DNA of 40,913 bases from Actinomycetota bacterium. Lineage in GTDB: Bacteria; Actinomycetota; Acidimicrobiia; Acidimicrobiales; Ilumatobacteraceae. The stretch's first letter is position 1. Each line of letters begins with the position of its first letter. The DNA lies in the NCBI GenBank assembly GCA_005778215.1, contig SXKB01000101.1, positions 1 through 40,913 of the forward strand. Direction: 5' to 3'. Position numbers and translations under genes: made by a program. Below the pieces are notes generated by a model, which was given only the letters and a program-made list of their open reading frames with translations, had not been told where the DNA came from and did no database searches. Positions 1 to 40,913 of the stretch are shown piece after piece.

Positions 1-1079
1 AGACCAAGCCGACGCAGCACTCGGTCACCGAGTTGCGCAGCCGCGGCATCCAGCCCGACATCATCGTGTGCCGCAGCGAGGCGCCCCTGAGCGACAACCT
101 GAAGCGCAAGATCAGCAACCTGTGCAACGTCGACGAGGACGCCGTGGTGAACGCCGCTGACGCGCGCAACATCTACGAGTTGCCGCTCATCCTGCACGGC
201 GAGGGCCTCGACACCGTGGTGTGCAACACGCTGCGGATCGACGCCCCCATCGACCTGCAGCCGTGGCAGGACGTGGTCGACAAGGTGGAGGCGGCCACGA
301 AGCCGGTGAAGATCGGCCTCATCGGCAAGTACGTCGACTACCAGGACGCGTACCTGAGCGTGGTGGAGAGTCTCAAGCACGCCGGGTTCCACCACGGTGC
401 GAAGGTGGAGATCGACTGGATCCAGGCCGAGGAGGTGGAGGGTCTGTTGGCGACGGCTCGCCTGGCCGACCTCGACGGGATGATCATTCCCGGTGGCTTC
501 GGCGACCGCGGGTTCGAGGGCAAGATCGCCGCCGCCGGGTTCGCCCGCGAGAACGACATTCCGTGCCTCGGCATCTGCCTGGGTCTGCAGGCGATGACGG
601 TCGACTTCGCTCGCAACGTGATGAACCTCACCGGTGCGAACAGCACCGAGATGGATCCGAACACTCCCCACCCGGTGATCGACCTGATGCACGATCAGCG
701 CGACGTGAGCGACAAGGGCGGCACCCAGCGCCTCGGCGCCTACTACGCCATCCTCGAACCGGGCAGCCGGGCCTATCAGGCGTACGGCGAGCCAGTGGTG
801 AGCGAACGCCATCGTCATCGCTGGGAGCTCAACGCCACGTGGAAGCCGCGCATGGAGGCCGCCGGTTTGCGCTGCAGCGGTCTGTCGCCCGATCGCCGAC
901 TGGTGGAGTTCATCGAGCTCGACGATCACCCGTTCTGGGTGGCCACGCAGGCGCATCCTGAGTTCAAGAGCCGTCCCGATCGCCCGCATCCGCTGTTCCG
1001 CGAGCTCGCGGCGGCAGCGCTGGCGCGGCACGAGGCGCGGTCGCCGGTGTTGCGCGCGGCGACGCCCTCCGTGGCGTGA
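1..1079 (+). CDS. pyrG: CTP synthase, 3' part (5' end outside window)
   Basis: Makes CTP from UTP, ATP and glutamine in pyrimidine nucleotide synthesis. The reading frame is open from base 3, before any start codon, and begins with KPTQHSVTELRSRGIQPDII, a well-conserved internal CTP synthase stretch, so the gene is cut by the window edge. The C-terminal class I glutamine amidotransferase domain is complete: the nucleophile is in CLGICLGLQ (Cys codon 576-578) and the His/Glu pair is in AHPEF (codons 954-962). About 360 residues remain of a protein usually near 550. The stop overlaps the next start as GTGA. The pyrG / NUDIX / xerD order is also found in Mycobacterium, which supports the call. 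The short Ser/Ala-rich tail after the amidotransferase domain is unremarkable. Confidence 0.97.
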   Translation, partial: TKPTQHSVTELRSRGIQPDIIVCRSEAPLSDNLKRKISNLCNVDEDAVVNAADARNIYELPLILHGEGLDTVVCNTLRIDAPIDLQPWQDVVDKVEAATKPVKIGLIGKYVDYQDAYLSVVESLKHAGFHHGAKVEIDWIQAEEVEGLLATARLADLDGMIIPGGFGDRGFEGKIAAAGFARENDIPCLGICLGLQAMTVDFARNVMNLTGANSTEMDPNTPHPVIDLMHDQRDVSDKGGTQRLGAYYAILEPGSRAYQAYGEPVVSERHRHRWELNATWKPRMEAAGLRCSGLSPDRRLVEFIELDDHPFWVATQAHPEFKSRPDRPHPLFRELAAAALARHEARSPVLRAATPSVA

Positions 1080-1642
1080 CCGGATTCCGCCACCTCGGTG
1101 ACCGACTGGTCCACCAGGGGTACATCTGGCACGTCGCCGTGGCCGAGTTCGAGTCGCCCGACGGCGACACGTTCACTCGCGACGTCGTTCGCTCGCCCGG
1201 TGCGGTGGCCGCTGTGCCGCTGCGCCATCGAGCCGACGGCACACCGTACGTGACGCTGGTGCGGCAATATCGCGCGCCCTTCGACACGACGGTCATCGAG
1301 ATCCCGGCGGGCATGCGTGACGTGGCCGACGAACCCACCGAGCTCACCGCAGCGCGGGAGCTGGTGGAGGAAGTGGGCCTCGAGCCGGGCCGGCTGGAGT
1401 TCCTGATGGCGTTCTACCCGTCGGTGGGCATGACGGACTCGGTGCTGCACCTGTTCCTCGCCACCGACTTGGTGGAGGTGCCGCGCGAGACCCACGGTCC
1501 GGAAGAGGCCCACATGGACGTGCTGCACGTCGATCTGGCCGAGGCGGTGGCGATGATCGAGCGCGGCGAGATCCACGACGCGAAGACGGTGATCGGCCTG
1601 CTGATGGTGGAGCGACGCCTGCGTGAGGGCAACCACGGATGA
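1076..1642 (+). CDS. NUDIX hydrolase, ADP-ribose pyrophosphatase-like
   Basis: A 188-residue NUDIX protein, probably hydrolysing ADP-ribose or a related nucleoside diphosphate sugar. The Nudix box spans about residues 79-102 and ends RELVEEVGL, with the metal-binding glutamates at 95, 98 and 99. One extra residue lies between the first Gly and first Glu compared with the textbook spacing. The preceding EIPAG is typical of the ADP-ribose pyrophosphatase subgroup. The GTG start overlaps the pyrG stop by four bases and the gene ends in an ATGA overlap with xerD, so translation is probably coupled. A NUDIX gene sits at the same place in Mycobacterium. The exact substrate cannot be read from sequence. 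Confidence 0.93.
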   Translation: MTGFRHLGDRLVHQGYIWHVAVAEFESPDGDTFTRDVVRSPGAVAAVPLRHRADGTPYVTLVRQYRAPFDTTVIEIPAGMRDVADEPTELTAARELVEEVGLEPGRLEFLMAFYPSVGMTDSVLHLFLATDLVEVPRETHGPEEAHMDVLHVDLAEAVAMIERGEIHDAKTVIGLLMVERRLREGNHG

Positions 1643-2556
1643 CCGACGAGCTCCCCATCGAGGCGGAGGAGTTCCTCGGTTGGATGGCGAGCGAGCGGGG
1701 ACGGTCGGCGAACACGCTGGCCGCGTACCGGCGTGATCTCACCGGGTACGCGGCGTGGCTGGCTGCACACGCGGCGACGCTGCGTTCGGTGGATCGAGCG
1801 ATGCTGGACCGGTTCGTGCAGCAACGACGGGGGAGCGGCAGCGCAGCGTCGAGCGTGGCCCGCCAGTTGGCAGCGATCCGCATGCTGCACCGGTTCCTGG
1901 TGGAGGAAGGAGTGCGCGCCGACGATCCGAGTGCCGACGTGGAAGGCGTGCGGGTGCCGGCCGGCATTCCGCACCCGCTGACCGAGGCGCAGGTGACCGC
2001 GTTGCTGGACGCAGTGGTGGGCACCGACCCGGTGTCGCTGCGCGACCGGGCGCTGCTGGAGTTCCTGTACGCGACCGGGGCGCGCATCAGCGAGGCCTGC
2101 GGGCTGTCGCTCGCCGACCTCGACCGCGACCATCGTGTGGTGCGACTCTTCGGCAAGGGTGCGAAGGAACGTGTGGTGCCGTTCGGCCGCACCGCCGCCG
2201 CGGCGATGGACGACTGGTTGGGCGGCGGTCGTGAGCACCTGGAGCCGGCCCGATGGGCACGGCGAGGTGACCAGGAGGCGGTGTTCCTGAACACCCGGGG
2301 CGCCCGCCTCAGTCGCCAGGCGGCGTGGGCCGTCGTGCGCAAGTACGGCGAACGCACCGGCCTCGCCGACCAACTGTCACCGCACGTACTGCGCCACTCG
2401 TGCGCCACGCATCTGCTGGATCACGGTGCCGACCTGCGCATCGTGCAGGAGATGCTCGGGCATGCCTCCATCTCCACGACGCAGGTGTACACGAAGGTGA
2501 GCCAGGAGCGGCTGTGGCAGGTGTACCGGCAGGCGCACCCGAGGGCCGAGCGATGA
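1639..2556 (+). CDS. xerD: Tyrosine recombinase XerD
   Basis: Site-specific recombinase that resolves chromosome dimers at dif with XerC. It has 305 residues, the normal length. The N-terminal SAM-like DNA-binding domain covers about residues 8-90. The catalytic domain shows the full set: Arg149 (ATGARISE), Lys173 (GKGAKER), His249 and Arg252 (SPHVLRH), His275 (LGHASIST) and nucleophile Tyr284 (QVYTK). It overlaps both neighbours by ATGA. Its place between the NUDIX gene and the scpAB region matches xerD in other actinobacteria, which argues for the housekeeping enzyme and against a phage integrase. XerC versus XerD is assigned from synteny. Confidence 0.95.
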   Translation: MTDELPIEAEEFLGWMASERGRSANTLAAYRRDLTGYAAWLAAHAATLRSVDRAMLDRFVQQRRGSGSAASSVARQLAAIRMLHRFLVEEGVRADDPSADVEGVRVPAGIPHPLTEAQVTALLDAVVGTDPVSLRDRALLEFLYATGARISEACGLSLADLDRDHRVVRLFGKGAKERVVPFGRTAAAAMDDWLGGGREHLEPARWARRGDQEAVFLNTRGARLSRQAAWAVVRKYGERTGLADQLSPHVLRHSCATHLLDHGADLRIVQEMLGHASISTTQVYTKVSQERLWQVYRQAHPRAER

Positions 2557-2993
2557 CGTCGATCACCCATCTCGCTCGTCGATTCGTTGGTTCGCTGTTG
2601 CGTGCGGAACCGGCCGCGACCGACATGGACTGGGTGCGCTCGCAGCTCATCGCGGCCGAGTTCGACGCATGGCAGGCGATGGCGGTACAGGACCGCCGAC
2701 ACTCGATCCTGGTGGCCCGCCGGTTCGTCGAACTCGCCCCGCTCGCCACACGGGCGGAAGTGGCCGGCGCGTTGCTGCACGACGTGGGCAAGCAGGTGGC
2801 TGCGCTCGGTACGTTCGCTCGTGTCGCCGCCACCGTGGTGGGCCCGCGCACGAAGCGGTTCCGCCAGTACCACGACCACGAGGCGCTGGGCGCGGCGATG
2901 CTGGCCCTGGCGGGGAGCGACCCGGTCACGATCGAGTTGGTGATGGGCGGCGGGGCGCTGCGCGAGGTGTTGCATCGCGCCGATGACGTGTGA
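2553..2993 (+). CDS. Small HD-domain protein
   Basis: A 146-residue protein with the metal-binding pattern of HD phosphohydrolases: His50, the HD pair at 76-77 in LLHDVGK, His107/His109 in YHDHE, and Asp144 near the C-terminus. Such domains usually hydrolyse phosphoester bonds of nucleotides or signalling molecules. I cannot name the substrate. The ATG overlaps the xerD stop (ATGA), so it is the last gene of the pyrG-NUDIX-xerD operon. Its stop directly abuts the trpS stop on the other strand with no base between. A longer frame extends upstream into xerD, but the ATGA start gives a natural N-terminus. Confidence 0.85.
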   Translation: MTSITHLARRFVGSLLRAEPAATDMDWVRSQLIAAEFDAWQAMAVQDRRHSILVARRFVELAPLATRAEVAGALLHDVGKQVAALGTFARVAATVVGPRTKRFRQYHDHEALGAAMLALAGSDPVTIELVMGGGALREVLHRADDV

Positions 2994-3980
2994 TCAGGCG
3001 GGCGTCATGCCGATGGCGGCCTGGGCGCGTGCGAGCGTGGCCGACGCCACCTCACGTGCCTTGCCCGCACCCTTGCGGAGCAGCGACTGCAGCTCGCCCG
3101 GGTCGGCCATCAGTTCGCCGTAGCGCGCCTGGATGGGCCGCAGCATCTCGACCACCGCTGCGCCGGTGTCGGTCTTCAGTGGGCCGTACTGGGAGTACTG
3201 CTGGGCGAGCGCTTCGGGCGAATCGCCGGTGCACGCCGACAGGATCTCGAGCAGGTTGCTGACGCCCGGCTTCTCCTCGCGGTGGTAGCGCACCTCGCTC
3301 TCGCTGTCGGTGACCGCACGCTTGAACTTCTTGGCGATGACCGCGGGGTCGTCGAGCAGGTTCACGAGGCCGCTGTCGGTGTCGGCCGACTTGCTCATCT
3401 TCGAGGTGGGGTCCTGCAGGTCCATCACCCGGGCGCCGGCCTTGGGCATCACGGCCTTGGGCAGCACGAACGTGTCGCCGAAGCGGTAGTTGAACCGCAC
3501 GGCGATGTCGCGGGTGATCTCGATGTGCTGCCGTTGATCCTCGCCCACGGGCACCTCGTCGGTGTCGTAGAGCAGGATGTCGGCGGCCTGGAGCGCCGGA
3601 TAGGTGAACAGGCCGGCCGACACGAAGTCGGCCTCGCGCTTGGCGCTGTTGTCCTTGAACTGGGTCATGCGGCTGAGTTCGCCGAAGCTGACCTGGCACT
3701 CCATGATCCAGCCGAGCTGGCTGTGCTCGGTGACGTGGCTCTGCACGAACACGGTGGCGACGTCGGGGTCGAGACCCACGGCGAACAGCATCGCAGCGAG
3801 CTGCAGCGTGTTCTGGCCGAGCAACCCGGGCGTCTCGGTGATGGTGAGGGCGTGCAGGTCGACGATGCCGTGGAAGGCGTCGTTCTCGTGCTGGCCACTG
3901 ACCCAGTTCCGCAGCGCGCCCAGGTAGTTGCCCAGATGGACCTCACCGGTGGGTTGGATGCAGGAGAGTACGCGTGCCAC
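2994..3980 (-). CDS. trpS: Tryptophanyl-tRNA synthetase
   Basis: Charges tRNA-Trp with tryptophan in the cytoplasm. The 328-residue protein has the class I synthetase signatures: the HIGH-type motif PTGEVHLGN at residues 10-18 and KMSKS at 194-198. The length is normal for bacterial TrpRS. The start is GTG (complement 3978-3980) with no ribosome binding site, and a TAGCCT hexamer lies eight bases upstream (3989-3994), suggesting a leaderless mRNA. It is divergent from scpA and convergent with the HD gene. It interrupts the xerD-to-scpA interval, which in Mycobacterium is filled by other genes. Confidence 0.97.
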   Translation of the reverse strand: MARVLSCIQPTGEVHLGNYLGALRNWVSGQHENDAFHGIVDLHALTITETPGLLGQNTLQLAAMLFAVGLDPDVATVFVQSHVTEHSQLGWIMECQVSFGELSRMTQFKDNSAKREADFVSAGLFTYPALQAADILLYDTDEVPVGEDQRQHIEITRDIAVRFNYRFGDTFVLPKAVMPKAGARVMDLQDPTSKMSKSADTDSGLVNLLDDPAVIAKKFKRAVTDSESEVRYHREEKPGVSNLLEILSACTGDSPEALAQQYSQYGPLKTDTGAAVVEMLRPIQARYGELMADPGELQSLLRKGAGKAREVASATLARAQAAIGMTPA

Positions 3981-3988
3981 GGGCTGCG

Positions 3989-3994
3989 AGGCTA
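3989..3994 (-). promoter_or_regulatory. -10 hexamer TAGCCT of trpS (leaderless type)
   Basis: On the minus strand TAGCCT lies eight bases before the trpS GTG. It matches the actinobacterial TANNNT -10 pattern and belongs to a recurrent set in this window. No convincing -35 is visible. Confidence 0.5.
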
Positions 3995-4008
3995 CCGGTA
4001 CGGAGCGG

Positions 4009-4014
4009 TACGAT
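4009..4014 (+). promoter_or_regulatory. -10 hexamer TACGAT of scpA
   Basis: TACGAT lies ten bases before the scpA ATG, back to back with the trpS hexamer in a 44-base divergent gap. Unlike most of the set, an AGGAG (4018-4022) follows, but it is only two bases from the ATG, which is very close for a ribosome binding site. Confidence 0.45.
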
Positions 4015-4024
4015 CGCAGGAGTT

Positions 4025-4801
4025 ATGGCTGTCGACGTCTCCACCTCCGTCTACGAGGGCCCGTTCGACCTCCTGCTGCACCTGATCCTGAAGGAGCAGG
4101 TCGACCTGTACGAGGTGTCGCTCAGCAAGATCGTCGATGAGTACCTCGCCGAGATCGAGCGCATGCAGGGCCTCGACCTCGACCTGGCCACCGAGTTCCT
4201 GCTCATCGCCGCCACCCTGGTGGAGCTGAAGGCGCGGCGCCTGCTGCCCGGCCGCGACGACGTCGACCTCGACGACGAGCTGGCCCTCTGGGAGGAGCGA
4301 GATCTGCTCCTGGCCCGCCTGCTGGAGTGCAAGACGTTCAAGGACGTGGCCCAGGTGTTCAGCCGGCTGGCCGACGACGCCGACCGGGCGTTCCCGCGTG
4401 GCGCAGGCCCCGACGAGCGGTTCGAGGGGTTGATGCCCGACCTGCTGGAGGGTGTGTCGCCGCAGCGGCTGCAGAAGGCGTTCCTGCGCGCCATCACCCC
4501 CAAGCCGGTGCCGCGCATCGACCTGTTCCACGTTGCTCCCGTGCGGGCCAGCGTGGCCGACGCGCTCACCGAGCTGATCGACGAGCTGCCCCGAGTCGGC
4601 CGTATCTCGTTCCGCCGGCTCACCAGCGGTCTGGTGGAGCGGCTCGAGGTGATCGTGCGGTTCCTGGCACTGCTCGAGCTGTTCAAGCAGGGCTACGTCG
4701 ACCTCGAACAGACCGAGCGCTTCGGTGACGTGGAAGTGGTGTGGACCGGCGACAACGCCGACGACCTGGGCTCGCTGCCCATCGACGACTATGAGGGATG
4801 A
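4025..4801 (+). CDS. scpA: Segregation and condensation protein A
   Basis: Kleisin subunit that bridges SMC heads with ScpB in chromosome condensation and segregation. The 258-residue protein begins with the family hallmark YEGPFDLLLHLI, continues with the acidic, leucine-rich N-terminal helical region (KEQVDLYEVSLSKIVDEYL), and ends in a winged-helix-like C-terminal part. The ATG at 4025 is chosen because it gives the usual short N-terminus; an upstream extension would run into the divergent trpS gene. It overlaps scpB. The scpA-scpB-rluB order is conserved across actinobacteria and Firmicutes. Confidence 0.95.
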   Translation: MAVDVSTSVYEGPFDLLLHLILKEQVDLYEVSLSKIVDEYLAEIERMQGLDLDLATEFLLIAATLVELKARRLLPGRDDVDLDDELALWEERDLLLARLLECKTFKDVAQVFSRLADDADRAFPRGAGPDERFEGLMPDLLEGVSPQRLQKAFLRAITPKPVPRIDLFHVAPVRASVADALTELIDELPRVGRISFRRLTSGLVERLEVIVRFLALLELFKQGYVDLEQTERFGDVEVVWTGDNADDLGSLPIDDYEG

Positions 4802-5402
4802 ACTGATCGTGTCCGAACAACTCGACGCCGACACCGTGCGCGCCATCGAAGCCATCGTGCTGGTGGCCATGGAGCCGGTGCCCACCGAGCTGCTGGCGCA
4901 GCTGCTCGAGCAGCCGACGACGGTGATCGACGACCTCTGTTCCACGCTGGCGGCGGCCTACGACGAGGCCGGGCACGGGTTCCAGCTCGTGAAGGTGGCG
5001 GGTGGCTGGCGCTACCAGACCCACGCCGACCTGTCGCCGTACGTCGAGCGATTCCTGCTCGACGGTCAGCGGGCCCGCATGAGCGGCGCTGCACTCGAGA
5101 CGCTGGCCATCATCGCCTACAAGCAACCGCTGTCGCGGGCGCAGATCGCCTCCATCCGCGGCGTCGACCCCGACGGTGTGATCCGCACCCTGCAGGCACG
5201 TAGTTACGTGGCCGAGGTGGGTCGCGACACCGGGCCCGGCCAGGCCATCCTGTACGGCACCACGCCGTCCTTCCTGGAGAAGCTCGGCCTGAACGCGTTG
5301 ACCGACCTGCCGCCGATCGCCGAGTTCGTGCCGGGTGCCGACGTGGTGGAAGCCCTCGAGCAGGGCCTGCGCATCGATCCGCCGGCCGAACCCCGTGCCT
5401 GA
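4791..5402 (+). CDS. scpB: Segregation and condensation protein B
   Basis: Partner of ScpA in the SMC condensin complex, built of two winged-helix domains. The protein has 203 residues from this ATG. Recognisable features are the opening AIEAIVLVAMEPVPTELLAQ and the central ETLAIIAYKQPLSRAQIASI stretch, the strongest ScpB signature. The ATG at 4791 overlaps the scpA end by 11 bases. A GTG at 4809 is an alternative start, with a purine-rich run (4793-4797) at roughly ribosome-binding distance. Its end overlaps the rluB GTG. A longer in-frame extension inside scpA is not real. Confidence 0.93.
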   Translation: MRDELIVSEQLDADTVRAIEAIVLVAMEPVPTELLAQLLEQPTTVIDDLCSTLAAAYDEAGHGFQLVKVAGGWRYQTHADLSPYVERFLLDGQRARMSGAALETLAIIAYKQPLSRAQIASIRGVDPDGVIRTLQARSYVAEVGRDTGPGQAILYGTTPSFLEKLGLNALTDLPPIAEFVPGADVVEALEQGLRIDPPAEPRA

Positions 5403-6186
5403 GGGCCAGGTGCCCGAGCCGCCGCTGTGGGAACAGTGGGCCGCCACGTCGGCCGCGCTGCCGCAGGGTGAACGTCTGCAGAAGGTGCTCTCCGCCCGCG
5501 GGTGGGGCAGCCGTCGGGTGTGCGAGGACCTCATCGCCGCTGGCCGCGTGACCGTGAACGGTGACGTCGCAGTGTTGGGCCGCCGCGTCGACCCCGAGGT
5601 CGACAAGGTGGAGGTCGACGGCGTGCCGCTCGGCGTGAAGGCCGGGCTGGTGTACTACCTGCTCAACAAGCCGGCGGGTGTGGTCACGACGGCCAGCGAT
5701 CCCCAAGGCCGTCGCACCGTGGTGCAGCTGGTGCCCGAGGAGCCGCGGGTGTACCCGGTCGGTCGCCTCGACGTGGCCACGGAGGGTCTGTTGTTGCTCA
5801 CCAACGACGGCGACCTGGCGAACCGCATCGCGCACCCGTCCCACGGGGTGGAGAAGGAGTACCTCGCCGAGGTGGAGGGCAACGTCAGCGGCGGCGCCCT
5901 CCGTCGACTGCGTGACGGCGTGGAGTTGGAGGACGGAATGACGGCGCCGGCCAAGGTGTCGCAACCCAATCCGGGCGTGCTGCGGCTCACCATCCACGAG
6001 GGTCGCAACCGGCAGGTGCGGCGGATGTGCGAGGCCGTCGGACATCCGGTGCAGCGACTGATCCGCGTGCGTATCGGCCCGCTGCGCGACGCCCAACTGC
6101 AGCCGGGCGAGTGGCGCGAACTGGACCAACGCGAGCTCAAGGCGTTGATCGAGGCGGTCTCCGGGGCACCCCGGCAGATACGCTGA
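5395..6186 (+). CDS. rluB: 23S rRNA pseudouridine synthase RluB-type
   Basis: RsuA/RluB-family enzyme that isomerises a uridine of large-subunit rRNA to pseudouridine. The 263-residue protein has an N-terminal S4 RNA-binding domain (about residues 26-60, GERLQKVLSARGWGSRRVCE). The catalytic aspartate Asp126 is in VGRLDVATEGLLLLTNDGDL, and the conserved GRNRQVRRM appears later. The GTG at 5395 overlaps the scpB stop by eight bases; a GTG at 5410 is possible. Position after scpAB matches the Mycobacterium order. RluB rather than RluE or RsuA is inferred from neighbourhood. Confidence 0.93.
   Translation: MPEGQVPEPPLWEQWAATSAALPQGERLQKVLSARGWGSRRVCEDLIAAGRVTVNGDVAVLGRRVDPEVDKVEVDGVPLGVKAGLVYYLLNKPAGVVTTASDPQGRRTVVQLVPEEPRVYPVGRLDVATEGLLLLTNDGDLANRIAHPSHGVEKEYLAEVEGNVSGGALRRLRDGVELEDGMTAPAKVSQPNPGVLRLTIHEGRNRQVRRMCEAVGHPVQRLIRVRIGPLRDAQLQPGEWRELDQRELKALIEAVSGAPRQIR
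6179..6184 (+). promoter_or_regulatory. Possible -10 hexamer TACGCT of tyrA
   Basis: TACGCT, overlapping the rluB stop codon region, lies eight bases before the tyrA GTG. This is the same spacing as at the divergent starts of this window. It may be an internal leaderless promoter, but it stands in coding sequence and could be chance. Confidence 0.3.
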
Positions 6187-6192
6187 TCTGCC

Positions 6193-7257
6193 GTGTCAAC
6201 ACCTCGTCGGGCGAATGTGGCGGGCCTCGGCCTCATCGGTGGCTCCATCGCCCGCGCCCTCGGTGAGCGTGGCTGGCACGTCACCGGCGACGACGAGCGC
6301 AGCGAGCGCCGTGAGCAGGCGCTCGAGCTCGGCATCGTGCACGACCTGGGGCTCGACCCCGACGCCGAGATCACGTTCGTGGCCACCCCCGTGCTCACCC
6401 TGGTCGACCAGGTGCAGCGGGCGCTGAAGGAGACGCACGGCCTCGTCACCGACGTCGGCAGCGTGAAGGGTGCCGTCACAGCCGCCGTCGATGACCCCCG
6501 GTTCGTGGGCGGCCACCCGATGGCCGGCAGCGAGCTCGAGGGCCTGTCGGGTGCCGACGGCAACATGTTCCAGGGCGCGGTCTGGGTGCTCACGCCCACG
6601 GCCACCACCCCCGACAGCACGTTCGCCACCGTGGCCGCCGTGGTGGCCGAACTGGGTGCCGACGTGGTGGCCCTGCCAGCCGATCGACACGACCAGGTGG
6701 TCGCCGTCATCAGCCACGTGCCGCATCTCACGGCCGCGACGCTCATGGGTCTGGCCAGTGATCGCGCCGAGGAACACGCGGCGCTGTTGCGGCTGGCGGC
6801 CGGTGGCTTCCGTGACATGACCCGCATCGCCAGTGGTCAGCCGAACATCTGGCTCGACATCTGTGCCGAGAACCGGGATGCCATCCTGTCCGCGCTCGAC
6901 GGTCTGATCGGTGGTCTGTCGCAGATGCGTTCGGTGGTCGACGGCGACGATCGGGCCGAACTGCACCGGCTGCTCTCGAAGGCTCGCGAGGCCCGCGCCA
7001 ATCTGCCGGTGCGCGGCACGCATCCCGACGAGTTGGCGGAGATGCGCATCCCCATCCTGGACCGCACCGGGTCGGCCGCCGAGGTGTTCACGCTCGCCGC
7101 CGAACTGGGTGTGAACATCTCGAGCTTCGAGGTGGTGCACAGCGTGGAGGGCAATCGTGGTGTGGCGGTGGTGCTGGTCGATGCGGCGATGGCCGAGTTG
7201 TACCGGGGCGGCCTGATGGCGCGGGGCTACCGCCCTGCGGTGCAGCGGCTGAGCTGA
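6193..7257 (+). CDS. tyrA: Prephenate dehydrogenase
   Basis: Oxidises prephenate to 4-hydroxyphenylpyruvate with NAD(P) in tyrosine synthesis. It has 354 residues. The Rossmann motif GLGLIGGS is at 11-18, the VTDVGSVKG strand follows, and the family signature GGHPMAGSE contains the substrate-site histidine. A C-terminal ACT-like domain (from about residue 275, IPILDRTGSAAEVFTLAAEL) probably mediates feedback by an aromatic amino acid. The GTG start lies six bases after the rluB stop without a ribosome binding site. It is followed closely by aroA, so two aromatic-pathway genes sit together. Confidence 0.94.
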   Translation: MSTPRRANVAGLGLIGGSIARALGERGWHVTGDDERSERREQALELGIVHDLGLDPDAEITFVATPVLTLVDQVQRALKETHGLVTDVGSVKGAVTAAVDDPRFVGGHPMAGSELEGLSGADGNMFQGAVWVLTPTATTPDSTFATVAAVVAELGADVVALPADRHDQVVAVISHVPHLTAATLMGLASDRAEEHAALLRLAAGGFRDMTRIASGQPNIWLDICAENRDAILSALDGLIGGLSQMRSVVDGDDRAELHRLLSKAREARANLPVRGTHPDELAEMRIPILDRTGSAAEVFTLAAELGVNISSFEVVHSVEGNRGVAVVLVDAAMAELYRGGLMARGYRPAVQRLS

Positions 7258-7259
7258 GG
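7256..7259 (+). promoter_or_regulatory. Ribosome binding site of aroA
   Basis: GAGG overlaps the tyrA stop and lies seven bases before the aroA ATG. It is one of few clear Shine-Dalgarno sites here and supports the aroA start. Confidence 0.5.
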
Positions 7260-7266
7260 CCTGCGC

Positions 7267-8535
7267 ATGGACGTGTATCGCGTCGCGCCGCTCGGTGCGC
7301 CCCTCGACGCCGTGGTGGAGGTGCCCGGGTCGAAGAGCGTGGCCAATCGTGCGTTGGTGTGCGCCGCGCTCGCCGAGGGCGAATCGGTGCTCACCGATGT
7401 GCCCGATGGCGACGACACCGAGGCGATGCTCGACTGCCTGCGGGTGCTGGGGCTGGAACTGGAACGTGCCGATGGCACGGTGCGGTTGATGGGCGGTGTG
7501 CGCTCGTTCCGCAAGGGGCCGGTCACGCTGCCCACCCGTCTCGCCGGTACGACGTCCCGTTTCGTGACGGCCTTGGCGTGCCTGGGGCCGGGACCGTACA
7601 CCATCGACGGTGCGCCACCCTTGCGACGCCGTCCGATGGCGCCGTTGCACGAGGCCCTCACCTCGATGGGCGTGCGGGTCACGCCGGGGCAGACGGCCGG
7701 TCACCTGCCGGTGACCGTGCAGGGTCCGGTCGACGTGAGCCTCGACGAGGTGCAGTTGCGGGGCGACATCAGTAGCCAGTACCTGACGGCGTTGATGCTC
7801 ATCGCGCCGTACTTCCCGAACGGGCTGCGCTTCGTGCTCACCACACCGCTCGTGTCGCGCCCGTACGTGCGCATCACTGCCGCGGTGATGGCCACGTTCG
7901 GTGTGCCCGGGGTGGAGTTGGGGGATCGCATCATCACCGTGCCGCCCGGTCGCTACCAGGCGCGCGAGTACACCATCGAACCCGATGCCAGCTCGGCCAG
8001 CTACCCGCTGGCGGCGGCTGCCATCTGCGGTGGCACGGTGCGGGTGCCCGGCCTCACCCACGAGTCGTTGCAGGGCGATGCGGCGTTCTGTCACGTGCTC
8101 GGCCGCATGGGCTGTGAGGTGCGTCAGGACCACACCGGCACCACTGTCACCCGCCACGGCCCGCTGCGTGGCATCGACATCGACATGGTCGACCTCAGCG
8201 ATCTCGTGCCCACGTTGGCGGCGGTCGGGGCCTTCGCCGAGGGCACCACCGACGTGCACGGTGTCGGCTTCATCCGCAACAAGGAGAGTGACCGTCTCAC
8301 CGACCTGTGCGTCGAGTTGCGGCGTGCCGGTATCGACGCCACCGACAACCGTGACGGCCTGGTGGTGCGTGCCAGCCGGCCGCACACCGCCACCCTCGCG
8401 ACCCACCACGATCACCGGCTGGCCATGGCGTTCGCGCTGGTCGGACTGGGTGCCAGCGGCATCATCGTCGAGGATCCCGATGTGGTGACGAAGAGTTGGC
8501 CAGACTTCTGGGCGATGATCGAGGGGCTCCGATGA
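7267..8535 (+). CDS. aroA: 3-phosphoshikimate 1-carboxyvinyltransferase (EPSP synthase)
   Basis: Transfers the enolpyruvyl group of PEP to shikimate-3-phosphate in the shikimate pathway. The 422-residue protein has PGSKSVANRAL near the start, the Gly-Thr loop as LAGTTSRFVTAL, DISSQYLTALML, ASYPLAAAA, the C-terminal NKESDR, and HDHRLAMAFAL. The region normally read as NAGTAMRP in class I enzymes differs, resembling other bacterial types. I draw no conclusion about inhibitor sensitivity. It lies nine bases after tyrA and overlaps the following HAD gene by ATGA, which ties aromatic synthesis to the polyprenyl-arabinose genes in one transcript. Confidence 0.95.
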   Translation: MDVYRVAPLGAPLDAVVEVPGSKSVANRALVCAALAEGESVLTDVPDGDDTEAMLDCLRVLGLELERADGTVRLMGGVRSFRKGPVTLPTRLAGTTSRFVTALACLGPGPYTIDGAPPLRRRPMAPLHEALTSMGVRVTPGQTAGHLPVTVQGPVDVSLDEVQLRGDISSQYLTALMLIAPYFPNGLRFVLTTPLVSRPYVRITAAVMATFGVPGVELGDRIITVPPGRYQAREYTIEPDASSASYPLAAAAICGGTVRVPGLTHESLQGDAAFCHVLGRMGCEVRQDHTGTTVTRHGPLRGIDIDMVDLSDLVPTLAAVGAFAEGTTDVHGVGFIRNKESDRLTDLCVELRRAGIDATDNRDGLVVRASRPHTATLATHHDHRLAMAFALVGLGASGIIVEDPDVVTKSWPDFWAMIEGLR

Positions 8536-9182
8536 CCGCGCGCGCCGAGACGCGCCCCGAGGTGGCGGCGTTCGACGTCGACGGCACGTTGACGGTGCGC
8601 GACTGCGTTCGCCCGTTCCTGGTGCGCGTCGGCGGTTGGAGCGGTCTCACGGCCGCCATCGCCCGCAAGCCGGCCGCATCGCTGGGCGCCGCGGTGCGCC
8701 GCGACCGGGACCGCGTGAAGGAGCTCGTGGTCGGCGGCGTGCTGCGCGGCCGCAAGGTGGCACAGGTGGAGGCCGTGGGCGAGCAGTTCGCCGAGCAGGT
8801 GGCTGCCGACTGGTTGCGCGCCGACACGGTGGCCCGGTTGCGCTGGCATCAGCGCATGGGTCATCGCATCGTGTTGGTCTCGGCGTCGCTGAGTCCGTAC
8901 CTGCGCCCGCTCGGTCGTACCCTCGGCGTCGACGAGGTGCTGTGCGCCGAGCCGCTGCGCGAGGGGGACCACTTCGCCGACGGCCTGCAGGGTGCGAACT
9001 GTCGTGCCGCCGAGAAGGTGCGCCGGCTGGAGGAGTGGCTGGCGAAGAGCGACCTGCGCGACGCCACCGTGTGGGCGTACGGCGACAGCGAGGGCGACCG
9101 CGAGCTGCTGGCCCGCGCCGACCATCCGCTGCTGGTGAAGGGCACCACGGTCTCTGCGGTGCCCGCGGGGTTCGCATCGTGA
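8532..9182 (+). CDS. HAD-IB family phosphatase; candidate phosphatase of the polyprenyl-arabinose pathway
   Basis: A 216-residue HAD hydrolase with all four motifs: DVDGT at 15-19, Ser117 in VSAS, Lys162, and GDSEGD at 184-189. It resembles the SerB-like HAD-IB group. The ATGA start overlap with aroA fixes the N-terminus, and it overlaps the next gene, a UbiA-family DPPR synthase, by GTGA. HAD domains occur fused to UbiA prenyltransferases of this type in some bacteria. I therefore infer that it may remove the 5-phosphate from polyprenylphosphoryl-5-phosphoribose, a step assigned to a PAP2-type protein in Mycobacterium. Phosphoserine or another phosphatase activity is possible. Confidence 0.88.
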   Translation: MTARAETRPEVAAFDVDGTLTVRDCVRPFLVRVGGWSGLTAAIARKPAASLGAAVRRDRDRVKELVVGGVLRGRKVAQVEAVGEQFAEQVAADWLRADTVARLRWHQRMGHRIVLVSASLSPYLRPLGRTLGVDEVLCAEPLREGDHFADGLQGANCRAAEKVRRLEEWLAKSDLRDATVWAYGDSEGDRELLARADHPLLVKGTTVSAVPAGFAS

Positions 9183-10048
9183 TTCGGGCGATCGTCAAGG
9201 AGGCCCGCCCGAAGCAGTGGGTGAAGAACATCCTGGTCTTCGCGGCGCCCGGCGCCGCCGGTTCGCTCGACGACTGGCCCATCCTGTGGCGCACCGTCGT
9301 GACGTTCATCGCGTTCTGCCTGGCGAGCAGCGGCACGTACTACTGGAACGACATCCACGACGTGGAGGCCGACCGCCTGCATCCGAAGAAGCGTCTGCGG
9401 CCCATCGCCAGCGGCGCGGTACCGCTCGGTGTGGCGAAGGTGGTCGGCACGTTGCTGCTGGTGGGCGGTATCGGCCTGTCGTTCGCGGTGCGCTGGCAGC
9501 TGGGTGTGGTGACGCTCGGGTACGTGGTGCTCACCACCACCTACAGCACCGCGCTGAAGCACGTGGCCGTGGTCGACCTGGTGGCCGTGGCTGCAGGGTT
9601 CGTGTTGCGTGCTATCGCCGGCGCTGTGGCCACCGAGGTGCCGATGAGCACCTGGTTCGTGCTCACGACGTCGTTCGGCTCGTTGTTCATCGTCACGGGC
9701 AAGCGCTACGCCGAGCTGCGCGAGTACGGCGACCACGCGGGCGCGGCCCGGGCATCGCTCGACGACTACACCCTCGGGTTCCTGCGCATCGTGCTGTCGG
9801 TGAGCGTGGGTGCGGCGTTGGTGACGTACTGCATCTGGGCGTTCGACACGAAGGAGATCAGTGGCTCCACGTGGCCGTTCTACGAGCTGTCGATCGTGCC
9901 GATGGTGACGGCGCTGCTGCGCTACACGTTGATCCTCGAACAGGGTCATGGCGCGGCGCCGGAGGAGATCTTCTCCGCCGATCGCACGCTGCAGGTGCTG
10001 GGTGTGGTGTGGGCGGTCGTGTTCGGTCTGGGGGTGTACGTAGGGTGA
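9179..10048 (+). CDS. Decaprenyl-phosphate phosphoribosyltransferase (DPPR synthase, UbiA family)
   Basis: Membrane enzyme joining PRPP to decaprenyl phosphate, the first step toward decaprenyl-phosphate-arabinose. The 289-residue protein opens with IVKEARPKQWVKNILVFAAP, which matches Rv3806c-type enzymes closely. The Mg-binding motif NDIHDVEAD is at 57-65, followed by HPKKRLRPIASG. The second site region KRYAELREYGDHAG is near 175-188, and the rest is hydrophobic helices. The GTG start overlaps the HAD stop by four bases. The end overlaps the methyltransferase GTG. Downstream dprE1 and dprE2 homologues support this specific function over ubiquinone or menaquinone prenylation. Confidence 0.94.
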   Translation: MIRAIVKEARPKQWVKNILVFAAPGAAGSLDDWPILWRTVVTFIAFCLASSGTYYWNDIHDVEADRLHPKKRLRPIASGAVPLGVAKVVGTLLLVGGIGLSFAVRWQLGVVTLGYVVLTTTYSTALKHVAVVDLVAVAAGFVLRAIAGAVATEVPMSTWFVLTTSFGSLFIVTGKRYAELREYGDHAGAARASLDDYTLGFLRIVLSVSVGAALVTYCIWAFDTKEISGSTWPFYELSIVPMVTALLRYTLILEQGHGAAPEEIFSADRTLQVLGVVWAVVFGLGVYVG

Positions 10049-10773
10049 GCAGCATGCGCACGTTCGACGAGGCGCTGGCACAGGTGCGCGAGGTGCAGGG
10101 GTGGATGAGCCCCGACCAGGCGGAGCGCCTGTACCGGGCCGCAGCGGCCACGCGGTCGGGTGATCAGATCGTGGAGATCGGCAGCTTCCAGGGCCGCAGC
10201 ACCATCGTGCTGGCCAGTGCCGCGCCGGCCGAGGTGCCGGTGGTGGCCATCGACCCGCATGCCGGCAACGACCGCGGTCCGCAGGAGATCGAAGGGTTCG
10301 CAGCCGAGGCCGAGAGCGACCACGAGATCTTCAACCGCAATCTCGCCGAGGCTGGCGTGGCCGATCATGTGCGTCACGTGCGCGCGTTCAGCGATGCGGC
10401 GCACGCGAGTGTCGAGGGCGACATCGCCGTGCTGTACATCGACGGTGCGCATCGCTATGCGCCCGCTCGCGCCGACATCCGCGACTGGGGTGCCCGTGTG
10501 GCGCCGGGTGGCACGATGCTCATCCACGACTCGTTCTCGTCGGTCGGCGTCACCTTGGGCATCCTGCGCGAGCTGCTGCTGAGCGGCCGTTTCCGCTACG
10601 TCGGTCGAGCTCGTTCGCTCACCGAGTTCCGTGCCGATCTCGACGGCACCGGTAAGAGCCGCGCCGTGAACGCGCTGCGCCTCGTGGCGCAGTTGCCGTG
10701 GTTCGCCAAGAACCTGCTGATCAAGGTGCTCATCACCCTGAAGTTGGGTGGCTCGCGGGAATGGCCATACTGA
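10045..10773 (+). CDS. Class I SAM-dependent methyltransferase in the polyprenyl-arabinose operon
   Basis: A 242-residue methyltransferase of the COMT-like/Methyltransf_24 type. The SAM motif is VEIGSFQGRS at 43-52 and the acidic end of strand 2 is in AIDPHAGND. YIDGAHRY (Asp133) and LIHDSF (Asp162) are typical of metal-dependent or metal-derived members. The C-terminus carries a hydrophobic/basic stretch (PWFAKNLLIKVLITLKL) that may touch the membrane. It overlaps the UbiA stop by GTGA; an ATG nine bases further in is an alternative start. It lies between the first and third enzymes of the arabinose-donor pathway, yet no methylation step is known there. The substrate is unknown. Confidence 0.85.
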   Translation: MSSMRTFDEALAQVREVQGWMSPDQAERLYRAAAATRSGDQIVEIGSFQGRSTIVLASAAPAEVPVVAIDPHAGNDRGPQEIEGFAAEAESDHEIFNRNLAEAGVADHVRHVRAFSDAAHASVEGDIAVLYIDGAHRYAPARADIRDWGARVAPGGTMLIHDSFSSVGVTLGILRELLLSGRFRYVGRARSLTEFRADLDGTGKSRAVNALRLVAQLPWFAKNLLIKVLITLKLGGSREWPY

Positions 10774-10778
10774 CGGGT

Positions 10779-12143
10779 ATGCCGATGCAGGTTCGTCGTT
10801 CGCTCGCCGGGTGGGGCCGTACCAACGCCACCGTGGCCGAGGTGCTCGAGGTGCCGAACCACGAGGTGGCCGCCGCCGTGAAGGAGGCCGGACCTCGTGG
10901 TGCGCTCGTGCGCGGCCTCGGTCGCAGCTACGGCGATGCGGCGCAGAACGCCGGCGGTCTGGTGCTGCGCCTGTTGGGCTCGGCGCACCAGGCGGTGCTC
11001 GATCCTGCGGCCGGCACGGTCACCGTGCCCGCGGGCGTGAACCTCGACGACCTGCTGCGCGTCATCGTGCCGCGAGGCTGGTTCGTGCCGGTCACGCCGG
11101 GCACGCGGTTCGTCACCATCGGCGGCGCAGTGGCGAGCGACATCCACGGCAAGAACCACCACGTCGAGGGCTCGTTCGGCAACCACGTCACCTCGCTCAC
11201 CCTGCTGCTGGCCGACGGCTCGCAGGTGGTGGTGGGTCCCGATCAGCGCCCCGACCTGTTCTGGGCCACGGTCGGCGGCATGGGCCTCACGGGCGTCATC
11301 CTCGACGCCACGATCCGGCTGCTGCCGATCGAGACCAGCCGCATGTCGGTCGACACCACCCGCATCCCCGACCTCGAGGCGTTGTTCACGGCGATGAGCG
11401 AGGGCGACGACGACTATCGCTACAGCGTGGCCTGGATCGATCTCGTGGCGAAGGGCAGCAGCCTGGGTCGCAGTGTGCTGACGCGCGGCGACCATGCCAC
11501 GACGGCACAGTTGGGACCGAAGGAGAGCGTGCAGCCGTTCGCGTACGGCCCCCACCAGCTGATCTCGGTGCCGCCGCTGGTGCCGCCGATGGGCGTGCTG
11601 AACCATGCCACCGTCGCGGCGTTCAACGAAGTGTGGTTCCGCAAGGCACCCCGTCACCGCGAGGGCGAGTTGCAGGGCATCGGTGCGTTCTTCCACCCGC
11701 TCGACCTGGTGGGTTCGTGGAACCGGCTGTACGGCGCGAAGGGCATGGTGCAGTACCAGTTCGTCGTGCCGTTCGGCGCCGAGGATGCGATGCGCACCGT
11801 CATCGAACGCCTGTCGGCCAGTGGTGCCGCCAGCTTCCTGGCTGTGCTCAAACGGTTCGGGGCGGGCAACCAGGCGCCACTGAGCTTCCCGGCCCCGGGC
11901 TGGACCTTGGCGCTCGACGTACCCGGTGCCTCGCACGGTCTCGGCGACCTGCTGCACGGACTCGACCGTGTGGTGCTGGATGCGGGCGGCCGGCACTACT
12001 TCGCGAAGGACGCACACACCACCGCCGCCGCCATCCGGCGCGGCTACCCCCGACTCGACGAGTGGAAGGCCGTGCGCGACGCGGTCGATCCGCACGGCGT
12101 GTGGCAGAGCGATCTGTCGCGCCGGCTCGGCCTCACGGACTGA
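10779..12143 (+). CDS. dprE1: Decaprenylphosphoryl-beta-D-ribose 2'-oxidase DprE1
   Basis: FAD enzyme oxidising decaprenylphosphoryl-ribose to the 2'-keto intermediate. It has 454 residues, near the mycobacterial length of about 460. The FAD domain has GLGRSYGD and DIHGKNHHVEGSFGNHV, with His123 equivalent to Mycobacterium His132. The substrate domain keeps catalytic Lys410 (YFAKDAHTT). The benzothiazinone-reactive cysteine (Cys387 in M. tuberculosis) is Ala378 here (codon 11910-11912, PGWTLALDVP). The ATG at 10779 matches the family N-terminus (RSLAGWGRT soon after); an ATG at 10761 would overlap the methyltransferase by 13 bases. Confidence 0.96.
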   Translation: MPMQVRRSLAGWGRTNATVAEVLEVPNHEVAAAVKEAGPRGALVRGLGRSYGDAAQNAGGLVLRLLGSAHQAVLDPAAGTVTVPAGVNLDDLLRVIVPRGWFVPVTPGTRFVTIGGAVASDIHGKNHHVEGSFGNHVTSLTLLLADGSQVVVGPDQRPDLFWATVGGMGLTGVILDATIRLLPIETSRMSVDTTRIPDLEALFTAMSEGDDDYRYSVAWIDLVAKGSSLGRSVLTRGDHATTAQLGPKESVQPFAYGPHQLISVPPLVPPMGVLNHATVAAFNEVWFRKAPRHREGELQGIGAFFHPLDLVGSWNRLYGAKGMVQYQFVVPFGAEDAMRTVIERLSASGAASFLAVLKRFGAGNQAPLSFPAPGWTLALDVPGASHGLGDLLHGLDRVVLDAGGRHYFAKDAHTTAAAIRRGYPRLDEWKAVRDAVDPHGVWQSDLSRRLGLTD

Positions 12144-12144
12144 C

Positions 12145-12148
12145 GGAG
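12145..12148 (+). promoter_or_regulatory. Ribosome binding site of dprE2
   Basis: GGAG nine bases before the ATG at 12158. It supports that start inside a longer open frame that continues upstream through dprE1. Confidence 0.45.
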
Positions 12149-12157
12149 CACGTACTC

Positions 12158-12919
12158 ATGGACAACGCACTCGGCGAACCGCAGACCATCCTGCTGCTCG
12201 GCGGCACCAGCGAGATCGGCCTCGCCATCGTGCGCGAGCTGCTCAGCCCTGCGGCCCGCAAGATGATCCTCGCCTGCCGGCACGTCGACAAGGGCGAGCA
12301 AGCCGCTGCGGGCCTGCGGCACGACGCGCTCGACGTGGCCGTGGTGTCGTTCGACGGCAACGACACGGCGAGCCACGAGCAGGTGGTGGCCGACATCGCG
12401 GCGCAGCACGGCGACATCGACGTGGCCGTGGTGGCGTTCGCACTGCTCGGCGACGGTGCCGTGACATCGAAGGATCCCGTCGCAGCCGCTGCCGTGGCGC
12501 ACGTGAACTTCACCGGCACCGTCACGGCCACCATCGCGGTGGCCAACCGCATGCGTACCCAGGGCCACGGTGCCATCGTGCTGTTGAGCAGCGTCGCCGG
12601 TGAACGGGTGCGCAAGCAGAACCCGGTGTACGGCGGTACGAAGGCCGGCATCGATGGGTTCGCGCAGGGCCTGGGCGATGCGCTCGAGGCCGACGGCGTG
12701 CACCTGATGGTGGTGCGGCCCGGCTTCGTGCACTCGGCGATGACGGTGGGGCTCGATCCGGCGCCGTTCGCCACCACCCCCGAGAAGGTGGCGCAGGCCA
12801 CCGCGAAGGGGTTGCGCAGCCGCCGTCGAACCGTGTGGGCGCCGGGCATCCTGCGGTTCGTGTTCTCCGCGCTCCGGCACCTGCCGGGGCCGGTGTGGCG
12901 CCGTCTACCGCTGGGCTGA
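12158..12919 (+). CDS. dprE2: Decaprenylphosphoryl-2-keto-ribose reductase DprE2
   Basis: Short-chain dehydrogenase that reduces the DprE1 product to decaprenylphosphoryl-D-arabinose with NADH. The 253-residue length is almost identical to mycobacterial DprE2 (254). The nucleotide-binding loop is LLLGGTSEIGLAI at 13-24. The catalytic Ser145, Tyr158 and Lys162 are in VLLSSVAGER and VYGGTKAG. The C-terminal hydrophobic tail FSALRHLPGPVWRRLPLG fits membrane association. It is 14 bases after dprE1 with a GGAG site. Its last 15 bases overlap the end of the convergent membrane protein gene. Confidence 0.95.
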   Translation: MDNALGEPQTILLLGGTSEIGLAIVRELLSPAARKMILACRHVDKGEQAAAGLRHDALDVAVVSFDGNDTASHEQVVADIAAQHGDIDVAVVAFALLGDGAVTSKDPVAAAAVAHVNFTGTVTATIAVANRMRTQGHGAIVLLSSVAGERVRKQNPVYGGTKAGIDGFAQGLGDALEADGVHLMVVRPGFVHSAMTVGLDPAPFATTPEKVAQATAKGLRSRRRTVWAPGILRFVFSALRHLPGPVWRRLPLG

Positions 12920-14698
12920 CCGCTCGGCGAGCTCGGCGTCGAAGTCGGCTCGTCGTTGTGCTCCGATGCCGATACCGGCGGGGCTGACCCCGTCGCCCTC
13001 GTCGCACTTCTGGTACAGCATCACGAGCGCGTCGAGATAGTTGCCGACGAGGCAGAACTGGTCGGCGACCACCTGATTGGGGGCGTCGCTGCCGAACTCG
13101 CTGGACGCGTTCGGCTCGAACCAGCCGGTCCAGAAGTTGGTGAGGATGAGCCAGTCGGCGGATGCGACGTCGTCGGCGAGGCTGCTGCCCTCACGGTCGG
13201 CGAGTCCGGGGTCCATCTCGATGTAGTGGGTGCCGGGTGTGAGTTCGGGGAACAAGTAGTAGAACACCACGTCGCTGTAGATGGTGCGACTCAGGTCGGC
13301 CGGGCCGACCACGAGTCGCTCGCCGGGCTGCATCATCGACTCGAGGTCGTCGATGGCGTTCTGGCTGGCCTCCTGCAGTGCCGCATTGCCGAAGTAGAAC
13401 CGGCGACCTTCGCGTTCCACCTCGAAGCCGCCGGGCTTGTTGCCCACCGCGATGCGCGACTGCAGCAGGTAGTAGCGATAGGTGAAGAACGGGCAGATGA
13501 CGAACATCACCAGACCCACCACGGCGGCGGCCACGAACGGCGCATGACGGGTGGCGACGTCGCGACGTTCGCGTCGTGACAGCAGTTCGACCACGAGGCA
13601 GGGGAGCAGTGCGAACGACACGCACGACCCCCAGGCCAGGTGGGTGCTGTCGGGCCGTTGCAGTGCCTGCGGCAGCATGCCGAGACCGAACAGCGACGCA
13701 CCCATCAGCACGACGAGGTGCGTGGTCCAGCCTTGGCGGCGTGCGAGCCGCCAGGTGACGAGCGGGATGGCGATGGCCACGATGATGACGACGAAGAACC
13801 AGAAGAACAGCTGGTGGCTCGCCTGCATCGCCGGGAACTTCCACCACGGCGCGTCGAGCGGGCCCTCGGCCACGGCCTGCAATGCGCCATCGATCTGCCC
13901 GAAGCTGGGCGGACGAGGCAGCTCGCGCCCTGGACGCAGGTACACGACCGGGTCGAGGAACATGCCCTGCACGCTGGGGCCGATGCCCGCCATGGCCAAG
14001 TGCACGAACATCGGCACGAGACCGACACCCAGGCCGGCCAGCGCAGGCTTCCACGCGCTGACGCCATGACGGCGGTGACGCAGCAGCAGCCAGGTGTGGG
14101 CGATGCCGAGGGCGAGCGCGAGGTCGGGCCGGTAGCCGAGCGCGAACCCGGCCAGGAGGCCGGCCGCGATGAGCGCGTTGCGTCGTGAGGTGCCGTCGGT
14201 GTGGTGGGCGCGGATGCCGAACACGACACTCCACAGACCCAGGGCCACGCCACCCTCCCAGGCCAGCGCCGAGAGACCGATGGGGGTGAGCACCAGCATC
14301 GTGACGGTGACTGCGGTGATGACCGCAGTGCGATGGCCCCAGGCGCGGGCCACGGTGTAGAGCGCGGCGATGATGCCCAGGTGCTGCAGGAGGCCGAACA
14401 CCCGCTGTGCCTCGAGCGTGTAGCCGAACACGGTGTACCAGCCCGACAGCACGTGCAGCGAGAACGGTCCGTAGAGGTGCAGGAAGTCGACGTTGGGCAC
14501 GTCGCCGGCCAGCATCCGTTTCGGGAAGACGAGCATGAAGCCCTCTTCCATCGAACTCCCGGTGGAGAGGAACAGGCCGCGCAGCGGGATGGCCACCACC
14601 ACGGCCACCATCGCGACGGCGAGCGTGCCGGCGCTGCGCAGACGGAATCGGAGCCGGCCGCCGAGCACGAACGGAATGGCAGGGCTGGTCTCGGTCAC
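12905..14698 (-). CDS. Polytopic GT-C-like membrane glycosyltransferase (unassigned)
   Basis: A 597-residue membrane protein with many hydrophobic segments and a soluble C-terminal part from about residue 440. The N-terminal loop has EEGFMLVFPKRMLAGDVPNVDFLHLYGP (acidic residue after the first helix, then GDVPNVDF), the pattern of GT-C enzymes that use polyprenyl-phosphate sugars. I do not recognise the exact family. The GTG at 14698 is chosen because a longer frame would run through the divergent GT4 gene, and a TAGCAT hexamer is placed eight bases upstream. The tail-to-tail overlap with dprE2 makes it a candidate user of the arabinose donor, by inference only. Confidence 0.82.
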   Translation of the reverse strand: MTETSPAIPFVLGGRLRFRLRSAGTLAVAMVAVVVAIPLRGLFLSTGSSMEEGFMLVFPKRMLAGDVPNVDFLHLYGPFSLHVLSGWYTVFGYTLEAQRVFGLLQHLGIIAALYTVARAWGHRTAVITAVTVTMLVLTPIGLSALAWEGGVALGLWSVVFGIRAHHTDGTSRRNALIAAGLLAGFALGYRPDLALALGIAHTWLLLRHRRHGVSAWKPALAGLGVGLVPMFVHLAMAGIGPSVQGMFLDPVVYLRPGRELPRPPSFGQIDGALQAVAEGPLDAPWWKFPAMQASHQLFFWFFVVIIVAIAIPLVTWRLARRQGWTTHLVVLMGASLFGLGMLPQALQRPDSTHLAWGSCVSFALLPCLVVELLSRRERRDVATRHAPFVAAAVVGLVMFVICPFFTYRYYLLQSRIAVGNKPGGFEVEREGRRFYFGNAALQEASQNAIDDLESMMQPGERLVVGPADLSRTIYSDVVFYYLFPELTPGTHYIEMDPGLADREGSSLADDVASADWLILTNFWTGWFEPNASSEFGSDAPNQVVADQFCLVGNYLDALVMLYQKCDEGDGVSPAGIGIGAQRRADFDAELAERSAQR

Positions 14699-14706
14699 GG
14701 GAGGCG

Positions 14707-14712
14707 ATGCTA
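14707..14712 (-). promoter_or_regulatory. -10 hexamer TAGCAT of the 14698 gene
   Basis: Minus-strand TAGCAT, eight bases before the GTG. The surrounding sequence GTAGCATCGCCTCCCGTG is nearly repeated before the genes at 22838 and 34064. Confidence 0.5.
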
Positions 14713-14741
14713 CTGACCGCGCATCCCTCGGCGGGCTTCGG

Positions 14742-14747
14742 TAGCGT
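14742..14747 (+). promoter_or_regulatory. -10 hexamer TAGCGT of the GT4 gene
   Basis: TAGCGT lies nine bases before the ATG at 14757. It forms a back-to-back pair with the hexamer at 14707-14712 in a 58-base divergent gap. Confidence 0.45.
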
Positions 14748-14756
14748 CGGCACGCC

Positions 14757-15914
14757 ATGAGTGATGTGTCGATCCCGGAACTCGCCGCCGAGATGTTGGC
14801 CGTGGGGTGCCGTCGCGTGCACGTGCTCGCGTGGCGAGATCTCGACGATCCCGACGCCGGTGGCTCCGAGGTGCATGCCGACCACTTCATGTCGCGGTGG
14901 GCCGCTGCAGGTCTCGAGGTCACACATCGCACGTCGTTCGCTGTCGGCCAGCCCGAGACCGCGATGCGCAACGGCTACCGGGTGGTGCGCCGCGGCAGTC
15001 GCTACAGCGTGTTCCCGCGCACGGTGATGGCCGAGACGGTGCAGCAGGGTCGCTACGACGCAATGGTGGAGATCTGGAACGGCGTGCCGTGGTTCAGCCC
15101 GGTGTGGTGCCATCGTCCGCGCATCAACTTCCTGCACCACGTGCACGGCCCGATGTGGGACCAGATCCTGCCGGGCCCGCTGGCCTCGTTCGGCCGGGTG
15201 CTCGAGGCCCGGTTGGCGCCGCCGTTCTACCGTCGCACGCTCACGGTGACGCCCAGCGACGCCACTCGCGACGAGTTGCTGCACCTCGGCTTCCGTCCCG
15301 ACCGCACGCTGGCGGTGAACAACGGGGTGGAGGAGATGTTCCAGCCGGGCGGGGTGCGCGCCGACGTGCCGACGGTGGTGTGCGTGGGGCGCTTGGCGCC
15401 GGTGAAGCGGCAGGACCAGTTGATCGAGGCCGCCGTGGTGGCGAAGCGGCGGGTGCCCGATCTGCAGTTGGTGATCGTGGGTGACGGCCCGTTGCGGCCG
15501 GTACTGGAGGCACACATCGCCGGGCATCACGCACACGACTGGATCCACCTTGCGGGCAAGTTGTCGCACGAGGAACTGATCGCCCTCTACCAGAGGGCCT
15601 GGTTGGTGTCGAGCGCCTCGCTGGCCGAGGGGTGGGGTCTCACGCTCACCGAGGCGGCCGCGTGCGGCACGCCGGCGGTGGCCACCGACATCAACGGGCA
15701 CCGCAGCAGCGTGGTCGACGGCGTGACCGGGGTGTTGGCGCCGCTCGAACGGCTGGGCGACACGATGGCCGACGTGTTGCTCGACCGCGGCCGGCGTGAG
15801 GTGCTGGCGGCGAACGCCTTGGCGAGGGCCCGCACGCTCACCTGGGAGGCGTCGGCCACCGGCGTGCTGAAGGCGCTGCACGGCGAGGTACTGGCGCGCC
15901 GGCAGCGTCGCTGA
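14757..15914 (+). CDS. Glycosyltransferase family 4
   Basis: A 385-residue cytoplasmic GT-B enzyme that transfers a sugar from a nucleotide donor. The N-terminal acceptor domain includes DPDAGGSEVHADHF. The donor domain starts with VCVGRLAPVKRQD (209-220) and carries the retaining E-x7-E motif (Glu291 and Glu299 in EGWGLTLTEAAACGTP). Only a hexamer, not a ribosome binding site, precedes the ATG. It is divergent from a GT-C-like gene and near the arabinose-donor operon, which fits an early, cytoplasmic step of an envelope glycan. Donor and acceptor cannot be told. Confidence 0.92.
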   Translation: MSDVSIPELAAEMLAVGCRRVHVLAWRDLDDPDAGGSEVHADHFMSRWAAAGLEVTHRTSFAVGQPETAMRNGYRVVRRGSRYSVFPRTVMAETVQQGRYDAMVEIWNGVPWFSPVWCHRPRINFLHHVHGPMWDQILPGPLASFGRVLEARLAPPFYRRTLTVTPSDATRDELLHLGFRPDRTLAVNNGVEEMFQPGGVRADVPTVVCVGRLAPVKRQDQLIEAAVVAKRRVPDLQLVIVGDGPLRPVLEAHIAGHHAHDWIHLAGKLSHEELIALYQRAWLVSSASLAEGWGLTLTEAAACGTPAVATDINGHRSSVVDGVTGVLAPLERLGDTMADVLLDRGRREVLAANALARARTLTWEASATGVLKALHGEVLARRQRR

Positions 15915-15919
15915 GGCCC

Positions 15920-15948
15920 TTGTCGCCCTGCACGTTCGGGCGCATCAT
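15920..15948 (+). promoter_or_regulatory. Possible promoter of the 15985 lipoprotein
   Basis: TTGTCG at 15920-15925 and CATCAT at 15943-15948 are separated by 17 bases, each matching four of six consensus bases. The gene also has a true leader and ribosome binding site. The match is weak. Confidence 0.25.
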
Positions 15949-15974
15949 GGAGGCACGGATCTCCTTCGTGGAAC

Positions 15975-15980
15975 GAGGTG
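15975..15980 (+). promoter_or_regulatory. Ribosome binding site of the 15985 lipoprotein
   Basis: GAGGTG four bases before the ATG (GAGG core six bases before). It fixes the start and contrasts with the leaderless-type starts elsewhere in the window. Confidence 0.5.
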
Positions 15981-15984
15981 CGTC

Positions 15985-16587
15985 ATGCAACGATGGCCGC
16001 TGCTCATCGCCCTGGTGTCGCTCGGTGCATGTGGGGGAGGTGAGGTCGCTGACGACGTGGTGCCGCCCTCGACCGTGGACCATGCGGCGGTGCTGGCCGA
16101 CCACGAGACGGCCGAACTGGCTGCGCGGCTGACCGCCGTGCCGGGCTATTCGTTCGTCGATCCGCCGGCGGAGGAGGTGGCGGCTTTCGTCGATCAGCTG
16201 CACGAGACAGAAGCGAGGAACGACCGCGAGCAGTTCTTCGCCGCGGTGTCGTACCACGGCGTGGTCGCCGCCGACACCTCGCAGAACAAGGCCCACACGG
16301 CCGAGGGCGGTGCCGAGGTGGGGTTCCTGGTGCTGATGAGCTTCACCGTCGAACCGCCCGTGGTGGCGGAGGAGAATCCTCTGCTGCTGGTGGGCCTCTT
16401 CGAGGGGAGCGACACCGAGTTCAGCACGCATACGATCGGTGGCGTACCGATGCTGCTGGCCGACAAACCCGAGTCGGATGACAGTCGCTTCACGTACGCG
16501 TGGCTCGGTGACGGTGTCCTGCACCTGTTCGACGGCGCGACCCGGTCGACGATGGAACGTTGGCTCGAGCAGTACGTCGTCGAGTAG
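15985..16587 (+). CDS. Small predicted lipoprotein, function unknown
   Basis: A 200-residue protein with a signal peptide and lipobox LGAC (residues 13-16), so Cys16 should be lipidated and the protein anchored outside the membrane. The mature part is acidic, rich in Ala, Glu, Val and Asp, with no domain I recognise. It follows the GT4 gene by 70 bases and has its own ribosome binding site and possible promoter, so it is probably a separate transcript. Neighbouring genes give no clue to its role. Confidence 0.8.
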   Translation: MQRWPLLIALVSLGACGGGEVADDVVPPSTVDHAAVLADHETAELAARLTAVPGYSFVDPPAEEVAAFVDQLHETEARNDREQFFAAVSYHGVVAADTSQNKAHTAEGGAEVGFLVLMSFTVEPPVVAEENPLLLVGLFEGSDTEFSTHTIGGVPMLLADKPESDDSRFTYAWLGDGVLHLFDGATRSTMERWLEQYVVE

Positions 16588-16592
16588 TCGTT

Positions 16593-16620
16593 CAGGGGAG
16601 ACAACCCCGTCACACCCCTG
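16593..16620 (+). other. Inverted repeat between lipoprotein and HNH genes
   Basis: CAGGGG (16593-16598) and CCCCTG (16615-16620) form six-base arms with a 16-base loop; GGGG and CCCC inside can form a shorter alternative. No T-run follows. It could be a weak terminator or a leader structure for the HNH gene. Confidence 0.3.
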
Positions 16621-16635
16621 TGGTGAAGTGGGGGC

Positions 16636-17946
16636 ATGGAGTTGCGGGTACCTGATGCGGAGGCGATGGCGGGAATGTCGGCGAGCGATGTCGAGATCGC
16701 GGCGCAGTCGCTCGACTTCGTGCATCGCCGAGCGGTCGCGGCCAGCGCGCTGATGGTGCAGCGGGTCGAGACGTCGCAGGCGTTCCGGTCCGACGGCCAT
16801 CGCAACGTGGCCGCATGGGGCCGGTCCACCCACAACTGGTCGAGCGCCGAGTCGGCTCGGATGGTGCGGCTCGCGCGTGCGATGGGGTTGCTGCCGATGT
16901 TCGGAGCGGCGTGTCTCGCCGGACGCATTGGTGTTCCGCAGATGCACGCCATTGCCGCCGTGACCGCGAACCCGCGCGTGAGGGAGTTCCTCGACGGGGC
17001 CGACGAACTGTTCGCCGGGTGGGCGGAGGGGCTGCCGTTCGACGACCTGGCGGTGGTCTTGCGACACTGGGAGGAGCTCGCCGACGTCGAAGGCGCTCGT
17101 TCGCGACACGATCGAGCAGCCCGTGATCGGCGTGCAGCGGTGCGGTTCGTGAGCGAGCGGGTGTACCTGGATGCGCAGGGTCCGGCTCACGACGGGGTGG
17201 CACTGGAGGAGGTGCTGCAGCGCTTCATCGATGTCGAGTGGCAGCTCGAGTGGGACATGCTCGCTGCGGTCCATGGCGACGCGATGCATGCGGGGCTGAT
17301 GGAACGCACTCCGCAACAGCGTGGTTTCGACGCGTTGCAGCGGATTTTCTCCGCCGCCGCAGGCTCGGGGCAGGCAGGCGCTGCGCCCACGATCAACATC
17401 GTCATCGACCAGGCCACGTTCGAGCACGAACTCGCAGCGATGGCCGGCGACGAGCCGTCGCGACTCGACCCGAACCGCCACGCGGCCCAGCGCCGGTGTG
17501 AGGACACCGCCGGCCGCGTACTCGATCCTCACGCGGTCACGGGGATGGCACTGGTGGCGCACGTGCGGCGCATTGTGGTGCGCTCCGATGGTGTGGTGCT
17601 CGACATGGGGCGGCGACGACGGCTGTTCTCCGGACCCGCTCGCGAGGCGGTGCTGATGATGCATCGACGATGTACCCGGGTGGGTTGCAACATCCCTGGC
17701 AGCCGTTGCGAGGCCGACCATCTCGTGCCCTTCGGTCGGCATGGGCCGACCGACGTCGAGAACGGTGGCCCGGGATGCGATTCGCACAACCGTGCCCGCA
17801 ACGACGGCTTCACCACCGTGAGGGATGCCCGGGGTAGGTACCACACACTGCGACCTGATGGCACGGAGATCGGCTGGCCGATGTACCGCATGCACATGCG
17901 GTTCCTCGGCATGATCGACGATCTCGCCGACCAGTTCACGAGCTGA
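16636..17946 (+). CDS. DUF222 / HNH endonuclease domain protein (13E12-repeat type)
   Basis: A 436-residue protein with an N-terminal DUF222-type helical region. The C-terminal HNH nuclease motif includes zinc-ligand cysteines in CTRVGCNIPGSRC (Cys346, Cys351, Cys358), the catalytic ADH at 360-362, and the asparagine-rich NGGPGCDSHNRARND. This family is common and multicopy in actinobacteria, including REP13E12 proteins of M. tuberculosis, but its biological role is not settled. It sits in an accessory patch between envelope genes. I see no inverted repeats or target duplications that would make it part of a mobile element. Confidence 0.9.
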   Translation: MELRVPDAEAMAGMSASDVEIAAQSLDFVHRRAVAASALMVQRVETSQAFRSDGHRNVAAWGRSTHNWSSAESARMVRLARAMGLLPMFGAACLAGRIGVPQMHAIAAVTANPRVREFLDGADELFAGWAEGLPFDDLAVVLRHWEELADVEGARSRHDRAARDRRAAVRFVSERVYLDAQGPAHDGVALEEVLQRFIDVEWQLEWDMLAAVHGDAMHAGLMERTPQQRGFDALQRIFSAAAGSGQAGAAPTINIVIDQATFEHELAAMAGDEPSRLDPNRHAAQRRCEDTAGRVLDPHAVTGMALVAHVRRIVVRSDGVVLDMGRRRRLFSGPAREAVLMMHRRCTRVGCNIPGSRCEADHLVPFGRHGPTDVENGGPGCDSHNRARNDGFTTVRDARGRYHTLRPDGTEIGWPMYRMHMRFLGMIDDLADQFTS

Positions 17947-17960
17947 ACGCGTCAGCGGAG

Positions 17961-17977
17961 TGACGGGTCCCCGGTCA
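17961..17977. terminator. Short hairpin between convergent genes
   Basis: TGACGGGTCCCCGGTCA can fold into a GC-rich stem with one bulged G and a very small loop. It lies in the 28-base convergent gap and runs into the stop codon of the minus-strand gene. No T-run is present, so termination is a guess. Confidence 0.3.
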
Positions 17978-18844
17978 GTCGCCGCCCGAGCCCACGGACG
18001 TGAAGCTGACGAACACCATCTCGTCGTTCGTCACGGCGCCGAACATGCGCGGGAAACCACCGGCCGGCTCGCCGTAGTCGGTGCGCCAGAGCTCGTGACC
18101 ATCGGTGGCGTCGAGGACGTGGAGGTCGTACCACATGGTGAAGACCCGCCCCTGCCCTGCGTGCCACGGCCAGCTGTAGTCGGTGATGTCGGCGCGCCAC
18201 CGCTCCTCACCGGTGTCGATGAGGTATGCAGCCAGCCACGTGCCGGGCGTCGCGCCGGTGGGATCCGACGACGTGACGTAGACGGTCGTGGCGTCGGCGG
18301 CCCACACGTCGTCGTAGACGGGGAACCCGACAGCGGTCCAGCGCCGTGTGCCGGTGGCGATCTCGGTCCCGACGAGTGGATCGTCCTGCCCGCCGCTCAC
18401 CTGCACCGTCGGCGTGGCAGGCGGCGTCCGACGCAGCCGATCGGCGTCAGCGGGGAACGTCGGGTCGGGCGCTGTCGAGGTGTCGAGCACCGCGCCGGTG
18501 CGGGCGTCGATGCGCAGCGTCTGGGCCGGGTAGGGGATCTGCAACCACACGTGATCGGTGTCGGCGGCGACCGCAATGTGCATGTCGCGGCTCGTGTCGC
18601 AGGTGACCCACTGCAGTTGCCCGTCGTCGAGCGCGTACGCGGCGAGGACGGGGTACTGGCCGGTCGGGCACATCTCGGCCGGGGGCACGTCGGGGACCGC
18701 CACGGTCGACGTGGTCGACGTGGTCGACGTGGTCGCCTGCACGGTGGCGGTCGATCCGCCGCTGCCGCCGCATGCAGGACCGACGGACGCGACCAGCAGC
18801 AGGATCGCCGCACGCCGCGATCGAGTGGTGAGGGAGCGGTTCAT
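17975..18844 (-). CDS. Predicted lipoprotein with PQQ-like beta-propeller repeats
   Basis: A 289-residue exported protein. The N-terminus has basic residues, a hydrophobic core and Cys25 in GPAC, an atypical lipobox. A Thr/Ser linker follows, encoded by a nine-base tandem repeat. The rest shows repeated blocks such as LRIDARTGAVL, YLIDTGEERWRADI and HVLDATDGHELWRTDY, the pattern of PQQ-like/quinoprotein propellers. No dehydrogenase active site is evident, so a binding or scaffold role outside the membrane is more likely than catalysis. A strong ribosome binding site (complement 18851-18856) supports the start. It may be the last gene after the epimerase operon or separate from it. Confidence 0.8.
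   Translation of the reverse strand: MNRSLTTRSRRAAILLLVASVGPACGGSGGSTATVQATTSTTSTTSTVAVPDVPPAEMCPTGQYPVLAAYALDDGQLQWVTCDTSRDMHIAVAADTDHVWLQIPYPAQTLRIDARTGAVLDTSTAPDPTFPADADRLRRTPPATPTVQVSGGQDDPLVGTEIATGTRRWTAVGFPVYDDVWAADATTVYVTSSDPTGATPGTWLAAYLIDTGEERWRADITDYSWPWHAGQGRVFTMWYDLHVLDATDGHELWRTDYGEPAGGFPRMFGAVTNDEMVFVSFTSVGSGGD
18704..18734. repeat. Nine-base tandem repeat coding a Thr/Ser linker
   Basis: Three exact copies of GGTCGACGT followed by a partial fourth. On the minus strand they encode the Thr/Ser linker after the lipid-attachment cysteine. Such in-frame repeats can change copy number without shifting the frame. Confidence 0.85.
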
Positions 18845-18850
18845 GCGACA

Positions 18851-18856
18851 CCTCCT
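18851..18856 (-). promoter_or_regulatory. Ribosome binding site of the propeller lipoprotein
   Basis: AGGAGG on the minus strand, six bases before the ATG at 18844. It is a near-perfect Shine-Dalgarno, unusual in this window. Confidence 0.6.
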
Positions 18857-18895
18857 CGTTCACCACGAGGGTCTCACGGCGCGTGGCGTGTCGTC

Positions 18896-18911
18896 AGGGC
18901 CGAAGGACCCT
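18896..18911 (-). terminator. Terminator-like hairpin after the epimerase operon
   Basis: On the minus strand AGGGTCC-TTC-GGCCCT forms a six-base-pair stem with one bulged T. It lies three bases after the last stop of the 18915-22798 operon. There is no T-run, as is common in high-GC actinobacteria. Confidence 0.4.
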
Positions 18912-18914
18912 GCC

Positions 18915-19958
18915 TCAGCGGGGGAGCAGGCGAGTGCCGGTCTTCAGCACCTTGAGCGCACCCTGCTTGGCGATGGTGCGGTGGTGGCTGCGGCCTTCCT
19001 CGGCGGTGCCCGCGCGGTTGGCGAGGAACCAGTCGTAACTGTCGGCCAGCGCTTCGCCGTTGGAGTAGGCAGGCTGCCAGCCGAGTGCGTCCTTCACGTG
19101 CTGGATGTCGAACCACAACGACTTGCTGTACATCAGCCAGTGGTAGGGCGCGAACGGCGCGAGGTGCAGGCCGGCGGCCACGCGCATGCCCAACGAGGCC
19201 GGGCCGGCGGGCAGCGAGCGCACCTTCGAGCCGGTACCGGCATGGGCGCAGAGCTCCTCGAGCGACTCGCGCATCGTGCCGAACCGGTCGGTGCCGGCGT
19301 TGAAGACGGCCGGGCCAGGGGCGTCGCCGGCGAGCAGGCACACCTCGGCCAGGTCGTCGGCGTGCACGAACTGGTAGCGGTTGGAGCCGTCACCCAGCAC
19401 GAACACGTCGGCACCGTCGGCGATCCATTCGAACAGGATGCCGAAGATGCCCAGACGCCCGTGCCCGAGGATGGTGCGCGGGCGCACGATCGACACGTCG
19501 AGGCCGTTGCGCACCGCATCGAGGCACGCCCATTCGGCCGCGAGCTTGGCGAGTCCGTACTCCTCGGCCGGTGACGGCACGGTGGTGGGCAGTACGGGGT
19601 TCTCGCGGGGAATGCCGAAGACCGCGCTCGACGAGGTGTGCACCACCTTGCGGACCCCGGCGCGTTGTGCCTGGGCGAGCAGCAGTGTGGTGCCGTCGAC
19701 GTTGACGGTGCGGAGCAGTTCGTGATCCTTGGCCAGGGGCACCTGGGCGACGTTGTTGAACACCACGTCGACCCCGTCGAGCGCTGCGGCCACCACCTTC
19801 GGGTCGCGCACGTCGCCCTGCACGATCTGCACCTCGGCCGGGCGATCGTCGGCGTCGTTGAGATCGAGCACGCGCACGGTGTGCCCCGCGGTGAGGAGCC
19901 GGCGCACGAGCAGCGAGCCGAAGTAGCCGCTGCCACCGGTGACGAGGCTGACGGTCAC
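18915..19958 (-). CDS. NAD-dependent epimerase/dehydratase (extended SDR)
   Basis: A 347-residue extended short-chain dehydrogenase. The N-terminus VSLVTGGSGYFGSLLVRRLL contains the NAD motif, the active-site serine lies in TSSSAVFG, and the catalytic pair is in EYGLAKLAAE (Tyr and Lys). The body resembles 3-beta-hydroxysteroid or UDP-sugar epimerase-like enzymes. Substrate is unknown. The GTG at 19958 overlaps the upstream epimerase stop (GTGA), so it is the fourth and last gene of an operon with a GMC oxidoreductase. The C-terminal tail is basic (KQGALKVLKTGTRLLPR). A longer frame upstream belongs to another reading frame and is not used. Confidence 0.88.
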   Translation of the reverse strand: MTVSLVTGGSGYFGSLLVRRLLTAGHTVRVLDLNDADDRPAEVQIVQGDVRDPKVVAAALDGVDVVFNNVAQVPLAKDHELLRTVNVDGTTLLLAQAQRAGVRKVVHTSSSAVFGIPRENPVLPTTVPSPAEEYGLAKLAAEWACLDAVRNGLDVSIVRPRTILGHGRLGIFGILFEWIADGADVFVLGDGSNRYQFVHADDLAEVCLLAGDAPGPAVFNAGTDRFGTMRESLEELCAHAGTGSKVRSLPAGPASLGMRVAAGLHLAPFAPYHWLMYSKSLWFDIQHVKDALGWQPAYSNGEALADSYDWFLANRAGTAEEGRSHHRTIAKQGALKVLKTGTRLLPR

Positions 19959-21001
19959 AGCTCGAGCCCGTTCTCCAGGCACCAGCGGATGCTGCGGCGC
20001 ATGCCGTCGTACAGCTCGACGCGGGGTTCGTAGCCGATCTCGGCCGTGGACCGGCTGATGTCGCACGCGATGGTGTGGCCCATCTCGCCGAGCACGTGCA
20101 GTTGCTGCTGGTAGATGCCGACGGCCTGCAGCACGCGATCGCCCGTCTCGGCCACCTTGGCGGCCAGCGCAGGGAGGCGCGTGGACGGCGGTTGCACGCT
20201 GAGCCCCTCGTCGACCAGTGCACGCCCGACGGTCTCCACGATCTCGTTCACCGTGTAGGGACGGGCGTCGGCGATCCAGTACCCGTTGCCCTTCGCTGCG
20301 GGGGTGAGCTCGGCGGCCAGGATGCCGTCGACGAGGTTCTCGACGTACACCATCGACCGGCGCTGCTCGCCGTTGCCGATGACCGGGAACTTGCCGGCCC
20401 GCACCATGCGGAAGAACGTGGTCTGGCGCGGCGGCTGGAAGGGGCCGTAGAACCACGGCGGACGGACGATGGCCGTGTCGAGTCCGGCGACGGCCGCTTC
20501 GTTGACGGCCATCTCGGCGAACATCTTGCTCTTGCCGTAGCCGAGGTAGGGGTTGAACGGCTCGTCGGCGCGGAACGTGTCGGCGTGGTCGGGGTTCGTG
20601 CCGAACGGGCTGTTCGACGAGACGTGCACGAGGCGGCGGATGCCGGCGTCGAGGCAGGCCTCGGTGACGTGCCGTGTGCCGTTGGTGTTCACCTCGGTGA
20701 ACTGCCGCACCGACGACGGGTGGATGATGCCGGCGGTGTGCAGCACGTCGGTGTCGGCACCGACGCCGAACAGCAGGCGCTTGGCCGTGTCGGCCCGGGC
20801 GATGTCGCCGATGATGATGTCGACGCCTTCGCGGTCGCCGACGAACGCTGCCAAGGCGTGTGCGTCGGCGGTGCTGTGCGCGAGCAGGCGCAGCTGGCGT
20901 CGCCCGGGTGCGGCGAGCAGGCGATGCGTGAGCGCACGTCCGAGCCAGCCGTTGGCGCCGGTGACGACGGTGGTGTGCGGGGCGGCCCAACGATCAGGCA
21001 C
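19955..21001 (-). CDS. NAD-dependent epimerase/dehydratase (extended SDR)
   Basis: A 348-residue extended SDR with TTVVTGANGWLGRAL near the N-terminus, active-site serines in HVSSNSPFG, and Tyr/Lys in YGKSKMFAE. GYEPRVELYDGMRRSIRW at the C-terminus is typical of sugar-nucleotide epimerases and 3-beta-HSD relatives. The GTG at 21001 is preferred over an ATG at 21034 because GGAGG (complement 21007-21011) lies five bases before it. It overlaps the GMC oxidoreductase end by eight bases. It is related to, but clearly diverged from, the next epimerase, so the two likely act in sequence or on related substrates. Confidence 0.88.
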   Translation of the reverse strand: MPDRWAAPHTTVVTGANGWLGRALTHRLLAAPGRRQLRLLAHSTADAHALAAFVGDREGVDIIIGDIARADTAKRLLFGVGADTDVLHTAGIIHPSSVRQFTEVNTNGTRHVTEACLDAGIRRLVHVSSNSPFGTNPDHADTFRADEPFNPYLGYGKSKMFAEMAVNEAAVAGLDTAIVRPPWFYGPFQPPRQTTFFRMVRAGKFPVIGNGEQRRSMVYVENLVDGILAAELTPAAKGNGYWIADARPYTVNEIVETVGRALVDEGLSVQPPSTRLPALAAKVAETGDRVLQAVGIYQQQLHVLGEMGHTIACDISRSTAEIGYEPRVELYDGMRRSIRWCLENGLEL

Positions 21002-22448
21002 GGTTGCCTCCAGTGGCGACGAAGTGACGGGCATTGCGGATGGCGAACGCCATGACCGACGCCTGCGGGTTCACCCCGGGCGCGGTGGGCAGCAGCGACG
21101 CATCGTTGACGTAGACGTTCGATTGACCGTGCACGCGTCCGAACGAGTCGGCGCCGCAGCGGTCGGTGTCCTCACCCATCGGTACGGTGCTGCAGAGGTG
21201 CACGGTCATCACGGACGCCTTGGTGGCGGCGAACGAGCGCTGCATGGTGGCGACGTCCTTGCGGTTGCGGACGATGGGTGCGCCCTTGAACGACGGGAAC
21301 ACCTCGAGTGCGCCGGCCTCCAGCATGAGCAGTGTGAGGCGGGCCATGCCGCTGCGCAGCAGTTCGCGGTCGCGGCCGGTGAGCCCGTAGGTGACGATGG
21401 GGTCGCGCAGGCGGGGCACGCTGAACACGCGACCGCGGCCCTCGCTGGTGATGGCCGCGTAGTAGACGCTGATGTGCTGCCAGTCGGTGACGGCGCGCTT
21501 GAACGTCGGCCACTGGTCGAGCAGGTTCAGCGCCACGAGGCCCGGGTTGCTGGCCGACCCGCCGAACGACAGGTGCGGGGCGAACTCCTTCACCTGGTGC
21601 ACCGGCACGTCGTCGGGCACGTTGATGGGGTCGGCGAACCGTGCGGCGAGCTTGACGGTGGGGTGTACCGCCAGACTGCGCCCGATGTGGCCGCGGATCC
21701 CCGACCGCTGCAGCAGCGCAGGGGACTGGATGGCGCCGCCGCACACGAACACGTGGCGGAACGTGATGACGCCGGGGGAGCCGTCGGCCAGGGTGGTGAT
21801 GGCCCGCACGGCCTTGCCGCCCTGTGCCTCGAGCCGGTCGACCCGGCAGCCGGTGGCGATCCGTGCGCCAGCACGCATGGCCCGCGGCAGATAGGTGCGG
21901 GTCATCGACTGGCGCTCGCCGGCGGTGGCGGGCGCGCCCTTGGGATAGGTCATCCAGCGGGGGATCTCGCCGTTGCGCCAGCCGAGTGCGTCGGCGCCGC
22001 GGCGCAACACCTCACTCGGCTCGGAGTACGGTCCCGGCACCGGGCCGACACTGATCTCGTGCTCGACCTCGGCGGCGATGGCGAGCAGGTCGTCGGGGTC
22101 GAAGTCGTCGATGCGGAACTGGTCGCGCCAGCGCTCGAGCACGTCGCCCGGTGGACGCCAGTAGAGGCCGCTGTTCACCTCGGTGCCGCCACCGGCGCAG
22201 CGTCCCTCGGTGTACGCGATGGACGGGAGGCCGAGGGCCACGGTCACGCCACCGGCGCGGTACTGGCGGTCCATCTGATCGAGCGAGAACGGCACGACCG
22301 AGCCCTGCTCCACCCAGTCGCCTTCCTCCACGACGAGTACGTCGAAGCCGGCTTCGGCGAGCACGGTGGCGGTGGTGGCGCCACCGGCGCCGCTGCCGAT
22401 GATGAGCACGTCGGCGTGCATGGTGTTGGTGGCGGGCTGCGCGCTCAT
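20994..22448 (-). CDS. GMC-family FAD oxidoreductase
   Basis: A 484-residue flavoenzyme that probably oxidises an alcohol. The FAD motif is VLIIGSGAGGATTATVL (14-30) followed by VVEEG. The body has CAGGGTEVNSGLYWRPP, and the C-terminal GMC signature reads VHLCSTVPMGEDTDRCG, then GQSNVYVNDASLLPTAPGVNPQAS. The usual GTCRMG is altered to STVPMG, though the neighbouring His is kept. The ATG at 22448 overlaps the stop of the 117-residue gene (ATGA). Two epimerase-type genes follow. No Tat or Sec signal is visible, so it should be cytoplasmic or membrane-associated. The substrate (sugar, sterol or other alcohol) is open. Confidence 0.93.
   Translation of the reverse strand: MSAQPATNTMHADVLIIGSGAGGATTATVLAEAGFDVLVVEEGDWVEQGSVVPFSLDQMDRQYRAGGVTVALGLPSIAYTEGRCAGGGTEVNSGLYWRPPGDVLERWRDQFRIDDFDPDDLLAIAAEVEHEISVGPVPGPYSEPSEVLRRGADALGWRNGEIPRWMTYPKGAPATAGERQSMTRTYLPRAMRAGARIATGCRVDRLEAQGGKAVRAITTLADGSPGVITFRHVFVCGGAIQSPALLQRSGIRGHIGRSLAVHPTVKLAARFADPINVPDDVPVHQVKEFAPHLSFGGSASNPGLVALNLLDQWPTFKRAVTDWQHISVYYAAITSEGRGRVFSVPRLRDPIVTYGLTGRDRELLRSGMARLTLLMLEAGALEVFPSFKGAPIVRNRKDVATMQRSFAATKASVMTVHLCSTVPMGEDTDRCGADSFGRVHGQSNVYVNDASLLPTAPGVNPQASVMAFAIRNARHFVATGGNRA
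21007..21011 (-). promoter_or_regulatory. Ribosome binding site that decides the epimerase start
   Basis: GGAGG on the minus strand, five bases before GTG 21001, inside the end of the GMC oxidoreductase gene. It favours the shorter protein. Confidence 0.55.
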
Positions 22449-22798
22449 GCGGCGGCCTCGGCGGGCTGCGCGCCGGTGGGGGATGTGTGCGGCCAGTGCT
22501 CCCAGATGTAGGCGAACGACAGCGAACGCACCAGGCGCGGATACTCGGCGACCAACGGCAGCGGCAGCCGCATCACGATGCGTGCGAGCGGCCAGCCGCC
22601 CGGCAGGGACAACAGGGTGCGGAACACGGTGCCGAGCACGAGCACGCCGAACCGGGTGAAACTGGGCAGTCCGTCGACGCGGCGGGCGACGAACTCGACC
22701 GCGTCGTGGCGGTGCGACGGCGGCAGGTCCGGCAGGTCGAGGGCCAACAGCCGCTCGGCGAACGAAGCAACGACGGGGAGGGCGGGCACCTGGCGCAT
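22445..22798 (-). CDS. Small conserved-looking protein upstream of GMC oxidoreductase, function unknown
   Basis: A 117-residue protein with an N-terminal helical part (SFAERLLALDLPDLPPSHR), a moderately hydrophobic middle (FTRFGVLVLGTVFRTLL) and an Ala/Pro-rich tail. I do not recognise a family. It starts at ATG 22798, with a TACGAT hexamer ten bases upstream, and overlaps the oxidoreductase start by ATGA, so both should be made in similar amounts. Some flavin dehydrogenases carry a small partner subunit. That role is possible here but unproven. A GTG at 22804 is an alternative start. Confidence 0.7.
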   Translation of the reverse strand: MRQVPALPVVASFAERLLALDLPDLPPSHRHDAVEFVARRVDGLPSFTRFGVLVLGTVFRTLLSLPGGWPLARIVMRLPLPLVAEYPRLVRSLSFAYIWEHWPHTSPTGAQPAEAAA

Positions 22799-22808
22799 GA
22801 GCACCGGA

Positions 22809-22814
22809 ATCGTA
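22809..22814 (-). promoter_or_regulatory. -10 hexamer TACGAT of the GMC operon
   Basis: Minus-strand TACGAT, ten bases before ATG 22798, in a 39-base divergent gap. The same hexamer and spacing precede scpA. Confidence 0.45.
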
Positions 22815-22823
22815 TCGGCCTTG

Positions 22824-22829
22824 TAGCAT
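22824..22829 (+). promoter_or_regulatory. -10 hexamer TAGCAT of the 22838 GT2 gene
   Basis: TAGCAT eight bases before GTG 22838. It faces away from the minus-strand hexamer with nine bases between them. No ribosome binding site is present. Confidence 0.5.
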
Positions 22830-22837
22830 CGCTGCCC

Positions 22838-23575
22838 GTGCGTCCGGTCGTCGTCATCCCCACGTTCAACGAGCGGGAGAACATCGTCGACCTGCTCCGG
22901 GTGCTCCGCGTCACCGTGCCGACCGCACAGTTGATGGTGGTGGACGACCTCAGTCCCGACGGCACCGGCATGCTCGCCGACACAGCCGCCGCCGAGTTGG
23001 GCAGCATCACCGTGGTGCACCGCCATGGCCGCCCCGGGCTGGGCGCGGCCTACCGCCACGGCTTCTCGCTGGCGTTCGAAGAGGGCTTCGACGTGGTGGT
23101 GTCGATGGACAGCGACTTCTCGCACGATCCGTCCGTCATCCCCACCATGCTTCGCCTCATCGGCGAAGGTGCCGACGTGGTGATCGGCAGCCGCTACGTG
23201 CCGGGTGGTGGCACCCAGGACTGGCCGTTGCGGCGGCGGCTGCTCTCGCGATGGGGCAACCGCTACACGGGTTGGCTGCTCGGTGCGAAGGTGCGCGACT
23301 GCACGGCCGGGTTCCGTGCCTACCGGGCCGACGTACTGCAACGCATCGACCCGTCGAGCACCAGTGCCGAGGGGTACGCATTCCTCACCGAACTCACCCG
23401 CCGGCTGGCGCGCTCGGGTGCGAAGATCGTGGAGACCCCCATCCTGTTCAAGGACCGCGAGAAGGGCACCAGCAAGATGTCGGCGCGCATCATCGCCGAG
23501 TCGATGCTGCTGGTGACCGGGTGGGGGGTCGTCGACCGGTGGCGGGCCCTGCGGCAGCGGTTCACGAAGGGATGA
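22838..23575 (+). CDS. Polyprenol-phosphate-mannose-synthase-like glycosyltransferase (GT2)
   Basis: A 245-residue cytoplasmic GT2 enzyme, closest in pattern to dolichol/polyprenol-phosphate mannosyltransferases (Dpm1/Ppm1). It shows VIPTFNERENI, VVDDLSPDGTG (36-43), the metal-binding SMDSDFSHDP (90-98), GSRYVPGGG, and the late FKDREKGTSKMS. It would load a sugar, probably mannose from GDP-mannose, onto polyprenyl phosphate. The start is GTG 22838, since any extension overlaps the divergent gene. The ATGA overlap with the next GT-C-like gene suggests donor synthesis and donor use are coupled. Confidence 0.9.
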   Translation: MRPVVVIPTFNERENIVDLLRVLRVTVPTAQLMVVDDLSPDGTGMLADTAAAELGSITVVHRHGRPGLGAAYRHGFSLAFEEGFDVVVSMDSDFSHDPSVIPTMLRLIGEGADVVIGSRYVPGGGTQDWPLRRRLLSRWGNRYTGWLLGAKVRDCTAGFRAYRADVLQRIDPSSTSAEGYAFLTELTRRLARSGAKIVETPILFKDREKGTSKMSARIIAESMLLVTGWGVVDRWRALRQRFTKG

Positions 23576-25344
23576 ACTCGCGCTCGGTGGCCTGGACGGT
23601 GCGTGCCGCGGTGGCGGTGCCGTTCCTGGTGGCACTGGTGGCGCTCTCGCGTACCCACTGGGTGCCGGTCCTCGACCTCGCGATGACCGAACTGCGGGTG
23701 CGCGACGTGTTCGGTGCGCACACGCCCCTCATCGGTCTGCCCGGCCGCATCGGCAACTTCCCCGACCAGGGCAGTCACCCGGGGCCGTTGAGCTTCTATC
23801 TGCTGTGGCCGGTGTATCGGCTCTTCGGCGGCTCGGCGTACGGGATGCTGGTGGGAACCGCCGTCATCAACGTCGGTGCGGCGTGGACGGCCGTGTGGAT
23901 CGCCGGCCGGCGGGGCGGGCGACGCCTGGTGTGGGGCGTCGGTGCGTTCCTGATGGTGCTGCTCGCATGGTTGGGTGCGAGCGTGCTCACCCAGCCGTGG
24001 AATCCGTACCTGCCGTTGGTGAGCTTCGTGGTCGTGCTGCTGGCGGCGTGGAGCGTGCTCGACGGCGACCACTGGATGCTGCTCCCACTGGTGGGCTTCT
24101 CCACCCTGTGCGCCCAGACCCATGTGCCGTACCTCGCGTTGTGCGTGGTGCTGTGTGCGGTGGCGTTCGGCACGGTGGGATGGCGGTGGTGGCAGGCTCG
24201 GGCGGTCGATCGGGCCGAGTTGCGCTCCGTGCTGTTGAGCGTCGCGCTGGGCGCAGTGCTGTGGTTGCCGGTGTTCGTCGACGAGGTCCGACGCGACCCG
24301 GGCAACATCACGATGCTGCGTCGGCACTTCCTCTCGCCGCCGGAGGACCCCGTGGGCATGGCCACCGGTGTGCGCACGGTGCTCGCCCACTTCGACGTCA
24401 CACGGGTGCTCACGGGCACGGTCACCCGTACCGACGACCATCTGGCCACCCTCGACGACCTGGCGGGGGGACGGTGGGTCATCGGCGCGCTCGTGGTGGC
24501 AGTGTGGCTGGTGGCGTTCGTGGTTGCCGTTCGCTTGCGGGAGCGGCGTCTGGTGCGTGCGCACGCCGTCGTGGCGGTGGCGTTGGCGGTGGCCGTGCTG
24601 TCGACCGGGCGCATCTTCGGCAAGGTGTGGTACTACCTGACGCTGTGGTCGTGGTCGATCGCCCTGCTCGCCGTGGCGGTGTCGGTGTGGACCGCAGCGG
24701 TGTGGTGGGAACGTCGAGACCGTCGTCCTTTGCCGCTGGTGAAGCTGGCGGTCGCTGCCGTCGCCCTGGCAGGGGTGTGCTTCCTCAAGGACGCCGCGAT
24801 GGTGGATCCACCGGAACCGCGGCTCTCGCGTTCGCTCGACGCAGTGCTCGACGACACCGCTGCGGCGCTCGACCCCGACGGCGTGTACGCCGTGGTGTGG
24901 AACGACGCGTACTACTTCGGCTCGCAGGGCTACGGCCTGATCAGCGAGCTCGAGCGTCGAGGTTTCAACGCGCGTGCGTACGAGACGTACCGCGTGCCGG
25001 TCACGCCGCACCGCATCACCGACCCCGCCTCGGCCACCGCAGAGGTGGTGTTCGCCACGGGCGTGAACGTCGCCGCATGGCGTGACCGCGACGAAGCAGT
25101 CGAGATCGCCTGGTTCGAACCTCGATCAGCCGAGGAGTTGGCGGAGTACGAGCGGCTCCGTGGCGAGGTGATCGCCGAACTCGAGGCCGAGGGGCTCGAC
25201 GACGTGGTGGCGTTGGTCGACACGAACCTGTTCGGTGCGTCCCTCGATGCGCGGGTGCCGGTGGCGACGGAGCAGAAGATGGCGCGGATGCTGGTGCTCG
25301 GTCAGGAGACGGCCGTGTTCCTCGCGCCGCCCGGCACGTTCTGA
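23572..25344 (+). CDS. Polytopic GT-C-like membrane glycosyltransferase
   Basis: A 590-residue protein with roughly ten hydrophobic segments and a soluble C-terminal domain from about residue 420. The loop after the first helix has MTELRVRDVFG and then GSHPGPLSFYLLWPVYRLFGG, resembling GT-C/PMT-type transferases. It overlaps the polyprenol-phosphate-mannose-synthase-like gene by ATGA, so I infer that it uses that lipid-linked sugar outside the membrane. The C-terminal domain (VYAVVWNDAYYFGSQGYGLISELERRG) is not recognised. It ends three bases from the convergent 25348 gene, which shares the HPGPL-type motif. Confidence 0.82.
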   Translation: MNSRSVAWTVRAAVAVPFLVALVALSRTHWVPVLDLAMTELRVRDVFGAHTPLIGLPGRIGNFPDQGSHPGPLSFYLLWPVYRLFGGSAYGMLVGTAVINVGAAWTAVWIAGRRGGRRLVWGVGAFLMVLLAWLGASVLTQPWNPYLPLVSFVVVLLAAWSVLDGDHWMLLPLVGFSTLCAQTHVPYLALCVVLCAVAFGTVGWRWWQARAVDRAELRSVLLSVALGAVLWLPVFVDEVRRDPGNITMLRRHFLSPPEDPVGMATGVRTVLAHFDVTRVLTGTVTRTDDHLATLDDLAGGRWVIGALVVAVWLVAFVVAVRLRERRLVRAHAVVAVALAVAVLSTGRIFGKVWYYLTLWSWSIALLAVAVSVWTAAVWWERRDRRPLPLVKLAVAAVALAGVCFLKDAAMVDPPEPRLSRSLDAVLDDTAAALDPDGVYAVVWNDAYYFGSQGYGLISELERRGFNARAYETYRVPVTPHRITDPASATAEVVFATGVNVAAWRDRDEAVEIAWFEPRSAEELAEYERLRGEVIAELEAEGLDDVVALVDTNLFGASLDARVPVATEQKMARMLVLGQETAVFLAPPGTF

Positions 25345-25347
25345 CCC

Positions 25348-27285
25348 TCAGTCCGGGCAGGGTGCCGACTGGTCGCTGTAGAGGGCGTACGCGGTGTTGA
25401 GGTACGTGTCGACCAGCGGGAACAGTGGGCCCGGATCCTCGGCGGCGTCGAGTTGGCCGTGGTAGTACCACCAGCTGACGGTGCCCTCGTAGACCAGCCG
25501 TCGTGCGGCCTCGAGGTCGCCACCGAGCGCGGCGTCGAGGTCGGCGATCTGCTGCTCCGATGCCTCGGCGAGGGCGGACTCGGCCACGCCGAACGAGCCC
25601 TGCACGAGGAGTTGGATCAGCTGATCGGCCTGGGTGGCCGCCGTGGCTTCGTCGGCAAAGGAGAGCTGGCTCGCCAGACCGACCAGGCAGGCGTCGCCGT
25701 CGTAGAGGATGGCGGCAGGGCCCTGCAGTTGGAACACCCGTGCGGGTTCCGTGCCGTCGGCGCGTCGTGACTCGCCGAGCTGGCGCACCATCCCCTCGTC
25801 GTCGACGCGGAACTCGATGTCCATGTCCTGCATGGTCATCATCATCGTGCTGCTGTACGGCTCGAACGGGCGAAGGTTGCTGATGTCGTAGAGCACCGGG
25901 GCCACATCGGCGAGCTGCGCGATGTTCGGCATGATGCGGCGCATGGTGGGCATGGTGGCGTAGTCGGCCACCGGTCCTTGAGGATGGGCCTGGTACGGGA
26001 TGGCGAGCACACCGACCGCCACGGCAACCCCTGGGAGCGCGAAGTGGGCGGCGCGCGGCAGCCGCGCGGGCAGCCGCGCACGTATCTCGGTGGCCACCAC
26101 GGCGAGCGCGACGGTGTGCACGAACACCGCGAGCGGCCACAGCAGCCGCACGTGGTGGGCGGCCAGGCCGACCGGACCGACGGTGAGGTTGGCGATGGCG
26201 AGGATGCTGCCGACCACACCGACGGCGGCCATCAGCGCGGCGTTGCCGAGGAGGTGGCGTTCGGCGCGACGGTGGCGCACCACGCCGTAGGCCAGCAGTG
26301 CGAGCAGCACGCCGATGGTGACGAGCGCCAGGATGGTGCTGGGCAGGTCGGCGATCTCGATGCGCGGGTCGTCGGGCTTGCCCGTGAGCGGCGTGCTCGG
26401 CACCGACGTGGAGAAGCCGCTGCGCAGCCACCACGGCGGCAGGGTGTAGATGCGCGCGCCCACGCCCACGGCCTGCTGGAGGCCGACCTGGAGGTCGCCG
26501 CCGCCCGCGTTGCCGGCGAGGCGGCTGAGGTTGCCCTTGCCGGGGCCGAAGAACTGCTCGATGAGTGTCTGCGACCAGAGCACCAGGACGGCAGCGCCGA
26601 GGATGGCGGTGCGGCGGGACAGCACGGCGGCACGCAAGGGCAGGTGCGGTCGACCGCGCCGGACGAGCAGGTAGCTGATGAACGCGGCGGGGCAGAGGAC
26701 GGCGAGGATGTACGCGTAACTGATGTGGGTCTGCACCAACAGCGACGCGATGGCCAGGGTCCAGCCGAGTGTCCACGTCTGGCCGTCGGCGAGGCCGACG
26801 AGCAGCACGAGCAGGAGGAGGAACCACAGCAGCAGCGCGTGGGCCTGCCAGATGTCGATGAGCAGCTCGCTGCCCATCGTCCAGACGAGCGCGACGGTGG
26901 CCAGGAGTGCCCACTGCTCGGCCAGCCAGCCACCGATACGGCGTGCTGCCAGGCTGATGCCGACGACCGCGAGGATGTTCAGCGAGCCGACCCCGATGGC
27001 GGCGCCAGGCCCGGGGCCGAACACCTTGGCGAAGGGCGCTGCGAGGTCCTGGTACAGCGGACCGGGGTTGTTCATGTTCTCGCCCACGCTCAGCGATGCC
27101 GAGGTCCACGAGCCGAGCCACGGGTGATGCTCGGTGGCCACGTCGACGACCCGGATGTAGAGCAGGGCGTTGTCGCCGATGGGGAACCAGTGGTGCACCA
27201 GTGCCCGCACGATGGCGACGACGATGGGGAGGATGGCGGCGGCGAGCATCGCGCCGCGCGCCCATGCGGCCTGCCGGGGGGTCAC
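25348..27285 (-). CDS. Polytopic GT-C-like membrane glycosyltransferase
   Basis: A 645-residue membrane protein. The first large loop has FPIGDNALLYIRVVDVATEHHPWLG, then NMNNPGPLYQDLAAPFAKVFG, a PGPL block like that of the convergent 23572 protein. Many hydrophobic helices follow, then a soluble, acidic C-terminal domain of about 180 residues with no recognised fold. The GTG at 27285 overlaps the upstream GT2 stop (GTGA), fixing the start and tying it to that enzyme. Together they look like a donor-making GT2 with a donor-using GT-C. Sugar identity is unknown. It is the last gene of a seven-gene operon. Confidence 0.82.
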   Translation of the reverse strand: MTPRQAAWARGAMLAAAILPIVVAIVRALVHHWFPIGDNALLYIRVVDVATEHHPWLGSWTSASLSVGENMNNPGPLYQDLAAPFAKVFGPGPGAAIGVGSLNILAVVGISLAARRIGGWLAEQWALLATVALVWTMGSELLIDIWQAHALLLWFLLLLVLLVGLADGQTWTLGWTLAIASLLVQTHISYAYILAVLCPAAFISYLLVRRGRPHLPLRAAVLSRRTAILGAAVLVLWSQTLIEQFFGPGKGNLSRLAGNAGGGDLQVGLQQAVGVGARIYTLPPWWLRSGFSTSVPSTPLTGKPDDPRIEIADLPSTILALVTIGVLLALLAYGVVRHRRAERHLLGNAALMAAVGVVGSILAIANLTVGPVGLAAHHVRLLWPLAVFVHTVALAVVATEIRARLPARLPRAAHFALPGVAVAVGVLAIPYQAHPQGPVADYATMPTMRRIMPNIAQLADVAPVLYDISNLRPFEPYSSTMMMTMQDMDIEFRVDDEGMVRQLGESRRADGTEPARVFQLQGPAAILYDGDACLVGLASQLSFADEATAATQADQLIQLLVQGSFGVAESALAEASEQQIADLDAALGGDLEAARRLVYEGTVSWWYYHGQLDAAEDPGPLFPLVDTYLNTAYALYSDQSAPCPD

Positions 27286-28175
27286 GGCGTGCCGAGACCC
27301 TTCATGGCCACCGACGACGACTGCGAGAAACCGGAGAACAGCACCAGGAAGCTGATGAACGTGGTGGTGAACAGCACGCCGGCGGCGGCCGTGAGCGCCA
27401 GGGCGGTGGCGCCGCCGAACACGCCGACGGCGGTGAGGGTGAGCAGCGTGGCGAACGCCACGAACGACGCAGCCGCCACCACGAGCATGCGCGCCGCGAT
27501 GCGTTCGGAGAACGGCATCAGCATGCGGATGCCGTGGGCGATGAGCGACGACGTGTTCATGCGCGAGCGGCCGGCGAAACGGTGGCCACGGGCACAGGGG
27601 ACCGTGGTGGTGGCTCGTCGCAGCGCCAGCAGCGTGGACGAGTAGCAGAGGTCGAAACTCGGGTGGTGCACGGTGGCCTTCAACGAGTCGCCGCGCTGGC
27701 CGGCGAAGTTGCCCGAGAGCACCGTGATGCCGGCCATGAACCGGAAGAACACCCGGAACATCGAGTACAACACGCGGAACAGCAGCGGCTCGGAGCGCTT
27801 CGTGCGTTCGGCGAGCACGAGGGCGGCGCCGGTGGACTGCAGCGCGGCGAGCAGGCGGGGCACGTCGCCCGGTTGGTCCTCGCCGTCGGAGTCCATCGTG
27901 ACCACGACGTCGTCGTCGGCGAGGCCGGGGGCGAGGTGACGGAGGCCGTAGACGATGGCGCGCTGGTGACCGAGATTGAACGGCGGGGTGAGCACCTGCA
28001 CATCGGGGAGCCCGAGCAGGCCGGCGACGTCGGGGTCGGTGCCCGCCGAGTCGTCGACCACGAGGAACCGGAGTTCGCGGGTGTCGCCCGACGCAGTGAC
28101 GGCCTCCCGAACTTCGCGGTGCAGGCGTGTGTACGACTCGGTGTCGAACATCATCGGGCTGACCACCCAGATCAT
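27282..28175 (-). CDS. Glycosyltransferase family 2 with C-terminal membrane anchor
   Basis: A 297-residue GT2 enzyme of the polyprenyl-phosphate hexose synthase (DPM/GtrB) type. It shows FLVVDDSAG (41-42 acidic pair), FNLGHQRAIVYGL, the metal motif TMDSDGEDQPGD (95-97), and AGITVLSGNFAG. Two hydrophobic segments at the C-terminus (about 225-285) anchor it in the membrane. The ATG overlaps the upstream methyltransferase stop (ATGA) and its stop overlaps the downstream GT-C-like start. It probably charges polyprenyl phosphate with a hexose for that neighbour. Confidence 0.9.
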   Translation of the reverse strand: MIWVVSPMMFDTESYTRLHREVREAVTASGDTRELRFLVVDDSAGTDPDVAGLLGLPDVQVLTPPFNLGHQRAIVYGLRHLAPGLADDDVVVTMDSDGEDQPGDVPRLLAALQSTGAALVLAERTKRSEPLLFRVLYSMFRVFFRFMAGITVLSGNFAGQRGDSLKATVHHPSFDLCYSSTLLALRRATTTVPCARGHRFAGRSRMNTSSLIAHGIRMLMPFSERIAARMLVVAAASFVAFATLLTLTAVGVFGGATALALTAAAGVLFTTTFISFLVLFSGFSQSSSVAMKGLGTP

Positions 28176-28915
28176 CGGGCGGCCTCGGGCTTGGTGAGCA
28201 GCGCGGTGACGGAGGTGCCGCCGGGCCAGATGCGGCGCAGGGCAGTGGTGCCGCGGCTGAACAGTTCGGCCGACTGGTCGACGATGCGCGGGAGTTCGGG
28301 GAAGTCGGCGTGCTCGCGCTCACCTCGCTGCACCTTGCGCACCAGCACCAGCGGGAGCAGTTCGGGGAACAGGTACGAGCAGTGGTCGACGCGGAATCCG
28401 GCGGCGCCTGCGAGGGCGCGGACCTGGGGTCGCGAGTAGCGGCGGTGGTGGCCGAGCGAGGTGTCCCACGATGTGAACGCCCACTGGAACGCGGGCACGG
28501 TGAGCAGCAGCTGTGCACCCGGCGCCATGCGCTGCTGGATGCCGCGGAGCACGCCGAGATCGTCGTCGATGTGTTCGAGCACGTCGAGCATGGTGACGAT
28601 GGTGGTGGCGGGGATGTGCGCCGTCGGGTTGCCTCGCCGCTCGGCGCCGAAGTGCGCGGCCAGCGCCGCGTCGAGCACGGGCGAGGCCTCCTCGAACTGG
28701 TAGTGCAACGGGCGCGACGAGCGGGCGAGCCAGTCACCGAGCTGTCCGGAACCGGCGCCGATGTCGAGCACCGTGTCGGCGCCGCTGCGCGCCGCGGCCT
28801 GATGCACGAGGCGGAAACGGACGCGATGCCAGAACGTGTCACCGGCGTCGCCGGCGACACGCATCTGCTGTTGTTCGAGCGGGGTGACGAGGTCGGGATC
28901 CAACGGGGAGGACAC
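28172..28915 (-). CDS. Class I SAM-dependent methyltransferase
   Basis: A 247-residue methyltransferase of the Methyltransf_11/12 type. The SAM loop is VLDIGAGSGQLGDWL at 49-63, with LDVLEHIDDDLGVL later and LTVPAFQWAFTSWD after it. The C-terminal part has LFPELLPLVLVRKV, which is moderately hydrophobic. The GTG start shares one base with the upstream stop (TAGTG), and its end overlaps the GT2 gene by ATGA. The operon context suggests methylation of a glycan or a lipid-linked precursor, but nothing in the sequence fixes the substrate. Confidence 0.88.
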   Translation of the reverse strand: MSSPLDPDLVTPLEQQQMRVAGDAGDTFWHRVRFRLVHQAAARSGADTVLDIGAGSGQLGDWLARSSRPLHYQFEEASPVLDAALAAHFGAERRGNPTAHIPATTIVTMLDVLEHIDDDLGVLRGIQQRMAPGAQLLLTVPAFQWAFTSWDTSLGHHRRYSRPQVRALAGAAGFRVDHCSYLFPELLPLVLVRKVQRGEREHADFPELPRIVDQSAELFSRGTTALRRIWPGGTSVTALLTKPEAAR

Positions 28916-30777
28916 TACCGCCGGGCCTTCAGGTCGTCGCAGATCGGCGTGCCGCCGTGTGCGGGCGTGATGAGGTCGAGCGTGTCGCTGATGTCGGCGT
29001 CGGCCAGATCGGGTGCCGCGAATGCGAAGAGGGCGAGTTCGTCGTCGATGAACACGGCGAGCTGGCCGATGACGGGGTCGGAGGTGATGCGCACGCGGTG
29101 GTCGCCGTCGGCCAGCGCGAGCGGTGTGCCGATGATCGGCTCGCCCTCGTCGGGGTGGAACGAGGTGAACACCTGGCCGTCGTTGCTGTCGATGCGCAGC
29201 TCGCCGGTCGGCGTGGTGATGACGACCGGGTCGGCGCCCGTCGTGTGGATGCCGTCGAGGCGTCGCACGCCGTCGGCCAACTCCAGTGGCACCCAGTTCG
29301 TCTGCTCGGCGATGTACAGCCCGTCGCACGCACCGTCGATGGCGACCACGCCGTCGCGTGGCACCACCATGCCGGGCTGCAGGTCGATGACCGATGGTGG
29401 AGTGCCACCGAAAACGGCGTCGTCGAGGTCGTAGCGGAACTCGGTGAACCCGGGCGCCTTCAGGTTCTGCGTCCAGAGCGCGAACGACGTGTTCACCCAG
29501 GTGCCCCAGACGACGAGCATCACGAACCCTGCCTTCGCCCATCGACCGGCTGCGCCCTGGGGCAACGCCACGACGGCCACGGTCGCTGCCGCCGGGATCA
29601 CCAGCGCCGGCAACATGTCGGTGAGATAGCGATGCGCGACGAAGCCGATGAGGAAGCTGGGCACCGCCGCGATGACCGCACCGATCCAGAGGGCGACGAA
29701 GGGCCACGATCGCCTGCGGGCCACCACCCACACGCCCATCACGGCGAGCACGGCCAGCAGCGTGGCGGCCGTGGGCAGCGACGACGCCGGGGTGTTGCCC
29801 TCCAGCGGGTAGGAGCCGTACTCGTGCGCCAGTGGTCCGAAGCGGGCGAACGGGACGAGCCGTTCGAACCGCACCGCATCGGGGCGCAGGTACTGCACCA
29901 CGGTCGTCGGGAGGAACCGCAGGCTGAAGAAGCTGCCGTCGTTGCCGGCGAACCACGCGGCACGGTCGGCGTTCTGCAGCGTGAGCAACTGCCGATCGGC
30001 AGGCAGGTCGAGCAGTGTGCCGAACTTGGCGAGGTTCATCGCCACGTTCGTGGCGACGCCGAGCACGGCGCCCGCGAACGCGTACGTGGCGAGTCGCCGG
30101 TCGCGGCGCCACAGCAGCACGCCGACGAATCCGACGGCGGCGAGCGCGCCGATGCCGACGCTGGATCGTGTGAGCACGGTGGCCGTGCCGAACAGCACCG
30201 ACACGAGGAGCAGTCGCGTGGACGGGGATTCCCAGAGTGCGAGCAGCGTCGCAGCGGTGGCGAGGAAGAGCGCGAACGCCCACAGTTCGGTCTCGTCGTA
30301 CACGCTGTTCCAACCGGCGAGGCTGAGCGCAGGGGAGCAGGCGACGGCAGCGACGAGCGCTGCGGTACGGCGGGGTGAGCCGCCACCCAGCACGCGGGCG
30401 GCACGTTCCGCGACGTAGCGGGTGGCCGTGCAGGCGAGGAAGAACGCGAGCACCATCGACGGTGCCGAGAGCCGCCCGTCGATCCAGTGGCCGGTGGCCA
30501 CGAACGGCAACCGCAGCAGCGCGAGGAACGGGCCGTAGTAGAGGTAGGTGCGGCCGTCGATGAGGAAGCCCTCGGGCCCGGCCAGTTCGGCCGGGACGTC
30601 GAGGCGGAAGTGCAGGAACGCCCGTGCCTGGCCGTCGTAGAAGTCGGTGCTGAACGCCCCTCGGTCGAACAGGTCCCACGGGCGTCCGCGGGTGACGATG
30701 AGCAGGAACACCAGCGTCGCGACCAACGTGACACGCCGCGCGAGCTGCGACTCGGGCGAGCGGTGCGCGCGGATCAC
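28915..30777 (-). CDS. Polytopic GT-C-like membrane protein with C-terminal beta-rich domain
   Basis: A 620-residue protein with hydrophobic helices over the first two thirds and a soluble, Asp/Thr/Ile-rich C-terminal domain from about residue 430, possibly a carbohydrate-binding domain. The first loop reads GAFSTDFYDGQARAFLHFRLDV with acidic residues in the position of GT-C catalytic sites, and LIDGRTYLYYGPFLALLRLP follows. The exact family is not recognised. The GTG overlaps the acyltransferase stop (GTGA). It is most likely another extracytoplasmic glycosyltransferase of the same glycan pathway. Confidence 0.8.
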   Translation of the reverse strand: MIRAHRSPESQLARRVTLVATLVFLLIVTRGRPWDLFDRGAFSTDFYDGQARAFLHFRLDVPAELAGPEGFLIDGRTYLYYGPFLALLRLPFVATGHWIDGRLSAPSMVLAFFLACTATRYVAERAARVLGGGSPRRTAALVAAVACSPALSLAGWNSVYDETELWAFALFLATAATLLALWESPSTRLLLVSVLFGTATVLTRSSVGIGALAAVGFVGVLLWRRDRRLATYAFAGAVLGVATNVAMNLAKFGTLLDLPADRQLLTLQNADRAAWFAGNDGSFFSLRFLPTTVVQYLRPDAVRFERLVPFARFGPLAHEYGSYPLEGNTPASSLPTAATLLAVLAVMGVWVVARRRSWPFVALWIGAVIAAVPSFLIGFVAHRYLTDMLPALVIPAAATVAVVALPQGAAGRWAKAGFVMLVVWGTWVNTSFALWTQNLKAPGFTEFRYDLDDAVFGGTPPSVIDLQPGMVVPRDGVVAIDGACDGLYIAEQTNWVPLELADGVRRLDGIHTTGADPVVITTPTGELRIDSNDGQVFTSFHPDEGEPIIGTPLALADGDHRVRITSDPVIGQLAVFIDDELALFAFAAPDLADADISDTLDLITPAHGGTPICDDLKARR

Positions 30778-31898
30778 AGCAGCACCATGCTGAGGACCGA
30801 CACGGCGACGACCGACGCGATGCCGAGGGCGATGGTGGGGAGGTCGGGGGTCTGCATGCGGCGGATGGGTCGTTCGACGGCGAGGTGCAGGCCGGTGGCC
30901 ACCAGCAGCGACACCGCGACCATGACGAGCATCAACGGCACACCGTCGAGTCCGCCGTCGTGAGATCGCAGCACCAGGATGACCGGCCAGTGCACGAGAT
31001 ACAGCGAGTAGCTCACCAGACCCAACGGGCGAAGTGGCGTCGCGGCGAAGGCGCTGGCGGCGCGACCGCGCTGCAGCAGCCCGATGATGGTGACGACGGT
31101 CGTGGCCGCGACGAGTGAGTAGCCGCCGCGCAGCAGCCACGGCGGGGTGTAGTCGGCGAACAGGAACAGGACCAGCAACACGGCTGCACCTCCGAAGGCC
31201 ATCGCATCGGCGGCGGTGGCGGTGGGGCGAGGTGCTCGGTCGCTGCGCATCCACACCGCCAGCAGTACGCCGGCGAACAGCTCGGGCATGCGCAGCACGG
31301 TGTGGAACTCGAGCGTGGGCTGCCAGTCGGTGACGAGGTTCGACAACACCACGGGCACGACGACACCCGCCACCGCAATGGGCACCAGCGCACGGCGGAA
31401 CAGCACCAGCAGCAACGCGAGGACGATGTAGAACTGCTCCTCGACGGCCAACGACCAGGTGGGACCGAGCGGGCCGACGATGGTCTGCAGCAGCTTCTCC
31501 TCGCCACCGACGATGACGTGCCAGTTGGTGACGTTCCAGGCGGCGGCGACGGCGTCGGCGGCGCGAGCCGACAGCAAGCCGGCGGCACTGAGCAGCACCA
31601 CGGCGATCACCACCACCAACGACGCAGGCCAGAGCCGGCGGATGCGACGCGCCCAGAACGAGCGGAGGTGGATGGCACCGGTGTCGTGGTGTTCGCGCAG
31701 CAGCAACGACGTGATGAGGAACCCGCTCAGGGTGAAGAACACCGACACGCCGATGAACCCGCCGCGGAACCAGCCGTCGAGACCCGACATCGCGCAGGCG
31801 TGGAACGCCACGACCGCGGCGATGCACAGGCCACGCATCCCGTCGAGCGACGGCTCGTAGCGGCCGAGCGCGCTGGTGGCCGCCGGACCGGTGATCAT
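30774..31898 (-). CDS. Membrane acyltransferase, OafA/YrhL type (family 3)
   Basis: A 374-residue integral membrane protein that likely O-acylates a glycan. It has the opening YEPSLDGMRGLCIAAVVAFHA with the conserved Arg22-x10-His33, then GGFIGVSVFFTLSGFLIT, FWARRIRRLWPA and the WSLAVEEQFY signature. The protein consists of the membrane domain alone; no SGNH domain follows. It starts ten bases after the upstream GT2-methyltransferase fusion and overlaps the next gene, so it belongs to the operon. Which acyl group is moved is unknown. Confidence 0.93.
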   Translation of the reverse strand: MITGPAATSALGRYEPSLDGMRGLCIAAVVAFHACAMSGLDGWFRGGFIGVSVFFTLSGFLITSLLLREHHDTGAIHLRSFWARRIRRLWPASLVVVIAVVLLSAAGLLSARAADAVAAAWNVTNWHVIVGGEEKLLQTIVGPLGPTWSLAVEEQFYIVLALLLVLFRRALVPIAVAGVVVPVVLSNLVTDWQPTLEFHTVLRMPELFAGVLLAVWMRSDRAPRPTATAADAMAFGGAAVLLVLFLFADYTPPWLLRGGYSLVAATTVVTIIGLLQRGRAASAFAATPLRPLGLVSYSLYLVHWPVILVLRSHDGGLDGVPLMLVMVAVSLLVATGLHLAVERPIRRMQTPDLPTIALGIASVVAVSVLSMVLL

Positions 31899-31908
31899 CG
31901 TCCGGCGG

Positions 31909-33357
31909 TCATCGCGTCGCGTCGTTGCGGAGTGCGCCGCCGCGCCACGGGCGGAACTCGTAGACGAACTGGTAGGCGAACATCGTCGGCCACCACTTCA
32001 CCAACAGGCGATCGGCGCGGCCGACAGTGCCGGCGACGAGTGCATGGTCGCTCAGACCCAGCGCGTCGAGTGGCAGACCCGTGTGACGGTGCGCCACCCG
32101 CTCCAGCCCGGCCTCTTCAGCCACGCGCAGGAACCGGCGACGAGTGAAGAACCGCAGGTGGGTGGCGTCGAGCACGCCGCGCTGGTCGTAGTCGAAGCGG
32201 CCGGCGGCGATGCGGAATCGCGGGTACCAGTGGCTGATGTTCGGGACGCTGGCGATGATGCTGCCGTGCGCGTGCACCCGTGATGACATGTCGGCCAACA
32301 GCGCCGCCGGATCGGCGAGGTGCTCGATGACGTCGGCGCCGATGACGAGGTCGAAGTCGTCGCCGACATCGTCGGGAATGCCCTGCGACAGGTCGGCCTG
32401 CACGAAGTGGCTCATGCGGCCGCGGACACCATCGGCCTCGGCGATGTCGACGCCCACGACGGTGTGACCTGCCTCGGTGAGCGCGGCGGCCAGCCAGCCA
32501 GGGCCGCAGCCGACGTCCAGAATGCGTAGCGGCGGGCGGCCCTGCACCATCTGCAGGATCCGACCGTGCGAGCTGTACGGGGACGGCTTGAACGCATACG
32601 GCTCGCTGACCCGACCGAGGCGGCCGCTGCCGAAGCCCGATCGGCCGAGGCGGTACCGCACTGTGTCGATGACCACGTCCTTGGCGTACTCGAGTCCGTT
32701 GACGTGGCAGATCTCGTCGCCGTAGTACGTGGGGATGGGTACCTCGACGATCTTCATCTTCGCCGCAGCGAGCTGCAGGATGATCTCGGTGTCGAAGTCG
32801 AACCCGTCGGAGTTGCCCACGAACGGGAGTTGTTCGAGCGCGCTGACGCGGTACGCGCGGTAGCCCGAGTGCCATTCGCTGAGCTGCAGCCCGGTGAGTG
32901 CGTTCTGGGTGGTGCTGAGGATGCGGTTGCCGACGTACTTGTACTTCGGCATGCCGCCCTTCAGCGCCTGGCCGCGATGCATCATCCGTGAGCCGAACAC
33001 GGCATCGGCGTCGCCGTCGACGATGGGGGCGATGATCTCGCCCATCACCTCGGGCGCGTACTGGCCGTCGCCGTGCAGCAGCACCACGACATCCCAGCCG
33101 TGGTTGACGGCGTAGGTGTAGCCGGCCTTCTGGTTGCCGCCGTAGCCCAGATTCTGCGGGTGCCGCACGACGGTGAGGTGGAAGCGCGGGTTGTTGCCGT
33201 GGTACTCCTGCGCCACGCCGTGCGTGTCGTCGGTGGAGTGGTCGTCCTGCACGAGCACTTCGGCCAGCTGCAGCTGTGTGGCATCGGGAATGCGGTCGAG
33301 TACCGCCGCGAGGGTGGACTCGGCGTTGTACGCGACGACCAGGACACCGACCTTCAT
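31909..33357 (-). CDS. Bifunctional GT2 glycosyltransferase / class I methyltransferase fusion
   Basis: A 482-residue two-domain protein. Residues 1 to about 240 form a GT2 domain of polyprenyl-phosphate-sugar-synthase type (VLVVAYNAESTL, VQDDHSTDDT, LLHGDGQYAPEVM, FGSRMMHRGQALKGG). Residues from about 255 form a SAM methyltransferase with motif I LDVGCGPGWLAAAL (280-293), DLVIGADVIEHL and HLRFFTRRRFLRVAEEAG. The ATG overlaps the upstream GT2 stop by ATGA. Fusions of this kind are known in other bacteria. It could make and modify one lipid-linked intermediate, or act on two different ones. Confidence 0.9.
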   Translation of the reverse strand: MKVGVLVVAYNAESTLAAVLDRIPDATQLQLAEVLVQDDHSTDDTHGVAQEYHGNNPRFHLTVVRHPQNLGYGGNQKAGYTYAVNHGWDVVVLLHGDGQYAPEVMGEIIAPIVDGDADAVFGSRMMHRGQALKGGMPKYKYVGNRILSTTQNALTGLQLSEWHSGYRAYRVSALEQLPFVGNSDGFDFDTEIILQLAAAKMKIVEVPIPTYYGDEICHVNGLEYAKDVVIDTVRYRLGRSGFGSGRLGRVSEPYAFKPSPYSSHGRILQMVQGRPPLRILDVGCGPGWLAAALTEAGHTVVGVDIAEADGVRGRMSHFVQADLSQGIPDDVGDDFDLVIGADVIEHLADPAALLADMSSRVHAHGSIIASVPNISHWYPRFRIAAGRFDYDQRGVLDATHLRFFTRRRFLRVAEEAGLERVAHRHTGLPLDALGLSDHALVAGTVGRADRLLVKWWPTMFAYQFVYEFRPWRGGALRNDATR

Positions 33358-34064
33358 CGCGACCTCCGCAGCGGGCTGTAGCGAACGATGCAGACGATGG
33401 CCCGCACGCCGTCGCGCCAGCCGATCTTCTTGCCCTCGGCGTAGGTGCGCCCGTCGTACGAGATGCCCACCTCGTACACGCGTACCCGCATCGCGGCCAC
33501 CTTCGCGGTGACCTCGGGTTCGAAGCCGAAGCGGTCTTCCTCGACGGTGATGGCCTGGATGACCTCGCGTCGGAACACCTTGTAACAGGTCTCCATGTCG
33601 GTGAGGTTGAGGTCGGTCATCATGTTCGAGAACAGGGTGAGCAGTCGGTTGCCGACGGTGTGCCAGAAGTACAGCACCCGGTGCGGCGCGCCGCTCTGGA
33701 AGCGCGAGCCGTAGACCACGTCGGCGAGTCCGCGCTCGAGCGGTTGCAGCAGCAGGCCGTAGTCGTCGGGGGAGTACTCGAGATCGGCGTCCTGCACCAC
33801 GACGTACTCGCCGGTGGCGAGCCCGAAGCCGGTGCGCAGCGCCGCTCCCTTGCCCATGTTGCGCGGCTGGAAGTGCACCCTGACCAGCGGATGTTCGTAC
33901 GCCTCGAGGATGGTGCGGCTGCGATCGGTGCTGCCGTCGTCGACCACGATGACCTCGTGCACCCACGGAGAAGCGAGGACCCGCCGCAGCAGTTCCTCGA
34001 TGGTGGCTTCCTCGTTGTAGCAGGGCACCACCACGGACAGGCAGCGGCGGGCGTGATCGGTCAC
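33354..34064 (-). CDS. Glycosyltransferase family 2 (polyprenyl-phosphate sugar synthase-like)
   Basis: A 236-residue GT2 enzyme with VVVPCYNEEATI, VVDDGSTDRSR (42-43), NMGKGAALRTGF, the metal motif VQDADLEYSPDD (92-94), YGSRF, and the late GRTYAEGKKIGWRDG typical of dolichyl-phosphate-glucose/mannose synthases. No membrane helices are present. The GTG at 34064 is chosen over an upstream frame because a TAGCAT hexamer lies eight bases away and the divergent gene begins at 34120. It is the first gene of the 25348-34064 operon. Confidence 0.9.
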   Translation of the reverse strand: MTDHARRCLSVVVPCYNEEATIEELLRRVLASPWVHEVIVVDDGSTDRSRTILEAYEHPLVRVHFQPRNMGKGAALRTGFGLATGEYVVVQDADLEYSPDDYGLLLQPLERGLADVVYGSRFQSGAPHRVLYFWHTVGNRLLTLFSNMMTDLNLTDMETCYKVFRREVIQAITVEEDRFGFEPEVTAKVAAMRVRVYEVGISYDGRTYAEGKKIGWRDGVRAIVCIVRYSPLRRSR

Positions 34065-34072
34065 GGGGCGTG

Positions 34073-34078
34073 ATGCTA
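34073..34078 (-). promoter_or_regulatory. -10 hexamer TAGCAT of the glycan operon
   Basis: Minus-strand TAGCAT, eight bases before GTG 34064. The wider block GTAGCATCACGCCCCGTGACC closely matches the block before GTG 14698. It probably drives seven genes. Confidence 0.5.
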
Positions 34079-34103
34079 CCGGAGGTGTGTCGCACGGGCG
34101 GAG

Positions 34104-34109
34104 TACGGT
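34104..34109 (+). promoter_or_regulatory. -10 hexamer TACGGT of the 34120 gene
   Basis: TACGGT ten bases before ATG 34120, back to back with the hexamer at 34073-34078. It supports ATG 34120 over a GTG at 34087. Confidence 0.4.
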
Positions 34110-34119
34110 GGCGGCGATC

Positions 34120-35373
34120 ATGACCGAGGATCTCGACGCCGACACCGCACGCCGGGCACTGTGGGCTGCCGTCGGCGTGGGCGCGGTGGTACGTCTCGCG
34201 TACTTCGTCTCGAAGTGGTCGTCGCCGCTGTTGATGAACGACTCGCTGTACTACGCAGGGCAGGCGAAGCAGCTCCTCCAGGGGATGTGGTTCCGCGAGC
34301 CCTTCTTCCCGCAGCACCCCGGCGCCGAGCACGGGCCGCTGACGTCGATCCTGATGGCGCCGGTGAGCATCGGCGACGACTTCTACCGTTGGCAACGCCT
34401 CGTCACCGTGGCCACGGGCGTGGCGCTGGTGTGGGTGATCGGCCAGTGCACCGCTGAGATCGCGGGCCGTCGGGCGGCAGTGGCCGCGGCGTTCATCGCT
34501 GCGCTGTACCCGAATCTGTGGATGAACGACGGCCTGGTGATGTCGGAGAGCGTGAGCATGCTGTGCGTGGCGTGTTCGTTGTGGGCCGCATGGCGGCTGG
34601 CGCACGCCGACGACGGCCGGGCGGCCTGGCGTGCGGCGGCGGTGCTCGGTGTGGCGTTGGGTCTCGGCCTGCTGGCGCGCAGCGAACTGGTCACGTTCGC
34701 GCCGTTGGTGGTGGGCTGGGTCGCGCTCGTGCGTCGGCGGACGACATTCGACTGGCGGCCGGCGCTGCTGGCGCTGGTCGCGTGCGGCGTGCTCGTGTCG
34801 CCCTGGGTGGTGTTCAACCTCGCCCGGTTCGATCGGCCGGTTTTCCTCACCACGAACGACGGCACCACCTGGCTGGGATCCAACTGCGACGCGATGTACC
34901 GCGGGGGTGATGCCGGAGGATGGACGATCGAGTGCGTGGTGGCCGACCCTGAGTACGGCGCCGACGAGGAGCCGAGCGTGCGGTCGGCGCGGCAGCGGAC
35001 GCTCGGCCTGCGGTACATGGCCGATCACCTCACCGAGGTGCCGCGTGTGATGGCGACGCGGGTGGCACGCACCCTCGACCTCTACGGGCTGAGCGATCTG
35101 CTGCATCAGGACGTCGGTGAGGAACGGCCACGCTGGGCGGCCTGGGCGGGCATCGTGATGTTCTGGTTGCTCGCGCTGGCATCGATCGTGGGTGTGCGAC
35201 AGCTGCCTCGTCGCGCATGGTCGCTGCTGGTGATCCCGTTCGTGGTGGTGCTGGCCACCACGATGCTGTTCTACGGAGGCCATCGCATCCGCTCGACCGC
35301 CGAGCCGTCGTTGGTGATGCTCAGTGGGGTGGCGGCGGCGTGGTGGTGGTCGCGTCGTCGTCCCGCGCGCTGA
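34120..35373 (+). CDS. GT-C-like membrane glycosyltransferase (GT39/PMT_2-like)
   Basis: A 417-residue membrane protein. The first loop MNDSLYYAGQAKQLLQGMWF and the following AEHGPLTSILMAP match the PMT_2/GT39 pattern, where an Asp in the first loop binds the lipid-linked donor. MSESVSMLC and GLLARSEL follow, then helices up to the basic end SRRRPAR. GTG 34087 is an alternative start. Its last 53 bases overlap the aftD gene on the other strand, so the two 3' ends encode protein in both directions. The sugar is unknown. Confidence 0.85.
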   Translation: MTEDLDADTARRALWAAVGVGAVVRLAYFVSKWSSPLLMNDSLYYAGQAKQLLQGMWFREPFFPQHPGAEHGPLTSILMAPVSIGDDFYRWQRLVTVATGVALVWVIGQCTAEIAGRRAAVAAAFIAALYPNLWMNDGLVMSESVSMLCVACSLWAAWRLAHADDGRAAWRAAAVLGVALGLGLLARSELVTFAPLVVGWVALVRRRTTFDWRPALLALVACGVLVSPWVVFNLARFDRPVFLTTNDGTTWLGSNCDAMYRGGDAGGWTIECVVADPEYGADEEPSVRSARQRTLGLRYMADHLTEVPRVMATRVARTLDLYGLSDLLHQDVGEERPRWAAWAGIVMFWLLALASIVGVRQLPRRAWSLLVIPFVVVLATTMLFYGGHRIRSTAEPSLVMLSGVAAAWWWSRRRPAR

Positions 35374-38300
35374 GCGCGGCGCACAGCACCAGCACCACCA
35401 CCAGCAGTCCGGGGCGGTGCATCCGTTCGAACCAACCCGGCCACGCGGCGTTGGCCGGAGGGCGGAACTGCAGGACCCGCTGCAGGATGCGGGCCGAGAG
35501 CAGCGCCATGAGGCCCACCCCGGCCAGCGCGGCGATGCGCGGCCGACGGAAGACGAAGACCAGTACCGCGGGGACCACGGCCAGCAGCGCAGTACGCGGC
35601 GCCGCGACGAGTGCGGTGAGCAGCACGACGGCCACGGCAGAGAGTGCGGCATCGCTCCACGACGTGCGCGCGAGGACAAGGCGGTCGATGCGCGGCGGGG
35701 CAGGCGCGAAGTGGATGGCGTCGCGCCGGGCGGGGCGGCGGCGCAGCGCCAGGTACAGGCACGCCATCACGGCGAGCAGCGACGCCACGAGTGCGGCGGT
35801 GACGGGTGTCTGCGCGCCCCATTCGATGTGCACGACGGTGGTGGAGGTACTCGGTGGGAGCCACCAGCCGTTCATGCCGCCCGCGATCTGGACGGGGGTG
35901 CCCAGGTCGGCGTCCTCCGTGTGGGCCGCCCAGCCGAGGTTGAATCCTTCGCCCATCACCAACCAGCATCCGGCGGGGCACTCGTCGACCGTGGCGGTGC
36001 GTGAGGTGCGCGTGCGGGTGACGGTCACCGACGGCGAGTCCGTCGCAGCCGGACGAGCGTCGGCAGTGCGGAGCACGACGCGGTCGACGTCGATACCGGT
36101 GCCGGACTCGATACCCGGCTCGGTGCGCAGGCGGTGCGTGCCGGCGCCGAGTTCGAATGCGTCGCCATCGCAGGTGGGGACGTCGACTGCGTCGCCTGCG
36201 ACCAGTCGGGCGATGAGACCGTCGCTCAGCTCGACGCCGAGGGGCTTGCCGTCGAGTTCGGCGATGTCGACGCAGTACGGCACATGGTCGGCTTGGTGGA
36301 ACTCGCTGCGGCCCAGCCCGGGCGACGTGAGCTCGCGGATGGCCACCGGCAGCGTGATCGGCTCGGCGAATCGGCGGTCGGTGGTGGACCGTGGCTCGAT
36401 GTCGGCGATGGTGACGTGCAGCGGGCCGGTGGTGATCGTGGAGGTGAGCGGCACGGTGCTGATGCCGTCGGCGTCGGGCGGTGGCACGGTGAGGTCCATC
36501 GTGGTCGGCCCGTTGGAGACGGTGATGCCGGTGATGCGCGAGTGCAGTTCGTCGACCGGCTGTTGCAGCGTGAGGGTGTCCACGCCGAGCGGCCCCACGT
36601 CGAACTGCAACGAACTGCCGACGGCGCCGTCGAACGGCGACGTCCACGCCGTGGAGGGGTCGCCGTCGGCGGCGTAGACGCCGCGGGACCCCAGGTCGCC
36701 GGTGAGGCGGCGGTCGGCCACCGGGCCGATGGTCCCCTCCAGGTCGTTGATCACCTGATCGTCGACCCGGGCGCTCAGCCGCAGGGTGAACGTGGCGGAC
36801 ACGTCGTGCGAGTGGGCGGTGGTGAACTCGCGCTCGATCGACCGCTCCGGGTCGCTGCGCCAGCGGTTCAGCGGGTCGACACGTTCGCGGGTGAGCACCA
36901 CGGCGAAGGGGGTGTCGGCGGGCTCGTCGAAGGTCGGCAGCCGTACCACCTCGGTGTGTTCGCCGATGCCGAGCTCGGCGAACCCCACGGCGTCACGGCC
37001 TGGCGTGACGCCGGTGATGGTGATGCGCAGGCTCGCCCCCGGCTGCACGTCGACGTGTTGCCCTGGGGTGGTCAACGACGAGTCGTCGAGGACCACGTCG
37101 AGCGTGCCGGCACTGCTGCTCGTCTCGGTGATGCGCACCGACGTGATGTGGCGGTCGGTGCCCGGCGGCTGCAACAGGGTGAGGCGGCCGTCGTTGTCGG
37201 AGAGCTCGATGAAGTGGCCCACCGGGTCGGAGCGATCGGCCACCACCCAGGCCGTGTCGATGTCGCCGTCGACCGCCATCGCGGGGCGCTGCTCGGGGCG
37301 GTAGGCGAACGGTTCGCCGTAGCCGCTGGCTCGCACCACCAGGCCGGTGTCGAGCGCCGCAGTGGTCTGCTGGGTCGCGTCGTCGACGAGGCCGAACACG
37401 GGGAGCCGCTGGTCGCCCTCGTCGATACGCAGCACGTCGCTCCCAGGCCCGCCTGTCTCGGTGAAACCGGTGACGTCCTGCGAGCTGCGCCAGTGGTGAG
37501 CCCGGTCGCGGTTGGTGTCGGTGAGGATCACCATCGCGGCGTCGCCCGTCGGGCCATCGGCGGCGTAGAGCAGGGCCTCGTCGCCGTGCAACAGCCCGGC
37601 GGCAGCAGCGTCGAGCACCCCGTCGCCACTGCCGACCAGCACCACCACTCGGTCGCTGGCGCGCACGATCGACACCGGGTCGTCGACCGGTGCGAGCTGC
37701 ACGATGGGCAGCGCAGGCGACCCGGCGCGGGCTTCCACCAGCGCGTGTTCGCCGATCATCGGGATGTCGGGGACGTTCACGACCGGGTCGCCGTACGACG
37801 CAGGCTCGCCGATGCCGTCGGCCGCGAGCAGCGTGTCGGCGGCGTCGCCGGGCCGGGGCGTGCGGAACCGGTCGAAGGCGAGATCGTTCGCCAGCCACAC
37901 CGTGTCGACACCCAGGAAGCGCGCCACCGGTGCCAGCGCGGCGGCGTCGAGCGTGCCGGTCTGGACGCGGTCGTCGAGTGCGTACAGCAGGTCCATCAGG
38001 CCGGCAGATCCGAGTGGCAGCAGGTCGCGGGTGACGAGTGGCTTGGTGGTCATGCCGGGCAGCGGCGGATCGACGGTGTAGCCCCAGCGGAACGCGCCGA
38101 ACTCGGAGCCCGGCAACTGCAGCACCCGGTACTCCGACGACGTGGCCGACAGGTCGTCGGACGCCTGCTGCCACGCGACCGGCGGGTCCTGGTCGCGCTC
38201 GAGGGCAGGGTCGACGAGCCCGCCGTTCCAGAGCACGGGGAAGTTGAGCACGGCGACGGCCACCACGAGAGCGGGGGCGAGCACCCGGATGCGCCAACGG

Positions 38301-39481
38301 GTGGCGCCAACGGCGGTGACCAGCGCGCCGATGCCGAGGGCGAGGCCGAGGTTCGACATCGGCAGCGCACGGGTGCTGCTGCGAATGGCCAGCGCGAGCG
38401 CACTGCGCGAGTTCTCGGCCAACGGGGTCATCAACGGTGAGGCGTTGTCGATGGGGTGCACGCCCACGGCGAGCACGATGCCGGCGAACACGAGCAGTGC
38501 GGCGTAGCGACGCTGCGACCACCGGGTGACGGCGAGGCCCAACAGACACAGCACCACGATGCCGAAGCTGAGCACGATGGCGCGGCCGCTCTCCATGTAC
38601 GGCTGCGCCGCCGTGGTGGTGAAGGCATACGGGTCGCGGATGTAGAACAGCCAGTACCCGGCGCCGCGCAGCGTCTCGGTGGACGTGGACGTGAGCGAGG
38701 TGGCCTGGAGGCTCTCGCTGTACGACAGCACGTCGGCACCCCAGGCGCCCTGGGCGCGCAGCATCGCGATCCACCACAGCGACACGCCGGTGGCGAGCAC
38801 GCCGATGCGTGCGGCGGCGGCGACCGCTCGCTGCCACGTGACGGTGCGTTGGAGCACGGCGTGCAGCAGCCACAGCACGGGGGCCGGGGCGATCATCATC
38901 ACGGCCGTCGCGTTGACGGCACTGCACGACAGCAGCACCAAGGCCAGCAACGCCGGGTGTCGCCACCGGTGTCCACTCGTCGCGGCGCGGATGGTGAGGC
39001 CGACGATCCACCCGAGCGCGGCCCAGGGCAGCAGCATCGCCGAGGTGCGCGACAGATAGGGCAGCACGTACGGCGAGAGCATGTACACGAAGGCGGCTGC
39101 GAGCGCGCCGCCGCGGGTGAGGCCGAGCATGCGTGCGGCCCACAGCACACCCCAGGCGCCCAGGAACAGCAGCGTGCCGATCCACAGTCGGTGCGCCACC
39201 CAGTCGGGCACGCTCAGCGTCTCGAACACCCAGTACCACGGTCCCTGCGGCCACAGGTAGGCGATGGTCTGGTGTGGTACCCAACCACCGAACTGGCGGG
39301 TGTCCCACGTGAAGGGCGCATCGGCGATGAGACGGCCCGGATCGAGGTACAGGAACAGCTTGGTGTCGGTGGGCATCCGCCCCGGCTTGGTGAGCAGCGC
39401 CGGGAGGTACGCGACGAGGGCCAGGAGGGCGAGGTTCGCCCGGGTGACGCCGGCGGTGAGCCGCGAGCGTCCGTCGATCAC
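35321..39481 (-). CDS. aftD: Alpha-(1->3)-arabinofuranosyltransferase AftD-like (DUF3367)
   Basis: A 1386-residue protein, close to the size of mycobacterial AftD (about 1400). The N-terminal GT-C membrane domain has the AftD pattern TDTKLFLYLDPGRLI, then GWVPHQTIAYLWPQGPWYWV and VAHRLWIGTLLFLGAWGVLW. The large extracytoplasmic part contains repeated beta-rich, F5/8C-like carbohydrate-binding modules (for example AVDGDIDTAWV and AADGDPSTAWTSPFDG), and terminal helices close the chain. AftD adds arabinofuranose from polyprenyl-P-arabinose to arabinan. The start is GTG 39481, overlapping the next gene by GTGA. The Thr/Pro tail TTTTPPPPH lies in the overlap with the convergent 34120 gene. Confidence 0.92.
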   Translation of the reverse strand: MIDGRSRLTAGVTRANLALLALVAYLPALLTKPGRMPTDTKLFLYLDPGRLIADAPFTWDTRQFGGWVPHQTIAYLWPQGPWYWVFETLSVPDWVAHRLWIGTLLFLGAWGVLWAARMLGLTRGGALAAAFVYMLSPYVLPYLSRTSAMLLPWAALGWIVGLTIRAATSGHRWRHPALLALVLLSCSAVNATAVMMIAPAPVLWLLHAVLQRTVTWQRAVAAAARIGVLATGVSLWWIAMLRAQGAWGADVLSYSESLQATSLTSTSTETLRGAGYWLFYIRDPYAFTTTAAQPYMESGRAIVLSFGIVVLCLLGLAVTRWSQRRYAALLVFAGIVLAVGVHPIDNASPLMTPLAENSRSALALAIRSSTRALPMSNLGLALGIGALVTAVGATRWRIRVLAPALVVAVAVLNFPVLWNGGLVDPALERDQDPPVAWQQASDDLSATSSEYRVLQLPGSEFGAFRWGYTVDPPLPGMTTKPLVTRDLLPLGSAGLMDLLYALDDRVQTGTLDAAALAPVARFLGVDTVWLANDLAFDRFRTPRPGDAADTLLAADGIGEPASYGDPVVNVPDIPMIGEHALVEARAGSPALPIVQLAPVDDPVSIVRASDRVVVLVGSGDGVLDAAAAGLLHGDEALLYAADGPTGDAAMVILTDTNRDRAHHWRSSQDVTGFTETGGPGSDVLRIDEGDQRLPVFGLVDDATQQTTAALDTGLVVRASGYGEPFAYRPEQRPAMAVDGDIDTAWVVADRSDPVGHFIELSDNDGRLTLLQPPGTDRHITSVRITETSSSAGTLDVVLDDSSLTTPGQHVDVQPGASLRITITGVTPGRDAVGFAELGIGEHTEVVRLPTFDEPADTPFAVVLTRERVDPLNRWRSDPERSIEREFTTAHSHDVSATFTLRLSARVDDQVINDLEGTIGPVADRRLTGDLGSRGVYAADGDPSTAWTSPFDGAVGSSLQFDVGPLGVDTLTLQQPVDELHSRITGITVSNGPTTMDLTVPPPDADGISTVPLTSTITTGPLHVTIADIEPRSTTDRRFAEPITLPVAIRELTSPGLGRSEFHQADHVPYCVDIAELDGKPLGVELSDGLIARLVAGDAVDVPTCDGDAFELGAGTHRLRTEPGIESGTGIDVDRVVLRTADARPAATDSPSVTVTRTRTSRTATVDECPAGCWLVMGEGFNLGWAAHTEDADLGTPVQIAGGMNGWWLPPSTSTTVVHIEWGAQTPVTAALVASLLAVMACLYLALRRRPARRDAIHFAPAPPRIDRLVLARTSWSDAALSAVAVVLLTALVAAPRTALLAVVPAVLVFVFRRPRIAALAGVGLMALLSARILQRVLQFRPPANAAWPGWFERMHRPGLLVVVLVLCAALSARDDDATTTTPPPPH

Positions 39482-40719
39482 GGAATGGCTCCGTACACCC
39501 CGTACAGACCGGTGAGGCCGACGAGCCCGGCTGCACAGGCGGACAACACGTACGGCCACCAGTCGCGCTTGTCGCGGGCGAACCAGGCGCCGGCCGAGAT
39601 GAACAGCGGGAATGCCGTGAACACGAACCGCGGTCGGGCGGTGACGGTCTCGGGCATCACCATCAGCAGCACGATCACCGCGCAGTAGGCCACCATGAAC
39701 CACGGCAGCCGGTGCTGTTTCAGGAACCAGAACAGCAGGACGAGGGTGAGCACCGACAGCGCCGTGATGGTGTTGGTGGGGGAGGTGAGCGGGCTGGTGA
39801 AGGCTTCCCATGTGCGGCGGATGGCGGTGAGGCCGAAGCTGGTGCCCTCACCCCAGGCCTCGGTCTGCACGCGGAACCACACGCCGCGCTCGCCGGTGTG
39901 GTTGCCCAGGAACCACATGAAGCCCACGAAGCCCAACGGGGACAGCACTGGCGCGGCGAGCGACATCCAGTCGCGGCGTTCGCGGATGGCGAAGAACGAT
40001 GCCACTGCGCACGCGGCGACGAGCGCGATGCCGTTGGGTCGTGTGGCGGTGCCGATGGCGGCGAACAGGCCGGCGAGCCACCAGTTGCGTTTGAGGAGGA
40101 ACCACATGCACGCGGCGCTGACGGTGAGCAGGAGCGCCTCGGTGTAGGCGAAGGAGAGCACGAAACTGCCGGGGAACAGCGCCACCAGGATCATGGTCTT
40201 CTGCGCGACGTCGACGTCGAACAGTTCACGGGCGAGCAGGCCGATGAGCCAGATGGCCACCGCGCCGAGCACGAAGTTGACCGCGAGCGCAGCGACGGTG
40301 TCGCCACCGGGTAGGACGCGGTCGACGACGCGGACCAGCATCGGGTAGGTGGGGAAGAACGCGGCTCGTGCGTCGGGCACGAAGTAGGTGACGTTCGGCC
40401 GAACGGAGGTGGGATAGCCGTCGCGGACGATGCGCAGGTACCAGATGCCGTCCCACGAGGTGAGCACATCGAGAATGGGCCGCAGCGCGTTGCCGGGAAT
40501 GGCTTTGTTCGAGTAGTGCGGGTCGGCCCACTTGGCGAACGGGAAGTCGGCGATGCGCTTGTTCTCGTCGGCCTTCAGTTCGGCGGCGACGATGGCCGCG
40601 CCCACAGCGACACACAACCGGGACAGCAGATACACGAGCCCGGCCTTCTGCAGCGCAGATCGCCAGCTCGGTGGCGCCGGGGCGTGCGCGGCAGGAGCGT
40701 CGGTGGTGGTGTCGGTCAT
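39478..40719 (-). CDS. PIG-V-like mannosyltransferase, membrane GT-C
   Basis: A 413-residue membrane protein with the pattern of the PIG-V/GT-C mannosyltransferases: SWDGIWYLRIVRDGYP followed by AFFPTYPMLVRVVDRVLPG, then SFAYTEALLL and TATRPNGIALVAA. Enzymes of this group move mannose from a lipid-linked donor. Its stop overlaps the aftD GTG by GTGA, so it and AftD are co-translated, linking mannan- and arabinan-type chemistry. The N-terminal 20 residues are Thr/Ala/Pro-rich. No clear ribosome binding site precedes the ATG. A TAGCGT at 40754-40759 could be a promoter with a short leader. Confidence 0.88.
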   Translation of the reverse strand: MTDTTTDAPAAHAPAPPSWRSALQKAGLVYLLSRLCVAVGAAIVAAELKADENKRIADFPFAKWADPHYSNKAIPGNALRPILDVLTSWDGIWYLRIVRDGYPTSVRPNVTYFVPDARAAFFPTYPMLVRVVDRVLPGGDTVAALAVNFVLGAVAIWLIGLLARELFDVDVAQKTMILVALFPGSFVLSFAYTEALLLTVSAACMWFLLKRNWWLAGLFAAIGTATRPNGIALVAACAVASFFAIRERRDWMSLAAPVLSPLGFVGFMWFLGNHTGERGVWFRVQTEAWGEGTSFGLTAIRRTWEAFTSPLTSPTNTITALSVLTLVLLFWFLKQHRLPWFMVAYCAVIVLLMVMPETVTARPRFVFTAFPLFISAGAWFARDKRDWWPYVLSACAAGLVGLTGLYGVYGAIP

Positions 40720-40753
40720 GGAAGCGGGACAGTTCCGGGTGCGGAGCGATGGG

Positions 40754-40759
40754 ACGCTA
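40754..40759 (-). promoter_or_regulatory. Possible -10 hexamer TAGCGT upstream of the PIG-V/aftD operon
   Basis: Minus-strand TAGCGT in the 54-base gap, 34 bases before ATG 40719. If used, the transcript has a short leader, unlike the leaderless set. Low confidence. Confidence 0.25.
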
Positions 40760-40773
40760 ACACCAGAACAGTG

Positions 40774-40913
40774 TCACCAACGGTTCATGCGCAGGACACG
40801 TTGTCGTGGTCCGAACTTCGGTGCACGATGCCCGTCGAGGAGCAGCAACCGCACCGCTCGGCCCCGCTGGCCGAGGTACGGCTCGAGCAGCGACATCATC
40901 TCCTCGTCGGTGC
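40774..40913 (-). CDS. 3' end of an unidentified gene, possibly a DNA glycosylase (5' part outside window)
   Basis: On the minus strand an open frame enters from the right edge and ends with TGA at 40774-40776. The last 45 residues include EEMMSLLEPYLGQRGRAVRLL and APKFGPRQRVLRMNRW. The GQRGRxxRLL and xPxFGPR pattern reminds me of C-termini of HhH-GPD base-excision glycosylases (3-methyladenine type) of actinobacteria. This is recollection from a short fragment, not a firm match. The codon pattern is like that of neighbouring genes, so it is probably a real coding end. Confidence 0.5.
   Translation of the reverse strand, partial: TDEEMMSLLEPYLGQRGRAVRLLLLDGHRAPKFGPRQRVLRMNRW

What the first reader, a model, noticed from the sequence alone, without database searches (positions are those of the whole stretch)
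8532..9182. HAD phosphatase inside the polyprenyl-arabinose operon: candidate missing phosphatase
The pathway UbiA (DPPR synthase), phosphatase, DprE1, DprE2 needs removal of the 5-phosphate from polyprenylphosphoryl-5-phosphoribose. In Mycobacterium this is assigned to a PAP2-type protein; I see no PAP2 gene here. A complete HAD-IB phosphatase instead overlaps the UbiA start by GTGA, and HAD-UbiA fusions exist elsewhere. An alternative phosphatase class for this step is a clear, testable proposal.
Basis: partly seen in the sequence, partly recalled or inferred. Interest (0 to 1): 0.75.

Follow-up and report, generated by a model that had tools for sequence, protein, structure and literature searches.

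The report
HAD phosphatase of lipid-arabinose operon
A small phosphatase gene travels with the genes that make lipid-linked arabinose in a lineage of actinobacteria, and probably removes the phosphate that relatives of the tuberculosis bacterium are thought to remove with an unrelated protein; an enzyme of this general kind is already known to do the same chemistry elsewhere.

Summary
A complete 216-residue HAD-IB phosphatase (8532-9182) overlaps AroA by ATGA and the DPPR-synthase-type UbiA by GTGA; DprE1, DprE2 and an AftD-type arabinosyltransferase gene are also in the window. This HAD lineage lies near UbiA and DprE1 in 28 of 111 distinct loci, in several gene orders; a PAP2 of the kind beside DPPRS in Nocardia and Rhodococcus lies there in 27; none has both. 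In 197 actinobacterial genomes, 9 of 28 with DprE1 carry the HAD (150 bits or more), against 0 of 169 without; 10 of the 28 carry the PAP2, none both. Persicobacter has a HAD of the same TIGR01490 type fused to a DPPRS-like UbiA. Limits: nothing was assayed; 56 of 111 loci have neither phosphatase nearby; the genome has six PAP2 hits elsewhere; related HADs occur away from DPPRS genes. The idea is not new: Kelly et al. 2024 (PMC11127046) showed that a HAD domain fused to a DPPRS-like UbiA removes this 5'-phosphate. Added here: a standalone HAD of another HAD-IB lineage in actinobacterial arabinose operons, and a pattern of alternative phosphatase-type neighbours, including PHP-domain genes in haloarchaea.

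The parts
8532..9182 (+). HAD-IB phosphatase (TIGR01490), proposed polyprenylphosphoryl-5-phosphoribose 5'-phosphatase
   Evidence: AlphaFold model mean pLDDT 93.5
9179..10048 (+). UbiA-family polyprenyl-phosphate phosphoribosyltransferase (DPPRS type), GTGA overlap with the HAD
10054..10773 (+). Methyltransf_24 methyltransferase between UbiA and DprE1; its cluster is in 5 of the surveyed loci; role unknown
10761..12143 (+). DprE1 (NF053785, 607.7 bits); start could also be 10779
12158..12919 (+). DprE2 (NF053786, 319 bits)
35321..39811 (-). AftD-type arabinofuranosyltransferase (PF11847, 298.9 bits; no NCBIfam match at E 1e-5), possible consumer of the lipid arabinose
7267..8535 (+). EPSP synthase (AroA), upstream neighbour, ATGA overlap with the HAD; present in 9 of the 28 HAD loci

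Best explanation
The HAD gene encodes the 5'-phosphatase of the lipid-arabinose pathway. UbiA moves 5-phosphoribose from PRPP to polyprenyl phosphate; the HAD, through its nucleophile D15 and acid/base D17 with Mg2+ (roles recalled from the HAD superfamily), removes the 5-phosphate to give polyprenylphosphoryl-ribose; DprE1 and DprE2 epimerise this to the arabinose donor used by AftD-type transferases. In these actinobacteria it takes the place that a PAP2 protein holds in Nocardia, Rhodococcus and their kin. Shown here: sequence, motifs, linkage, co-occurrence, lack of overlap, predicted fold. Inferred: substrate, cellular side and necessity.
For: Linkage: HAD in the stretch around UbiA in 28 of 111 distinct loci, all 28 with DprE1; 25 of 28 within 200 bases of the nearest pathway domain (the others 1.6-3.6 kb); orders U12H 12, HU12 10, 2U1H 2, U1H 2, 2U1h' 1, 12UH 1 (loci). 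Lack of overlap: PAP2 in 27 of 111, both in 0. Order, 59 genomes: 19 have a HAD of 175 bits or more, all others 102 or less; 18 of 32 genomes with DPPRS over its cut-off against 1 of 27 without (Fisher 1.2e-5); leaving out the 12 genomes that fed the model, 6 of 20 against 1 of 27 (p 0.03). Phylum, 197 genomes: HAD of 150 bits or more in 9 of 28 DprE1+ and 0 of 169 DprE1- (p 7e-9; at least 3 of the 9, G000, G006 and G232, fed the model or match a row of it); PAP2 in 10 of the same 28; both 0. A TIGR01490-type HAD (112 bits) is fused to a DPPRS-like UbiA in Persicobacter, and a HAD of 134 bits by the operon model follows DPPRS in Prevotella. Precedent: the D18A mutant of ORF15 accumulates the phosphorylated lipid (PMC11127046 section 7).
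Against: 56 of 111 loci have neither HAD nor PAP2 in the stretch, and 9 of 28 DprE1+ genomes have neither at these thresholds, so the step can be done otherwise. G039 has the HAD but no DPPRS hit. Six DPPRS+ genomes have the HAD away from UbiA. Five HADs on proteobacterial plasmids with no UbiA in the 2.5-kb flanks seen fall in the same tree group (47 rows, 94/94, not a starred branch), and the Persicobacter HAD joins one of them. A DprE1- genome, G219, has a weaker hit of 115.9 bits. HAD and PAP2 follow taxonomy, so their lack of overlap is confounded by descent. On one Sphingomonadaceae plasmid a fused HAD and a PAP2_3 gene lie 3 kb apart. The genome has six PAP2 hits elsewhere. No enzyme assay.
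Confidence: 0.77

Rival explanations
1. The HAD does act on the phosphoribosyl lipid, but as one of several interchangeable phosphatases; a general PAP2 or other phosphatase suffices and the HAD only speeds the step. (Not exclusive with the best explanation.)
For: 56 of 111 loci have neither HAD nor PAP2 nearby; ten neighbour-cluster representatives scanned, of 45 clusters printed, held no phosphatase. Rv3807c was the one gene found not essential in knock-down (PMC5964476, passage). The D18A mutant of ORF15 still makes some dephosphorylated product (PMC11127046 section 7), and loss of noeN only lowers arabinosylation (PMC5080398 section 18). The window's genome has six PF01569 hits.
Against: All 9 genomes with the HAD in the phylum sample have DprE1, and none has the PAP2, which suggests a dedicated phosphatase where one is encoded. 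An older review reports that the C. glutamicum homologue of Rv3807c could not be deleted (PMC3229680, passage, unpublished there).
Confidence: 0.35
2. The HAD is a housekeeping or unrelated phosphatase (phosphoserine, histidinol phosphate, phosphatidylglycerophosphate) that sits here by chance or as part of the upstream aromatic genes.
For: The closest solved structures are an uncharacterised Bordetella protein (3fvv) and phosphoserine phosphatases. Weak similarity to histidinol-phosphatase models, and of some relatives to the PgpC model. In the window the HAD overlaps AroA.
Against: Equivalog cut-offs are far from met (histidinol-phosphatase 61.8 of 280 bits, SerB 12.6 of 144.15; PgpC not among its hits). 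AroA and TyrA are in the stretch in 9 of 28 HAD loci, DprE1 in all 28. A housekeeping enzyme would not be nearly confined to DPPRS+/DprE1+ genomes.
Confidence: 0.12
3. The HAD acts on another molecule of the pathway, for example a ribose phosphate or a phosphoribosylated glycan, not on the UbiA product.
For: The PRP domains described before ORF15 act on phosphoribosyl glycans (PMC11127046 introduction, passage); context cannot tell such substrates apart.
Against: One dephosphorylation is required between UbiA and DprE1 (pathway as in PMC11127046); the HAD overlaps the UbiA start in the window and a HAD of its type is fused to UbiA in Persicobacter.
Confidence: 0.1

Closest known systems
PRP domain of the PPPRS ORF15, Citrobacter youngae O1 (PMC11127046)
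   Same: HAD-superfamily phosphatase paired with a DPPRS-like UbiA; nucleophilic Asp; removes the 5'-phosphate of the polyprenyl-phosphoribose product.
   Different: There a fused N-terminal domain in a ribofuranose pathway without DprE1/DprE2. The fused HADs I could fetch (plasmid loci, NF006088 architecture) are another HAD-IB lineage: 17.6-29 bits by the operon-HAD model, own clade 100/100, though hhalign finds common descent at 98.8% and one operon HAD, L067, matches NF006088 at 29.2 bits. ORF15 itself was not in hand and was not aligned; that it has the NF006088 kind of HAD is my guess from its layout.
PAP2 phosphatase beside DPPRS (Rv3807c position)
   Same: Gene position beside DPPRS and the proposed reaction.
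   Different: Another protein family; never in one locus with this HAD lineage. I call it Rv3807c-type from its position beside DPPRS (PMC3229680 passage); Rv3807c itself was not compared. A 2016 review calls Rv3807c putative and not essential in knock-down (PMC5964476, passage).
Standalone HAD-IB phosphatase after DPPRS on Lactococcus plasmid pLLF27D
   Same: Separate HAD-IB gene directly after the DPPRS gene.
   Different: A separate, long-branched HAD clade with Subdoligranulum, below the TIGR01490 cut-off (79.4 bits); no DprE1/DprE2 in the stretch seen.
Persicobacter HAD-UbiA fusion (L262)
   Same: TIGR01490 HAD (112 bits) with a DPPRS-like UbiA.
   Different: One 497-residue frame; UbiA part just under the DPPRS cut-offs (221.3 of 234, 195.1 of 207); in the tree its HAD joins an Acinetobacter plasmid HAD.

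Membership tests
HAD superfamily subfamily IB, TIGR01490 | Score over the curated cut-off | tested here: met
   136 bits against 98.3
HAD superfamily subfamily IB, TIGR01490 | Catalytic motifs I-IV (names and roles recalled) | tested here: met
   D15, D17, K162, D189 invariant in 27 of 27 aligned operon HADs
HAD superfamily subfamily IB, TIGR01490 | Fold like solved HAD-IB phosphatases | tested here: met
   model pLDDT 93.5; Foldseek best 3fvv (TM 0.71-0.72) and SerB structures
Polyprenylphosphoryl-5-phosphoribose phosphatase (function) | Hydrolysis of the 5'-phosphate of the UbiA product | not testable with these tools
   needs an enzyme assay
Polyprenylphosphoryl-5-phosphoribose phosphatase (function) | Genetic association with DPPRS and DprE1/DprE2 | tested here: met
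Fused PRP domain of NF006088-type proteins | Same HAD lineage as the fused domain | tested here: not met
   separate clade; P0001 not hit by NF006088 at E 0.1
PRP domain of C. youngae ORF15 | Sequence relation to ORF15 itself | not tested
   sequence not in hand
PAP2 phosphatase of the Rv3807c position | PF01569 match | tested here: not met
   PF01569 not among the HAD's Pfam matches at E 0.1
Histidinol-phosphatase / SerB | NCBIfam equivalog cut-off | tested here: not met
   61.8 of 280 and 12.6 of 144.15 bits
DPPR synthase (UbiA partner) | NF008978 cut-off and Asp-rich motif | tested here: met
   353.7 of 207 bits; N57, D58, D61, D65 invariant in 13 of 13 aligned rows

The most novel reading that the evidence does not exclude
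The 5'-phosphatase of the polyprenyl-phosphoribose pathway is a free slot that evolution has filled again and again with unrelated or distantly related enzymes: the PAP2 of the Rv3807c position, a divergent PAP2 (DUF212), at least three HAD-IB lineages, standalone and fused, and, in haloarchaea, a PHP-domain protein next to DPPRS in 4 of 4 plasmid loci. The window's HAD is one such recruitment, and the many pathways with no phosphatase nearby hide further ones.
Probability: 0.55. Interest if true: 0.6.

Novelty: new variant of a known kind. Interest (0 to 1): 0.5.

Why it matters
The dephosphorylation step looks like the least settled of the lipid-arabinose pathway: the mycobacterial candidate Rv3807c is called putative, and not essential in knock-down, in a 2016 review (PMC5964476, passage). 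A small HAD that seems to take its place in other actinobacteria gives a tractable enzyme for the step, a way to name many 'HAD-IB family hydrolase' genes, and a part for rebuilding the pathway in vitro. It also suggests that the step is open to replacement, which may be why the mycobacterial gene is dispensable.

Tried and rejected
Considered and rejected: (a) HAD as part of the aroA/tyrA operon: AroA and TyrA are in the stretch in 9 of 28 HAD loci, DprE1 in all 28. (b) D24, K63 and N156 as a diagnostic substrate signature. Against order paralogues they look clean: D24 in 0 of 51, N156 in 0 of 51, K63 in 1 of 51, while N156 is in 27 of 27 operon HADs, 6 of 7 unlinked ones and 6 of 6 fused ones. 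But only 3 of 7 unlinked copies keep D24, and of 5 plasmid HADs with no UbiA in the stretch 5 keep D24, 4 K63 and 4 N156. So I treat them as a mark of descent, not as proof of substrate. (c) A conserved phosphatase in the loci with neither HAD nor PAP2: the ten cluster representatives scanned (of 45 clusters printed, some also in other groups) were CoaE, SDR, B12-binding, ATP-grasp, NAGPA, solute-binding, UvrB, SpoIID, methyltransferase and AMP-binding proteins; the other clusters were not scanned, so this is not settled. (d) NoeN of IRBG74 as phosphatase (proposed in PMC5080398): the gene between UbiA and the FAD oxidoreductase there is GtrA family, if it is noeN (the locus tags were not matched).

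Led nowhere: nine literature searches (open-licence PMC only, mostly listings seen, no supplements) listed no other paper that I recognised as reporting a standalone HAD at this step or PHP genes beside DPPRS; that is weak evidence of absence. ORF15, the P. syringae protein and the earlier PRP paper were not in hand.

Rows dropped: L102 (same UbiA as L049) before the count of 111; L091's HAD is a fragment at a contig end, counted among the 28 loci but left out of A2; L271 repeats L263, is left out of the tree but sits's NEWDPPRS row (5 rows, 4 distinct). Plasmid survey: of 64 records with a DPPRS-like match I looked at 21 stretches.

Full report
What is there. The window holds a tight run of genes on the + strand: prephenate dehydrogenase 6193-7257 and EPSP synthase 7267-8535, the HAD 8532-9182, a UbiA-family protein 9179-10048, a Methyltransf_24 gene 10054-10773, DprE1 10761-12143 and DprE2 12158-12919. 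The HAD shares ATGA with the gene before it and GTGA with the UbiA start. The UbiA is a DPPR synthase by model (353.7 bits, cut-off 207) and by its best solved relative, 8j8j (E 3.8e-63). An AftD-type arabinofuranosyltransferase lies at 35321-39811 on the - strand (298.9 bits), so the window holds the makers and a likely user of the lipid arabinose. The genome is a 75%-complete assembly. Named relatives of the UbiA include Acidimicrobiales, Acidimicrobiia and Ilumatobacteraceae; the nearest are named only Actinomycetota or Actinomycetes.

The protein. It passes TIGR01490 (136 bits against 98.3) and PF12710, keeps D15, D17, K162 and D189, invariant in 27 of 27 aligned operon HADs, and its AlphaFold model (mean pLDDT 93.5, pTM 0.88) matches 3fvv and phosphoserine phosphatases best. 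It misses the cut-offs for histidinol-phosphatase and SerB by a wide margin.

Linkage. I took the 31 further DPPRS loci of the order that were over the cut-off (32 of 59 genomes with the own one; stretches), 80 named loci from genome contigs (the best 80 of 584 candidates) and the window. After removing one duplicate there are 111 loci. The HAD lies in 28, the PAP2 (model seeded from a Rhodococcus ruber plasmid) in 27, both in 0, neither in 56. Gene orders differ (HAD before UbiA in 10, after DprE2 in 12, other in 6), so the genes have stayed together through rearrangement. Some stretches are cut by contig ends, so 'neither' is an upper bound. All PAP2 loci are in the named set (27 of 79: Rhodococcus, Nocardia, Gordonia, Williamsia, Pseudonocardia, Amycolatopsis and kin); none in the order's 32. 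Rv3807c itself was not compared; 'Rv3807c position' means beside DPPRS.

Whole genomes. A model of the operon HADs (A2) splits the HADs of 59 order genomes cleanly: 19 genomes reach 175 bits or more, the rest 102 or less. 18 of the 19 have DPPRS over its cut-off; G039 has no hit. 12 of the 19 fed the model; among the other 47 genomes the count is 6 of 20 DPPRS+ against 1 of 27 (Fisher p 0.03). Those six lie away from UbiA; in one (G019) a DprE2-like gene is near. In 197 genomes of the phylum, DprE1 (E 1e-80 or less) is in 28; the HAD (150 bits or more) in 9, all DprE1+; G219, DprE1-, has a weaker hit of 115.9 bits; the PAP2 (E 1e-25 or less) in 13, of which 10 are DprE1+; no genome has both; 9 DprE1+ genomes have neither. 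In 8 of the 9 HAD genomes a HAD copy lies within about 3 kb of a DprE1. At least 3 of the 9 (G000, G006, and G232, identical to a row) fed the model. The lack of overlap has hypergeometric p 0.007 but follows taxonomy, so it is weaker than it looks. The best PAP2 of the order by this model has 65 bits against 243-308 for the operon-borne ones. The own genome has six PF01569 hits, five over the cut-off, on other contigs.

Other lineages. Of 64 plasmid records with a DPPRS-like match I looked at 21 stretches (models). Seven have a HAD of the NF006088 kind fused to UbiA (Rhodovulum, Cereibacter, Ruegeria, Sphingomonadaceae, Leisingera, Agrobacterium salinitolerans, Burkholderia); three of these, Cereibacter, Ruegeria and A. 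salinitolerans, stand with genes annotated as FAD-binding oxidoreductase and SDR. Mesorhizobium has such a HAD split over two frames. Three have HADs nearer the window's: Lactococcus and Prevotella after DPPRS, Persicobacter as a 497-residue fusion (TIGR01490 112 bits). One has the PAP2 (R. ruber), one a divergent PAP2 (Marivivens), four haloarchaea a PHP-domain gene, and four none that I could see (IRBG74, Sinorhizobium, Kovacikia, Flammeovirgaceae). Subdoligranulum, found through its HAD, has one after a UbiA of 98 bits. The Sphingomonadaceae plasmid also has a PAP2_3 gene 3 kb from its fused HAD.

Tree. In a tree of 108 HAD rows the window's group (47 rows, 94/94, not starred) holds all 27 operon and 7 unlinked HADs, the Persicobacter and Prevotella ones and 5 plasmid HADs with no UbiA in the stretch; 51 paralogues of the order form another group (99/92); the NF006088-type HADs (100/100) and the Lactococcus pair (100/99) are apart, with a long-branch warning.

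What is known. Kelly et al. 2024 (PMC11127046; abstract, passages, section 7 and part 1 of section 12 read) showed that the HAD-family PRP domain of C. youngae ORF15, fused to a DPPRS-like UbiA, removes the 5'-phosphate; the D18A mutant accumulates the phosphorylated product, with some leak. They note a C-terminal PRP domain in a P. syringae protein predicted to serve arabinose, and call Rv3807c, a phosphatase they cite from Cai 2014 (not read), unrelated. Rv3807c was the one gene of the set found not essential in knock-down (PMC5964476, passage); an older review reports that its C. glutamicum homologue could not be deleted (PMC3229680, passage, unpublished there). NoeN was proposed as the phosphatase in a rhizobium (PMC5080398, section 18 read).

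Verdict. The class of enzyme at this step is already in print. What is added is a standalone HAD of another lineage as the apparent stand-in for the PAP2 in actinobacterial arabinose operons, and a wider pattern of replacement at this step. Substrate and necessity remain inferred.

Noticed in passing
L214:5934-6614, L221:4864-5502, L272:4905-5585, L273 (PHP region about 4905-5582): In 4 of 4 haloarchaeal plasmid loci looked at, a PHP-domain gene lies directly downstream of the DPPRS-like gene, followed in the 3 annotated ones by a lysylphosphatidylglycerol-synthase-TM protein: a candidate further phosphatase class.
   Followed up: partly
L217:4837-5256: Marivivens plasmid: a divergent PAP2 (DUF212) gene directly follows the DPPRS gene, sharing its last base.
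   Followed up: no
L148:6858-7280: In the IRBG74 arabinosylation operon the gene between UbiA and the FAD oxidoreductase, probably noeN, is GtrA family, more like a flippase than the phosphatase proposed in print.
   Followed up: partly
L152:4135-5852: Mesorhizobium plasmid: the HAD of a fused HAD-UbiA protein is spread over two reading frames.
   Followed up: no
window 35321-39811 (-): AftD-type arabinofuranosyltransferase gene; what arabinan it builds in this organism is unknown.
   Followed up: partly
window 10054-10773 (+): Methyltransf_24 methyltransferase between UbiA and DprE1, with relatives in a few other loci; role unknown.
   Followed up: no
L060:4046-5584 and L150:6833-7735: Phosphodiester glycosidase (NAGPA) genes near DPPRS both in actinobacterial loci (a cluster of 7 loci) and on the Lactococcus plasmid.
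   Followed up: no
L195:7594-8394 (-): In G019, where HAD and UbiA are on different contigs, a DprE2-like SDR gene lies about 1 kb from the HAD.
   Followed up: partly
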